A stretch of 41,975 nt of DNA, from NCBI GenBank assembly GCA_027023025.1, contig JALVXB010000018.1:1-41975 (forward strand). The letters run 5' to 3'. Position 1 is the first letter of the stretch. Every line of letters starts with the position of its first letter. Made by a program: the position numbers and the translations under genes. Below the pieces are notes generated by a model, which had not been told where the DNA came from, searched no databases, and was given only the letters and a program-made list of their open reading frames with translations. This document shows, piece after piece, positions 1 through 41,975 of this stretch. This stretch comes from Caldisericaceae bacterium (lineage in GTDB: Bacteria > Caldisericota > Caldisericia > Caldisericales > Caldisericaceae).

Positions 1-914
1 GGTGCAATTTCGTCCACCGTGTAGCCCGTCCAGCCCATACCAAGGTAGAAGTAACTTGCTTTCCCGGTGACCGGTTTTCCGTCCTGGTCTTTCAGGGTAA
101 GCGTGATAGACTGGTCCAGAGTGCCGTTTTCGTCGTCGTACAGAAGAGGATTCATAACGACGGGTTTTAATGTCCAGGTGATGTTGCTGAAGTTTGGAAT
201 TTTTGCATAAACAATTGCATCGTTATCTGGCGAAACGGATGGATAACCGTCCGAAATGTAGAGGTAGTAATACCAGAGGTCTGTCGTTCCTGGGAATGTC
301 AGTGTGAACTGCCCTGACGAATTTGCTGCGATACTGTAAGAGGTTGCGAGCTGTCCGTTTGGGTACACCACATTTACGGTAAGCGGCACTTTTACACTTT
401 CGCCGTTTCCGCGCGTAATGTATCCGCTGATCGTATTCGTCTTCTGAGGGCAAGGATTTATCTCTGTATTTGTAAGTTTTATATTGTACTTAATGTAAAC
501 AAATGTGCTGATTAGCCAGGTCTGGTTTGCAGTGTCGAGAGAGTCCGTTGCAACGACTTTGTACTTTCCGTCGTTTGGGACATTGCCCGTTCCTATAGAG
601 AATCTATTGCCCCCGTTCATCGTAACCTGATCTACCACTGTTCCGTCTGTTTTCTCCAGTGCAACGACCCATTGTCCGCTTACAGGCTCGCTAATTTCGC
701 CTTCTATGACATCTCCCATTCTGTAAATGTAAGTATTGCTTGCCGTTTGAAGCGTACCCGGAGCGGTAAATGTAGGTAGTGGGTTAAAGTAATACAGGTC
801 TTCTTTTACTTTGTTCTCCAGCGTAATGGAGGACGGTGCACTCGTCTGTCCTCGCGCATACCCTATTGGGGTAATTAAAAAAAGCACGAGTAAAATTGCT
901 AAAAACTTTTTCAT
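1..914 (-). CDS. Secreted Ig-like domain protein, 5' part (runs off left edge)
   Basis: The ATG at 914-912 follows a strong ribosome site (GGAGGTG). The reading frame stays open for 304 codons to the window edge. The product starts with a typical signal peptide: two lysines, a hydrophobic stretch of about 15 residues, and a likely cleavage site near residues 21-23 (YARG). The rest is rich in Thr, Ser, Asn, Gly and Tyr and reads like tandem beta-sandwich modules, with phrases such as GDVIEGEISEPVSGQWVVAL and FTLTFPGTTDLWYYYLYIS. Such proteins are usually surface or periplasmic. The C-terminus and any enzymatic or anchoring domain lie outside the window. It is divergent from the methyltransferase gene at 965, with only 50 bp between them. 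Confidence 0.75.
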   Translation of the reverse strand, partial: MKKFLAILLVLFLITPIGYARGQTSAPSSITLENKVKEDLYYFNPLPTFTAPGTLQTASNTYIYRMGDVIEGEISEPVSGQWVVALEKTDGTVVDQVTMNGGNRFSIGTGNVPNDGKYKVVATDSLDTANQTWLISTFVYIKYNIKLTNTEINPCPQKTNTISGYITRGNGESVKVPLTVNVVYPNGQLATSYSIAANSSGQFTLTFPGTTDLWYYYLYISDGYPSVSPDNDAIVYAKIPNFSNITWTLKPVVMNPLLYDDENGTLDQSITLTLKDQDGKPVTGKASYFYLGMGWTGYTVDEIA

Positions 915-934
915 ACTGCTCACCTCCGTTTTCA

Positions 935-965
935 TTTTACCACATTAAAGATATAATAAAAAACA
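935..965 (+). promoter_or_regulatory. Promoter with -10 box placing transcription start at the ATG (leaderless)
   Basis: A perfect TATAAT lies at 952-957, only 7 nt before the ATG at 965. No Shine-Dalgarno sequence precedes that ATG. A transcript starting about 7 nt after the -10 box would begin at or next to the start codon. No good -35 box is visible. Confidence 0.5.
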
Positions 966-1648
966 TGAGTAAAACTTTTGACGCAGTAGCAAACAGATAC
1001 GATGCCTGGTTTGAAACGCCTGAAGGCAAAAAAGTGAAAGAGCTCGAACTCGACTTGCTCAAAGAATTCCTCGAGCCGAAAAAAGGCGAATCTCTCCTTG
1101 AAGTAGGCATTGGAACAGGACTATTTGCAGAAGAATTCAGAAAGTTAGGCGTTGAAGTGAGCGGTGTTGAGCCGTCAGACGAGATGCGGAAAGTTGCCGA
1201 ATCGCGCGGGTTTTTCGTTAAAAAAGGCTACGGAGAAAGCATTCCCTTTGACGATAATAGTTTCGACGGCGTGCTTGCAATGACTTCCCTGGAGTTTTCA
1301 AAAGCACCTAAAAAGTTTTTGTCTGAAGTAAGGCGCGTTGCAAAACCTAACGGAAAAGTCGTAATTGCCGTGCTTAACCTCCTTTCTCTGTACGGAGTTG
1401 AACGGCGCATAAAAGGATTGTTCGAGAAGACGATTTTCTCGGATGCGCACTTTTATACCTACCGGGAATTAAAGAATTTAATGAATATCTATCTAAACGA
1501 TGTAAAAGTAAACTCTTCCGTGTTTTTTCCTCCGGACCCTTCTCAGTTTTTCCTGTGCATAGCGGACGACTTAGAGCGCTTCGGCAGGAAGTACTGCAAA
1601 CCGTTTGGCGCACTGCTCGTCGGAAGAGGCACAAAGATTGCGAGGTGA
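965..1648 (+). CDS. Class I SAM-dependent methyltransferase
   Basis: A 227-residue protein of the UbiE/Methyltransf_11 type. Motif I, LLEVGIGTG, sits at residues 44-52. An acidic residue ends the next strand (VSGVEPSDEM), and the later motif SFDGVLAMTSLEF matches post-I/II of the fold. The substrate cannot be told from sequence. The frame is open further upstream to 896, but that part overlaps the divergent promoter and reads like non-coding DNA. The ATG at 965, giving MSKTFDAVANRYDAWF, matches the usual start of the family. The next gene begins 4 nt after the stop, so this is the first gene of a three-gene operon. Confidence 0.85.
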   Translation: MSKTFDAVANRYDAWFETPEGKKVKELELDLLKEFLEPKKGESLLEVGIGTGLFAEEFRKLGVEVSGVEPSDEMRKVAESRGFFVKKGYGESIPFDDNSFDGVLAMTSLEFSKAPKKFLSEVRRVAKPNGKVVIAVLNLLSLYGVERRIKGLFEKTIFSDAHFYTYRELKNLMNIYLNDVKVNSSVFFPPDPSQFFLCIADDLERFGRKYCKPFGALLVGRGTKIAR

Positions 1649-1652
1649 TAGT

Positions 1653-1925
1653 ATGTTTATTGAAGCACAATTTTCCGTTTACCCTTTAAGGGAACGGCAC
1701 CTTTCCCCTGCGATAAACGAAGCAGTGGAGATTATAAAGTCTTTTGGGTTGCCGGTAGAAAACGGCAGTATGAGCAGCATTACATACGGGGAATCCGAAA
1801 AAGTGTTTAAAGCAATGCAAAAAGTGATGGACACAGTCGGCGAGAACAGGCACCTCGTACTGATAGTGACCTTTTCGAATGCCTGCCCGGTGCCGCTAAA
1901 GAAACGGGCAAAGGAGCAAAAGTGA
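1653..1925 (+). CDS. Thiamine-binding (DUF77 / MTH1187-YqgV) family protein
   Basis: A 90-residue protein of the DUF77/Thiamine_BP family, small ferredoxin-like proteins. Visible hallmarks are the opening strand AQFSVYPLRERHLSPAINEAVEII, the central G-S-MSSITYGESEKVFKAMQKV segment, and a final strand before a basic tail. Family members bind thiamine or its pyrimidine moiety and may act as cytosolic carriers or sensors. The ATG at 1653 was chosen because it gives the normal family N-terminus; the frame is open further upstream only inside the methyltransferase gene. The stop overlaps the next start by 4 nt, implying coupling with the radical SAM gene. Thiamine diphosphate is a cofactor of the E1 enzyme encoded at 4962-6929. 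Confidence 0.8.
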   Translation: MFIEAQFSVYPLRERHLSPAINEAVEIIKSFGLPVENGSMSSITYGESEKVFKAMQKVMDTVGENRHLVLIVTFSNACPVPLKKRAKEQK

Positions 1926-2785
1926 TCTTCTTTTTTTACCCTTCAGGCCGCACAATTGCAATGTCCCTCACCGGAACGCACTGCGAACTGCTTTGCAAGC
2001 ACTGCAACGCGCAGTACCTCAAAGGAATGCTGACGAAAGAGCAGGCGCTAAAAGCGTTGAAGGAACACCCCGGATACTACACGAGCGTCCTCGTGAGCGG
2101 GGGCTCAACAAAGGAAGGCAAAGTACCGGTAGTTGAGAACCTTGCACTTATAAAAAAACTCTACAAAATGGGGCTGAAGCTGAACTTCCACACGGGCTTG
2201 CTGTCAAAGCGGGAGATACTAAAAATAAAACCGTTCGTAAACAGAATTTCGTTCGACTTTATTTACGACGACGAAGTAATCCACGATGTTTACGGATTGG
2301 CGGACAAAACGAAAGAAGACTACGAAAAAACATACCTTATGATGCGCCGTTTCGTGGGCGGACGCATAGAAAACGAAGACGGTTTTCCCTCTACCACCGT
2401 CGTGCCGCACTTTACTATAGGGCTAAACTGCGGAAATGTTACTCAGGGCGACTTCGACACGATTTCTGAGCTTGCATACTTAAAGCCTACGCTGCTCGTC
2501 CTGGACGTGTTTATACCCACGAAGCACACGCCGTTTGCAGATTGCCCCGCCCCTGACCTTGAAGACGTCCGAAAAATTATAAACAAAGCGCACCGCCGCC
2601 TCACGCGCACGACGCTGTTCCTCGGGTGTATGCGGCCGTTTGGTAAGTACAGGGAAGAACTGGACTTAATGGCGTACGAAGAGGGAGTTAAAGGATTCGT
2701 AAAACCAACGAAACCGCTGATAGAAAAGGTAAAAGCGAGTGGAGAAAAAATCGTCGTAAGAGAAGAGTGCTGCGCCCTTATTTAG
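1922..2785 (+). CDS. Radical SAM protein, LipS2-like (COG1856-type)
   Basis: A 287-residue radical SAM enzyme. The cluster motif C-x3-C-x2-C is at Cys21, Cys25 and Cys28, just after the strand AMSLTGTHC. The C-terminal part has two further cysteine motifs, GCMRP (Cys236) and a terminal CC pair (Cys283-Cys284), which could hold an auxiliary iron-sulfur cluster. From memory, this combination matches the small biotin-synthase-like family COG1856, which includes LipS2 of the two-protein lipoyl synthase LipS1/LipS2. That assignment is inference. No LipS1 or lipoate ligase is in the window. The GTG start overlaps the stop of the thiamine-binding gene. Synthesis of lipoyl groups would fit the E2 gene at 6929. 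Confidence 0.7.
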   Translation: MIFFFYPSGRTIAMSLTGTHCELLCKHCNAQYLKGMLTKEQALKALKEHPGYYTSVLVSGGSTKEGKVPVVENLALIKKLYKMGLKLNFHTGLLSKREILKIKPFVNRISFDFIYDDEVIHDVYGLADKTKEDYEKTYLMMRRFVGGRIENEDGFPSTTVVPHFTIGLNCGNVTQGDFDTISELAYLKPTLLVLDVFIPTKHTPFADCPAPDLEDVRKIINKAHRRLTRTTLFLGCMRPFGKYREELDLMAYEEGVKGFVKPTKPLIEKVKASGEKIVVREECCALI

Positions 2786-2825
2786 TCTATCGTTTAGTGA
2801 AATTTATTTGTGTGGAGCACAGAGT

Positions 2826-2844
2826 CGCAAGGACGCAGCTTGCG
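2826..2844. terminator. Possible bidirectional hairpin between convergent genes
   Basis: CGCAAG at 2826-2831 pairs with CTTGCG at 2839-2844 around a 7-nt loop. It lies in the 67-bp gap between the convergent radical SAM and HTH genes. No long T tract follows on either strand, so termination is plausible but weakly supported. Confidence 0.35.
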
Positions 2845-2852
2845 CCTAAAGT

Positions 2853-3155
2853 TTATCGCTTTTCCTTTAGTTTCTTTATCATACTTTCTAATTCGCTGAG
2901 GTAACTTTCGAAACGCACCCTACCTTCTTCCGTAAGCCAATATGTCGTCTGCGGTCGCTTGCCCACGAAACGCTTTTCCGACTTTATAATGCCTGCTTCC
3001 TCTAACTTTTGCAGGTGCGTGGACAAATTCCCGTCAGTGAGGTTTAACGCATTCTTAATTTCCGAAAAGTTTGCTTTTCCTTTAAGTGCAAGAAAAGTAA
3101 GAATCCTTAGCCGTGCAGAAGAATCAAATATCTTTTCTCTGTTCAATTTCTTCAC
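2853..3155 (-). CDS. Winged-helix transcriptional regulator (HTH_34 / ArsR-MarR-like)
   Basis: A 100-residue single-domain winged-helix regulator. The sequence shows ILTFLALKGKANFSEI (first helices), then NLTDGNLSTHLQKLEEAGII (helix-turn-helix with recognition helix), then the wing KRFVGKRPQTTYWLTEEG. A C-terminal helix probably gives dimerisation. This is the HTH_34 pattern often found in small operons with membrane proteins. The start is GTG at 3155, with AAGG before it. It overlaps the upstream membrane gene by 32 bp, so it is likely translated by coupling. The inverted repeat at 4071-4095 in the operon promoter is the natural candidate for its own binding site. Confidence 0.85.
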   Translation of the reverse strand: MKKLNREKIFDSSARLRILTFLALKGKANFSEIKNALNLTDGNLSTHLQKLEEAGIIKSEKRFVGKRPQTTYWLTEEGRVRFESYLSELESMIKKLKEKR

Positions 3156-3768
3156 CTTTCCTTCTTAACTCCACCAAAGAAGAGATGAGCAGAGGCAAAC
3201 CGAGAAATAGCCCTTCAATTAGGACCTGCAAATTTGCTCCGAATAGGAGAGTAACAGGTATTCCAACGAGCGTGATTACGGACGCTGCAAAAAATTCCGG
3301 TGCAGTAAAGTAGTATCCCGTTACGAATTCTATTATTGCGTAACTGAACAACCAGATCGTATAAGACATATTTGGTATCCAGGTTGCGTAAGGTGCATTC
3401 GGTGCAAACGGCGAAAGACGCGGTGGAAGTGATTGCACGAACGCAGATGCAAAAACGATGAAGAGCGTCGTTGCAGCGGGAAGGTTTTTAAAGGAGATTG
3501 AAGCACTCACCCCTTTCTTTCTTAAACGCCACACGGAAACGAATGGGTAAAGCACGAGCAAAATTCCGAATACGATCCATAAAATTGCGCTGTAGCGGAG
3601 GTTCTTCGTGTTTATCATAAGTTGCATAATGGTGTATGCACCCATTACGCATAGCGAGAGGAAAACGAAAAATTGCCAGAGCCCAACAAAGTAAGTTCTC
3701 TTCCGCGAAAGCATTTCCTTTACTTCTTTAATGCTTTGCAGTGCACTTTCCAGTTCCCTTTGGTCCAT
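3124..3768 (-). CDS. Multi-spanning membrane protein, unknown function
   Basis: A 214-residue membrane protein with about six hydrophobic segments, at roughly residues 28-50, 61-80, 97-118, 130-150, 157-178 and 182-200. It has an acidic/basic N-terminal helix and a charged C-terminal tail (ELRRKGEEIEQRKDI). I recognise no catalytic motif. It is the middle gene of a three-gene operon: its ATG overlaps the stop of the 2TM gene by 1 nt, and its 3' end overlaps the HTH gene by 32 bp. By analogy with similar clusters it may be a membrane target or partner controlled by the regulator, but the function is not known. Confidence 0.75.
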   Translation of the reverse strand: MDQRELESALQSIKEVKEMLSRKRTYFVGLWQFFVFLSLCVMGAYTIMQLMINTKNLRYSAILWIVFGILLVLYPFVSVWRLRKKGVSASISFKNLPAATTLFIVFASAFVQSLPPRLSPFAPNAPYATWIPNMSYTIWLFSYAIIEFVTGYYFTAPEFFAASVITLVGIPVTLLFGANLQVLIEGLFLGLPLLISSLVELRRKGEEIEQRKDI

Positions 3769-4052
3769 TAATTATCCCCTCCCTTCTTTTTCTCCTTTTC
3801 CAAAATCTCTTTTACTTTTCGCTCTTCCCATTCCTCGTCAAAACGCCCTTTACCGAACACCTTTATTGCGTGGAAAACGAGTGCAATGCCCCAGAATACC
3901 GTTACCCAGTAAAACCACAGTTCGTGTGGGGAAGTGATAAGATTTACCGCAATAAGCAGTACATTCACGCCGATGTAACTCCACAGATCCGTATAAAACT
4001 TTTTAATACTTTCCACTTTCTCTCTTGCTCTTTCTACTTTTTTCTCGTCCAT
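3768..4052 (-). CDS. 2TM domain protein
   Basis: A 94-residue protein matching the 2TM domain pattern: an amphipathic N-terminal helix (RAREKVESIKKFYTDL), two membrane helices (about residues 25-43 and 51-70), and the characteristic end WEERKVKEILEKEK. Such proteins commonly sit next to small winged-helix regulators and have no established biochemical role. The ATG at 4052 follows AAGGAGG at a good distance. An upstream in-frame ATG at 4088 lies inside the operator and near the predicted transcription start, so it is unlikely to be used. This is the first gene of the operon. Confidence 0.8.
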   Translation of the reverse strand: MDEKKVERAREKVESIKKFYTDLWSYIGVNVLLIAVNLITSPHELWFYWVTVFWGIALVFHAIKVFGKGRFDEEWEERKVKEILEKEKKKGGDN

Positions 4053-4070
4053 CTTTGCCTCCTTATCACA

Positions 4071-4120
4071 AATTACTTTGCATTTCAAAGTAATTATAAC
4101 AAATTATTTTTCTCTGTCAA
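4071..4120 (-). promoter_or_regulatory. Consensus promoter overlapped by a perfect inverted-repeat operator
   Basis: On the minus strand a perfect TTGACA (plus coordinates 4115-4120) and a perfect TATAAT (4093-4098) are separated by 16 bp. Overlapping the -10 box and start site is a perfect inverted repeat, AATTACTTTG at 4071-4080 and CAAAGTAATT at 4086-4095, with a 5-bp spacer. A repressor bound here would block transcription. The winged-helix protein at the end of the operon is the obvious candidate. Confidence 0.8.
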
Positions 4121-4770
4121 CAGGTAAACGAACTTTATTTTTTCCGTTAGAACCGTTTTAAATGCGTTAGTTTTAATTGCGTTGAAACTGGATAGAGTAT
4201 TTTCTTTTTAGGCGTTTGCTCGTCCGCAGTCGTAAAAATTCGCAATGCTTACAAAAATAGTTTGTACTTACTAAAAAGTTTCTCATTTGTAAAGTATGTA
4301 AAACTTTCGAAACTACATTAAATCCGCCGAACTTACTTTTGGAATGCAGACGCAAAACGAAAACCGTAGATAAGGTTTATAGTCCGCTTATTCACTTGCG
4401 TAATGAGTTTCGCGTAATAAGTGTCGTAAAGAGTGCGATCTAATAAAATACTTTGCGTTCTCAAGAGTTTTTCCAGAAAAAATTTACCTCAAAAGAAGAA
4501 AGGGCGCGAAAACAAAACGCTCAAACGACACTTTGCCGTTATGCGTTTAGTAAGAAGGGTTTACACGCCCCGGTAAAACACCTCGGTAAAAGTAGCCTTC
4601 AGCGATGTTTTACGCTATGCAAGCCTGGAGGAAACAAAGATTAAGCAAAAACTCTTATCTGGAAGGATCTCTGTGCACTCTTTCAAAAAAAGAACTTTTG
4701 GCCTTTTTCCGTTTTCAGTATTATTCGGCGCTATCATCTGGCAAGAGTAAGAGGCAAAAGTTAATTTTTA
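4121..4770. other. Long gene-free region
   Basis: About 650 bp with no supportable gene. Short open frames here lack ribosome sites and resemble no family I know. Composition is AT-rich with scattered CG dinucleotides. A direct repeat of GCGTAAT occurs near 4400-4420. It may be decayed coding sequence or hold an unrecognised RNA. Confidence 0.5.
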
Positions 4771-4775
4771 TTACC

Positions 4776-4804
4776 GTTCTGCAACTGCACTTTTCTTGCA
4801 GAAC
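4776..4804. other. Strong hairpin upstream of the sigma-54 control region
   Basis: GTTCTGCAA at 4776-4784 is perfectly complementary to TTGCAGAAC at 4796-4804, with an 11-nt loop. There is no T tract on the plus strand. It may insulate the regulatory region or be a further protein-binding site. Confidence 0.45.
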
Positions 4805-4820
4805 TTTACCCTGTAGATAA

Positions 4821-4869
4821 GTGTAAAACAATTTTACACTTTTACACCTTTTGTAAAAAAATTTTACAC
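4821..4869. promoter_or_regulatory. Tandem 19-bp palindromes, likely enhancer-binding-protein sites
   Basis: GTGTAAAACAATTTTACAC (4821-4839) is an 8+3+8 palindrome. TTGTAAAAAAATTTTACAC (4851-4869) is a second copy differing at the first base of the arm and in the spacer. Their centres are 30 bp apart, close to three helical turns, so they lie on one face of the DNA. They are about 118 and 88 bp upstream of the predicted sigma-54 start site, the usual place for activator sites. An extra half-site TTTTACAC lies at 4840-4847. Confidence 0.7.
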
Positions 4870-4870
4870 T

Positions 4871-4910
4871 TTGCAGTGCTGCAAAATTTAACGATGCCTT
4901 TATAAAGGCA
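4871..4910. promoter_or_regulatory. Two further palindromes between activator sites and promoter
   Basis: TTGCAGTGCTGCAA (4871-4884, arms of 6) and TGCCTTTATAAAGGCA (4895-4910, a perfect 16-bp palindrome) lie between the tandem sites and the sigma-54 promoter. The second is well placed for a repressor or a DNA-bending protein. Their function is unknown. Confidence 0.4.
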
Positions 4911-4921
4911 CTTCTCCACTT

Positions 4922-4937
4922 TGGCACGGTTTTTGCA
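4922..4937 (+). promoter_or_regulatory. Sigma-54 (-24/-12) promoter
   Basis: TGGCACGGTTTTTGCA matches the full sigma-54 consensus TGGCACG-N4-TTGCW. The GG (4923-4924) and GC (4935-4936) are separated by exactly 10 bp. Transcription would start near 4948, 14 nt before the ATG at 4962 and just ahead of the ribosome site GGAGG (4952-4956). AcoR/SigL control of aco operons in Bacillus is a known precedent. Confidence 0.85.
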
Positions 4938-4961
4938 GTAAAAAGGTGGACGGAGGTGACT

Positions 4962-5942
4962 ATGGAATACGATAAGGAATTCTTGCAGGGTTTGTACGCT
5001 ACGATGGTGCGTATAAGAACCTTTGAATCAAAAGCAGAAGAACTGTTCCTTCAGGGAAAACTCCCCGGATTTATCCACCTCTACATCGGGGAGGAAGCAA
5101 TCGCAACCGGCGCAATGGCAAATCTAAGAAAGAGCGACTATATTACATCCACGCACAGAGGCCACGGCCACATGATTGCAAAGGGCGCGGACATTAAAAA
5201 GATGATGGCCGAACTCTACGGTAAGGAAACAGGGTATTGCAGAGGCAAAGGCGGTTCGATGCACATCGCAGACCTGTCGATCGGAGTATTAGGTGCAAAC
5301 GGAGAAGTTGCAGGCGGACTCCCAATAGCGGCAGGTGCGGGGATGGCAATCAAACTGCAGAAAAAGGACGATGTGGTAATTGCGTTTTTCGGCGACGGTG
5401 CGTCCAACAGAGGCGCATTCCACGAGGCGCTGAACTGGTGTTCCGTTTTCAAACTGCCCGTGATTTTCCTCAACGAAAACAACCAGTTTGCTTCTACTGA
5501 ACGCGTTCAGGAAACGACATCCGTTGCAAACATTTCCGACAGGGCAGTGGGCTACAACATTCCCGGAGTATCCATTGACGGAAACGATGTGATCGCGGTG
5601 TACGAAACGGTGAAAGCAGCGGTAGAACGCGCAAGGAGCGGCGGCGGCCCCACTCTTATCGAAGCAAAAACTTACAGGATAAAAGGGCACTTCGTAGGCG
5701 ATCCAACTCTTTACAGAGAGAAGAGCGAAGTGGACGAGCACTGGGCGCAGGAACCGATAGGACGCTTTGAGAGAGAACTCGTGAGCATGGGTTTACTGAG
5801 TGAAGAAGAGAAAAAGAAAATCTGGGATGCGGCAAAGTCTGAAGTAGAAGAAGCGGTGAAGTTTGCAGAAAGCAGCCCGTACCCTGCACCTGAAAGTGCG
5901 CTTACGGACCTTTTCGTTGACGACGCGGGTTACGATTATTAG
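4962..5942 (+). CDS. acoA: TPP-dependent acetoin/2-oxoacid dehydrogenase E1 subunit alpha
   Basis: A 326-residue E1 alpha subunit. It uses thiamine diphosphate to decarboxylate a 2-oxoacid, or cleave acetoin, and pass the acyl unit to lipoyl-E2. The TPP/Mg motif reads GDGASNRGAFHEALNW, ending in ENNQFASTE, and there is the RGHGH segment and the family stretch CRGKGGSMHIAD. The length and the GANGEVAGGLPIAAGAGMA stretch look closer to AcoA than to BkdA or PdhA, but substrate cannot be settled from sequence. The ATG at 4962 lies 5 nt after GGAGG; an in-frame GTG at 4956 overlaps that site and is less likely. It is the first gene after the sigma-54 promoter and ends 9 nt before E1 beta. Confidence 0.9.
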   Translation: MEYDKEFLQGLYATMVRIRTFESKAEELFLQGKLPGFIHLYIGEEAIATGAMANLRKSDYITSTHRGHGHMIAKGADIKKMMAELYGKETGYCRGKGGSMHIADLSIGVLGANGEVAGGLPIAAGAGMAIKLQKKDDVVIAFFGDGASNRGAFHEALNWCSVFKLPVIFLNENNQFASTERVQETTSVANISDRAVGYNIPGVSIDGNDVIAVYETVKAAVERARSGGGPTLIEAKTYRIKGHFVGDPTLYREKSEVDEHWAQEPIGRFERELVSMGLLSEEEKKKIWDAAKSEVEEAVKFAESSPYPAPESALTDLFVDDAGYDY

Positions 5943-5951
5943 GAGGACACT

Positions 5952-6929
5952 ATGAGAGAGATAACATTTTCCGAAGCGTTGGGAGAAGCAATGTACGAAG
6001 AGATGTCCAGAGACCCAACGATATTCACATACGGAGAAGACATAGCAAAACAGGGAGGCATATTTGGCGCATACAAGTCGCTGCTCGGAAAGTTTCAGGG
6101 AAGGGTAATTGACACACCTATTTCCGAAGAAGTGATTTTTGGCTCGGCGCTTGGGGCAGCACTTGCGGGGATGAGGCCCGTTGCTGAATTCCACTTTGCC
6201 GACTTTCTGTTTACGGGTATGACCGCAATTGCAAACCAGATAATGAAGTTCAGGTACATGACTGGAGGGCAGGCAAAACTCCACCTCGTATTGAGAGGGC
6301 CTGACGGGATATCGAAGAGTGCGGCAGCACAGCATTCAGAATCTATAGAAACGATTTTTATGCACATTCCCGGTATAAAGGTAATCGTCCCTTCAACGCC
6401 TTACGACATGAAAGGCCTGTTCAAAACGGCACTGAAGTCGGAAGACCCGGTAATCTGCTTTGAGCACAAGATGCTTTACGGATTGAAAGGGCCTGTTCCC
6501 GACGAAGAGTACTACATACCGTTTGGCAAGGCAGATGTAAAGCGCGAAGGAAAAGATGTGACGGTAGTTACCACATCAAGAATGGTGCACGAGTCTTTGA
6601 AGGCTGCAGCAAACCTCGAAAAAGAAGGCATCAGTGTAGAAGTGGTGGACCTCCGTACGCTCGTTCCGTGGGACAGGGAAACGGTAATTAACTCCGTGAA
6701 GAAAACCCACAGGCTCGTCGTTGCGCACGAAACCTGGAAGCGCAGCGGATGGAGCAGCGAGATTGCGTTTATCGTTCAGAGAGAAGCGTTTGACTACCTC
6801 GACGCACCAATAGAAAAAGTGGGTGCTTACAATGTGCACATTCCGTTCAGCCCGCCGCTACAGGACTTCGTCGTGCCTGACTACAAAGATGTGGAAAAAG
6901 CGGTGAAGAATGTGCTTGGAGGTATATAA
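5952..6929 (+). CDS. acoB: TPP-dependent acetoin/2-oxoacid dehydrogenase E1 subunit beta
   Basis: A 325-residue E1 beta subunit that forms the heterotetramer with the preceding alpha subunit. Family landmarks are the N-terminal FSEALGEAMYEEMSRDPTIF and YGEDIAKQGGIFGAYKSL, the central SEEVIFGSALGAALAGMRPV, and QHSESIETIFMHIPGIKVIVPSTPYDMKGL. The C-terminal transketolase-like domain has VEVVDLRTLVPWDRETV followed by VVAHETWKRSG. It has the normal length for AcoB/PdhB. GGAGG stands before the ATG. The stop TAA overlaps the E2 ATG by 1 nt, so the two are translationally coupled. Confidence 0.9.
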   Translation: MREITFSEALGEAMYEEMSRDPTIFTYGEDIAKQGGIFGAYKSLLGKFQGRVIDTPISEEVIFGSALGAALAGMRPVAEFHFADFLFTGMTAIANQIMKFRYMTGGQAKLHLVLRGPDGISKSAAAQHSESIETIFMHIPGIKVIVPSTPYDMKGLFKTALKSEDPVICFEHKMLYGLKGPVPDEEYYIPFGKADVKREGKDVTVVTTSRMVHESLKAAANLEKEGISVEVVDLRTLVPWDRETVINSVKKTHRLVVAHETWKRSGWSSEIAFIVQREAFDYLDAPIEKVGAYNVHIPFSPPLQDFVVPDYKDVEKAVKNVLGGI

Positions 6930-8116
6930 TGGTTGAAGTAAGGATGCCCAAGTTTGGGCTTTCTATGGAGAAAGGCTTCATTACGAGGTGGTACAAAAGC
7001 AAAGGCGACAGGGTCGAAAAAGGAGAACCGCTCTTGGAAGTTGAGTCCGAAAAAATTACGAACGACGTTCCTTCTCCTGCAACGGGTTTCGTTAAAGAAA
7101 TATTAGTAGAAGAAGGAAGTGAAGCAGAAGTAGGAAAAGTTATTGCGTACATTGCAGAGAGCGAAGAAGAGCTGAAAGAGGAAGTTAAAAAAGCACCTGA
7201 AAAGCAGCCCGAAGAAAGTGTACCTACAGAAAGCGTGCAGAAAGAAGTAAAAGAGCAGCCTTTAGAAACACCTGTTCGGAGCGGGCAAACGGGCTTTATA
7301 AAAGCATCTCCTCTGGCGAAAAGGCTCGCAAGGGAGCACGGCATAGACCTTTCTACTATAAAGGGCAGCGGCCCAAACGGCAGAATCGTGGAAAAGGATG
7401 TGCTGAATGCACTGAGCAAAGTGGCAGAAGGAGCGGCCGTACCAGAAGGAAAAGCACAGGTTGAAAAACTCTCCCCTATAAGGCGCACGATAGCAGAAAA
7501 CCTTTCTGAGATGTATCGGAAGACGGTACTCGTAACGAACATGACGGAAGTGGACATGAGCAGCCTTCTTGCGTTCAAAAAGAGCCTTACTGAGAAAGTG
7601 TCCGTAACTGCAATTCTCGTAAAGGTGCTGGCGCAGGTATTAAAAGCACTCCCAAAGTTTAATGTTAACTTTGACGGAGAAACGATAACTCGCTTTGAAA
7701 GCGTAAACATAGGCGTTGCGGTAAGCACGAAAAACGGACTGATCGTTCCTGTAGTAAAGGACGCAGACAAACTTACACTTTCTCAGGTAAACGCAGAGAT
7801 TAAGAGATTGTCCAGCCGTGCAAGAAGTGGGGAACTCACCGGCGAGGAAACGAAAGGCTCCCACTTCACTCTGACCAACTTAGGTATGATGCGCACGGAT
7901 ATGTTTACTCCCGTGTTGAACAAAAACGAAGTAGCGATTTTAGGCGTCGGCAGGACGGTAAAAAAAGTCGTCGTGATAGAAGACGACAAGTTTGCCGTAA
8001 GAGATATGGCATACTTCAGCTTATCTTACGACCACAGAGTAATAGACGGGGCAGATGCTGCGGAGTTTTTAGGAGAGGTTGCCCGCATTATTGAAAGTGT
8101 ACCATTTGTTATTTAA
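6929..8116 (+). CDS. acoC: Dihydrolipoamide acyltransferase E2
   Basis: A 395-residue E2 core subunit. The single lipoyl domain spans residues 1-76, with lipoyl Lys42 in VESEKITNDV. An acidic, Glu/Lys/Pro-rich linker (about 80-120) leads to a peripheral subunit-binding domain (about 124-165, SPLAKRLAREHGIDL and GSGPNGRIVEKDV). The catalytic domain runs from about 175 to the end and carries the active-site motif SYDHRVIDGAD. This is the usual E2 architecture, compact with one lipoyl domain. No dihydrolipoamide dehydrogenase (E3) follows, so E3 must be encoded elsewhere. The next gene is the TRAP binding protein, 41 bp on. Confidence 0.9.
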   Translation: MVEVRMPKFGLSMEKGFITRWYKSKGDRVEKGEPLLEVESEKITNDVPSPATGFVKEILVEEGSEAEVGKVIAYIAESEEELKEEVKKAPEKQPEESVPTESVQKEVKEQPLETPVRSGQTGFIKASPLAKRLAREHGIDLSTIKGSGPNGRIVEKDVLNALSKVAEGAAVPEGKAQVEKLSPIRRTIAENLSEMYRKTVLVTNMTEVDMSSLLAFKKSLTEKVSVTAILVKVLAQVLKALPKFNVNFDGETITRFESVNIGVAVSTKNGLIVPVVKDADKLTLSQVNAEIKRLSSRARSGELTGEETKGSHFTLTNLGMMRTDMFTPVLNKNEVAILGVGRTVKKVVVIEDDKFAVRDMAYFSLSYDHRVIDGADAAEFLGEVARIIESVPFVI

Positions 8117-8142
8117 CAAAATATGTTGTATTATACAAAAGC
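8105..8142. promoter_or_regulatory. Palindromes in the E2-dctP gap
   Basis: TTTGTTA at 8105-8111 and TAACAAA at 8114-8120 form a 7+2+7 palindrome across the E2 stop. Just after it a TTGTAT-T-ATACAA palindrome contains a TATTAT. They may mark an internal promoter or operator that uncouples dctP from the dehydrogenase genes; no clear -35 box is seen. Confidence 0.3.
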
Positions 8143-8157
8143 AAAGGAGGTAGTACT

Positions 8158-9279
8158 ATGAAAAAAACAGTAAGATTGCTGCTTGCGCTGCTCTTAGTCG
8201 TGTCAGTGCTTGCGGTAGGTGTTGCAGGATGCGCACCAAAGGCGAACCCCAACCAGGGGAACAACAATCAGCAGCAACAGAAACCGGCGTTCAAACCGAA
8301 GGCAGAGTACAACTTGAGTGTAGTAGTAGGCCCTACATTCTGGTGGGGTGAAGCGGCACAGAAGTTTGCAGACGAGGTAAAGCAAAAGACGAACGGTAAA
8401 ATCAACATTAAGGTGTACTACGGCGGACAGCTCTTCAAAGGAAAACAGACGAACGAGTTCCAGCTTATGTCTCAGGGCGTAATCGACTTTGCTTGGGGTT
8501 CCACGATTAACTGGTCTCCAACAATTCCGCAGTGCAACATCTTCTCGCTTCCGTTCTTTATCAACAACTACAAAAACCTCGACGCGCTGGAAAACGGACA
8601 GACGGGAAAGGCTATTTTTGCTGCAATGGAGAAGAAAGGCGTAGTAGGTCTCGCCTGGGCAGAAAACGGATTCAGGGAAATTACGAACAGTAAACGCGAA
8701 ATTAAAGAGCCTGCAGACCTTAAAGGACTTAAAATCAGAGTCGTTGGCTCGCCGATCTTTATCGACATCTTCAGGCAGTTAGGCGCAGACCCCGTCAGTA
8801 TGTCCTGGGGCGACGCAGTAACGGCATTCCAGAACGGAACAGTTGACGGCGAAGAAAACCCGGTGGGCGTTCTTATTCCAGTAAAAATCTGGCAGTATCA
8901 CAAGTATGTAACGCTCTGGAACTATGTCGTTGACCCGGTTATCGTTGGAGTAAACAAAAAAGACTGGGATTCCTTCCCTCCAGACATCCAGCAGGCAATA
9001 AGGGAAGCAGCAATTGAAACGGCACGCTGGGAGAAAGATATGTGCAGAGTAGGCCTTGACGACGGCTCAGCGTTGAAAGACCTCAAAGAGCACTTCGGAG
9101 AAACTCCAAAGATCACTAACTACATTAAGTATCTGCAGGACCAGGGTATGGTCGTAACGAAACTTACGCCTCAGGAAAAGCAGGACTTCATTAACGCAAC
9201 GAAGCCGATCTACGACAAGTGGATTCCTAAAATTGGGAAAGACCTTTACGAAAAAGCCAAACAGGACATGGGTGGATAG
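8158..9279 (+). CDS. dctP: TRAP transporter solute-binding lipoprotein DctP
   Basis: A 373-residue extracytoplasmic binding protein. The signal peptide ends in a lipobox (GVAGC, Cys25), followed by a Gln/Asn-rich linker of about 20 residues that tethers it to the membrane. The mature part has the DctP fold hallmarks: LKGLKIRVVGSPIF, whose Arg normally binds the ligand carboxylate; GADPVSMSWGDAVTAFQNG; and VDGEENP. The carboxylate-binding Arg suggests an organic acid ligand; given the neighbours, a 2-oxoacid or hydroxyacid is plausible (inference). A strong ribosome site, AAGGAGG, precedes the ATG. Its membrane partners DctQ and DctM are at 10259 and 10749, beyond an intervening DUF4388 gene. 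Confidence 0.9.
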   Translation: MKKTVRLLLALLLVVSVLAVGVAGCAPKANPNQGNNNQQQQKPAFKPKAEYNLSVVVGPTFWWGEAAQKFADEVKQKTNGKINIKVYYGGQLFKGKQTNEFQLMSQGVIDFAWGSTINWSPTIPQCNIFSLPFFINNYKNLDALENGQTGKAIFAAMEKKGVVGLAWAENGFREITNSKREIKEPADLKGLKIRVVGSPIFIDIFRQLGADPVSMSWGDAVTAFQNGTVDGEENPVGVLIPVKIWQYHKYVTLWNYVVDPVIVGVNKKDWDSFPPDIQQAIREAAIETARWEKDMCRVGLDDGSALKDLKEHFGETPKITNYIKYLQDQGMVVTKLTPQEKQDFINATKPIYDKWIPKIGKDLYEKAKQDMGG

Positions 9280-9310
9280 GTAACCCGTGCTCCTCTTAAT
9301 CTATAGCAAT

Positions 9311-9336
9311 CTGCCCGGAGCCTTGACTCCGGGCAG
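9311..9336 (+). terminator. GC-rich hairpin after dctP
   Basis: CTGCCCGGAG (9311-9320) and CTCCGGGCAG (9327-9336) form a perfect 10-bp stem with a 6-nt loop. No T run follows, so it is more likely a partial attenuator or 3' mRNA stabiliser. Either would let the binding protein be made in excess over the membrane subunits. Confidence 0.6.
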
Positions 9337-9366
9337 TATTTACGACGCGTGTATAATGGAGGCGCA

Positions 9367-10242
9367 ATGCTAAGTGGAAATTTAAAAGATGTAAGCATAC
9401 TTGAAATTTTGCAACTCGTATCGAAAACTAAACACACCGGTAAACTCATAATAAAGGGAAAAGGGGTTACCGGCATCGTATTCGTAAGAAAGGGCGAAAT
9501 CGTAAATGCCCAATTTGGCGATAGAGAAGGCATTGAGGCTCTAAACGACATTATAGTAATATCAAACGGATACTTTACATTTGAACAAACGCCGGTAAAA
9601 GGCGAAAATGTAATTAACGAGTCGATAGACAAAATTCTTTTGGATCTTTCGCAGGTGCTCGAAGTCCGTAAAACCAATCTTACGCTCAATACAATTCCGT
9701 TGTTGAAGCAGGATGTAAACAGTAACGAGATTGTATTAAGCGGAGGAGAAGTAAAAGTCGTTTCGTTGATAAACGGAAAAAGAAGCATAAAAGAGATAGC
9801 GGACGAATTGCACATGTCCTATCTGAAAACGATGGAAATAGTGGAAGACTTGCTTAAAAAGTCACTCGTCGAAAAGGGTGAAGAGAAGCAACTTTCAAAA
9901 GTTAAACCCGTGCAACTTACCGTGGGTACGATACGGAACATTCTTTCCGGAGAAGACGGGACCTGGATGAGCCACCTGCTTGGAATGGCACCGAGGAGTT
10001 TACTGGACGAGTTTGAAAATGAATTCGTCGTGTGGATTGATGTTGAATTAGTGGGAAAGTGGGAAAAAGAAGTTGGAAAAAGGATAACATCCATTATTGC
10101 AACTACGGAAAAGTACGACGAACTCATACTTCAGATAAGCCCTCAGATTTCACTTGAGGACAACATCGTATTTCACGAAAAACTTGCAAAGAAGTTTGGC
10201 CTAAAAGAAGGAGATAAAATAGAAGTCGTACCAAATATATAA
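9367..10242 (+). CDS. DUF4388 domain protein
   Basis: A 291-residue cytoplasmic protein. Residues 1-95 match the DUF4388 (PATAN-like) pattern: LSGNLKDVSILEILQLVSKTKHTGKL, GIVFVRKGEIVNAQFGDREGIEAL and GYFTFEQTP. A middle segment (about 120-180) looks like a winged helix (IKEIADELHMSYLKTMEIVEDLLKKSLVEKG). The last 100 residues are of unknown fold. DUF4388 proteins are found with two-component and other signalling systems in many bacteria; no enzyme activity is established. The ATG at 9367 has GGAGG 4 nt upstream; a GTG at 9349 lacks this. A TATAAT at 9352-9357 overlaps the region. Its position between dctP and dctQ is unusual and hints at a regulatory role for transport. Confidence 0.8.
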   Translation: MLSGNLKDVSILEILQLVSKTKHTGKLIIKGKGVTGIVFVRKGEIVNAQFGDREGIEALNDIIVISNGYFTFEQTPVKGENVINESIDKILLDLSQVLEVRKTNLTLNTIPLLKQDVNSNEIVLSGGEVKVVSLINGKRSIKEIADELHMSYLKTMEIVEDLLKKSLVEKGEEKQLSKVKPVQLTVGTIRNILSGEDGTWMSHLLGMAPRSLLDEFENEFVVWIDVELVGKWEKEVGKRITSIIATTEKYDELILQISPQISLEDNIVFHEKLAKKFGLKEGDKIEVVPNI

Positions 10243-10258
10243 ACGGAGGTGATAAGTT

Positions 10259-10747
10259 ATGGAAGACAAAGTTCAAAAAAGGCGGCGTTTTGGAATAGAC
10301 GAAGTCATTATGGGAATCCTGCTGCTCGTAATGGCGACGATTGCATTTATAAATGTGCTTGGGCGGTATCTATTCCACTACTCGCTGGCATTCACCGAAG
10401 AAATCGGCGTGAACTTTTTCGTGTGGATTACCGTTATAGGCATTGGCATTGCATTTGAAAGAGGTTCTCACCTTGGAATGGTCAGTATCTACAAAATGTT
10501 TCCAAAGTCTCTAAAAAGAGCCGTTCTGTGGTTAAATCTTGCTCTTTCCGTATTTTTGTTTGGGGTGGTCGACTGGTTTACCATTAAAACGATATACGAC
10601 GAGATGACTGTGTTTCACTCCACTTCGCCTGCGCTTGGCATCCAGATGTGGATATACTACATAGGCATACCGATCTTTTCTATCTTCGTCTTTATAAGGA
10701 TGTGGAAAGGCCATGTAAAGGCGCTGAATAAATTAAAGGAGGAATAA
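10259..10747 (+). CDS. dctQ: TRAP transporter small permease DctQ
   Basis: A 162-residue protein with the four-helix pattern of the DctQ family. Membrane segments lie at about 14-34, 49-66, 87-107 and 127-147. Typical family stretches are INVLGRYLFHYSLAFTEEIGVNFFVWITVIG and ERGSHLGMVSI. DctQ forms the membrane complex with DctM and couples it to the binding protein. The start ATG is preceded by CGGAGGTGA. It ends 1 bp before the dctM start codon, consistent with one translational unit. Confidence 0.9.
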   Translation: MEDKVQKRRRFGIDEVIMGILLLVMATIAFINVLGRYLFHYSLAFTEEIGVNFFVWITVIGIGIAFERGSHLGMVSIYKMFPKSLKRAVLWLNLALSVFLFGVVDWFTIKTIYDEMTVFHSTSPALGIQMWIYYIGIPIFSIFVFIRMWKGHVKALNKLKEE

Positions 10748-10748
10748 T

Positions 10749-12050
10749 ATGGGAGGTCCTGCATTACTTTTAGTAGTATTGTTTGTAATTCTGCTTCTTA
10801 TCGGCGTGCCCATTGCAATTGCGCTGGGTTTTACCGCCGTTATTACGATTATGCTGTACCACATGGGTATTTTGATGATATCCAGAAACTTTTATGCAGG
10901 AATTGCGAGTTTTCCCCTGCTTGCGATTCCGTTCTTCATTCTTGCAGGCATGATTTTAGAGAAGGCGCGCCTTGCTGAAAAAATAGCTGACTTTCTCGAA
11001 CTCGTCGTGGGGCACGCAACAGGCGGACTTGCAATGGTTGCAGTACTCACCGCGATGTTCTGGGGTGCAATATCTGGTTCTGGTCCTGCAACTACGGCAG
11101 CAGTAGGGCTTATTTTAATCGTGCCGATGGTGCGAAACGGATACAGCAAGTACTTTGCTGCAGGCACCATTGCAACTGCGGCAAGCCTTTCCATCGTAAT
11201 ACCGCCAAGCATTGCATTCATTATTTACGGCAACATTACTTCGGTCACGGTGAGTGGCCTATTCGTTGGGGGTTTGATTCCCGGCATATTGATGGGAGTA
11301 TTCCTTATAATTGCAGCCTACTATGTATCTAAGAAGCGAGGTTACAGAGGTGCCCACGCACGGGGAAGCGCAAAAGAAATATGGGATGCGTTCCTGAAGT
11401 CTATCTGGGCGACCCTTGCTCCAATTATTATTCTGGGCGGTATATACGCAGGTATATTTACCCCTACGGAAGCGGCAGTCGTTGCAGTGTTCTACAGTTT
11501 GTTCGTTGCGACCGTGATCTACCACACGCTGGACTGGTACACATTTATGGACATCCTGATCGAGGCAAGCGTAACGAGTGCAGTCATTATGGCAATAGTT
11601 GCATTTGCTGGCATATTCTCCTGGACTGCAACGGTGTCTGGTGTAATTGACAGGTTTGCTCAAACGCTGGTGCATGTATCGAGAACGCCGATTATGTTCA
11701 TACTGCTGGTTGACCTGCTCCTGTTAGGGCTGGGAATGATTCTGGATGCAATTTCCATTACATACCTCGTCGTTCCACTTATAATGCCGGTACTCGCAGC
11801 GTTCCACATCGACCCGCTCTGGTACGGCGTCATTTTCGTCGTTGCACTTGCAATAGGCCAGGCAACGCCGCCTGTGGGCGTCAACCTGTTCACTGCCGCA
11901 GGGCTTATACACAGCGACCTTGACCCAATTGCGCGAGAGGCCGTGCCTTATGTAATAGCTGCTATAATCGCGTTGATTATTATATCAGTGATACCTGCAC
12001 TGTCTCTTTACCTGCCCGTACACGCAGGACTTTACAAGCCGATTCCTTAA
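10749..12050 (+). CDS. dctM: TRAP transporter large permease DctM
   Basis: A 433-residue DctM protein with about 12 membrane helices, carrying the sodium- or proton-coupled transport path. Recognisable segments are FPLLAIPFFILAGMILEKA, WGAISGSGPATTAAVGLI, ASLSIVIPPSIAFIIYGN, TPTEAAVVAVFYSL and IGQATPPVGVNLF. The two GxxxPxT-like re-entrant loops are intact and the length is normal. GGAGG precedes the ATG. It is the last gene of the sigma-54 cluster and is followed directly by a strong terminator. Confidence 0.92.
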   Translation: MGGPALLLVVLFVILLLIGVPIAIALGFTAVITIMLYHMGILMISRNFYAGIASFPLLAIPFFILAGMILEKARLAEKIADFLELVVGHATGGLAMVAVLTAMFWGAISGSGPATTAAVGLILIVPMVRNGYSKYFAAGTIATAASLSIVIPPSIAFIIYGNITSVTVSGLFVGGLIPGILMGVFLIIAAYYVSKKRGYRGAHARGSAKEIWDAFLKSIWATLAPIIILGGIYAGIFTPTEAAVVAVFYSLFVATVIYHTLDWYTFMDILIEASVTSAVIMAIVAFAGIFSWTATVSGVIDRFAQTLVHVSRTPIMFILLVDLLLLGLGMILDAISITYLVVPLIMPVLAAFHIDPLWYGVIFVVALAIGQATPPVGVNLFTAAGLIHSDLDPIAREAVPYVIAAIIALIIISVIPALSLYLPVHAGLYKPIP

Positions 12051-12057
12051 CGGAAAA

Positions 12058-12095
12058 CGCCGGGGTTTTCGTTTTGCCCCGGCGCTCTGCTTTTT
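12058..12095 (+). terminator. Rho-independent terminator after dctM
   Basis: CGCCGGGG (12058-12065) pairs perfectly with CCCCGGCG (12077-12084) across an 11-nt loop, followed by CTCTGC and five Ts (12091-12095). It lies 8 bp after the dctM stop and closes the dehydrogenase/TRAP cluster. Confidence 0.75.
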
Positions 12096-12112
12096 CACCT
12101 AATGCCTTTGTT

Positions 12113-12412
12113 TTATATGTCTGCGCCTGAAAGGACTGCAAGGAACCAGATCAGGATGAATCCGTACCTTGCCATTGCAGACGAGGGAATAAACAGCCAG
12201 ACGATGAAAAATGCGTAAGCAATTAAAGTAAGAGTGATGTGTAAGTACGGAACCTTGTGCTCTTCGCTAAATCTCATCCATCCGGTAAACAGCGGCAGCC
12301 AGTCGAAAAACGCAGCGATTAAGCCGTAAATAGGCTTGTTTACGATTGCAGACGGTATAAATATCAGCCCTGCAATTGCAACACACAAAAGCGTTAACCT
12401 TTTTTTCGTCAT
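12113..12412 (-). CDS. Small membrane protein, unknown
   Basis: A 99-residue hydrophobic protein with three to four membrane segments (about 7-25, 28-46, 57-76 and 82-97) and almost no soluble part. I do not recognise a family. The ATG at 12412 follows ATAGGAGG at good spacing, and a clear promoter lies upstream on the same strand, which together support a real gene. It is monocistronic and converges on the TRAP cluster terminator. Confidence 0.7.
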   Translation of the reverse strand: MTKKRLTLLCVAIAGLIFIPSAIVNKPIYGLIAAFFDWLPLFTGWMRFSEEHKVPYLHITLTLIAYAFFIVWLFIPSSAMARYGFILIWFLAVLSGADI

Positions 12413-12439
12413 TTTTTCCTCCTATCAGATGTGTAATAC

Positions 12440-12467
12440 ATTATATATACAAAGTTATATAAATCAA
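12440..12467 (-). promoter_or_regulatory. Promoter for the small membrane protein gene
   Basis: On the minus strand TTGATT (12462-12467) and TATAAT (12440-12445) are separated by 16 bp, about 28 bp upstream of the ATG at 12412. Confidence 0.65.
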
Positions 12468-12584
12468 TATGTAAGTGTGTGGCAGACAAACGGCAGCAAA
12501 GTGGACTTCTTGCGTCTGAAGCATTAAATTACGAAGACACCGCAGTGTTTTAACGGTGTTTAACCTAACGAAAAGAACTTTATT

Positions 12585-12611
12585 TTGCAAATGCCAAAAA
12601 TCGTTTATAAT
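12585..12611 (+). promoter_or_regulatory. Possible promoter for the 42-residue gene
   Basis: TTGCAA (12585-12590) and TATAAT (12606-12611) with a 15-bp spacer, about 58 bp upstream of the GTG at 12669. Confidence 0.4.
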
Positions 12612-12668
12612 AAATTTTGGGAATTTGTATATTTTTGTATTTTCAAACAATATATGCGGAGGTGGGAT

Positions 12669-12797
12669 GTGGAAGAAAAAGAAAAGGCTTTAGAAAAAGA
12701 AATCGAAGAAACGATTTCCGAAATTCTGGAAAAAGGGGAAGACCCGGATAAAAAGTTAGACGAACTTCTGTCTAAGTTAAACGAGGAAGGCAAATAA
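12669..12797 (+). CDS. Small acidic coiled-coil protein (42 residues)
   Basis: A GTG at 12669 lies 6 nt after a strong GGAGG site (12659-12663). The 42-residue product is almost entirely charged helix (EEKEKALEKEIEETISEIL and PDKKLDELLSKLNEEGK), with a Gly-Glu-Asp-Pro turn in the middle, giving a helical hairpin. No family is recognised. The frame is open further upstream, but that part would code for unrelated residues and has no ribosome site. It converges on ilvE. Confidence 0.6.
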   Translation: MEEKEKALEKEIEETISEILEKGEDPDKKLDELLSKLNEEGK

Positions 12798-12800
12798 AAT

Positions 12801-12817
12801 AGGGGGCATTGCCCCCT
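12801..12817 (-). terminator. Terminator for ilvE (possibly bidirectional)
   Basis: AGGGGGC (12801-12807) and GCCCCCT (12811-12817) form a perfect 7-bp stem with a 3-nt loop. On the minus strand it is followed by TATTTTATTT, a good T-rich tail for ilvE, whose stop is 36 nt before. It may also stop the small gene on the plus strand. Confidence 0.75.
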
Positions 12818-12852
12818 GAAGTATTTTGTAGAGCGTTATAAACAGTTACAAA

Positions 12853-13764
12853 TTACTTTACGAAGTCAAGCCATCCAAATGTATCTTCTCCGTCCTGCAC
12901 GATTTTAAAGAAGGCATCTCGAATTTTGCGAGAAATTGGCCCGATGTTTCCGTCGCCTATTTGAACTTTGTCCACGCTTCCTATTGGGGTAACCTCTGCC
13001 GCGGTCCCTGCAAAAAATACTTCGTCTGCAACATACAGCATTTCGCGAGGAATGAATTCTTCTTTTACGGGAATACCTAACTTTTCTGCAATTTTCTTAA
13101 TGGAGTCGCGCGTTATACCTTTAAGGAGTGACGCGCCAATCGGCGGTGTGTAAAGCACCCCGTCTTTTACGAGGAAGATGTTTTCCCCTGGTCCTTCGCT
13201 GACGAATCCGTTTACATCCAGCATGATTGCCTCTGTAAAACCAAACTTTCCTGCTTCCATTGACGCAAGTTGTGAGTTCAAGTAGTTTCCGTCTGCCTTT
13301 GCAAGCATCGGCACGGTGTCAGGTGCAGGCCTGCGCCACGAAGACACCATAACTTCAATGCCTTTGTCTGCATCTTCGCTGAGAAACTTGCCAAAGTAGA
13401 ATGCAGCAATTGCAAGGTCTGTTCCAAGGCTTAGCGGATTTGGCTTTATAGTTCCGTATCCGCGGTAAGCAACCGGCCTGATGTATGCTTCTTCCAGTTC
13501 GTTCATTTTGAGCAGTTTCTTCGTGATTGCTTCTAATTCTTCCGGGCTTTCTTTGACAGACATCCTGTAAATTTTCATTGAGTCCTTAAAGCGACGGTAG
13601 TGGTCGAGGCCCCTGAAAATTGCAGGGCCTTTTTTCGTTTTATAGCACCTGATTCCTTCGAACACGCCTGAACCGTACTGAACCACATGCGAAAGAATGT
13701 GAATCTTTGCGTCGTTCCATCCAACAAATTTCCCGCCGAAGTAAATGTACTTTGCTTCCTGCAT
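12853..13764 (-). CDS. ilvE: Branched-chain amino acid aminotransferase IlvE
   Basis: A 303-residue PLP enzyme of fold type IV that interconverts Leu, Ile and Val with their 2-oxoacids, using glutamate/2-oxoglutarate. Family signatures: YGSGVFEGIRCY near the N-terminus, YIRPVAYRGYG, the PLP lysine Lys156 in LAKADGNYLNSQLA, the stretch EAIMLDVNGFVSEGPGENIF, and GITRDSI. Length is normal. The ATG at 13764 follows AGGAGG. It has its own promoter and stands alone. It makes branched 2-oxoacids, which are one possible substrate class for the dehydrogenase at 4962-8116, though the two are not co-transcribed. Confidence 0.93.
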   Translation of the reverse strand: MQEAKYIYFGGKFVGWNDAKIHILSHVVQYGSGVFEGIRCYKTKKGPAIFRGLDHYRRFKDSMKIYRMSVKESPEELEAITKKLLKMNELEEAYIRPVAYRGYGTIKPNPLSLGTDLAIAAFYFGKFLSEDADKGIEVMVSSWRRPAPDTVPMLAKADGNYLNSQLASMEAGKFGFTEAIMLDVNGFVSEGPGENIFLVKDGVLYTPPIGASLLKGITRDSIKKIAEKLGIPVKEEFIPREMLYVADEVFFAGTAAEVTPIGSVDKVQIGDGNIGPISRKIRDAFFKIVQDGEDTFGWLDFVK

Positions 13765-13790
13765 TTTGGCCTCCTGATTTTTTGGAAGGT

Positions 13791-13818
13791 ATTATACCAC
13801 AAAGTGTTTTTTCGTAAA
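13791..13818 (-). promoter_or_regulatory. ilvE promoter
   Basis: On the minus strand TTTACG (13813-13818) and a perfect TATAAT (13791-13796), spacer 16 bp. The -10 sits inside an 11-bp palindrome GGTATTATACC, which could be an operator. Confidence 0.6.
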
Positions 13819-13883
13819 GTAGTTTTGCTTCCATCTGTAAAAAATCCGTGCGTAGAGAGTTGACTCTATTTACGAACAAATGT

Positions 13884-13940
13884 TTGCAATTTTATAAATT
13901 TCTGCTATAGTGTCCATAGAAATTTACTATAGTTAACTAT
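13884..13940 (+). promoter_or_regulatory. Promoter and palindromes of the split sigma operon
   Basis: TTGCAA (13884-13889) and TATAGT (13906-13911), spacer 16 bp. Downstream are two overlapping palindromes, ACTATAGT (13926-13933) and ATAGTTAACTAT (13929-13940), directly before the ribosome site. They lie in the predicted 5' leader and could bind a repressor. Confidence 0.55.
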
Positions 13941-13952
13941 GAGGAGGTAGGT

Positions 13953-14252
13953 ATGAAAAAAGAAGACGCAAAAAGAGAATTGTTTTTATACGCACATAGA
14001 GACGCAGTTTTTAAACTTGCAGTCCTTTACGCAAGAAAGTTTTTCGTGGAGGTGGACGACATCTTCCAGGAAGGAATGTTAGGCGTGCTTACCGCATTTG
14101 ATTCTTACGGAAAAACAAAAAATGCTCCCGAACTCGACAGGATTGCAAAAGCGCTTGCGAACAGATTTATGTACCGATATGTAAAAGGTGAAGTAAAGGA
14201 GAGGACGACATGTGTGCTAAAAAGCGAAAGTACATTAGAAGGCCGCGTATAG
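13953..14252 (+). CDS. Sigma-factor region 2-like protein (first half of a split sigma)
   Basis: A 99-residue protein whose residues about 12-78 resemble sigma-70 region 2. The best landmark is DDIFQEGMLGVLTAFDSY, equivalent to the region 2.2 DLIQEGxLGLxxAxxxF motif that contacts the RNA polymerase beta-prime coiled coil. It is followed by a helix (LDRIAKALANRFMYRYVKGE) where region 2.3-2.4 (-10 recognition) would lie. There is no region 4; the protein ends shortly after. The start has GAGGAGG. It overlaps the next gene by 43 bp in a different frame, and that gene encodes a region 4-like protein. Together they resemble a two-subunit sigma factor such as B. subtilis RsoA/SigO. A frameshift in a single ECF gene is the alternative. 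Confidence 0.7.
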   Translation: MKKEDAKRELFLYAHRDAVFKLAVLYARKFFVEVDDIFQEGMLGVLTAFDSYGKTKNAPELDRIAKALANRFMYRYVKGEVKERTTCVLKSESTLEGRV

Positions 14253-14527
14253 AAAAAGATGCACTGAAAAATGTGCCTGCACGGAAGGCGGTAAAAATCG
14301 TCGTGCACACCTGCATAAAGTTCATAAAGGCAGACGAGCGGCGCATTATACAGGCATTCTGCTTTGAGAATATGACGCAGGAAGAAGTTGCTAAAAAAGA
14401 GAAAATCACGGCAAAGTACGCAAAACGGAAACTGCGCATTGCAAAAGTGCACCTCAGGGATACAATTGTAAAGTGTATAGGTATGGAAAAGGTAAAAGAA
14501 CTACTGAAAGGAATGAGGTATAGTTAA
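14210..14527 (+). CDS. Sigma-factor region 4-like protein (second half of a split sigma)
   Basis: A 105-residue basic protein. After a positively charged N-terminus (CAKKRKYIRRPRIEKD), residues about 42-95 match the region 4 helix-turn-helix of sigma factors: DERRIIQAFCFENMTQEEVAKK followed by ITAKYAKRKLRIAKVHLRDTI, equivalent to the usual Glu-Ile-Ala ... Val-Lys ... Arg-Ala-Arg-Leu pattern that binds the -35 box. It has its own ATG with GGAGAGG just upstream, inside the first gene, and an in-frame stop (TGA, 14189-14191) shortly before, so it is built as a separate gene. It ends exactly at the next ATG (TAA then ATG at 14528). Confidence 0.7.
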   Translation: MCAKKRKYIRRPRIEKDALKNVPARKAVKIVVHTCIKFIKADERRIIQAFCFENMTQEEVAKKEKITAKYAKRKLRIAKVHLRDTIVKCIGMEKVKELLKGMRYS

Positions 14528-15259
14528 ATGGGTTTTATTCTAGCACACCTGCACGCAGGCGAAGAAGTGCTGAAAGTGGGTTCGTACAGGGCAAAAGACA
14601 GGCGGCTCTACAACTTCGGGGCGATGGGCCCCGACTTTATTTTTATGGAAAGTGTGGATTGGGAAAAGCGGCTGCACGACGAAAGGGCAGCAGAACTTGC
14701 CGCGTTTTTGCTGGAGAATGCAGACGAAGAAACGATGGACTTTGCAATTGGGTACGCAACGCACATATACACTGATGTCGAGATGTATCCCGTTTCTATG
14801 CGCCTTGCAGGAAATAACTTTGACGCGTATTTGAAAATAGAAGTAACCTTCGATGTGCTTCTTGCAAAAAGCGTCTATAAAGCGGACATCTCGGATATAC
14901 GCCTTGCGTCAAAAATTTATGTGGGGAAAACGCTCAAAGAGGGCGTGTGCAACCTGCTCGAGCGGGGTATAAAAGAAGTTTACGGAAGCGGGGCACTCGA
15001 AAAGGATAGAATAAACAGGGCGTATAAAAAGTTCGTAAGGTACGCGCGTCTTTTGGACTTTACGAAAAGCAGGCAGTTCAAACTGACGAAAAACCTGTTG
15101 CTAAAAGGCGCGGAAACACTTTTCCGTAGAAATTTTACCACATTTTTTTATCCGCTCAGCGTGGAAAGAAAGTACGAAGAAGTGTATCCTGAAGTTTACG
15201 AAAGCCTTGAGCGCGGCATCGAGCTGAGCAAGTCGCATTTGGAAAAATACCTTCTGTAG
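14528..15259 (+). CDS. Zn-dependent phospholipase C-like protein
   Basis: A 243-residue protein of the Zn_dep_PLPC (S1/P1-like helical) group. Visible metal-ligand candidates are His7 and His9 (FILAHLHAG), Asp36 in GAMGPDF, His50, and His79/Asp83 in GYATHIYTDVEMYP; this Gly-Pro-Asp and His-x3-Asp arrangement is typical of the family. There is no signal peptide, so it appears cytoplasmic. Family members include clostridial phospholipases, but many short cytoplasmic homologues have no known substrate. It follows the sigma region 4 gene with no gap, so it is co-translated with the sigma pair and may be part of the same response. Confidence 0.7.
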   Translation: MGFILAHLHAGEEVLKVGSYRAKDRRLYNFGAMGPDFIFMESVDWEKRLHDERAAELAAFLLENADEETMDFAIGYATHIYTDVEMYPVSMRLAGNNFDAYLKIEVTFDVLLAKSVYKADISDIRLASKIYVGKTLKEGVCNLLERGIKEVYGSGALEKDRINRAYKKFVRYARLLDFTKSRQFKLTKNLLLKGAETLFRRNFTTFFYPLSVERKYEEVYPEVYESLERGIELSKSHLEKYLL

Positions 15260-15287
15260 GTTAAACTAAAAACAGGAGGCGATTTCT

Positions 15288-17459
15288 ATGCAAAAAATGA
15301 TTATCGTTTCAAATAGGCTGCCCGTCAGTATCTTAAAGACGGGAGGCAAAATTAAGGTAAAGAGAAGTGTTGGCGGGCTTGCAACGGGCCTGGGCTCGTT
15401 CTACAAAGACTACAAAAGCGTGTGGATTGGATGGCCGGGCATTGCAAGTGAGCGCATCCGCGGAGAAAAAACCGTTATAAGGGAGCTGTTAGACGAAGAA
15501 AACTGCGCACCCGTCTTTCTTTCGCAAAAAGATGTGGAGAAGTACTACTACGGGTTTTCCAATAAAACGCTCTGGCCTTTGTTTCACTACTTTACCCAGT
15601 TCGTAATTTACGACGACTCTTTCTGGAAAAATTATGTGAGCGTAAACAGGGAATTTGCAAGAGCGGTGCTTAAAGTCGCAGACAAGGACGACATCATCTG
15701 GGTGCACGACTATCAGCTTATGCTGCTTCCTATGATGCTGAGGAAAAAACTTCCAGACAATCCGATTGGTTTCTTTCTGCACATTCCGTTTCCTGCGTTT
15801 GAAGTGTTCAGGACACTCCCCTGGAGGAAAGAAATTATAGAGGGGTTGCTCGGCGCAGACCTTATAGGTTTTCACACTTACGACTACGCAACTTACTTCC
15901 TGGACAGCGTAAGAAGGCTGTTCGGATACGAAAGTACACTTGGAAGAATAAACTTTAAGGACAGGATTATAAAAGTGGACGCATTCCCAATGGGCATTGA
16001 TTACGATAAATTCGCAAATGCGTCAAAAGACCCCGCCGTGCAAAAAAGCGTAAAAAGTGTAAGGCGCACTGTAGGCGAGCGCAAAGTAATTTTATCAGTC
16101 GACAGAATGGACTACACGAAAGGTATTCTGCAAAGGCTTGACGCATACGACAAATTCCTTGACACATATCCGCAGTATAAAGGCAAGGTGACGATGATTT
16201 TAGTTGCGGTACCCTCGCGCTCTCATGTGGAGCAGTACGCATCGCTTAAAAAAAGTGTGGACCAGAAAGTAGGTGCAATCAACGGAAAGCACGGGATGAT
16301 TGACTGGACGCCAATTCACTACCTGTATAGGTCTCTGCCGTTTAACAGGCTTACTGCGCTTTACCTCGTTGCAGACATTGCGCCAATTACGCCGCTGAGA
16401 GACGGTATGAACCTCGTTGCAAAGGAATTCATTGCGACGAAAACTGACGGCAGAGGCGTTTTAATTCTCAGCGAAATGGCGGGTGCAGCAAAAGAGCTGG
16501 ACGGTGCGCTGATCGTAAATCCGAACAGTGACGACGAACTTATCGAGGCACTAAAAACTGCAATAGAGATGCCCGTAAAAGAGCAGGTAGAACGCAACAG
16601 GATGATGCAGGAAAGGCTGAAGCGCTACACGGTGACGCACTGGGCGCAAGACTTCATAAAAGTGCTGCACGAAGTGAAGGAAATGCAGAGAAATTACCTC
16701 TCCAAAAAACTTACGGAAGAAGTCGAAGAAAAAATCGTTTCTCACTTTAAAAACAGCAAAGAAAGGCTGCTTTTACTGGATTACGACGGAACTCTTATCC
16801 CGTTCTCGTCAAAGCCAAGTTACGCAAAGCCAGACAAACGCCTCATTGCGCTATTATCTGCCCTCTCAGAAGTGAGTGAGGTAGTCATCGTAAGCGGCCG
16901 AGACAAAGATACGCTGGAGAGGTGGTTTGGCAAACTCAATGTCGGGCTCATCGGAGAGCACGGCGTGTGGATAAAAGACGATGGGGAAAACTGGCGTGAA
17001 ATTATGCCTCTTGAAAACGAGTGGAAAGCGTCTATACGCCCTATACTGGAGTACTATGTGGATAGGACGCCTGGCTCGTTTATAGAAGAGAAGCCATTCT
17101 CGCTCGTGTGGCACTACAGAAATGTGCAGAAAGAGCTTGCCATAACGCGCGTCGGCGAACTAAAAAGCGTACTTGCAAACCTTGCTGCAAACCTCGGCGT
17201 GGAGATGCTCGACGGAAATAAAGTCGTAGAGTTTAAAAATGTAGGCATCAACAAAGGGCGCGCTGCGTTGCACTTTATTAATAAAAAGAAGTGGGACTTT
17301 ATGCTTGCAGCAGGTGACGATGTAACGGACGAGGATCTGTTCAGTGTGCTTCCCAATTATGCGTATTCGATAAAAGTGCGCAGGGGCATATCCGTTGCAA
17401 AGTACGATGTGGAATCCTACATCCAGGTAAGGAATTTACTGGAAAAGTTCGTGCGATAA
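15288..17459 (+). CDS. otsAB: Bifunctional trehalose-6-phosphate synthase/phosphatase
   Basis: A 723-residue fusion enzyme making trehalose from a nucleotide-glucose and glucose-6-phosphate. The N-terminal GT20 synthase (about 1-475) shows SNRLPVSI, GGLATGL, WVHDYQLMLLP, GFFLHIPFP, VDRMDYTKGI and LRDGMNLVAKEF. The C-terminal HAD phosphatase (about 492-723) has the nucleophile motif DYDGTLIPF with Asp498 and Asp500, VVIVSGRD, and the late GDDVTDED metal motif. All key residues are present, so both activities should be intact. The start is 28 bp after the previous stop with its own AGGAGG. It is probably expressed with the split sigma operon; trehalose is a typical heat, salt or desiccation protectant. 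Confidence 0.93.
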   Translation: MQKMIIVSNRLPVSILKTGGKIKVKRSVGGLATGLGSFYKDYKSVWIGWPGIASERIRGEKTVIRELLDEENCAPVFLSQKDVEKYYYGFSNKTLWPLFHYFTQFVIYDDSFWKNYVSVNREFARAVLKVADKDDIIWVHDYQLMLLPMMLRKKLPDNPIGFFLHIPFPAFEVFRTLPWRKEIIEGLLGADLIGFHTYDYATYFLDSVRRLFGYESTLGRINFKDRIIKVDAFPMGIDYDKFANASKDPAVQKSVKSVRRTVGERKVILSVDRMDYTKGILQRLDAYDKFLDTYPQYKGKVTMILVAVPSRSHVEQYASLKKSVDQKVGAINGKHGMIDWTPIHYLYRSLPFNRLTALYLVADIAPITPLRDGMNLVAKEFIATKTDGRGVLILSEMAGAAKELDGALIVNPNSDDELIEALKTAIEMPVKEQVERNRMMQERLKRYTVTHWAQDFIKVLHEVKEMQRNYLSKKLTEEVEEKIVSHFKNSKERLLLLDYDGTLIPFSSKPSYAKPDKRLIALLSALSEVSEVVIVSGRDKDTLERWFGKLNVGLIGEHGVWIKDDGENWREIMPLENEWKASIRPILEYYVDRTPGSFIEEKPFSLVWHYRNVQKELAITRVGELKSVLANLAANLGVEMLDGNKVVEFKNVGINKGRAALHFINKKKWDFMLAAGDDVTDEDLFSVLPNYAYSIKVRRGISVAKYDVESYIQVRNLLEKFVR

Positions 17460-17518
17460 TATAAATTAAGCATCTGTGTAGATCTGTATTATTAAGAAGG
17501 AGGAATTGCCTGGGGGTA

Positions 17519-17875
17519 ATGAAAACCTTTCGTGAAAGAAGCATGCTGTCCAAAACGGCAATTTTAATTGGCATTATTTTTGGCAGTATCTGGGCGTTCG
17601 TGTTTATTAATGAAATACTTTTTGGAAGTGAGCCCGTCACTTTAGAAGGCATTATACTTTTTGCAATGGCACTTTTAATACTATTTTTCGTAATTTATGC
17701 GATAGCGCGCTCTGAACAAATTGGCGGAATAGTTATCATAATACTGTCCATTGCAATGTGCATTTTTTCGTACAGCGCAGCGGGAAGAAATAAAATCTTA
17801 GCAGTCGCTATAACGGGCGTGCCATTTCTTATTTCGGGCGTTCTTTTCCTTTTTAACAGTCAGATCAGACAATAG
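17519..17875 (+). CDS. Small four-helix membrane protein, unknown
   Basis: A 118-residue hydrophobic protein with four membrane segments (about 13-33, 43-63, 67-86 and 92-112) and short loops. I recognise no family with confidence. An AAGGAGG lies 15-20 nt before the ATG and a second G-rich stretch (GGGGG, 17512-17516) immediately before it, so the start is likely but its ribosome site is unclear. It follows otsAB by 59 bp on the same strand and may be the last gene of that operon. Confidence 0.6.
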   Translation: MKTFRERSMLSKTAILIGIIFGSIWAFVFINEILFGSEPVTLEGIILFAMALLILFFVIYAIARSEQIGGIVIIILSIAMCIFSYSAAGRNKILAVAITGVPFLISGVLFLFNSQIRQ

Positions 17876-18270
17876 TCTTGCAGAGTGAAAGGCACTTTAA
17901 GGCCGCCAGGATAGACACCTTTAATGTGGAATTGCCAATCTAAGTAAGTACTTTTTCCTCGCCTTTCTGACGAGTTCTTTATTTTCTGTTATCCTGTAAG
18001 AATGTTTTCCCTCAGAGCGTCCTGAGCCACTCTTGCAAAAGATCTCATAAGTATTGTTGTGCAGTTTGATGTTTTTAATGTTAACAAAAAGTGAAGTTGC
18101 TAAGGTAGAGACTCTCCGCTTCGCTCAGAGTGACAAATCCAAAATGATTTGTTGTTAGGGTAAGGATACTTCGCTTTTTCCGGAGTAACAGTGGAGTGGT
18201 CGTCCTGAGCCGTTTTTGCTAAGACTCCTGTAAAATTTTACTTCTAAATTTCGATTTTTTAATCTCATAC
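17876..18270. other. Intergenic region with dispersed-repeat fragments
   Basis: No supportable gene. It holds one copy of the dispersed repeat (18108-18134) and two copies of CGTCCTGAGCC followed 4-5 nt later by TTGC or TTTGC (from 18018 and from 18201), fragments of similar intergenic repeat DNA. A 12-bp palindrome GTAAAATTTTAC lies at 18230-18241. Confidence 0.5.
18108..18134 (-). repeat. Dispersed repeat family A, copy 1
   Basis: The core on the minus strand reads GTCACTCTGAGCGAAGCG followed by GAGAGTCTC. It is related to copies at 23074-23100, 23125-23152 and 32485-32514. All lie between genes. ACTCT and AGAGT can pair to form a short hairpin. Confidence 0.7.
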
Positions 18271-18305
18271 TTGACAAAATTAAAATAAAGTTTAATATTA
18301 TTAAA
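18271..18305 (+). promoter_or_regulatory. Promoter of the DUF2089 operon with palindromic operator
   Basis: A perfect TTGACA at 18271-18276 is followed by an AT-rich -10 region (AATATT at 17 bp, or TATTAT at 19 bp). The -10 region lies in a perfect 15-bp palindrome, TTTAATATTATTAAA (18291-18305), a likely operator. The DUF2089 protein, with a zinc-ribbon and HTH, could be the autoregulator. Confidence 0.65.
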
Positions 18306-18332
18306 AACAAAATAAATAATGTGGAGGTGGAT

Positions 18333-18704
18333 GTGAAAAAATTGCCTACGAAGTGCCCCGCGTGTGGTACAACATTGGAAATAGTGGAGTTGAAGTGCCC
18401 GAAGTGCGGAACTGTGATACGGGGAGAGTTTCCTATGGACCCCTTTCTTTCCCTGTCTGACGAAGACAGAAAATTTCTTATTGCATTTTTGCGCTCCAGG
18501 GGGAACATGAAAGAGGTACAGGAACGCCTCAGTATTTCTTACCCTACCGCAAAAAACAGGCTCGACAAACTACTAATAAATTTAGGGATCTACGAAAAAG
18601 AAAATTCTCCAAAAGAGAAAGAGATTCTGGATGCGCTTGAGCGGGGAGAAATTACCGCAGAGCAGGCAATCCGTTTAATCAGGGAGGCGAAGAAAAATGG
18701 ATAG
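18333..18704 (+). CDS. DUF2089 family zinc-ribbon/HTH protein
   Basis: A 123-residue protein. A zinc ribbon has Cys8, Cys11, Cys22 and Cys25 (CPACGTTLEIVELKCPKCG), followed by GEFPMDPFLSLSDEDRKFLIAF and a helix-turn-helix (NMKEVQERLSISYPTAKNRLDKLL). This is the DUF2089 signature and implies a DNA-binding regulator. A C-terminal helical hairpin (ILDALERGEITAEQAIRLI, about 100-120) is the SHOCT-like motif that also opens the next two proteins. The start is GTG at 18333, 5-6 nt after GGAGGTG; a GTG at 18321 lies ahead of the ribosome site. It overlaps the next gene by 8 bp. Confidence 0.88.
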   Translation: MKKLPTKCPACGTTLEIVELKCPKCGTVIRGEFPMDPFLSLSDEDRKFLIAFLRSRGNMKEVQERLSISYPTAKNRLDKLLINLGIYEKENSPKEKEILDALERGEITAEQAIRLIREAKKNG

Positions 18705-19614
18705 CAGTCTTTCTGACAGGCTTGAAAAATTGCTGAAAAGCGGAAAAATTACTGAAGAGGAAAAAGAAGAACTTGAAAAAGCAATCTTTGGAAGTTCCGC
18801 CCGCGAATCTGCTAGCGGATATGCGCGCAAAGAGGAAGAAACGCACGAAAGCCTGCAATTAGTGGAATTAAAGCAATTTTTTCACACGGACATCGAAGTA
18901 AACGGAGGGGAAACATTTGCCGTAATAAAAGGCAAAGAGCACCTCACGATTGAACGGAAGGAAAATGCCGTTCTTATTACTCCAAAAAAGCCGCTTAACA
19001 GAACACTGGACAGTTTTTTAACCAGAATAATGGAGCAGGATAAGGTCGTGCTTACCGTTCCAAAAAACACGGATCTTAAAGTAAAAGCGGTTGCTTCTGA
19101 TGTGAAGGTAAACGGGATGCAGGGTGATTTAAGCATAAGCACCGTTTCTGGCGATGTAGAAGTTACAGGTGCTATAGAAGTAGATAAAGCACCGTTCATT
19201 GAAATTTCAACGATTAGCGGAGATGTGGAACTAAACGGAATAACTGCAGAGTTAAGAGTGAAGTTAAAGTCGGGCGACCTTTCCGTTCAGAGTTCTAAAG
19301 TTTCGGGCTTAATAAAACTCTATTCTGGAGATGTCGAGGTCTCGGATGCGGAATTCGTAAGTAGCCTTACAATAAAAACATTCAGCGGCGACACGAGGCT
19401 AAAGGGAGTGAAAGTAAAAGGCAGCGTGGAAGTCGAAACCTTTTACGGAGACATAGGCATTGCGGTGAAAAATAGTGACCTCTCAATATCTGCGGAGAGC
19501 AAAAGAGGAACCGTTTCGATAGACAGCACATTAAAAGACGCTAAAGGTCATCCCTTAAAAGTGCGCACGAACAGGGGAGACATATCAATAAAACAAAGTG
19601 GAGGTGCATTATGA
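18697..19614 (+). CDS. DUF4097 beta-repeat protein with N-terminal SHOCT-like hairpin
   Basis: A 305-residue protein. Residues 1-30 form a helical hairpin (DRLEKLLKSGKITEEEKEELE). The rest is a right-handed beta-repeat domain of the DUF4097 type. The core SGDVEV or similar recurs about every 20-25 residues (TVSGDVEVTG, TISGDVELNG, LKSGDLSVQ, YSGDVEVSD, FSGDTRLKG, YGDIGI, RGDISI). There is no signal peptide or membrane helix, so it appears cytoplasmic, like YvlB/LiaX-type proteins. Such modules are associated with envelope-stress responses in Firmicutes, but the mechanism is not settled. The ATG lies inside the DUF2089 gene and its stop overlaps the following ATG, so all three are coupled. Confidence 0.88.
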   Translation: MDSSLSDRLEKLLKSGKITEEEKEELEKAIFGSSARESASGYARKEEETHESLQLVELKQFFHTDIEVNGGETFAVIKGKEHLTIERKENAVLITPKKPLNRTLDSFLTRIMEQDKVVLTVPKNTDLKVKAVASDVKVNGMQGDLSISTVSGDVEVTGAIEVDKAPFIEISTISGDVELNGITAELRVKLKSGDLSVQSSKVSGLIKLYSGDVEVSDAEFVSSLTIKTFSGDTRLKGVKVKGSVEVETFYGDIGIAVKNSDLSISAESKRGTVSIDSTLKDAKGHPLKVRTNRGDISIKQSGGAL

Positions 19615-19994
19615 ACGAAGAAATTAAAAGAGTGCTGGACATGCTGGAAGAAGGAAAGATTTCAAAAGACGATGCAGTAAAACTCATCGAGGCACTGAAG
19701 GAAAGTAAAGTAACTGAAACATCTGCACCAGAAAAACCTGTCGAAAAAAGAAAGTTTCACCTTATTGCGGACAAAGGCGACGGAAAGAAAGTGGACATTA
19801 CAATTCCAACGAGCGTGCTGAAGTTCGGGCTTACCATAGCAAAGAAATTGGGCAAAAGCACGATAAACATCGACGGGAACGAGATTCCAATAGACATTGA
19901 CAAAATAAACGAAGTGTTGAAAGACCCCGACTTCAGCGGAAAGGTAATGGAAGTAAGTGACGGAAAGAGGAAAATCATTATTGAGATCGTATAA
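19611..19994 (+). CDS. SHOCT-like (YvlB/LiaX N-terminal-type) domain protein
   Basis: A 127-residue protein. The N-terminal hairpin IKRVLDMLEEGKISKDDAVKLIEAL is the SHOCT-like helix pair. A flexible Glu/Pro/Lys-rich linker (about 30-46) leads to a C-terminal alpha/beta domain (about 48-127) with the strand patterns KVDITIPTSVLKFGL, STINIDGNEIPIDIDKI and KIIIEIV. The domain is not linked to a known activity. It is the third gene of the coupled DUF2089-DUF4097 operon (ATGA overlap of 4 bp). Sharing the hairpin with the other two suggests the three proteins bind one another. Confidence 0.75.
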   Translation: MNEEIKRVLDMLEEGKISKDDAVKLIEALKESKVTETSAPEKPVEKRKFHLIADKGDGKKVDITIPTSVLKFGLTIAKKLGKSTINIDGNEIPIDIDKINEVLKDPDFSGKVMEVSDGKRKIIIEIV

Positions 19995-20004
19995 AACTTA
20001 CTGT

Positions 20005-20110
20005 ATTGTTTGCCTGCGCAGGCAACAAACGGGTCGGTAAGAAAACTTACCAGCCCTGCTGCAGAGAAAAATCTGCTTTGCAGCCTGTAGTTGTTTTAGC
20101 AGTGCAGGAA
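20005..20110 (+). other. Structured leader or 3' region, several hairpins
   Basis: Four elements: TGCCTGCGCAGGCA (20011-20024, a perfect 14-bp palindrome flanked by near-complementary TTGTT/AACAA); GGTAAG-AAAA-CTTACC (20036-20051) extended by GGG/CCC; GCTGCA...TGCAGC; and inside the last, GCAGA/TCTGC. The first may terminate the previous operon. The rest lie 90-150 nt before a MATE exporter gene and could be a riboswitch-like leader, but I recognise no known class. Confidence 0.4.
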
Positions 20111-20194
20111 GCGTAGGAAAACTTAGCGAATTAGATTAAAATAGTAATCGGAAGTATCAAGCAGAAAAATAGCAGGTGGAGGCACAAAAGAAAA

Positions 20195-21604
20195 ATGAGA
20201 AAACTTTCGCGCGAAGAGATACTGAACGGAAACCCGATAAAAGTAATGTTCTTACTGAGCGTTCCAATTATCATTTCAAATTTTATGCAGTCGCTCTACA
20301 ATCTTGCAGATACATTCTGGCTGGGGCATCTGCCACCCTCGCAGAGTGGCGGCGCAGTTGCAGGAATGCAGCTTGCCTGGCCTCTCATATGGATGTTTAT
20401 CGCATTCACGGCGGGCTTTGCAATGGCAGGCATTGCACTCGTTTCGCAGTATACCGGCGCAAAAGAAGAGCATAACGCAAATTACGCGGCAGGGCAGCTT
20501 CTATCAGTTGCAATTATTTTTAGTTTGATAACACTCGTTTTGGGTGTACTCCTTGCCCCATATGTCGCACGCTTTGCAACTCATAATAAAGATGTCCTTG
20601 CAAATGCAACTGCATACATCCGCCTGATATTTTTAGGTATGCCGTTTATGTTCGTTGCAGGCGTTTTTCAGGCTGTGCTTTCTGCAAAAGGAGATACACT
20701 CACTCCGATGTTCGTAAACCTATTTACCGTTTCGCTAAACATCGTGCTTGACCCGTTCCTTATATTCGGCTGGTGGTTTTTCCCTCACATGGGAATTAGC
20801 GGTGCTGCGCTTGCAACGGTTATCTGCCAGGGCATTGCAGCAGCCATTGCAATCTACATATTTTTCTCCGGGAAGCACGGCATAAAGATTTACTTGAAAG
20901 ACCTAATCCCCAACTTTAATTGGTACAAAAAGATTATAAAAATTGGGCTTCCTGCATCCATTGGAAGCAGCACATCTGCGCTGGGGTTTTTCCTCGTAAC
21001 GGCAATCATCGGACGCGTGAGCAATGCTGAAGTTGCACTTGCTGCGTACGGAATTGGCGACAGGATTATCAGCCTGGAATTTATCGTTCTTGACGCTTTG
21101 GGAATGGCAGTTGCTACGATTATCGGACAAACGCTCGGCGCAGATATGATTGAGCGGACAAAACTCATTGCAAAGAAAGGGCTGCAAACGAGTATCGTGC
21201 TTACGGTAATTGAGTCGCTTATTCTTATAGGGCTCAATGTCCCAATTTTCAGGTTGTTTATACCGAACAGGCCTGATGTAATAAAAGAAGGAATAAAATT
21301 TGCCTCGATATTCGTAATCGGCATTCCGTTTTACGGTATTGTTGATATAGTTTCAGCGCTGTTCAGAGGCTCCGGGCACAACAACGAGCCAATGGTAGTG
21401 GATGTGGTAAGGCTCTGGGGGCTGCGCATACCACTTGCGCTTTTGCTTGGGTGGAAGTTTGGCTCAACGGGTATCTGGTGGGGTATGGCTATCAGCAATT
21501 TGGGCGGCGCTATCGTTGCACTGATTTTCTACAAAAAAGGCAACTGGACGAAAAAAGTAATAGAGAAAACGGTAGAGCAACCTTTAGTTATCCTTGAAGA
21601 ATAG
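20195..21604 (+). CDS. MATE family efflux transporter
   Basis: A 469-residue MATE (multidrug and toxin extrusion) exporter with about 12 membrane helices in two homologous halves, driven by sodium or protons. Family phrases: NPIKVMFLLSVPIIISNFMQSLYNLADTFW at the start of half 1 and KKIIKIGLPASIGSSTSALGFF at the start of half 2, plus ALATVICQGIAAAIAI and LFRGSGHNNEPM. Length is typical. The ATG at 20195 has GGAGG 12 nt upstream, a little far; no better in-frame start exists. It stands alone, with the structured region upstream as a possible control element. The substrate is unknown. Confidence 0.92.
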   Translation: MRKLSREEILNGNPIKVMFLLSVPIIISNFMQSLYNLADTFWLGHLPPSQSGGAVAGMQLAWPLIWMFIAFTAGFAMAGIALVSQYTGAKEEHNANYAAGQLLSVAIIFSLITLVLGVLLAPYVARFATHNKDVLANATAYIRLIFLGMPFMFVAGVFQAVLSAKGDTLTPMFVNLFTVSLNIVLDPFLIFGWWFFPHMGISGAALATVICQGIAAAIAIYIFFSGKHGIKIYLKDLIPNFNWYKKIIKIGLPASIGSSTSALGFFLVTAIIGRVSNAEVALAAYGIGDRIISLEFIVLDALGMAVATIIGQTLGADMIERTKLIAKKGLQTSIVLTVIESLILIGLNVPIFRLFIPNRPDVIKEGIKFASIFVIGIPFYGIVDIVSALFRGSGHNNEPMVVDVVRLWGLRIPLALLLGWKFGSTGIWWGMAISNLGGAIVALIFYKKGNWTKKVIEKTVEQPLVILEE

Positions 21605-21647
21605 AAAAAGAGTAGAATAGAAAATATAAAAGCTTCTACTATCATTT

Positions 21648-21659
21648 AGGTTTAAACCT
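21648..21659. promoter_or_regulatory. 12-bp palindrome upstream of lysA
   Basis: AGGTTTAAACCT is a perfect palindrome in the 206-bp gap between the MATE and decarboxylase genes. The rest of this gap is AT-rich with several ATTACAA repeats and no clear promoter. It may be a regulator site. Confidence 0.3.
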
Positions 21660-21810
21660 GGGGAGTAATCCAACTGCGTCCATTTAGGACTTACTTTGTG
21701 TTAATAAAATCTTACTACTTCCAAAATGCACTTTACAATCCTTAAATTGCAATTTTCCAGAAAAACATTACAATTAATTTTAGAAAAATTACAAATTAAA
21801 AGGAGCAAAA

Positions 21811-22980
21811 ATGGACGAATTAAAGAATGCTGAAGTGTTCAGAGAGTTGGAAGAAGTAAAAAGTTACTTCAGAGATAAAACACCCGTTTACGCATATTCC
21901 GAAAAAATCCTAAGGCAGAGTGCAGACGAAGCGTTCCGCACTTTCTCAAAGGCAGGCACGCCTTACTACGCACTGAAAGCAAATGCAAACCCGTTTCTTT
22001 TGCGAATTATCCGCGAGGCAGGGTTTGGCGCAGATGCCGTATCTGCAAACGAAATTGCCCTGGCTAAAAAGGTAGGATTTAAAAACATAATGTTTTCTGG
22101 CGTGGGAAAGACGAAAAATGAACTGAAGTTTGCAATCGAAAACAAAGTGCAGATAAATGCAGAAAGCGAAGAAGAAATTGCGCAGATTGCGTCGATCAAA
22201 AAAGGCATAAAGATAGGAATAAGGATTAACCCGAACATCGCGGTGCACACGCACAGGTACATCACGACGGGGCGCACGATAAACAAGTTTGGCATACCGA
22301 TAAAGTACGCAGACCGCGCATTCGAACTTGCAAGAAACTTTGGGCTTTACCCCGTGAGAGTCCACATACACCTCGGCTCGCAGATCTTCGAAACGGCACC
22401 CTTCGTAAAAGCGCTGAAAACTGCACTTGAGTTTGAAGATACCGTTAAAGGAATAGAAGAAATTGACCTTGGCGGAGGCTACGGCGTGGGGTATAAGGAA
22501 GAACAAACGGACTTTCCAGCTGAAGTACTCGTTTCACAGATAAAAGAAACTGTAAAAGGGAAGGGTTTTGCGCTGGCGTTTGAACCTGGCAGGTTCGTTA
22601 CTGCACGCTCAGGTGCGTTGCTTGCAAAGGTGCTTTACAGAAAACTTTACGAAAAAAACTTTATCGTTACGGACTGCGGGATGAACGACTTTATCCGCCC
22701 TGCGCTTTACGATGCGTACCACAGGGTAATAAATCTCGATCGGAGTGCTGGCAGGGAAATCGTTGCAGACATCGTTGGGCCAGTGTGCGAATCCGGGGAC
22801 TTTATAGCAAAGGAGCGGAAAATCGTGCTTCCAGAGCAGGGAGATCTGCTTGCAGTAATGGACACGGGTGCGTACGGATACGCAATGAGTTCAAACTACA
22901 ACCTGCGCTGCAAACCAGAGGAATACCTCATAACGGAAAAAGGCTCAATCCGTTTGATCAGGAAAAAGGTTTGTCCGTAA
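21811..22980 (+). CDS. lysA: Diaminopimelate decarboxylase LysA (fold III PLP decarboxylase)
   Basis: A 389-residue enzyme of the alanine-racemase-fold decarboxylases, the last step of lysine synthesis (meso-diaminopimelate to lysine). PLP binds Lys56 in YYALKANANP. Further hallmarks: HIHLGSQI, the phosphate-binding GGGYGVGY, the EPGRFVTARSG loop, and the active-site motif GPVCESGDF, with C-terminal YGYAMSSNYN. It is slightly shorter than the 410-420 residues usual for LysA but has no missing block. Ornithine/arginine decarboxylases of the same fold are an alternative; the CESGD motif and YNLRCKPEE end favour LysA. GGAGC precedes the ATG. Confidence 0.88.
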   Translation: MDELKNAEVFRELEEVKSYFRDKTPVYAYSEKILRQSADEAFRTFSKAGTPYYALKANANPFLLRIIREAGFGADAVSANEIALAKKVGFKNIMFSGVGKTKNELKFAIENKVQINAESEEEIAQIASIKKGIKIGIRINPNIAVHTHRYITTGRTINKFGIPIKYADRAFELARNFGLYPVRVHIHLGSQIFETAPFVKALKTALEFEDTVKGIEEIDLGGGYGVGYKEEQTDFPAEVLVSQIKETVKGKGFALAFEPGRFVTARSGALLAKVLYRKLYEKNFIVTDCGMNDFIRPALYDAYHRVINLDRSAGREIVADIVGPVCESGDFIAKERKIVLPEQGDLLAVMDTGAYGYAMSSNYNLRCKPEEYLITEKGSIRLIRKKVCP

Positions 22981-23073
22981 ACTTTAACCGCTGATTGCGC
23001 TATCGCCCAAAATCCGCACTTTTACAACCAAAAATTATAAAGGAAGTTCTATGTCGAGTACAACTATCAAGTC

Positions 23074-23100
23074 GTCACTCTGAGCGCAGCGAAACATCTC
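23074..23100 (+). repeat. Dispersed repeat family A, copy 2
   Basis: GTCACTCTGAGCGCAGCG followed by AAACATCTC. It differs from copy 3 by a few bases. Confidence 0.7.
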
Positions 23101-23124
23101 TGAATTAATAATCCTTCTCGACGG

Positions 23125-23152
23125 GTCACTCTGAGCGAAGCGAAGAGTCTCT
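23125..23152 (+). repeat. Dispersed repeat family A, copy 3
   Basis: GTCACTCTGAGCGAAGCG followed by AAGAGTCTCT. It is the cleanest copy in the window, 51 bp from copy 2 and in the same orientation. Confidence 0.75.
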
Positions 23153-23255
23153 GCCTTAACCATTTTGCCTTTGAAAAATCATAGTCAATAAGCCCCTTTT
23201 TTGGTGTGCAAGAAGCCATTTTTGTATCGTGCCTCCCAATTTACCTTTACCCCGA

Positions 23256-23335
23256 GGAAGAAAAGTTGGAAAGGAAACTCTGTGTTCTTTCTAATGTAAG
23301 GTCCTTCGCTCGCTGACGCTCGCTCGAGAACGACG
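23256..23335 (+). repeat. Dispersed repeat family B, long copy (inverted partner at 32523)
   Basis: An 80-bp stretch nearly identical to the reverse complement of 32523-32605. Two blocks are identical: GGAAGAAAAGTTGGAAAGG and onwards, and the core GGTCCTTCGCTCGCTGACGC and onwards. A less conserved middle of about 20 bp separates them. Confidence 0.8.
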
Positions 23336-23459
23336 AGAAGAAAATTTCCTTCCTGCACAGTTAATCGTAACTTTGACTTACCTGCTTACAGAGGCAATAA
23401 CCTATACATAAAAGGAAAAATACTTATCAAAATAGTCGTAATTTGGGGATTTTCGTCCC

Positions 23460-24659
23460 TTAACGAATGCTTTTCCCAAAGCGTTCGGAAAATGCTGAAA
23501 GTGCGCGTTTTATCGCTTCGTCCATATTCAAGTACTTAAAGTTTGCAAGCCTGCCCGTCAAAATAAGGCCTGGAAACCCCGATGCAAGCGCTTCGTACCT
23601 TTCGTAAAGAGATTTATTCTGTTCGTCCAGAAACGGATAGTACGGCTCTTTCCCTTCGGAAAGCGTGCAGGGGTATTCCTTTGCTATAATCGTTTTTTCG
23701 CTTTTTATTCCGTAGAAGTGCTTGAATTCGCTTATCCGCGTAAAGTCAAAGTCGTTTGGGTAGTTCACGACCGCAGCCTTTTGATAAAACGGCTTTTTAT
23801 GGGTCTCAAAAGCAAAGCGCAAGCTTCTGTAATTGAGTGCGCCAAATTTGTATTGAAACAGCCTGTCAATCTGCCCTGTGTAGATGACAAATCCGTTAAA
23901 CGGTTTGCGGCTTTCCTTGAAGACGACTTTCTTTTTCTTTGAGTCCACTTCAAACAATGCGTCAAAGTCCGTATTCAGCGTCACAGAAATGTTTTCGTCT
24001 GCAAGCATTCTTTCGAAAACTTTCGTAAATCCGTCTTTCGGAATACCCTGAAAAGGATCCTCAAAGTATGTGTCTGCATAAGAAATATTTACGGGGACGC
24101 GTGAAATTACGCTTCTATCCACCTGCTCTGGCGGCACGCCCCACTGCTTCGTCGTGTAGTGCAAAAATACATTTTCGTAAACGAATGCGCCGAGTTTTTG
24201 CACGGTTTCGTTTTTCGAGCGCATCAGTGCAAGTACGCTTACCTTGCTGCCTTTTCCAAATTCTTTAATCAGCGCTTGCTTTACTTTCTCTGCATCGTCT
24301 TTTTCAAAAAACGCGTCTATCCCTGCAAAGTTGAACGGAAGCGGAACGAACTTTCCTTTTATGTATGCAAGCACCCTGTGTTCGTAGGGAAGCCATTCGG
24401 TAAAACGGGAGACATACTTCCACACATCTTTATGTCGCGTGTGGAAAATGTGCGGCCCGTACTTTTGAATAAGAATTCCGCCCTGCTTGAAGTCGTACGC
24501 GTTGCCTGCTATGTGGCTGCGCTTTTCTACAACGAGCACGCGCTCCTTTAGCACACCTGCAATGCGCTCTGCAAATACGCTGCCGGAAAATCCGCTCCCC
24601 ACAACGACAAAACGAAAATTAGATATGTCTGAAAGGCGGAGAAGTTTTTCTTTATGCAT
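23460..24659 (-). CDS. glf: UDP-galactopyranose mutase Glf
   Basis: A 399-residue FAD enzyme that converts UDP-galactopyranose to UDP-galactofuranose. The FAD-binding Rossmann motif VVVGSGFSGSVFAERIA lies at about 18-34. Family landmarks follow: VEKRSHIAGNAYD, GPHIFHTRHKDVWKYV, NFAGIDAFF, YTTKQWGVPPEQV and TGRLANFKYLNMDEAI near the C-terminus, which binds the nucleotide sugar. The length is typical. The ATG overlaps the upstream membrane-protein gene by 8 bp. It is the last gene of a three-gene operon with a GT2 glycosyltransferase, so it should supply the donor for a galactofuranosyl transferase. Confidence 0.93.
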   Translation of the reverse strand: MHKEKLLRLSDISNFRFVVVGSGFSGSVFAERIAGVLKERVLVVEKRSHIAGNAYDFKQGGILIQKYGPHIFHTRHKDVWKYVSRFTEWLPYEHRVLAYIKGKFVPLPFNFAGIDAFFEKDDAEKVKQALIKEFGKGSKVSVLALMRSKNETVQKLGAFVYENVFLHYTTKQWGVPPEQVDRSVISRVPVNISYADTYFEDPFQGIPKDGFTKVFERMLADENISVTLNTDFDALFEVDSKKKKVVFKESRKPFNGFVIYTGQIDRLFQYKFGALNYRSLRFAFETHKKPFYQKAAVVNYPNDFDFTRISEFKHFYGIKSEKTIIAKEYPCTLSEGKEPYYPFLDEQNKSLYERYEALASGFPGLILTGRLANFKYLNMDEAIKRALSAFSERFGKSIR

Positions 24660-25806
24660 CGGAACGACCTAACTTTATCCGGACGAGCAGTATAACAAGC
24701 CCGAGAAGAATTGTAAAGTAGTATGTAGAGATACGCCACATCAAGATCCCGCGCATTACCGCTGCACCGCTTCCGTAACGGGAGAGCACCGCAAAAAAAC
24801 CGCCCTCCACGCCTCCCGATGCACCGGGTGTAGGTACATAGTAAACGATAAAGGAAAGCAGGATAAATATCGCGCTGAGGTCGATAAACGACAGACGAAA
24901 CACGCTGTTTGTCAACGCAGACGAGTGCACGATAGCGCTGTAAAGCACGAAGAAAATCACGCCGAGGTCCAGCACTCCAAACGCCATATCCAGCAGTACT
25001 ATGTATGTTTTTTTAACCCAGATGCTGTGCACGGCATCGTAAAATGTGGAAAGCCAATCGGAAAGGTTTCGCAGGTCTCTCTTTAAGTGTCTGCGCACGA
25101 AAAGTTTGTAAAGTTTTTCTATGCGAAGCGCACTTACGACTCTTATAAGCAGAGCACTTACCGGAGGAAACAGAATTGAAAAGACGATTATTGAAGAAAA
25201 AATTACGCTTGCTACGATTATTACCCATATCAATTTGTCCAGCAAAGGTATGCCGACCTGTATGTACTTTAAGTACTTAAAGGCAAACAGCACGGAAGAA
25301 ACGGAAAGGAAAACGAGCATGTTCACCCACCGCGTAAGGATAATAACGGAGGCATTTTCGCTGCGCATCCCCTCCCGCGAAAGGTGGTAAATCTGGAACG
25401 GCTGGCCGCCTGCAGAAAATGGCGTGATGTACGCAAAGAAGTATCCCAGTATGGAATTTTCCAGTGCCTTTAAAAAAGGAAACGGGTCGTTCAAAAAGTG
25501 CGAAAGAATCACCGTCCTTACCGAGTCTATAAGGAAAACCGAAAAAAATACAGAAAAGTAAAATGCACTCTCCGTGACGGAAAAGCGCGGAACTTTCTCC
25601 GTAACTTTCAAACCTTTTACGAGTGTAAGGATTACGAATACCGTCCCAAACCCCGCAACGAGTGCAATGGCCACATTTCTCAGCAGGGTGCTGTGCTTAC
25701 CTTTGTAAAATTCTCCCTTTGGATTTTTCTGAGCACTTTGCACGCGAGGGGCATTCGTTAAAGAGTTGTCCCCGTGACTTTTTTGGAAGCCTGAAGAGTA
25801 ACCCAT
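24652..25806 (-). CDS. LPG_synthase_TM / UPF0104 family membrane protein
   Basis: A 384-residue membrane protein with about eight helices after a polar N-terminal tail of about 40 residues. It carries the two hallmarks of the UPF0104 family (membrane part of lysylphosphatidylglycerol synthases): YITPFSAGGQPFQIYHLSREG and YYVPTPGASGGVEGGFF. The soluble aminoacyl-transferase domain of MprF is absent, so it is probably a lipid or glycolipid flippase or transporter. The ATG is 6 nt after the previous stop with no strong ribosome site, suggesting coupling. Between a GT2 enzyme and Glf it could move a lipid-linked galactofuranosyl glycan (inference). Confidence 0.85.
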   Translation of the reverse strand: MGYSSGFQKSHGDNSLTNAPRVQSAQKNPKGEFYKGKHSTLLRNVAIALVAGFGTVFVILTLVKGLKVTEKVPRFSVTESAFYFSVFFSVFLIDSVRTVILSHFLNDPFPFLKALENSILGYFFAYITPFSAGGQPFQIYHLSREGMRSENASVIILTRWVNMLVFLSVSSVLFAFKYLKYIQVGIPLLDKLIWVIIVASVIFSSIIVFSILFPPVSALLIRVVSALRIEKLYKLFVRRHLKRDLRNLSDWLSTFYDAVHSIWVKKTYIVLLDMAFGVLDLGVIFFVLYSAIVHSSALTNSVFRLSFIDLSAIFILLSFIVYYVPTPGASGGVEGGFFAVLSRYGSGAAVMRGILMWRISTYYFTILLGLVILLVRIKLGRSDA

Positions 25807-25812
25807 TGAACT

Positions 25813-26658
25813 TTACAGACTGTTAGGCAGGACGGTTTTCCCTTTAACACCTCTTATACCGTCTCTAAAACCTTTGAAAACGTATCGCTTCGTATCCGGG
25901 TTTACATAACTCCAGATAAACCTGTCAAAGTAAAAGTAGACGCGCACGGCAATGTAAAAAGGCCTGATGTGGCGTGCCGCATTGAGCGTGTTCCTTATAA
26001 GGTAGTAGGTTTTCCATGCGGGTACGAGCGGCTTTATAAACGGAAACTTGAATATGTGCTTTCTCTGGGACCAATCTTTGTGTAAAATGAGGCTTGAGTT
26101 TACGCGGTATATGCCAAAGCCCGCCTTTCTTATGCGCACGGAATAGTCGTAGTCGTCTGCGTAGATAAAGAAGGATGCGTCGGGTAAACCCACCTTTTTG
26201 ACGACTTCTTTGCGGACTGCAAATCCTACGAAAGTGCCGGAAAGGACGGGAATTACGGGACTTAACGGTTTTGCGTCTGCCCTATCCGTGATGCGGCTCC
26301 ACAGGACGCCAACTTTTTTGGAAGCATTTTTCATTTCCTTTTCAAGGTTTTCCAGTGCGTCTTTATACGGAAACGCGTCGTCGTCCATCATCCACACCCA
26401 GTCTGCACCGTGACTTACTGCGTACTCGAGCCCCTTTGCAAATCCGCCGGAGCCCCCGATGTTTTCCTTCAGGTGGAGTACTTTTATCTCTGAATGTACT
26501 TTCGAAAATTCGTCGAGAAATGTTCCCGTTCCGTCAGAGCTTGCGTTGTCCACCACGACGATACTATCAGGTTTTCTGCTCTGGCCTAAAAGCAAGTGCA
26601 AATTCCTCTTCAAAAAGTCAAGCCTATTAAATGTTACGACCACTGCTGCAATATTCAT
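25813..26658 (-). CDS. Family 2 glycosyltransferase, likely galactofuranosyltransferase
   Basis: A 281-residue GT2 enzyme. The GT-A fold shows VVVTFNRLDFLKRNLHLLL, VVDNASSDGT, then the metal motif WVWMMDDDAFP. The acceptor-side motif FFIYADDYDYSVRIRKAG resembles the Asp-Asp pair of GlfT1/rhamnosyl-type enzymes. The last 80 residues carry an amphipathic or membrane-associated stretch (TYYLIRNTLNAARHIRP). Because Glf is in the same operon, UDP-galactofuranose is the likely donor (inference). The ATG at 26658 was chosen; an in-frame TTG at 26667 is possible but sits 1-2 nt from GGAG. It is the first gene of the operon. Confidence 0.85.
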   Translation of the reverse strand: MNIAAVVVTFNRLDFLKRNLHLLLGQSRKPDSIVVVDNASSDGTGTFLDEFSKVHSEIKVLHLKENIGGSGGFAKGLEYAVSHGADWVWMMDDDAFPYKDALENLEKEMKNASKKVGVLWSRITDRADAKPLSPVIPVLSGTFVGFAVRKEVVKKVGLPDASFFIYADDYDYSVRIRKAGFGIYRVNSSLILHKDWSQRKHIFKFPFIKPLVPAWKTYYLIRNTLNAARHIRPFYIAVRVYFYFDRFIWSYVNPDTKRYVFKGFRDGIRGVKGKTVLPNSL

Positions 26659-26695
26659 AAAGTACAAACTCCTTTCGCATCCAATTCTACACTTT

Positions 26696-26723
26696 ATTGT
26701 ATAAAATTTGGCGTTTCAGTCAA
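26696..26723 (-). promoter_or_regulatory. Promoter of the galactofuranose operon
   Basis: On the minus strand TTGACT (26718-26723) and TACAAT (26696-26701), spacer 16 bp. An inverted repeat TTCAGT-N3-ACTGAA overlaps the -35 region and may be an operator. Confidence 0.6.
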
Positions 26724-26791
26724 ACTGAACGTTGCGAACGAATATTATTTAGTTGTATGAAATTACTAATATAGAATTAATCAATCTTACT

Positions 26792-26819
26792 TGAATTACA
26801 CTTTTAAAAGAGTATAATG
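26792..26819 (+). promoter_or_regulatory. Promoter of the HD-GYP gene
   Basis: TTGAAT (26792-26797) and a perfect TATAAT (26814-26819), spacer 16 bp, 19 bp before the ATG at 26839, with AAGGAGG between. Confidence 0.75.
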
Positions 26820-26838
26820 AGATGCGCAAGGAGGTAGA

Positions 26839-29800
26839 ATGCATCAAAACATAGCTACTTTAATTATTCCTCTTGAATATGCCGTTTGGCTCCTACCGAC
26901 TACATTTGTGTTGATAGGCATATACAGGATTGCGCAAAAAAGTGGCGAAACTAAAGGATTATTTCTCACTCTTCCGTCGTTTTTGCTGGTTACCGTTTCC
27001 GTTACGATAAAGGAGTATTTAATTCTACATCCTAACACTTTAAGCGTATATCAGAGTTTTTTTGCAGGCAATGTCCTTATCCTGATCTCTTACACCTTTC
27101 TCCTGTACGGCACCAAAAGAATGATTGAAGGTGAAGAAGTAAGTGTTAAAGTGCCCGTTCGTGCGTGGATTTACTTTGCCGTGCTCGTTGCGTTTGCAAT
27201 TTCTCCTGCTTTTAAAAAAGAATACCTCGTTGCAGCAGACCTATTCGTTTATGTGTCAATTATGTTTATTACGATATACATAGCAGGAGCACTGTTCTTT
27301 ATGATCAAGGAAAATAGAAGGGAAAATTCTTACTTTATTTCAATTTTCGTGATTTCTCTCGTTATTGACTTTATACTGAAAGGTGTTGCGGAAACGACTG
27401 GAATAAACGGCATTGATGTGCTGAAGTTTGGCTCTTTTGCTTTCAGAGTAGTTACCGCACTGCTTATGCTGGTATTTTTAGCAACCAGAAAAGAGATTGG
27501 AAAGAGTAAGACTGAGAAAGTGAGCGTATTGCACCCAATAGATGCACGATTTGCAAAGAATGTTATAATAATTTATCTCGTTATATCAGTCGTTTTTGGC
27601 ATTGCAACTTACGGCATGATGGTCGAGGTCCACAGAAGTGCCGTGAGCACGACGGACAGTTACACTTACACACTTTCAAAAGACGCGTTTATTACGGGCG
27701 AATCCCTCACGGAAAAAGTTACGGGGATAAGAAGTGCTCTAAGCGCCGTTTCAATGAATGCAAGCGTGGTAGATCTTGACGAAAGAGGAAAAGAGATTTT
27801 AATTAACTTTTACAGAATATATCAGGATGTGGTTAAGTCTATTACGCGGATGAGCGCAGAAGGCAAAATCGTATTTACCTATCCGTACGAAAGCTTTGTG
27901 GGTGCTAACATCTCAGGGCAGCCGCACATTCAAAAGTTGCTAAAGACGCACAAACCCGTCCTGTCAGACCCAATAAAAACCGTTCAGGGGTTTTACGCAA
28001 TTATATATCACACACCCGTCTTTAAAGGTGATAAGTTTGACGGAAGCATTGGGGTGCTCTTTGATCTGGACAGGCTCGGGAAAAGTGCAGAAACCCGTAG
28101 TTTCAGCGGAGAGAAAATAATTATAGCAGATACGAACGGGACGATCGTCTACCCGGTGAAAAAACCGTTTTTCCTTAAAAAGCTCAACCAGTTTTTGCCT
28201 GCCTACAGCACCCCAGAGCATCCTTTCGTGAAAAGCGCCCTTGGGACGGTGCTCGCAAAAACGAGGAAAACATATCTTTTTTACGATAAGCCTTATACGG
28301 TCGTTGCTTATGTAGATAAAAGTGTCGTGCTGGGAAGCATCCTGCGGAACAGTATTCCCTTAATACTAACCGTGCTTATTTTTGTTATCTCGTTCGTTGG
28401 CTTTCTTACGCTTATTATGTATGCGTACGAAAAAAGGAATAAAGAAACTGAGGAAGTAATTACGAGAGAATCCCGTGCATTGCGCACGCTGTCAGAAAAG
28501 TTACAGTCTACGATCGCGACTTTTTCCGAGGTTGACATAGACGAAAAGGCAGAGACATTTTACCAGAAGTTACTGGACAGTGCCTTAAAACTTATTCGCA
28601 GAGGTGATGCAGGAAGCATTATCGTAAAAGAAGGTGATTACTATGTTTACAAGACCGTAAAGGGGTTTAACGAAAAACTCGTCGGAATGAGGTTAAGCAG
28701 GGGGGAAGTAGAAATAGGGAAAAAGAAGTCTGCATACATTATTCGGCACATTTACCAAAATACGAAGTATTCAGACGAGACGAAAAGTGCACTGCAAAGT
28801 GTAGGAACGCCGCGCATACAATCTACGATAGAGGCGCCCCTTATCGTTAACGGAGAGTACTTCGGCGGCATATTTATCGATAGTTTTAAGTCTGTTGACG
28901 CATTTAGTAAGTCCGATCTAAAAATTGCAAATGCAATATCAAAGTTAGGCTCTATTTACCTTAAAAACAGATTGCTCCTCAAAGAGGCAAAAGAGGCAGA
29001 AACGGCGTTTTCTTACATTATATCCGCATTTTCAGATCTCGACATTTCTTTGAGCGAAAAGGAGTTTTTCAATAGGATATTACTGTTTGCCCGGACACTG
29101 GTTCCTCAAGCAGACGCAGGAAGCATTACCCTGCGGGATGGTGCTTCGTTCAGGTATGTTGCTGCGTTTGGCTACGGGAAGGAAATCTTTGGCATACGCC
29201 TTGACCCCGAGAAGAGTTTTATCGTTCAAGAGAAGCACGCTTTTGTGACGGACAATATCAATTGCTACAACAGAAAGCACCTTGACGGGGATCTTCTTGA
29301 GACATTTTCTCGTATTGGTGCTGAAAGGATAAAGAGGTCTCTCGTTGCACCAATTATCGTGCACGGTAAATACATGGGTGGCATATTCCTTGATAGCTTT
29401 GATAAGGAAATTGAGTTTACTGAGAGGGAAGTCAAAATTGCAAGCGCATTTTCAAATCTTGCATCTGCCTTTGTTTCCAATAGGGAAGCATACGAAAAAC
29501 TTCTGGAGAGTAGTATGTTTGATGTGTCTTCTTTGAATCTTTTTCACAGCATAGGGCTGAAGACGAGCGAGGAGGAAGCGGTAAAGATTGCATACCGTAT
29601 TCTCTCTGCATTGTATCCTGGAAAACTTGAAGAAGTGGCAATTGGTGAAATTGCAGGGAATTTCGTCGAGTTGATAAAGTTCAACGGAAAAAGCGTGGAA
29701 CGCCATGTATTTGAACTACAGGGTGCAATTAAAGAAGCACTTCGTAAAAAGAAAACGATCTTCGTTGGCGGAGGTGCAGGTAACCCAGGCATTTTCAACG

Positions 29801-30594
29801 GCACAGATGTGAAAAAGGCATCACTTCCTGAAGTCGTCGTATTTTCCAATACGAAGAATGTGCCTATATTCAGGGTTCGTTTTAGTGAAAGCGTTTGCCT
29901 TTCAGAAGACGAGCGTAGATTTTTCGAACGCTTTGGTAGAGAGGCCACGATGATTCTGGAGTCTGCTACGCTATTTAACGAAACGAAGGAGTTATTCATT
30001 GGGTATGTAGTTTCGCTGGCAAACGCAATCAGTGCACGAGACCCGTACACACGCGGCCATTCCGAACGAGTTGCAGCGTATGCGATTTTGCTTGCAGAGA
30101 AGTTGAATGTTTCAGAAGAAGTAATTAGAAGAGTTGCGCTTGCAGGTATTCTCCACGATGTAGGAAAACTTATTATACCGCTGGACATACTGACCAAAGC
30201 AGGGAAACTTACTGAAGAAGAATTTGAAAAGATAAAGCAGCATCCCGTAAGAGGCTACGAAATCGTTGAGCCTATAGACCCTGACATTGCAGAGATCGTG
30301 CGTGCACATCACGAGCGAATGGACGGGAATGGCTATCCAGACGGACTAAAAGGAGACGAAATCCCGTTTGAAGCACGCATCATTGCAGTTGTAGATGTGT
30401 ACGACGCACTTACCACGAACAGGCCTTACAGAAATGCATTTACTTACGAAAAAGCAATTGAGGTTATGAAAGAAGATGGTAGTGGGCACTTTGACCCCGA
30501 GATTCTGGATGTGTTCCTCAGTATTTCAAAAGAAGTTCTTGAGGAAACCAGGGCACACCCGGACATTATAGAGAAGTTACGAAAGTACCTGTAA
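26839..30594 (+). CDS. Membrane sensor with GAF domains and HD-GYP phosphodiesterase
   Basis: A 1251-residue signalling protein. Residues about 10-235 form a multi-helix membrane sensor (about seven helices). A further helix (239-262) leads to an external dCACHE-like domain (about 263-503), then a helix (505-530). Two clear GAF domains follow (about 567-715 and 734-885), each with a GDAGSI/ADAGSI start and an IFIDSF/IFLDSF end, and a degenerate third (about 910-1045). The C-terminal HD-GYP domain is intact: HDVGK with His1106 and Asp1107, then HHERMDGNGYPDGLKG with His1157 and His1158. It should degrade cyclic-di-GMP in response to an external ligand and a second, cytosolic signal. The next gene encodes a GGDEF protein. 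Confidence 0.92.
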   Translation: MHQNIATLIIPLEYAVWLLPTTFVLIGIYRIAQKSGETKGLFLTLPSFLLVTVSVTIKEYLILHPNTLSVYQSFFAGNVLILISYTFLLYGTKRMIEGEEVSVKVPVRAWIYFAVLVAFAISPAFKKEYLVAADLFVYVSIMFITIYIAGALFFMIKENRRENSYFISIFVISLVIDFILKGVAETTGINGIDVLKFGSFAFRVVTALLMLVFLATRKEIGKSKTEKVSVLHPIDARFAKNVIIIYLVISVVFGIATYGMMVEVHRSAVSTTDSYTYTLSKDAFITGESLTEKVTGIRSALSAVSMNASVVDLDERGKEILINFYRIYQDVVKSITRMSAEGKIVFTYPYESFVGANISGQPHIQKLLKTHKPVLSDPIKTVQGFYAIIYHTPVFKGDKFDGSIGVLFDLDRLGKSAETRSFSGEKIIIADTNGTIVYPVKKPFFLKKLNQFLPAYSTPEHPFVKSALGTVLAKTRKTYLFYDKPYTVVAYVDKSVVLGSILRNSIPLILTVLIFVISFVGFLTLIMYAYEKRNKETEEVITRESRALRTLSEKLQSTIATFSEVDIDEKAETFYQKLLDSALKLIRRGDAGSIIVKEGDYYVYKTVKGFNEKLVGMRLSRGEVEIGKKKSAYIIRHIYQNTKYSDETKSALQSVGTPRIQSTIEAPLIVNGEYFGGIFIDSFKSVDAFSKSDLKIANAISKLGSIYLKNRLLLKEAKEAETAFSYIISAFSDLDISLSEKEFFNRILLFARTLVPQADAGSITLRDGASFRYVAAFGYGKEIFGIRLDPEKSFIVQEKHAFVTDNINCYNRKHLDGDLLETFSRIGAERIKRSLVAPIIVHGKYMGGIFLDSFDKEIEFTEREVKIASAFSNLASAFVSNREAYEKLLESSMFDVSSLNLFHSIGLKTSEEEAVKIAYRILSALYPGKLEEVAIGEIAGNFVELIKFNGKSVERHVFELQGAIKEALRKKKTIFVGGGAGNPGIFNGTDVKKASLPEVVVFSNTKNVPIFRVRFSESVCLSEDERRFFERFGREATMILESATLFNETKELFIGYVVSLANAISARDPYTRGHSERVAAYAILLAEKLNVSEEVIRRVALAGILHDVGKLIIPLDILTKAGKLTEEEFEKIKQHPVRGYEIVEPIDPDIAEIVRAHHERMDGNGYPDGLKGDEIPFEARIIAVVDVYDALTTNRPYRNAFTYEKAIEVMKEDGSGHFDPEILDVFLSISKEVLEETRAHPDIIEKLRKYL

Positions 30595-30828
30595 GGGAGA
30601 TGACTTTGTAAAACTACGAAAATGATTGGGGGCTTACAGTTGAATCAGCCTCAGGCGGGCCACTCCGTCCACATGCACGCGTTCTCTCGTTGCCTACTTC
30701 GTGTTAATACCTCTTTGACATTTGATTTGCTACAGTTTCAGGACATGCTTGTCGATGTCGTTGCCGAACTTTAAAATGCTATTTTCTGTTTTTGATAGTG
30801 ATGATTATAATAAAATAGGGGAAAGAAT

Positions 30829-32088
30829 GTGGAAAATGAAATAGAATTTGCAAAGAGATTTTTAGACAGTTCCATACTTAGCGTATTACTCCTTGATAAT
30901 AGCAGAAGGGTAATATACATAAATAGAAATGCGGAAAAAATTCTACGGATAAAACAAAGTTTGGTCGTCAATATGTCTATTTTGGACATACTGACGATGT
31001 ATTTTACTGATTTTTCAATGAATGTAGATGCTTTGTGTGTAGAAGATGGGCAACCCATTGCGGCGCGTAGAAATGGAAGGTACTTTGAGTTAAAATGTTT
31101 CCCTCTTAAAATAAAAAGCAAAGTGGGATTTATAGTCATTGTGGAGGATACTACAAAAGACCGGTTAGAGCAAAATAAGTTAATATACGAAACAGTCTTC
31201 GTGCACAGCGTGGTAGAGTTCGTCCCTGACATTCTCTTTGCAATTGACACATCTGGCCGCGTTATCGTGTGGAACAAGGCGTGTGAAAAGTTTTTAGGCA
31301 TTAAAAAGGCGGAAATAATAGGAAAAGGTAACTACGCATATGCAGTGCCGTTCTACGGTGAAAGAAGGCCTGTCCTTATAGACATGGCACTTGCAGGCAA
31401 AAAACTCCGTGCAGAAGATTACGAAAAGCTCGAGCAGAACGGTGATACATTTATTGGCATCACAGAAAAAGGCAATTTGAACGGCAAAAAATGTGTTCTG
31501 TGGGGCAAGGCAACGCGGTTTTACGATGAAAATGGTAAAGTCCTTGGAGCAATGGAAATCGTTCGAGACATAACGGCAATGAAAGAGAAGGAAGAAATGC
31601 TTAAAAAACTTGCAGAACGCGACGCACTGACGAATGCATACAACAGAAGGATGCTTTACACGCTCCTTGAGCGGGAAGTAGATAGGATAAAGCGCAACGG
31701 GCACACGATTACGGTGATATACATAGATGTAGATAACTTAGGACTTATAAACAATACTCACGGGCACAAAGTTGGCGACTTCGTATTAACGGAGACCACG
31801 AAAACTCTTTTTTCTAACTTGCGAAAGACAGACATCGTTGTACGCATTGGAGGTGACGAGTTCATCGTCGTAATGCCTGATATGAAAAAAGAAGATGCAG
31901 AAAAAGTGATAAGCAGAATAAGGGATATTCTGTCTAAAAAAAGTGCTCACTTTCCTTTCAAAATGGACTTTAGCTTTGGCACATTCCAGATTTCTCCTGA
32001 AGAAGTACGGAATACAGAAGATATTATCTCTTTAGCAGATAAAGAAATGTACAAAATGAAAAACAGAAAGAAGCGCCTTTTGGAGTAG
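30829..32088 (+). CDS. PAS-PAS-GGDEF diguanylate cyclase
   Basis: A 419-residue soluble signalling protein. PAS 1 spans about 12-115 (SVLLLDNSRRVIYINRNAEKIL), PAS 2 about 125-250 (ILFAIDTSGRVIVWNKACEKFLG, ending EIVRDITAMKEKE), then a coiled linker and a GGDEF domain (about 255-419). The catalytic motif GGDEF at 341-345 is intact. The allosteric I-site RxxD is present as RKTD at 332-335, exactly five residues before it, so product inhibition is expected. There are no membrane helices. The GTG at 30829 has AGGGGAAAG before it, and a TATAAT lies at 30806-30811. It likely opposes the HD-GYP protein encoded just upstream. Confidence 0.92.
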   Translation: MENEIEFAKRFLDSSILSVLLLDNSRRVIYINRNAEKILRIKQSLVVNMSILDILTMYFTDFSMNVDALCVEDGQPIAARRNGRYFELKCFPLKIKSKVGFIVIVEDTTKDRLEQNKLIYETVFVHSVVEFVPDILFAIDTSGRVIVWNKACEKFLGIKKAEIIGKGNYAYAVPFYGERRPVLIDMALAGKKLRAEDYEKLEQNGDTFIGITEKGNLNGKKCVLWGKATRFYDENGKVLGAMEIVRDITAMKEKEEMLKKLAERDALTNAYNRRMLYTLLEREVDRIKRNGHTITVIYIDVDNLGLINNTHGHKVGDFVLTETTKTLFSNLRKTDIVVRIGGDEFIVVMPDMKKEDAEKVISRIRDILSKKSAHFPFKMDFSFGTFQISPEEVRNTEDIISLADKEMYKMKNRKKRLLE

Positions 32089-32484
32089 TAACTCTTTTAC
32101 CAGAATGTTTTTAGTAACTGTGAGAGTAGAAATTGTCTTACTTGCGGGCGTTTCATAGGATTTTACTTGAGGCATTTTTAGCACAATAACTACATTCGCC
32201 GTAATATTGCCCTAAACTGCAAGATTATTGTGGGCAGCATTACAGAATACACCGTTGCCGTCTATGTTTGCCTTACGAAAGCAAACTCTCATTTTTTGTA
32301 GACGAGAAAATTTGAAGAACCTAAATTCTGTGTTTTATAACCAAAAAGCATCTGTAGAAATTTCTTTATAGAATTAGTCAAGCCGGTGTACGGTCGTAAT
32401 TGTAGACTTACATCTCTTATTAGCGGAGGTAACAACCGTAATTGCTGGCAATATAAAAGAACCTATAAATAGGCAAGGCGGTTA

Positions 32485-32514
32485 GGCAGAGACTCTTTGC
32501 TGCGCTCAGAGTAA
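32485..32514 (-). repeat. Dispersed repeat family A, copy 4
   Basis: On the minus strand GTTACTCTGAGCGCAGCA followed by AAGAGTCTCTGCC. It abuts family B, as in the 23-kb region. Confidence 0.7.
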
Positions 32515-32522
32515 CCCCCCTC

Positions 32523-32605
32523 CGTCGTCCTCGAGCGAGCGTCAGCGAGCGAAGGACCTTATTTCTTTGGAAAGGACACGAAGTTTCCTTTCCAACTTTT
32601 CTTCC
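32523..32605 (-). repeat. Dispersed repeat family B, inverted copy
   Basis: The reverse complement matches 23256-23335 over almost its whole length, with conserved ends and a variable middle. Confidence 0.8.
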
Positions 32606-32634
32606 TTAAAAACAGCAAAAGCCAATTAATTTTC

Positions 32635-34104
32635 TTATTCCCTCGGGAGTTTTATTACAAATGCTTTCTCTGTTTTGTTTCCTGCTCTGTCAAACGCCGT
32701 TACTTTCACGGAAATACTCTTTCCAAAAATGTAAATAGGAAGTTCTGCACTTTCATCGGTAAATACAAATGTAATTCCGTTCACTTCCGCTTCTGCGTAA
32801 TCGAAGTTTGCATCGCTTACGGAAAACTTCAGTAAATACGAAGGGTTATCCGCTTCAACAGGAGAAAGAAGCTGCACGAGCGGTGGCTGCGTATCGACAT
32901 TAAATTGCTTGCTCTGCACACTTTCCGTAACCTTAAACCCGTTTTTCAGGTACCCAACTGAATAGTAATAAAGCGTATAACTTCCATCCGGGAGCGCAAA
33001 CGGTTTTTCGTACTTTACGAACTGCTTTCCGTCAAAGCTGTAAAATGTATCCACTTTAGTAATAAGGCTTCCGCTCTCTGAGGTAAGGCACACATTCGGC
33101 GCACTTTTATAAAATCCGTTTCCTCCGTCAGGCGTTTCTGGTGTAACGGTACAAACCGTTTTTAAAAAGTACGGGCTTTCCACGCTAATCACATTCGATA
33201 AAACAGGAGTAAATTCTTTTGAAGTCCACACCTTTACATAAAGCGCCCCGCTTTCCTTTTCGCTCAGGCTAATCCCCCTTATTACGACTTTCACTTCAGA
33301 GTTTGCGTTAATGTCCTCAGGCACGACAATTGCAACTTCCTTTTCTTCCGTATCCGTCCCCTCAAAGTGCGTTTTTATAGTGGGGTTCATTGGCGGATTT
33401 TTCCCATTTACAGTAATGTCGTTTTTGGAAAGTGATACGATACCTTCAGACATAAGGTGCGAAAAACGGATAAATATAAAGTCCTTCGGCACGGGCTGCA
33501 CAAAGGAAAAACGCCCCATACGCACACTCTTTGTTTCGTATCTTTTAAGCGCTCCGTCAAAACCCGTTCTGAATGTGACGATAAAGTCACCTTCGAAGCG
33601 ATAAAGCAAAACATCTTTTACGGTGTCTATGTCAGTAACTTTGTAGTATTCCGATTGATAGGTGTTTTCCCCTACTTTTATAGACAGCGTAAAGTATCCA
33701 GCAGTTTGCGGGTTCTGCAGGATCCCCTTTGGAATGGCGATTTTCACCTTTTCAGAGCTATTAATAAAAAGCGGACTTTCAATGTCAATCTCGTGCCCTA
33801 AAAAGAGCGGCGTTTCATCGACGACTTTCCCATTTACTGTAATCTGCTCTGCAAGTTCGGTACTTCTGAATATGGGAATTTTATCGTCAAAAAGGATTGC
33901 GATTTTCTCCCCTTTACTGATCGTCGCATCGCTCTGAAACACAATGTTATACGCCGCAAAGTGCCCTACATAATTATCGGATAAATTCACAGAAGCAAAA
34001 CTTTCAGCCACTGAAACAGCAGACGAAACCTTTACAAAGGAAAGTAAAAGTACAAAAACGAGGAAAAGCGTAAACAGTTTTTTAATTGAAGCAATTTTAT
34101 TCAT
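32635..34104 (-). CDS. Secreted multi-domain protein with Ig/chitobiase-C-like repeats
   Basis: A 489-residue exported protein. The signal peptide (about 1-29) has a basic start, a hydrophobic core FTLFLVFVLLLSFV and a likely cut after VSSA. Residues 30-310 are beta-rich with two modules each containing a phrase like ITVNGK (EQITVNGKVVDETP, NDITVNGKNPPMNP). Residues about 330-410 match the chitobiase-C/OmpL47 pattern (FYSFDGKQFVKYEKPFALPDGSYTLYYYS ... VDTQPPLV), followed by a final Ig-like domain with FDRAGNKTEKAF. The ATG overlaps the stop of the MacB-like permease gene by 8 bp, so it is probably the exported substrate or external partner of that transporter (inference). Confidence 0.8.
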   Translation of the reverse strand: MNKIASIKKLFTLFLVFVLLLSFVKVSSAVSVAESFASVNLSDNYVGHFAAYNIVFQSDATISKGEKIAILFDDKIPIFRSTELAEQITVNGKVVDETPLFLGHEIDIESPLFINSSEKVKIAIPKGILQNPQTAGYFTLSIKVGENTYQSEYYKVTDIDTVKDVLLYRFEGDFIVTFRTGFDGALKRYETKSVRMGRFSFVQPVPKDFIFIRFSHLMSEGIVSLSKNDITVNGKNPPMNPTIKTHFEGTDTEEKEVAIVVPEDINANSEVKVVIRGISLSEKESGALYVKVWTSKEFTPVLSNVISVESPYFLKTVCTVTPETPDGGNGFYKSAPNVCLTSESGSLITKVDTFYSFDGKQFVKYEKPFALPDGSYTLYYYSVGYLKNGFKVTESVQSKQFNVDTQPPLVQLLSPVEADNPSYLLKFSVSDANFDYAEAEVNGITFVFTDESAELPIYIFGKSISVKVTAFDRAGNKTEKAFVIKLPRE

Positions 34105-35293
34105 ATCGCAGCGCCTCCACTGGATTTAATTTTGATGCCTTACTTGCAGGATACACGCCAAAGAACACGCCTATCAAAAACGACACGGTAAATCCGATTA
34201 TTACGGCACTCGTCGTAATGTGCGTGGGCAAAATATCCTGCGGGACGAGCACCGAGCCAAATATCCCGAGCAGGATGCCTATGATACCTCCGCTCGTTGA
34301 AATCAGTGCAGATTCGAGCAAAAATTGAATAAGGATGTCGCGGTTCTTTGCACCTACTGCTTTCCTTATGCCAATTTCGCGCGTCCTTTCTGCAACGGAT
34401 GCAAGCATAATGTTCATAATCCCTATTCCTCCAACGAGCAGTGCAATAGAGCCAATCGCTGCAAGTGCAATGGTGAAAATGTCCGTCACCTGTTTTGCAA
34501 GCTGCAAGTACTGCTCGAAGCTATTCAGGGTAAAGTTCTCCATCCCGTGCCGCGCAATAAGAAAACTCTTTATGCGTGCACCTAACACATCTATGGACAT
34601 TCCTTGCGGTGGTTTTGCGTAGATAATCTGTACATTTTTCGTTCTGAGCTGGCTCTGGAGCGTAGTAATTGGCACAAAAACGAGGTCGTCCATATCTATC
34701 TGCCCGATTGCGCCTTTTTCCTTTAGAGTGCCCACAACGAGAAACTTATTTCCGTGCAGCAGGATGTAGTTTCCCACGGCGTTCCCCAGCGGGAACAGTT
34801 CGTCAGCAACCTTCTTTCCAAGCACGCAGACATCCCTGTACCCCACGATGTCCCTGTCCGTAAGGATGCGCCCTTCCGCAACCTCGTAGTTCGTCACGAC
34901 GAATGCATCGGCGTTTGTCCCTACGACGGTCGTCGTGACTTCCGTCCGTCCGTACTTTGCCGTCGTGTTTACGCTGATTTCTGGTGCAATTTTTGCGTAG
35001 GGCATTTTCCTTTTCAGGAACTTTGCGTCGTCGTATGTAAGAGGCTTTCGCATTGCATTAGAGCCCACGGTAGACTTAAAAAGGTTTGCGCTTTTCCCCG
35101 GAATTACGATTACCACATCAGAGCCGAGCGACTGGATGCTGGACAGTATGCTGTACTGCGCACCGTATCCAACAGATGTAATAAGTATAAGCGACGAAAC
35201 GCCCACGACGACGCCCAGCGTGGATAAAAATGTGCGCATCTTGTTTATCTTTAAAGAAGAAAGTGCCATTTTGAATATACGCCATATCTTCAT
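34097..35293 (-). CDS. MacB/FtsX-type ABC transporter permease
   Basis: A 398-residue permease of the MacB type. Helix 1 (about 21-43) is followed by a periplasmic MacB_PCD domain (about 45-265, with AEGRILTDRDI and VCVLGKKVADELFP). Three C-terminal helices carry the FtsX signature IALLVGGIGIMNIMLASVAERTREIGIRKAVGA and FGVYPASKASKLNPVEALRYE. The fused ATPase domain of Gram-negative MacB is absent; the ATPase is a separate gene, as in YknXYZ. Its start overlaps the ATPase stop by 1 nt. MacB-type systems are mechanotransmitters that export peptides, lipoproteins or drugs. Confidence 0.93.
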   Translation of the reverse strand: MKIWRIFKMALSSLKINKMRTFLSTLGVVVGVSSLILITSVGYGAQYSILSSIQSLGSDVVIVIPGKSANLFKSTVGSNAMRKPLTYDDAKFLKRKMPYAKIAPEISVNTTAKYGRTEVTTTVVGTNADAFVVTNYEVAEGRILTDRDIVGYRDVCVLGKKVADELFPLGNAVGNYILLHGNKFLVVGTLKEKGAIGQIDMDDLVFVPITTLQSQLRTKNVQIIYAKPPQGMSIDVLGARIKSFLIARHGMENFTLNSFEQYLQLAKQVTDIFTIALAAIGSIALLVGGIGIMNIMLASVAERTREIGIRKAVGAKNRDILIQFLLESALISTSGGIIGILLGIFGSVLVPQDILPTHITTSAVIIGFTVSFLIGVFFGVYPASKASKLNPVEALRYE

Positions 35294-36003
35294 TACAGCA
35301 CCTCCACAGGGTCTTCGTTTACCTCTTCGCCTTCGATGAGGCCGTCCCTTATGTGAATCGTGCGGTGAGTAAAGCGGGTAATGGAAGGGTCGTGCGTTAC
35401 GATAATTTCAGTTACTCCGCGCTCTTCGTTAAGGCTGCGCAAGATCTTGATAATCTCGAGCCCTGTTTTCGTGTCGAGGTTTCCCGTTGGCTCGTCTGCA
35501 AGTACGATCACCGGTTCGTTTATCAAAGCACGCACTATGGCAACTCTCTGCCTTTCGCCGCCCGAAAGCTGTGCAGGCAAGTGGTTAAAGCGTTTTCCAA
35601 GTCCCACACGCGTGAGCATTTCCTTTGCACGGGCTTCAGCCTTTTTCAAATTGCCCTGAGGGTTGTAAATTACGGGAAGCAGCACATTTTCCAGTACTGT
35701 GAGGTGCGGGAGTAAGTTGAATGTCTGGAACACAAACCCGATTTTTCTGTTCCTTACATCTGCAAGCGCATTTTCCTCAAGCGTTGAAACATCCGTTCCG
35801 TCTAAAAAGTACTTACCGCTCGTGGGCGTATCCAGGCACCCAAGGAGGTGCATCAAAGTGGACTTCCCAGAACCCGACGGCCCCATTATGGAAACGAGCT
35901 CTCCTTCTTTAATCGTAATTGACACGCCGCGCACGGCTTCCACCTTCACCGGGCCAAGATCGTACGTTTTTTTCAGGTTTTCCGTGCGGATTACTTCGTT
36001 CAT
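35293..36003 (-). CDS. ABC transporter ATP-binding protein (LolD/MacB-ATPase type)
   Basis: A 236-residue ATPase of the MacB/LolD group. Walker A GPSGSGKST at 41-49, Q-loop FVFQTFNLLP, signature LSGGERQRVAI, Walker B VIVLADEPTGNLD, and the H-loop in IIVTHDPS. The ATG at 36003 follows CGGAGG; an upstream in-frame start at 36030 would overlap the adaptor gene and is unlikely. It stands 1 nt after the adaptor stop and overlaps the permease start, giving adaptor-ATPase-permease order. Confidence 0.93.
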   Translation of the reverse strand: MNEVIRTENLKKTYDLGPVKVEAVRGVSITIKEGELVSIMGPSGSGKSTLMHLLGCLDTPTSGKYFLDGTDVSTLEENALADVRNRKIGFVFQTFNLLPHLTVLENVLLPVIYNPQGNLKKAEARAKEMLTRVGLGKRFNHLPAQLSGGERQRVAIVRALINEPVIVLADEPTGNLDTKTGLEIIKILRSLNEERGVTEIIVTHDPSITRFTHRTIHIRDGLIEGEEVNEDPVEVL

Positions 36004-36004
36004 T

Positions 36005-37888
36005 TTAGCCTCCGTCCTTCTTTCCGCCAAAGGGAGACTGGTTTGTTTTTACCTCTCCAAACACGCGCTCGTCCGGGATGTCTAAAATCTTGTCGCCTTC
36101 CTTCAGGCCTGATAGAATTTCCGTGTAATTGTCAGAGGAAACGCCCACCTTAACGAAGCGTTTTTCAAATTTATCGTTCGGAAGCACCACTATCACATAA
36201 CTTTTTCCGTTTTCCGTCGCAACGGATTCTATTGGAACGGATAGCACATTTTTCTTTACCTCGGTCGTGATGTCTACCGTCGCACTCAGACCGTCCTTTA
36301 CATTCAAAGTCGAGTGTGGAAGTGCAATTTTCACTTCGTATGCCTGGACGCCCTGGTTCGTCAGCGTCGTAGTACACGCAACGGATTCCACGGTGCCGCT
36401 AAGCGTTTTGTAAGGAAATGCGTCAAAAGAAATAACGGCGCTCTGGCCTTTCTTGATGTTTACTGCGTCAATTTCGTCTGCAAAGCAGTCCACTATAAGG
36501 TGCTGCATATCCCCGACGATTGCGATAGTTTTACCTGGGGCGACTGTATCCCCTTCGCTTACGCTTAAAAGTAAAACCGTGCCGTCGCACGGAGCGGTAA
36601 TCGTGTAGTCGGAAAGCGCCTGTTCTGCAATTTTCATACTGGTGTATGCCTGCGACTTTTGCACTTCTGCCTGCTGTATGCGCAGCTTGTTTATCTGCAA
36701 CTGCTTCTTTGCGTTTCTCAGGTTTTCCTGCGCACTTTCAAGGGATGCCTCTGCCTGTTTTACCTGTTCATTGCGGATTTGCAGCGTATCAGTAGAAGCA
36801 TTTACGCCATTTTTTGCAATCTGTAAGTTGTTCTGCGCAATTTTCAGTTGAGATTCTGCGAGTTTTACCTGATTTTCTGCCTGAGCAATTTGCCCTTCCT
36901 TTGCCGCTTTTGCTTTCAAGGCGCTTTCGTAGTTCTGCTCTGCGATTTCGTATGCAACCTGCGCCTGGGAAACGCGGTCTTCTGCTTCCTGCATTTGCTC
37001 ATTTGTCGGGCTGCTGTGGTTCTGCAATTTGTCCAGCGCAAGGTTTGCAACGCGTACATTACTTTCTGCAAGCTGGACCTGATTTTCAAGAATTTTAATC
37101 TGCTCGTCTGGCGTGTTCGGGTTGTTTGCTGCCTGCTTCAGGCTCTCCTTTGCATTTTCCAGGTTTATCTGCGCCTGCTTTACGCGCTCTTTTGCGGTTT
37201 CGATGTCGTCGTTAGTGGGTTTCTGCTCTTTCAGTGCTTTCAGTTCAAGTCGTGCAATTGCAAGTGAAAGTTGCTGGTTTTGCATCTGGAGTTTAGAGAT
37301 TGCAATGTTCTCGTCGCTCGCGTTGCTTTTCTTCAGCGTGTCTAAATTCGCCTGTGCATTTTTCAAGTTTACTTCCGCCTGGTCCACCTGCTCTTCTGCG
37401 TTTTTCTCCTGAATGTCCGTGTTGTCGGAGTCTTCGGCAAGTTTTTCGTTGAGTTTTGCAATTTGAAGCGCAGCCTCCGCAGATTGCACGCTTAATTCTG
37501 CCTGTTTTACTGCAATGGAAGGCTCGTTAAGCTGAGCAATTTGAAGGTTTAGCGACGCACTTTTGTAAGCATTCACTGCGTTTTGATAGTTAAGGCTTGC
37601 CTGAGCGGAATCAATTTCACAGATTTTATCGCCCTTTTTTACGGTTGCGCCTTCCCGAACGAACAATTTCGTAACCTTTCCAGAAACTTTTGCAGGAACT
37701 GCAATCCTCGGCTCAGTACGCACCACTCCAGACAAACTCACGACACTTTTTATGTCCCTTCTCTGGACGGTCACGACTTTTCTGTTTGCAAGGGAATTCT
37801 CTTTTTGTTTTTGCCCGCAGCCTGCAAACAGCAGCGCGACTATCAACAGGGCTGACACTATCGCAAACTTCCTCTTCGTAATTTTCAT
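36005..37888 (-). CDS. MacA/HlyD-family adaptor lipoprotein with very long helical region
   Basis: A 627-residue periplasmic adaptor. The lipobox is at Cys24 (LLFAGC). The lipoyl/barrel half-domain (about 62-92, VSGKVTKLFVREGATVKKGD) and its partner (about 428-465, TITAPCDGTVLLLSVSEGD) flank a helical region of about 330 residues (94-426). A C-terminal beta-barrel and membrane-proximal domain follow (about 466-600). Usual MacA proteins are about 370-390 residues with a much shorter hairpin. Here short Asn/Pro/Asp/Ser/Thr breaks recur near residues 121, 155, 190, 225, 258, 293 and 363, about every 35 residues, suggesting tandem helix duplication. The ATG at 37888 lies 5 nt after GGAGG; a GTG at 37894 overlaps it. 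Confidence 0.9.
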   Translation of the reverse strand: MKITKRKFAIVSALLIVALLFAGCGQKQKENSLANRKVVTVQRRDIKSVVSLSGVVRTEPRIAVPAKVSGKVTKLFVREGATVKKGDKICEIDSAQASLNYQNAVNAYKSASLNLQIAQLNEPSIAVKQAELSVQSAEAALQIAKLNEKLAEDSDNTDIQEKNAEEQVDQAEVNLKNAQANLDTLKKSNASDENIAISKLQMQNQQLSLAIARLELKALKEQKPTNDDIETAKERVKQAQINLENAKESLKQAANNPNTPDEQIKILENQVQLAESNVRVANLALDKLQNHSSPTNEQMQEAEDRVSQAQVAYEIAEQNYESALKAKAAKEGQIAQAENQVKLAESQLKIAQNNLQIAKNGVNASTDTLQIRNEQVKQAEASLESAQENLRNAKKQLQINKLRIQQAEVQKSQAYTSMKIAEQALSDYTITAPCDGTVLLLSVSEGDTVAPGKTIAIVGDMQHLIVDCFADEIDAVNIKKGQSAVISFDAFPYKTLSGTVESVACTTTLTNQGVQAYEVKIALPHSTLNVKDGLSATVDITTEVKKNVLSVPIESVATENGKSYVIVVLPNDKFEKRFVKVGVSSDNYTEILSGLKEGDKILDIPDERVFGEVKTNQSPFGGKKDGG

Positions 37889-38371
37889 ACGCACCTCCCG
37901 AATTAGGCAAGCATCTTTTTAAACCTACCCTTATCCTGTAATTATCCACCATAAATAAGTTTCATAATTATTTTACTTCTCTGCAGTTATTCCGCATTCG
38001 CTTTTGCCTTTTCCGCAATTACTTCTATCTTTATTTTTTGCCTCTCTGTAATTATTTCTGCAACCATTTCTTTACTTTTATATTTTTTGCCTCTTCACAA
38101 CTACTTATAGCATCAAAATATAAAAATAACTGTAATTTTATAATTATAAAATTTTATATATATTATAAACCGAATTATTGGTTTGTAAATAGATTAAAAG
38201 AAAAATAATGGGTAACGGTTAAGGAAAAATCAAAAAATAGCCAAATAATATATTGATACTGTATAAAGTGCTCTTGTGAGTGTAACATTAACAAGACAAC
38301 TACATAACTTCCCTTATAAGAAATTGATAAATCACTTTGTTATAATATAAAAACTATGGATCTTTATATAT
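37889..38371. other. AT-rich intergenic region with short imperfect repeats
   Basis: 483 bp with no supportable gene. Three imperfect copies of a TTTTGCCTcTtcgCAAtTACTT-like unit lie between about 38002 and 38108. Below 38371 the sequence is strongly AT-rich. The upstream control region of the adaptor operon must be here (minus strand), but no consensus promoter is obvious. Confidence 0.5.
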
Positions 38372-38398
38372 GATACTATAATCAATTATGTGTCAAAT
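38372..38398 (+). repeat. IS left terminal inverted repeat
   Basis: Begins GATACTATAATC and ends TGTGTCAAAT. It aligns without gaps to the reverse complement of 40006-40032, with the last nine bases and first six identical. Confidence 0.65.
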
Positions 38399-38463
38399 AG
38401 AATAAGGAATAAAATATGGCAAAGGATAATCTAATCAATAAATCAAATCCAAGGAGGTGCATT

Positions 38464-38655
38464 ATGAAAGGAAAAATTAAGACGACAAGTAGAATTAAGG
38501 TAAGTAGAAACAAAAGTACATCTAAGGAAATAATGCACAGTATTTTGTTTATGGTGAACGACTTATTCGTTGTTTATCTATTAAACACACATTCCTCCCC
38601 TGCCCTGTTGTTCACCCCTGAATTTCAAAGCAAAGGAGGAATGATAAGCCTATGA
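38464..38655 (+). CDS. Small leader ORF of the insertion sequence
   Basis: 63 codons from an ATG that has a very strong ribosome site (CCAAGGAGGTG). Its stop TGA overlaps the transposase ATG in an ATGA arrangement. The product has a basic N-terminus and a hydrophobic centre (IMHSILFMVNDLFVVYLL); no family is recognised. Coupled translation could limit transposase synthesis. It may also be a by-product of the leader region. Confidence 0.45.
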   Translation: MKGKIKTTSRIKVSRNKSTSKEIMHSILFMVNDLFVVYLLNTHSSPALLFTPEFQSKGGMISL

Positions 38656-40001
38656 GTCTAAGCTCTAAGGATATTTTATCACAACTTATGGAAAACAAGA
38701 ATAGAGACAGGGGAACACTGTTGGAAGGGTTAGAAGACTTACTAAAGGAAAAGATGAAGGAGATGATAAAAGAAGTACTTGAAGAAGTAGCATATGAAGA
38801 AAGAGAAATGTTCTTTGAAGAAGAAAGAAGCAGAAGAGAAAAGAAAAAGGAAATAATAAATAAAGACGGTAATACAAATAGAAAGAATGGCTTCTACAGC
38901 AGGAACTTACTCACACAGATAGGAGAAGTGGAACTAAACATACCAAGGGATAGATACGGTGAGTTCCATCCATTCTTCATAGACAGGTACAACAGAAACC
39001 TATTCACCATATCAGAGATTGTTATCTCTATGTACCAAGGAGGACTCAGTACAAGAGACATCAAAAACACATTAAATAACCTATTGGGTAAGAAGTACTC
39101 TCCATACTGGGTGTCAAGGATTACGGATACACTCATAGAGCAGGTGGATAAGTGGAAGAACAGAAAGATTGAAGAATACTTTCCTATTATCTATATGGAT
39201 GGATTATACGTAAAGGTAAGAAGAGCAGGTATCGTTGATTCAGAGTCATTTGTCGTAGCAATAGGGATTAATGAGTATGGCTATAGAGAAGTATTAGGGT
39301 TCATTGAAAGTGGAGCAGGAGAATCAAGGGAAAACTACAAAGAACTCGTTATTAGCTTAAGAAATAGAGGATTAAAAGAACCACTGCTCTTTGTTTCAGA
39401 TGGACTGATAGGAATTGAAAGCATAATAAAGGAGATATATCCTAATGCAGAGTTCCAGAGCTGTATCATCCATAAGATGAGGCATACGCTGCTTAAGGTA
39501 AGGAAGAGAGACAGAGATGCTGTATCAGAAGAGTTAAGATATATCATCCATCAAAACACAAAGGGAGCATTCGTAGAAGCATTCGATGCATTCCAAACAA
39601 AGTGGAAGAAGGTATATCCATACATAGTAAGAAGCTGGAAGAATAACCTTGATACACTGACTACATTCTTCAACTATCCTGAGGAGATAATAAGGTACAT
39701 CTACACGACAAATACTGTTGAAAGGTTTATCAAAGAAGTTAAAAGAAGGACAAAGGTCATAGAAGTATTCCCTTAGGTAAACTCTGCAGAGAAGATCGTC
39801 TACCTTGTATCCATAGATATGAATGAGAAGTATGCATCAAGAAGGCTCAGAGGATTCCAGAGTGCACACGATGCACTGATAAAGATAAGGGAAGAAAGAT
39901 ATGGCAGGAGTAAAGAAGGAAGAAAAGGAAAAGAAACAAAGTATAAAACTAACACACCATTAGTTTCAACAACTGATAAAATGGAGGCTTCTACCCTATG
40001 A
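38652..40001 (+). pseudogene. IS256-family transposase with in-frame amber stop
   Basis: The frame reads 449 residues with one TAG at 39774-39776 (codon 375). Up to there the protein shows the Mutator-family catalytic triad: Asp183 (IYMDGLYVKVR), Asp250 (LFVSDGLIGIES) and Glu357 (YTTNTVERFIKEVKRRTKV), plus the CIIHKMRH motif. After the stop the same frame continues with VNSAEKIVYLVSIDMNEKYA and a basic tail, the normal C-terminal part of the family. So a single nonsense mutation removes the last 75 residues. The triad remains, but the truncated protein is probably inactive. Confidence 0.85.
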
Positions 40002-40005
40002 AAGA

Positions 40006-40032
40006 ATTTGACACAAAACTATTGACAGTATC
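40006..40032 (-). repeat. IS right terminal inverted repeat
   Basis: Contains ATTTGACACA at the inner end and AGTATC at the outer end. Partner of 38372-38398. Confidence 0.65.
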
Positions 40033-40129
40033 TAATATATCATAGTAATTCCAAATGTGTTATAAACTTTGTATTTATGATAAATGTAGCAATAAATTGT
40101 AATTCTAAAAGTGTTTTTAAAGCAGATAT

Positions 40130-40160
40130 AAAGAGGGCGGGATAATTTCCCGCCCTCTTT
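40130..40160. terminator. Strong bidirectional terminator
   Basis: AAAGAGGGCGGG (40130-40141) and CCCGCCCTCTTT (40149-40160) form a perfect 12-bp stem with a 7-nt loop. A T-rich tail follows on both strands. It lies 12 bp beyond the stop of the minus-strand surface-protein gene, which it should terminate. Confidence 0.85.
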
Positions 40161-40171
40161 TGTTAAAATCT

Positions 40172-41852
40172 TTACGGCCAGTAGTACAGAGTAACAGTCT
40201 TCGTTGCTCCGTCCCAGTCAACAGTCGCACCGAGGTGCTCTGCAATAAACCTCAAAGGCAAGTAGGTCCTTCCGTTTATTATAATAGGCACCACTTTACT
40301 GTCGTTTGGATCTATTTTCGTTTTAATACCGTCCACCAGTGCAGTGCTGTTTCCTATCTTTAATACTATGCTGTGACCGTTGAGTACTATAGTAACCTCT
40401 CTCGTCTTTCCGTTCCACTTTATAGTTCCACCCAGAGACTCTATAATCACCCTTATCGGAAGAAGCGTCCTGTTGTTCTTAATGATGGGCCTGCTTCCCT
40501 GTGCGTCAATTGCCTTTTTTACTCCACTTACGGTAACAAACGGGCTTCCTATTTTGAGGTTAACCACAATGCTCTGGTGTTTTGAAACAGGAACTTTTTC
40601 GAACAGCACTTCTATTGTGTGGTTTGCCTTAACTGCAAAGAATGTGTACTCCCCGTCTTTTATGCTTACCGCTTTTCCGTCGACCAATACTTCTTTAATC
40701 TTGTACCCACTTTCAGGCGTAATCTTAAATGTTTTGTTCTCTCCGTAGTATGCAGTGACTTTTCCAAGCGTGCCTGAAGGAGAAATCGTTCCGCCTTTAC
40801 TCGTCTTCACATCGATTACGAACTTGTCGCGTTCCAGAGTAATGACGAGATAGTGGTTTTCGTAAACTGCATTTATTTTGTAGGTATACGTGCCGTTTGG
40901 ATTTTTAATGAGTTTTGAAAGTGGAATGACTTTACCGTTATCCGTAAACTTTGTGATGTGGTAACCTGCTTCAGGGTTAATCGTGACGGAAGCAGAATCT
41001 CCCTGCTTGACTGTTTGTTCTTTAGGAGTTATTATTGCAAAATCTCCATACATAGATATTGAGGCTGTTACATTAAATATTAAAGCAGGCTTAAGAGTAA
41101 AAGTCGCTACTATTGTATGGTTAGTTTTTACATTGGTAAATATATATTTCTCTCCAAAAGGATTACTCACTGGAACAGACGAGCCATCGATGATTATTTT
41201 ATTTAAAACATATCCTGGATTGGGAGTAATAGTAAATGTTTTGCTATCTCCATATTGAACCATTACATCGCCTGATGGGAAAATAGTACCACCTGGTGCT
41301 GCTGAAGCGGTAATTATTGGATTAATTGTGAAACAAATTGTAAAAGAAGAGAGGATTGGTGAAGATATAGAAGGATTTGGAAAGGAAATAGATGGATTTA
41401 CTGCCGCAACAATAGGATCTATATTTGAAGCAATGGGAGTTACTGAGTTTACGGTTAAATTTGAAGTTATGTTTCTTAAAAAGTTACAACTGCTGTCTGG
41501 AATATCTCCGTCTGAGTCGAGCTTAATGATAAGGAAGTCACCACTTATGTCACCAAAAGACTGGGTCAATCCTACTATAACATAATTTCCTTTGGTAGTT
41601 TGAGAAATATGAGTAGAGAAAGTATGTTCACGATCATTGCCCCCCAAATGTCTTTGCCCAGGAAAGGTTGCCCTCTGAGTCAAGCTTGATGATAAGGAGG
41701 TCGTCACTCCCTGCACCAAATGATCCAGTACGCCCTGCTACGATGTAACCACCATCAGAAGTTTGCTGGATGGAATAAGCTTCGTCATGGTTGCGGCCCC
41801 CAAATGTCTTTGCCCAGGAAAGGTTGCCCTCTGAGTCAAGCTTGATGATAAG
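40172..41852 (-). pseudogene. Surface protein: beta-propeller-like repeats, Flg_new_2-type repeats, Cu-amine-oxidase N domains (frameshifted, 5' truncated)
   Basis: From the C-terminus: two copper amine oxidase N-terminal-like domains (TLLPIRVIIESLGGTIKWNG and TYLPLRFIAEHLGATVDWDG); before these, three beta-repeat modules of the Flg_new_2 type (GGTIxPSG ... YGExKTFxITPxxGY ... VDG); before these, 52-residue repeats with AKTFGG, SIQQTSDGGYIVAGRTGSF and LIIKLDSEGNLSW. The repeat frame and the long C-terminal frame are joined only if one C is removed from the C6 tract at 41640-41645; the equivalent place in the neighbouring repeat has C5. The 5' end stops at about 41852, where the repeat homology breaks and an in-frame stop follows. 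No signal peptide or start remains. Confidence 0.8.
41641..41852 (-). repeat. 156-bp tandem repeat inside the surface-protein gene
   Basis: At least 55 identical bases occur at 41642-41696 and again at 41798-41852, exactly 156 bp (52 codons) apart. A third, diverged copy ends near 41533. The unit encodes the AKTFGG...IIKLDSEGN module. Confidence 0.8.
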
Positions 41853-41975
41853 ACTTAGTATAATAAGTCAATACCTTGGAGAAGGAATAGGGAGAAAATA
41901 AAGGAGAATAGCAGGCAAAAATAGCAACAATGAAGAACATAGAATGAAAAGGAGGAGCACAGCGAGGAAAAAATG
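41853..41975 (+). mobile_element. Possible left end of another inserted element
   Basis: Homology to the 156-bp repeat stops abruptly at 41852. The new sequence starts next to a small inverted repeat, GACTTA-N6-TAAGTC (41852-41869), and is strongly purine-rich. The window ends at an ATG with a ribosome-site-like GGAGG 20-25 nt before it, which could be a transposase start. The element type cannot be named from 123 bp. Confidence 0.4.

Follow-up and report, generated by a model that had tools for sequence, protein, structure and literature searches.

Do two short overlapping genes of a Caldisericaceae bacterium encode the two halves of a single sigma factor? The window, i.e. the whole stretch of 41,975 nt that was analyzed, comes from a little studied group of mostly heat-loving bacteria. 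A first-pass annotation had noticed a region 2.2-like motif in one gene and a region 4-like helix-turn-helix in the next, and had proposed a divergent two-subunit sigma factor.

Sigma domains 2 and 4 in separate genes

The locus comprises the following elements:

13941–13947: Shine-Dalgarno sequence GAGGAGG of ORF1, a strong ribosome site
13953–14252, + strand: domain-2 subunit gene (ORF1), 99 aa, ATG start, sigma regions 2.1–2.4
14055–14099, + strand: region 2.2 core-binding motif DDIFQEGMLGVLTAF, with invariant D, G and L in alignment A1
14195–14201, + strand: ribosome-binding site AAAGGAG of ORF2, 8 nt 5′ of the ATG
14210–14252, + strand: out-of-frame overlap of ORF1 and ORF2, 43 nt
14210–14527, + strand: domain-4 subunit gene (ORF2), 105 aa, ATG start, helix-turn-helix at residues 41–83
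14528–15259, + strand: third gene, weak match to the zinc-dependent phospholipase C family, start abutting the domain-4 stop

In the window sequence ORF1 and ORF2 lie in different reading frames. The frame of ORF2 is closed by a stop at 14189–14191, 6 codons upstream, and holds no earlier start; the in-frame stop before the second gene and the separate ribosome sites of the two genes thus agree with the earlier description. Overlap and gene order suggest that the two genes are co-expressed. Since the start of the third gene directly abuts the stop of ORF2, all three probably form one operon. The product of this third gene matched Pfam Zn_dep_PLPC with an E-value of 2.3e-5, which is under the curated cut-off; no homologue was found in 20 related genomes, and the gene was perhaps acquired. 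The downstream gene differs between loci, being phospholipase-like in the window and of the PHP-domain type in Caldisericum exile, and it therefore gives no pointer to the regulon.

In order to identify the domains, both proteins and their families were searched with profile HMMs, a check that the first-pass annotation had suggested, and both matched. ORF1 hits Pfam Sigma70_r2 (E 5.5e-5) and ORF2 hits Sigma70_r4 (E 3.5e-4), with single-sequence scores slightly below the curated cut-offs. Sigma70_r2 matches 8 of the 11 domain-2 members in Caldisericaceae, the best Sigma70_r4 E-value among the domain-4 members is 9e-10, and NCBIfam TIGR02937 matches 10/11 domain-2 and 6/10 domain-4 members. The domain-2 alignment spans regions 2.1 to 2.4 and contains the 2.2 motif D-D-L-F-Q-E-G as well as a later N-R-x-M-Y helix in which N and R are invariant. 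AlphaFold models reached a pLDDT of 89.9 for ORF1 and 72.8 for ORF2 (82–86 in the core). Foldseek matched ORF1 to sigma domain 2 structures (SigE N-terminal domain, sigma-28, sigma A) and ORF2 to sigma domain 4 (SigE region 4 on −35 DNA and several ECF domain 4 structures), each with a probability of 1.00; E-values reach only about 0.01–0.1 because both domains are small. We base the domain assignment on the family-wide matches, TIGR02937 and structure: profile and fold confirm ORF1 as a complete sigma domain 2 and ORF2 as a sigma domain 4. The region 2.2-like motif and the region 4-like helix-turn-helix seen before were thus correctly recognized.

Conservation of the split in Caldisericaceae and a sister family

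A profile search of 54 genomes of the phylum yielded 13 strong domain-2 sites (above 60 bits), every one of them in Caldisericaceae, a family that includes C. exile. At 12 of the 13 places a domain-4 gene follows directly 3′; the remaining domain-2 gene (G005) is cut by a contig end. This gives 12 pairs in 9 genomes, several of them with one gene broken. We distinguish type A loci (the window, G005, G007, G008:C10, G011, G013:C42, G015 and G017) from type B loci (two near-identical copies in G004 and one each at G008:C83, G012 and G013:C37); the window genome is G000, and G007, G011 and G015 make up the C. exile clade. Domain 2 precedes domain 4 at all pairs, which is the order proposed earlier, and the number of fused genes is zero. 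Close relatives hold no continuous gene here, so that the split is kept as expected. The trait of the sigma-70 superfamily that both regions lie in one polypeptide is absent, the genes being separate at all loci.

The junction between the two genes differs among genomes: they share 43 nt in the window, G007 and G015 have an overlap of 4 nt, that of G013 and G017 measures 14 nt and that of G004 38 nt, and in G011 domain 4 lies in the same frame past a stop. These differences rule out a local sequencing error as well as a shared frameshift signal. An indel joining both frames, which would have undone the earlier proposal, is unsupported, as many assemblies show the split with differing junctions. 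Both genes are under purifying selection with dN well below dS in relatives: dN/dS is about 0.17 (domain 2) and about 0.13 (domain 4) for G013/G017 and about 0.15 for domain 2 of G007/G015.

No fused homologue of comparable score was found in 386 genomes from 318 genera, where the remaining matches outside both families (the second is described below) all lie within longer sigma genes. A contig scan outside Caldisericaceae returned full-length sigma factors and nothing else. Domain 4 diverges so fast that a search for sequences close to ORF2 missed its family relatives, and these had to be sought with a profile. The absence of the split sigma from the genus-mate of the window genome (G001) is uninformative, its assembly being 77% complete and lacking the flanking genes too.

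Two domain-2 genes (G008:C10 and G011) carry in-frame stops, and domain 4 is open in both. At G008:C10 (L003) and G011:C72 (L005) a TAG replaces the same Gln codon of DLFQEG in the 2.2 motif, and G008:C10 has a TGA in addition; outside these codons the domain-2 gene seems conserved, as does the domain-4 gene. These stops may stem from gene decay or from an error in assembly, or they may be read through. Among the type B copies several are decayed as well, and the system therefore appears dispensable in places and can be lost. The type B cassette of G004 is duplicated as a 605-bp unit with 95.9% identity (L071 8652–9256 and L072 9018–9622); the copies lie beside REP-like repeats, and no terminal inverted repeats were seen at them.

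A sister family within this class, first seen as weak domain-2 matches, contributes 6 pairs in six genomes. Here a domain-2 gene of 110 aa precedes a domain-4 gene of 80 aa, and a ribosome site CAGGAGGA is present; most of the pairs overlap by the 4 nt ATGA, and in G040 a gap of 29 nt separates the genes. The domain-2 proteins of this family exceed the Pfam curated cut-off. Comparison of its domain-2 profile with that of Caldisericaceae by hhalign gave a probability of 96.8% (E 3e-10, 74 columns), and the domain-4 profiles showed weak similarity (E 3.6e-4, probability only 36.6%). In a cross control, domain-2 against domain-4 profiles gave no match. The simplest reading of these profiles would be one split ancestor common to both families. 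With 12 loci in Caldisericaceae and 6 in the sister family, the two-gene arrangement recurs at 18 loci in at least a dozen species and is therefore more than chance.

The promoter and a predicted LexA box

Upstream of ORF1 we found a promoter of the housekeeping type (TTGCAA, 16 nt, TGC-TATAGT) together with two putative regulatory sites:

13873–13886, no strand assigned: predicted LexA (SOS) box CGAACAAATGTTTG, near-perfect, overlapping the −35 hexamer
13884–13889, + strand: putative −35-like hexamer TTGCAA as read from the sequence, 16 nt from the −10
13903–13911, + strand: extended −10-like element TGCTATAGT, with the first CTATAGT copy at 13905–13911
13926–13936, + strand: second CTATAGT copy, ACTATAGTTAA, putative private regulatory site

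The LexA matrix was built from 12 lexA/dinB boxes of Caldisericaceae; boxes of the split-sigma operon did not enter it. With this matrix the site at 13873–13886 scores 20.2 bits, equal to the best training boxes, with a runner-up of 10.9 in the 42 kb; 0 of 100 shuffles contained a site as good. G005 has the identical CGAACAAATGTTTG 14-mer both at its orthologous promoter and upstream of a gene that we take, from its sequence, to be dinB, and CGAACATTTGTTTG lies upstream of lexA in the same genome. When the operon DNA of the window and G005 was compared, the promoter was the patch that aligned (63 bp, 77%). A lexA gene is present in 10 of the 12 genomes checked, including the window's own, and most of the lexA promoters in these genomes share the box.

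In the C. exile clade there is no box at the −35; a palindrome, CGAAAATATTTTCG, lies just 3′ of the −10 (16.3 bits) and resembles the dinB box CGAAAATATGTTCG of G011. No LexA boxes were found in the promoters of G008, G013 and G017 or in any type B promoter. Control by LexA is therefore likely in two clades, which differ in the promoter position of the box, but it is not universal. The looser pattern CGAACNNNNGTTYG by itself was not significant in whole genomes, and a broader LexA pattern was swamped in G000 by a dispersed repeat. This repeat contains CGAAAAATTGTTCG in at least 14 copies (e.g. L156, L165, L174) with shared flanks such as GCCGAAAAGCGAAAAATTGTTCG; it is similar to a LexA box, yet it is a repeat family. 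Other sites of this kind were seen elsewhere: a LexA-like box, CGAACTTTTGTTCG, stands before a 102-aa gene about 1.3 kb from the type B cassette of G008:C83 (L092 1501–1514), and a palindrome, TTAACTATAGTTAA, lies about 200 bp 5′ of a gene that by eye resembles a tyrosine recombinase (L136 1501–1514, G001:C21).

CTATAGT is present in every type A promoter of Caldisericaceae, with one mismatch in G015. As a pair, it is unique to this promoter in G000, G005, G008, G013 and G017, with no control matches. ACTATAGTTAA is confined to the promoter of this operon in the same five genomes and occurs once in the 1.66-Mb window genome. The two copies are 10 to 22 nt apart, start to start. Since the spacing varies, the pair fails as a −35/−10 pair of the split sigma itself and suggests a pair of operators rather than the hexamers of a promoter. 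The LexA-like palindrome of the C. exile clade occupies the expected place of the second copy. The final codons of the domain-4 gene (14519–14527) read TATAGTTAA and share 9 of 11 bases with the private element, possibly by chance. Three findings go beyond the first-pass annotation: the pairs of the sister family, the private ACTATAGTTAA element and the LexA box.

A probable two-subunit sigma factor and its relation to known systems

Profiles, folds and the conserved split support the divergent two-subunit sigma factor proposed at the outset, and from them we infer sigma activity. Given the gene structure, domain identity, conserved split and purifying selection, and the presence and conservation of the boxes, we consider it quite probable that the locus encodes an alternative sigma factor that is induced in the SOS response and works as an obligate pair. 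The domain-2 protein would bind the β′ coiled coil of RNA polymerase and read or melt the −10 element, and the domain-4 protein would bind the β flap and read the −35 element. In ordinary sigma factors a linker, region 3.2, connects the two domains; neither protein has it, so that both should be needed together, and translational coupling of the genes may keep the two proteins at near-equal amounts. In the window's lineage, LexA bound at the box over the −35 hexamer would hold the operon off until DNA damage releases it; ACTATAGTTAA in the start region probably serves the operon's own regulation, i.e. putative autoregulation. We regard a more far-reaching version as possible, with the odds slightly against it: a two-subunit sigma that is ancestral in Caldisericia and unrelated to SigO-RsoA, controlled by LexA through boxes at two positions according to clade, and acting as an AND gate for a DNA-damage regulon with a holoenzyme devoid of the region 3.2 linker.

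Lone sigma domains are able to act as polymerase-binding regulators, and T4 gp33, which clamps the tip of the flap much as sigma region 4 does, alone represses gp55-dependent transcription (PMC7892883). Both proteins could accordingly bind polymerase without starting transcription, blocking the coiled coil and blocking or re-aiming the flap, and so turn housekeeping transcription off during DNA damage. However, the domain-4 proteins match structures of sigma 4 on −35 DNA and their helix-turn-helix is still basic, and the helix of regions 2.3–2.4 with its invariant Asn-Arg is retained; a pure blocker needs neither, and we consider this unlikely. Slightly less probable still are independent regulators, with the domain-4 protein binding DNA as a conventional repressor or activator, whose target might be its own operon via ACTATAGTTAA, and the domain-2 protein as its polymerase adaptor or unrelated to it. 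A palindromic site dedicated to the operon would suit this arrangement, as would domain-4 genes that stay open where domain 2 is broken (G008, G011), but pairing and gene order are strict at 18 loci and the sole unpaired domain-4 fragment (G011:C159) sits at a contig edge.

Explanations by which the two genes are really one appear very improbable. An indel in an ordinary ECF sigma gene, broken or misassembled, would yield two short overlapping frames, and some copies of the family are decayed; assembly error and pseudogene formation are nevertheless rejected by junctions that vary across many assemblies, with a ribosome site for each gene, by dN well below dS and by the lack of any fused relative. 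That programmed frameshifting in the overlap produces a single fused sigma factor is just as hard to credit: the frames overlap in most genomes, but their relation varies (+1, +2, same frame past a stop, gap), one signal cannot serve all, and we rejected this candidate too. Searches of phages, plasmids and viral contigs gave no match, which disfavours a phage origin.

A two-subunit sigma factor at these loci would be a second natural two-part lineage, spread across two families, which suggests that a split sigma can be stable over long times and is no Bacillus oddity. Its minimal proteins (about 100 aa each) could be used to ask whether initiation depends on the sigma finger and on the linker between domains 2 and 4, and as small components of possibly heat-tolerant AND-gate circuits. 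In a phylum that has hardly been studied, the LexA boxes suggest a programme that responds to DNA damage.

The only bacterial sigma factor with true domains 2 and 4 on separate proteins that we found described in the open-access literature is SigO-RsoA (YvrI-YvrHa) of Bacillus subtilis, which has its own operon among its targets (PMC8103513; PMC10028694). There, too, sigma function is shared by two proteins, a precedent for the mechanism; the likeness is drawn from mechanism and not from kinship, and no family named RsoA or SigO was among the best-ranked profile-library matches of the domain-2 and domain-4 proteins. The Caldisericia loci share with this class separate, adjacent sigma 2 and sigma 4 genes at all loci. 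However, the sigma 4 protein of SigO-RsoA is large (22.5 kDa versus 9.0 kDa; PMC10141391), whereas both proteins of the window have about 11–12 kDa. Sigma 4 precedes sigma 2 in the yvrI-yvrHa operon, in contrast to domain 2 first at all Caldisericia loci, and SigO-RsoA answers acid stress, whereas the signal here is apparently DNA damage. Phage T4 likewise combines a sigma-2-like specificity factor, gp55, with a separate flap-binding protein, gp33, whose structure is unrelated to that of sigma region 4 and whose DNA contacts are limited to the backbone (PMC7892883). Since gp33 lacks the sigma 4 fold that ORF2 truly has, it is a looser analogue, and phage searches found no phage relatives of the split sigma proteins. 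ECF (group IV) sigma factors also consist of domains 2 and 4 without domain 3, but as one polypeptide with a linker, whereas the window has two genes with a combined length of 204 aa. For the predicted control, the closest parallel is offered by LexA-box sigma operons such as sigH-rshA of Corynebacterium glutamicum, in which a sigma gene likewise has a putative SOS box over its housekeeping promoter (PMC3489674); that system pairs a single-chain sigma with an anti-sigma factor, whereas the putative Caldisericaceae sigma consists of two chains.

Follow-up and report, generated by a model that had tools for sequence, protein, structure and literature searches.

A MacA-like adaptor from a Caldisericaceae bacterium with an expanded helical domain of about ten repeated units

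The DNA analyzed here (the window, 41,975 nucleotides) is a whole contig of a 1.66-Mb Caldisericaceae genome that is 99.89% complete, and it encodes a MacA-like adaptor that is a real and unusual variant: about ten repeated helices of 34 residues make up its helical domain, which amounts to about three times the usual quantity of helix. Our data point to a task other than TolC docking for the helical domains of such adaptors. A passage of PMC4446572 already notes that the large hairpins of Gram-positive adaptors are hard to rationalize. In the open-licence PMC papers on long adaptor hairpins of monoderm bacteria and on TolC absence, we found neither the repeat, nor size steps of whole hairpins, nor a link to TolC; the repeat anatomy, the whole-hairpin steps and the connection to the absence of TolC are what is new here.

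The adaptor gene is directly followed by genes for a LolD/MacB-type ATPase, a MacB-type permease and a secreted protein of 489 amino acids. The genes and the domains of the adaptor are as follows, with the evidence for each given in brackets.

36005..37894, minus strand: MacA-like membrane fusion protein (adaptor), 629 aa, GTG start (ORF, Pfam, curated scores, structural match)
37817..37894, minus strand: signal peptide, residues 1-26, with a lipobox-like LLFAGC in which Cys26 is the likely lipid anchor (sequence inspection)
37610..37711, minus strand: first lipoyl half, residues 62-95 (Pfam Biotin_lipoyl_2 at 68-95; strands in the AlphaFold2 model)
36611..37606, minus strand: expanded helical domain, residues 97-428, about ten units of 34-35 residues (autocorrelation, AlphaFold2, family insert lengths)
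36059..36607, minus strand: second lipoyl half, residues 430-462, followed by the beta-barrel and membrane-proximal domains, residues 463-612 (Pfam HlyD_3 at 431-529; MacA alignment 32..612)
35293..36030, minus strand: ABC ATPase of the LolD/MacB type; a TTG start is listed, and an ATG just behind the adaptor stop is likelier (Pfam ABC_tran, curated scores)
34097..35293, minus strand: MacB-type permease, MacB_PCD plus FtsX (Pfam, curated scores)
32635..34104, minus strand: secreted 489-aa protein (signal peptide by inspection)

An alternative ATG lies two codons into the adaptor reading frame and would place the end of the gene at 37888, the position used in the first-pass annotation. The adaptor scored 144.5 bits against RND_mfp (TIGR01730; cut-off 94.9), which places it among the membrane fusion proteins (periplasmic adaptors), and 104.1 bits against the MacA equivalog NF008606, below the cut-off of 342. 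Pfam and the model agree on a lipoyl domain that is split by a helical hairpin and followed by a beta-barrel, with the hairpin part enlarged. E. coli MacA (9qgy) was the best structural match of the adaptor model (Z 16.9, 332 residues aligned, 4.8 Å), and Spr0693 matched it as well (VIA Z 14.9, 216 residues). Taken together with the adjacent MacB-type genes, these data bear out the initial call of a MacA-like adaptor and demonstrate that the protein outside its helical domain is MacA-like in family and fold. In the lipobox-like site, Gly25 is invariant and the Cys is present in 10 of the 12 rows of the family alignment. A search of PDB sequences with the family profile returned adaptors, biotinyl domains and a weak tropomyosin-type coiled coil; PHROGs yielded a weak peptidase match along with two families that have no assigned function, and one scan of viral contigs found no relatives. 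The genome contigs gave no match to the adaptor as a single-protein query, but the profile query did find relatives.

The adaptor, ATPase and permease genes occur together in 16 of 18 loci from relatives in the class, the other two holding adaptor fragments, and the ATPase and MacB-type permease in the operon mark the system as an ABC exporter of the MacAB type. The gene for the 489-aa protein overlaps the end of the permease gene by 8 bases, and its product matched nothing in Pfam or the PDB. Relatives of this protein are encoded near the permease in six of the 18 adaptor loci, including Cryosericum, and all six carry a long-form adaptor or a fragment of one. Upstream of the adaptors L014 and L015, which represent two genera, lies a gene of 1062-1077 codons for an NHL/beta-propeller protein with a C-terminal Cu_amine_oxidN1 (L123 8244-11429; L124 5612-8842), and two other genera possess an amidohydrolase gene at the upstream position. 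In the window itself, a Mutator-family transposase gene (374 aa, 38652-39776) lies upstream of the adaptor operon in divergent orientation; its profile match stops at position 356 of 379, and the gene may be cut short. No RNA families were found within the 41,975 nucleotides.

To describe the helical domain, we relied on a full-length AlphaFold2 model that was built from a 12-sequence alignment and had a local confidence mostly between 57 and 92. It contains the helices H1 (97-122), H2 (126-154), H3 (159-189), H4 (194-222), H5 (228-256), H6 (263-292), H7 (298-362) and H8 (369-428), which span 332 residues (97-428) and agree with the roughly 330 helical residues put forward in the first-pass annotation. 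All seven breaks that it had proposed (at residues 121, 155, 190, 225, 258, 293 and 363) lie inside a predicted loop or at most two residues away from one (loops 123-125, 155-158, 190-193, 223-227, 257-262, 293-297 and 363-368). Strict periodicity would call for an eighth break near residue 328; the model has none there, and H7 is consequently of double length.

The repeat was assessed by autocorrelation against shuffles of whole heptads, which preserve the heptad pattern, with a family-wise 95% limit of z 3.45. The window protein peaked at lag 70 (z 4.8), so that the anticipated repeat signal is present beyond the heptad-preserving shuffles; lags 34 and 35 reached z 2.7 and 2.5, each alone under the limit, and both were strong in most relatives. 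The best lag above 20 was 34, 70, 102 or 104 in all 12 family rows, which equals one, two or three units of about 34-35 residues, and the heptad lags of 7 and 14 were also strong. From the earlier proposal of a 35-residue period equal to five heptads, the repeated helices and a period near five heptads stand, while a strict value of 35 has to give way to a unit of 34-35 residues composed of about four heptads of core and a break. Among 31 long-insert adaptors examined for a repeat, 13 (one of them Cryosericum itself) exceeded their own shuffle limit and 18 did not. The best lags of these 13, found in Chloroflexota and others, were, e.g., 26, 33 and 39. Repeated units of a break and a helix are therefore not unique to the class Caldisericia.

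The size of the domain varies within Caldisericia in discrete steps. The insert between the lipoyl halves measures 336-338 residues in 16 of 17 distinct long-form sequences and 322 in one, and this length is still held where identity to the window protein falls to 26%. Three genomes of the genus Cryosericum possess an insert of 268-281 residues, from which approximately H5-H6 is missing; the insert is 132 residues in four genomes of the genus g7, 179 in the more distant G028, and only 14 in the G005 adaptor (L023; L125 = G005:C175:1-10882, ORF 4444-5400), which has no helical hairpin. The operon of G005 is orthologous, its ATPase and permease each being about 62% identical to those of the window, and this hairpin-less adaptor shows that the helical domain is dispensable at least there. 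Insert sizes of 336-338, 268-281 and 132 fit approximately 34.2n-5 with n = 10, 8 and 4; a comparison of repeat number, suggested at the outset for strains and made here between relatives, returned about ten, eight, four or zero units in orthologous operons. Near the end of H7, in-frame copies of Asn-Leu-Ala-Glu vary in number between close relatives (L028, L155).

In a tree of the flanking domains, which contains long branches and in which the 14 form is one genome, the 132 form stands beside a 337 form (support 96/95) and the 14 form beside the clade of the window itself (96/89). Since the 132 and 14 forms are nested among 337 forms, the ten-unit form looks, from sequence comparison, to be the older one within these two families and would have been trimmed at least twice. 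MAFFT placed the 132 form as H7+H8; we did not retain this placement over H1+H2+H8, because half-leg profile scores tie between H1+H2 and H7, and H7 wins the ungapped whole-leg score because H1-H2 needs a two-residue gap. H1+H2 and H7 look paralogous, so that the sequence is compatible with either composition of the 132 form.

The predicted helices can be assigned to legs as follows.

37433..37606, minus strand: leg 1, H1 (97-122) and H2 (126-154) (helices from AlphaFold2; leg assignment inferred from structural matches)
37229..37420, minus strand: leg 2, H3 (159-189) and H4 (194-222) (helices from AlphaFold2; leg assignment likewise from structural matches)
37019..37213, minus strand: short hairpin, H5 (228-256) and H6 (263-292) (AlphaFold2, alignments, structural matches)
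36809..37003, minus strand: leg 3, the long helix H7 (298-362) (AlphaFold2)
36611..36790, minus strand: leg 4, the long helix H8 (369-428), which returns to the lipoyl domain (AlphaFold2)

For the isolated helical domain, AlphaFold models were computed from 17 sequences (pTM 0.73, best pLDDT 78.9; five models with 78.9, 74.2, 59.6, 45.6 and 43.2), and shape and leg order were read from the alignment ranges of structural matches. The three-long-helix bundles 9rn6 and 4tql aligned over three legs, the former with residues 1-265 of the domain model (195 of 210 residues, 3.6 Å) and the latter with 202 residues at 5.9 Å; H4-H5-H6 matched ordinary three-helix bundles (5yny, 103 residues at 2.4 Å; 5j1g, 101 residues at 2.1 Å; 8fih, 1.9 Å). 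The Thermotoga chemoreceptor 2ch7, which we take to be a straight antiparallel two-helix rod of about the size of one long hairpin here, fitted the models poorly (TM 0.22-0.32, rmsd 59.5 Å), and the MukB elbow reached TM 0.18-0.19. The alignment ranges of the two AlphaFold models support a folded bundle as the predicted shape of the domain, not one hairpin of 240 Å. With moderate confidence, given that helical bundles can reach Z values of 9-12 through a shared general arrangement, we infer four antiparallel legs of 60-65 residues and about 95 Å (H1+H2, H3+H4, H7 and H8) plus the short H5-H6 hairpin; in length, the predicted legs are close to the ordinary hairpin legs of relatives that have TolC. 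The first-pass annotation had left a choice between a ladder of repeated helices and a very long hairpin. Of the two, the ladder agrees better with the predicted bundle, and the single ordinary hairpin that had been named as the contrary outcome did not appear in the AlphaFold predictions.

A straight hairpin of about 160 residues per strand and 240 Å, jointed every 34-35 residues and reaching through the cell wall to an outer layer, would nevertheless account for the mirrored positions of the breaks about residue 260 (225 with 295; 157 with 365), for strands that would balance (about 160 versus 166 residues), and for the deletions in L013 (6 near residue 121 and 7 near residue 403), which would face each other at equal height in the rod. 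It also accords with the lengthening of adaptor hairpins via heptads inserted in both helices, as described in part of PMC4446572, and a monomer prediction says nothing about the hexamer. We nonetheless consider a straight rod rather unlikely, since both AlphaFold models read as folded bundles, rods such as 2ch7 and the MukB elbow fit them badly, and the loop of about eight additional residues, rich in Thr and Ala, that L155 and L028 carry at H2/H3 is more easily reconciled with a turn than with a joint. The symmetric nesting of breaks and indels is explained equally well by an unfolded rod and by a rod bent back at half its height, and the helical-domain alignments, when searched for an indel that would cleanly separate the two, contained none. 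Far less probable is a drift of low-complexity coiled coil, in which the helical region would lack a specific architecture and the repeat would reflect heptad composition only. The strong heptad lags and the abundance of Ala, Gln, Asn and Glu in the helical region are what such a drift would produce, but the signals at lags 34 and 70 exceed heptad-preserving shuffles, the length is kept in all but one of the 17 long forms, and 17 aligned rows share 25 invariant columns in the helical domain.

Searches of the window's own genome with the OEP (TolC family) and Omp85 models gave no match. Among the 41 genomes of the class, OEP was found in none and Omp85 in one, which is 80% complete; each model was positive in 7 of 14 control genomes. 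The sole Omp85 match (G014:C77:939-1802) lies in a genome that has no adaptor match, possibly on a foreign contig. RxxxLxxxxxxS, the RLS motif for TolC docking (PMC3391258), was absent from the helical region in all 12 rows, a single N-terminal match in L016 lying outside this region. With neither a genomic outer-membrane factor nor an RLS motif detected, the system does not qualify as a MacAB-TolC tripartite pump, and our data lend no support to an adaptor that crosses a wide periplasm to reach TolC. The earlier idea that the domain spans a wide periplasm, understood as a reach to an outer-membrane duct, is further weakened by predicted legs of about ordinary length. For Caldisericum exile, the portion of PMC4104836 available to us describes an outer-membrane-like envelope seen by electron microscopy and states that BamA was not found.

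We then compared insert lengths with the presence of TolC in the 80 best-scoring relatives of the long-form profile from named genomes, which are not a random sample; OEP matches were counted per genome, the completeness of the compared genomes is unreported, and the longer insert was taken where a genome had two adaptors. The comparison used 66 of the 80, divided into OEP-bearing genomes with at least four OEP matches (36) and OEP-less genomes with none (30). Nine were left out for repeated lipoyl matches (L060, L065, L071, L080, L084, L090, L102, L111 and L113), three as unmeasurable (L047, L054 and L095), and two with only one to three OEP matches (L055 and L072). The median insert was 119 residues with OEP and 245 without (Mann-Whitney p 3.6e-7); it was at most 143 in 31 of the 36 OEP-bearing genomes and at least 181 in 27 of the 30 OEP-less ones. 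The insert of 337 residues in the window protein is accordingly far longer than that of the usual MacA, as had been proposed. Phylum medians (5 versus 10 phyla, six genomes left out) gave p 0.008 with phylum assignments that are in part our own assumption. Long inserts of 220-268 residues occurred in five of the 36 genomes with OEP (both Armatimonadota, two of three Poribacteria and one Omnitrophota), and short ones of 63-106 in three of the 30 without. Adaptors with tandem lipoyl domains, mostly from Bacillota, speak against a simple rule with their short last inserts (34-64) and zero to five OEP matches; the Geobacter-type representatives L065 and L071 would fit it with an insert of 131. In L060, L080, L084, L102, L111 and L113 (mostly Clostridia), a tandem double lipoyl match is combined with short inserts, as if a lipoyl-hairpin module had been duplicated. 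One orthologous operon is found with about ten, eight, four and zero units, and insert length follows the absence of TolC-family proteins; together, these observations make the hairpin question testable. If the link is true, docking would determine adaptor length in bacteria with TolC, and a different task would do so in bacteria without it.

Several known systems share features with this adaptor. MacA of the MacAB-TolC pumps of E. coli and Aggregatibacter has the same split lipoyl, beta-barrel and membrane-proximal domains, with MacB-type ATPase and permease genes adjacent; the protein studied here differs from it in its insert of about ten units, its lipobox-like anchor, its score under the equivalog cut-off, and the absence of both an RLS motif and a genomic TolC family. 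Spr0693 and YknX are likewise adaptors of MacB-type pumps in Gram-positive bacteria, which have no outer membrane, but Spr0693 possesses one hairpin and a helical barrel of 56 Å (excerpt of PMC5768738), whereas several hairpins are predicted here. The nearest solved precedent for the predicted shape is CusB (3ne5, Z 14.5), whose hairpin is folded back as a four-helix bundle (part of PMC4446572); CusB, however, has a shortened bundle and serves an RND metal pump, in contrast to the predicted legs of 60-65 residues and the short extra hairpin. BesA of Borrelia (4kks, Z 16.3 to the barrel and lipoyl parts) is hairpin-less like the G005 orthologue with its insert of 14, but is part of an RND pump that has BesC as a dedicated outer-membrane channel (passage in PMC8277102). 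MesE, ComB and their kin in Gram-positive secretion have "extremely large hairpin domains", a size for which bridging is not a sufficient explanation according to part of PMC4446572; these are HlyD-like and have other partners.

We consider it reasonably probable that the protein serves a MacB-type ABC exporter as its adaptor in a TolC-less bacterium, with a multi-leg helical barrel that grew and shrank by whole hairpins and guides or chaperones the substrate. By analogy with MacA and Spr0693, the latter a hexameric tube on a MacB-type transporter of a Gram-positive bacterium in the accessible part of PMC5768738, six adaptors would ring a MacB dimer. Their legs would form a thick-walled or wider helical barrel, about 95 Å high, that stands on the lipoyl ring. 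As outlined in a passage of PMC5985334, mechanotransmission in MacB-type transporters propels substrate already located outside the membrane; here, MacB might drive such a substrate up through the adaptor barrel. Without a TolC tip to accommodate, the domain would be free to gain and lose whole hairpins. Lacking both a TolC protein for docking and the RLS motif, the barrel would itself guide the substrate across the gap beneath the outer layer or chaperone a polypeptide. Some operons encode a candidate partner, the secreted protein of 489 aa.

Two further readings of this exporter can be weighed against the same data. Adaptors of TolC-less MacB pumps might carry their own exit duct, with hairpins multiplying as whole units and six copies building a barrel of 24 long helices that does the job of the TolC barrel within the wall; freedom from docking would then also explain the oversized Gram-positive hairpins. 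The hairpin steps seen in the class would be none, one, two, or two plus a short one, and we regard this proposal as unlikely. Alternatively, the main role of the domain might be that of a cage that chaperones or folds (as a "foldase") a secreted polypeptide, possibly the 489-aa protein. Cargo folding has been proposed for large Gram-positive hairpins (in a section of PMC4446572), and the relatives of the 489-aa protein accompany long-form adaptors or their fragments in each of their six loci. Long-form operons that lack this protein exist, however (L121, L123 and L124), and MacB-type exporters handle many types of substrate; a cage as the main function seems quite improbable to us. As a separate observation on permeases of this type, genome G000 contains three consecutive open frames that match MacB_PCD and are 849, 857 and 853 codons long (G000:C1:24065-31835; L166 4066-11836), the first of which has MacB_PCD and FtsX in Pfam, and which form a tandem array of large FtsX-type permeases.
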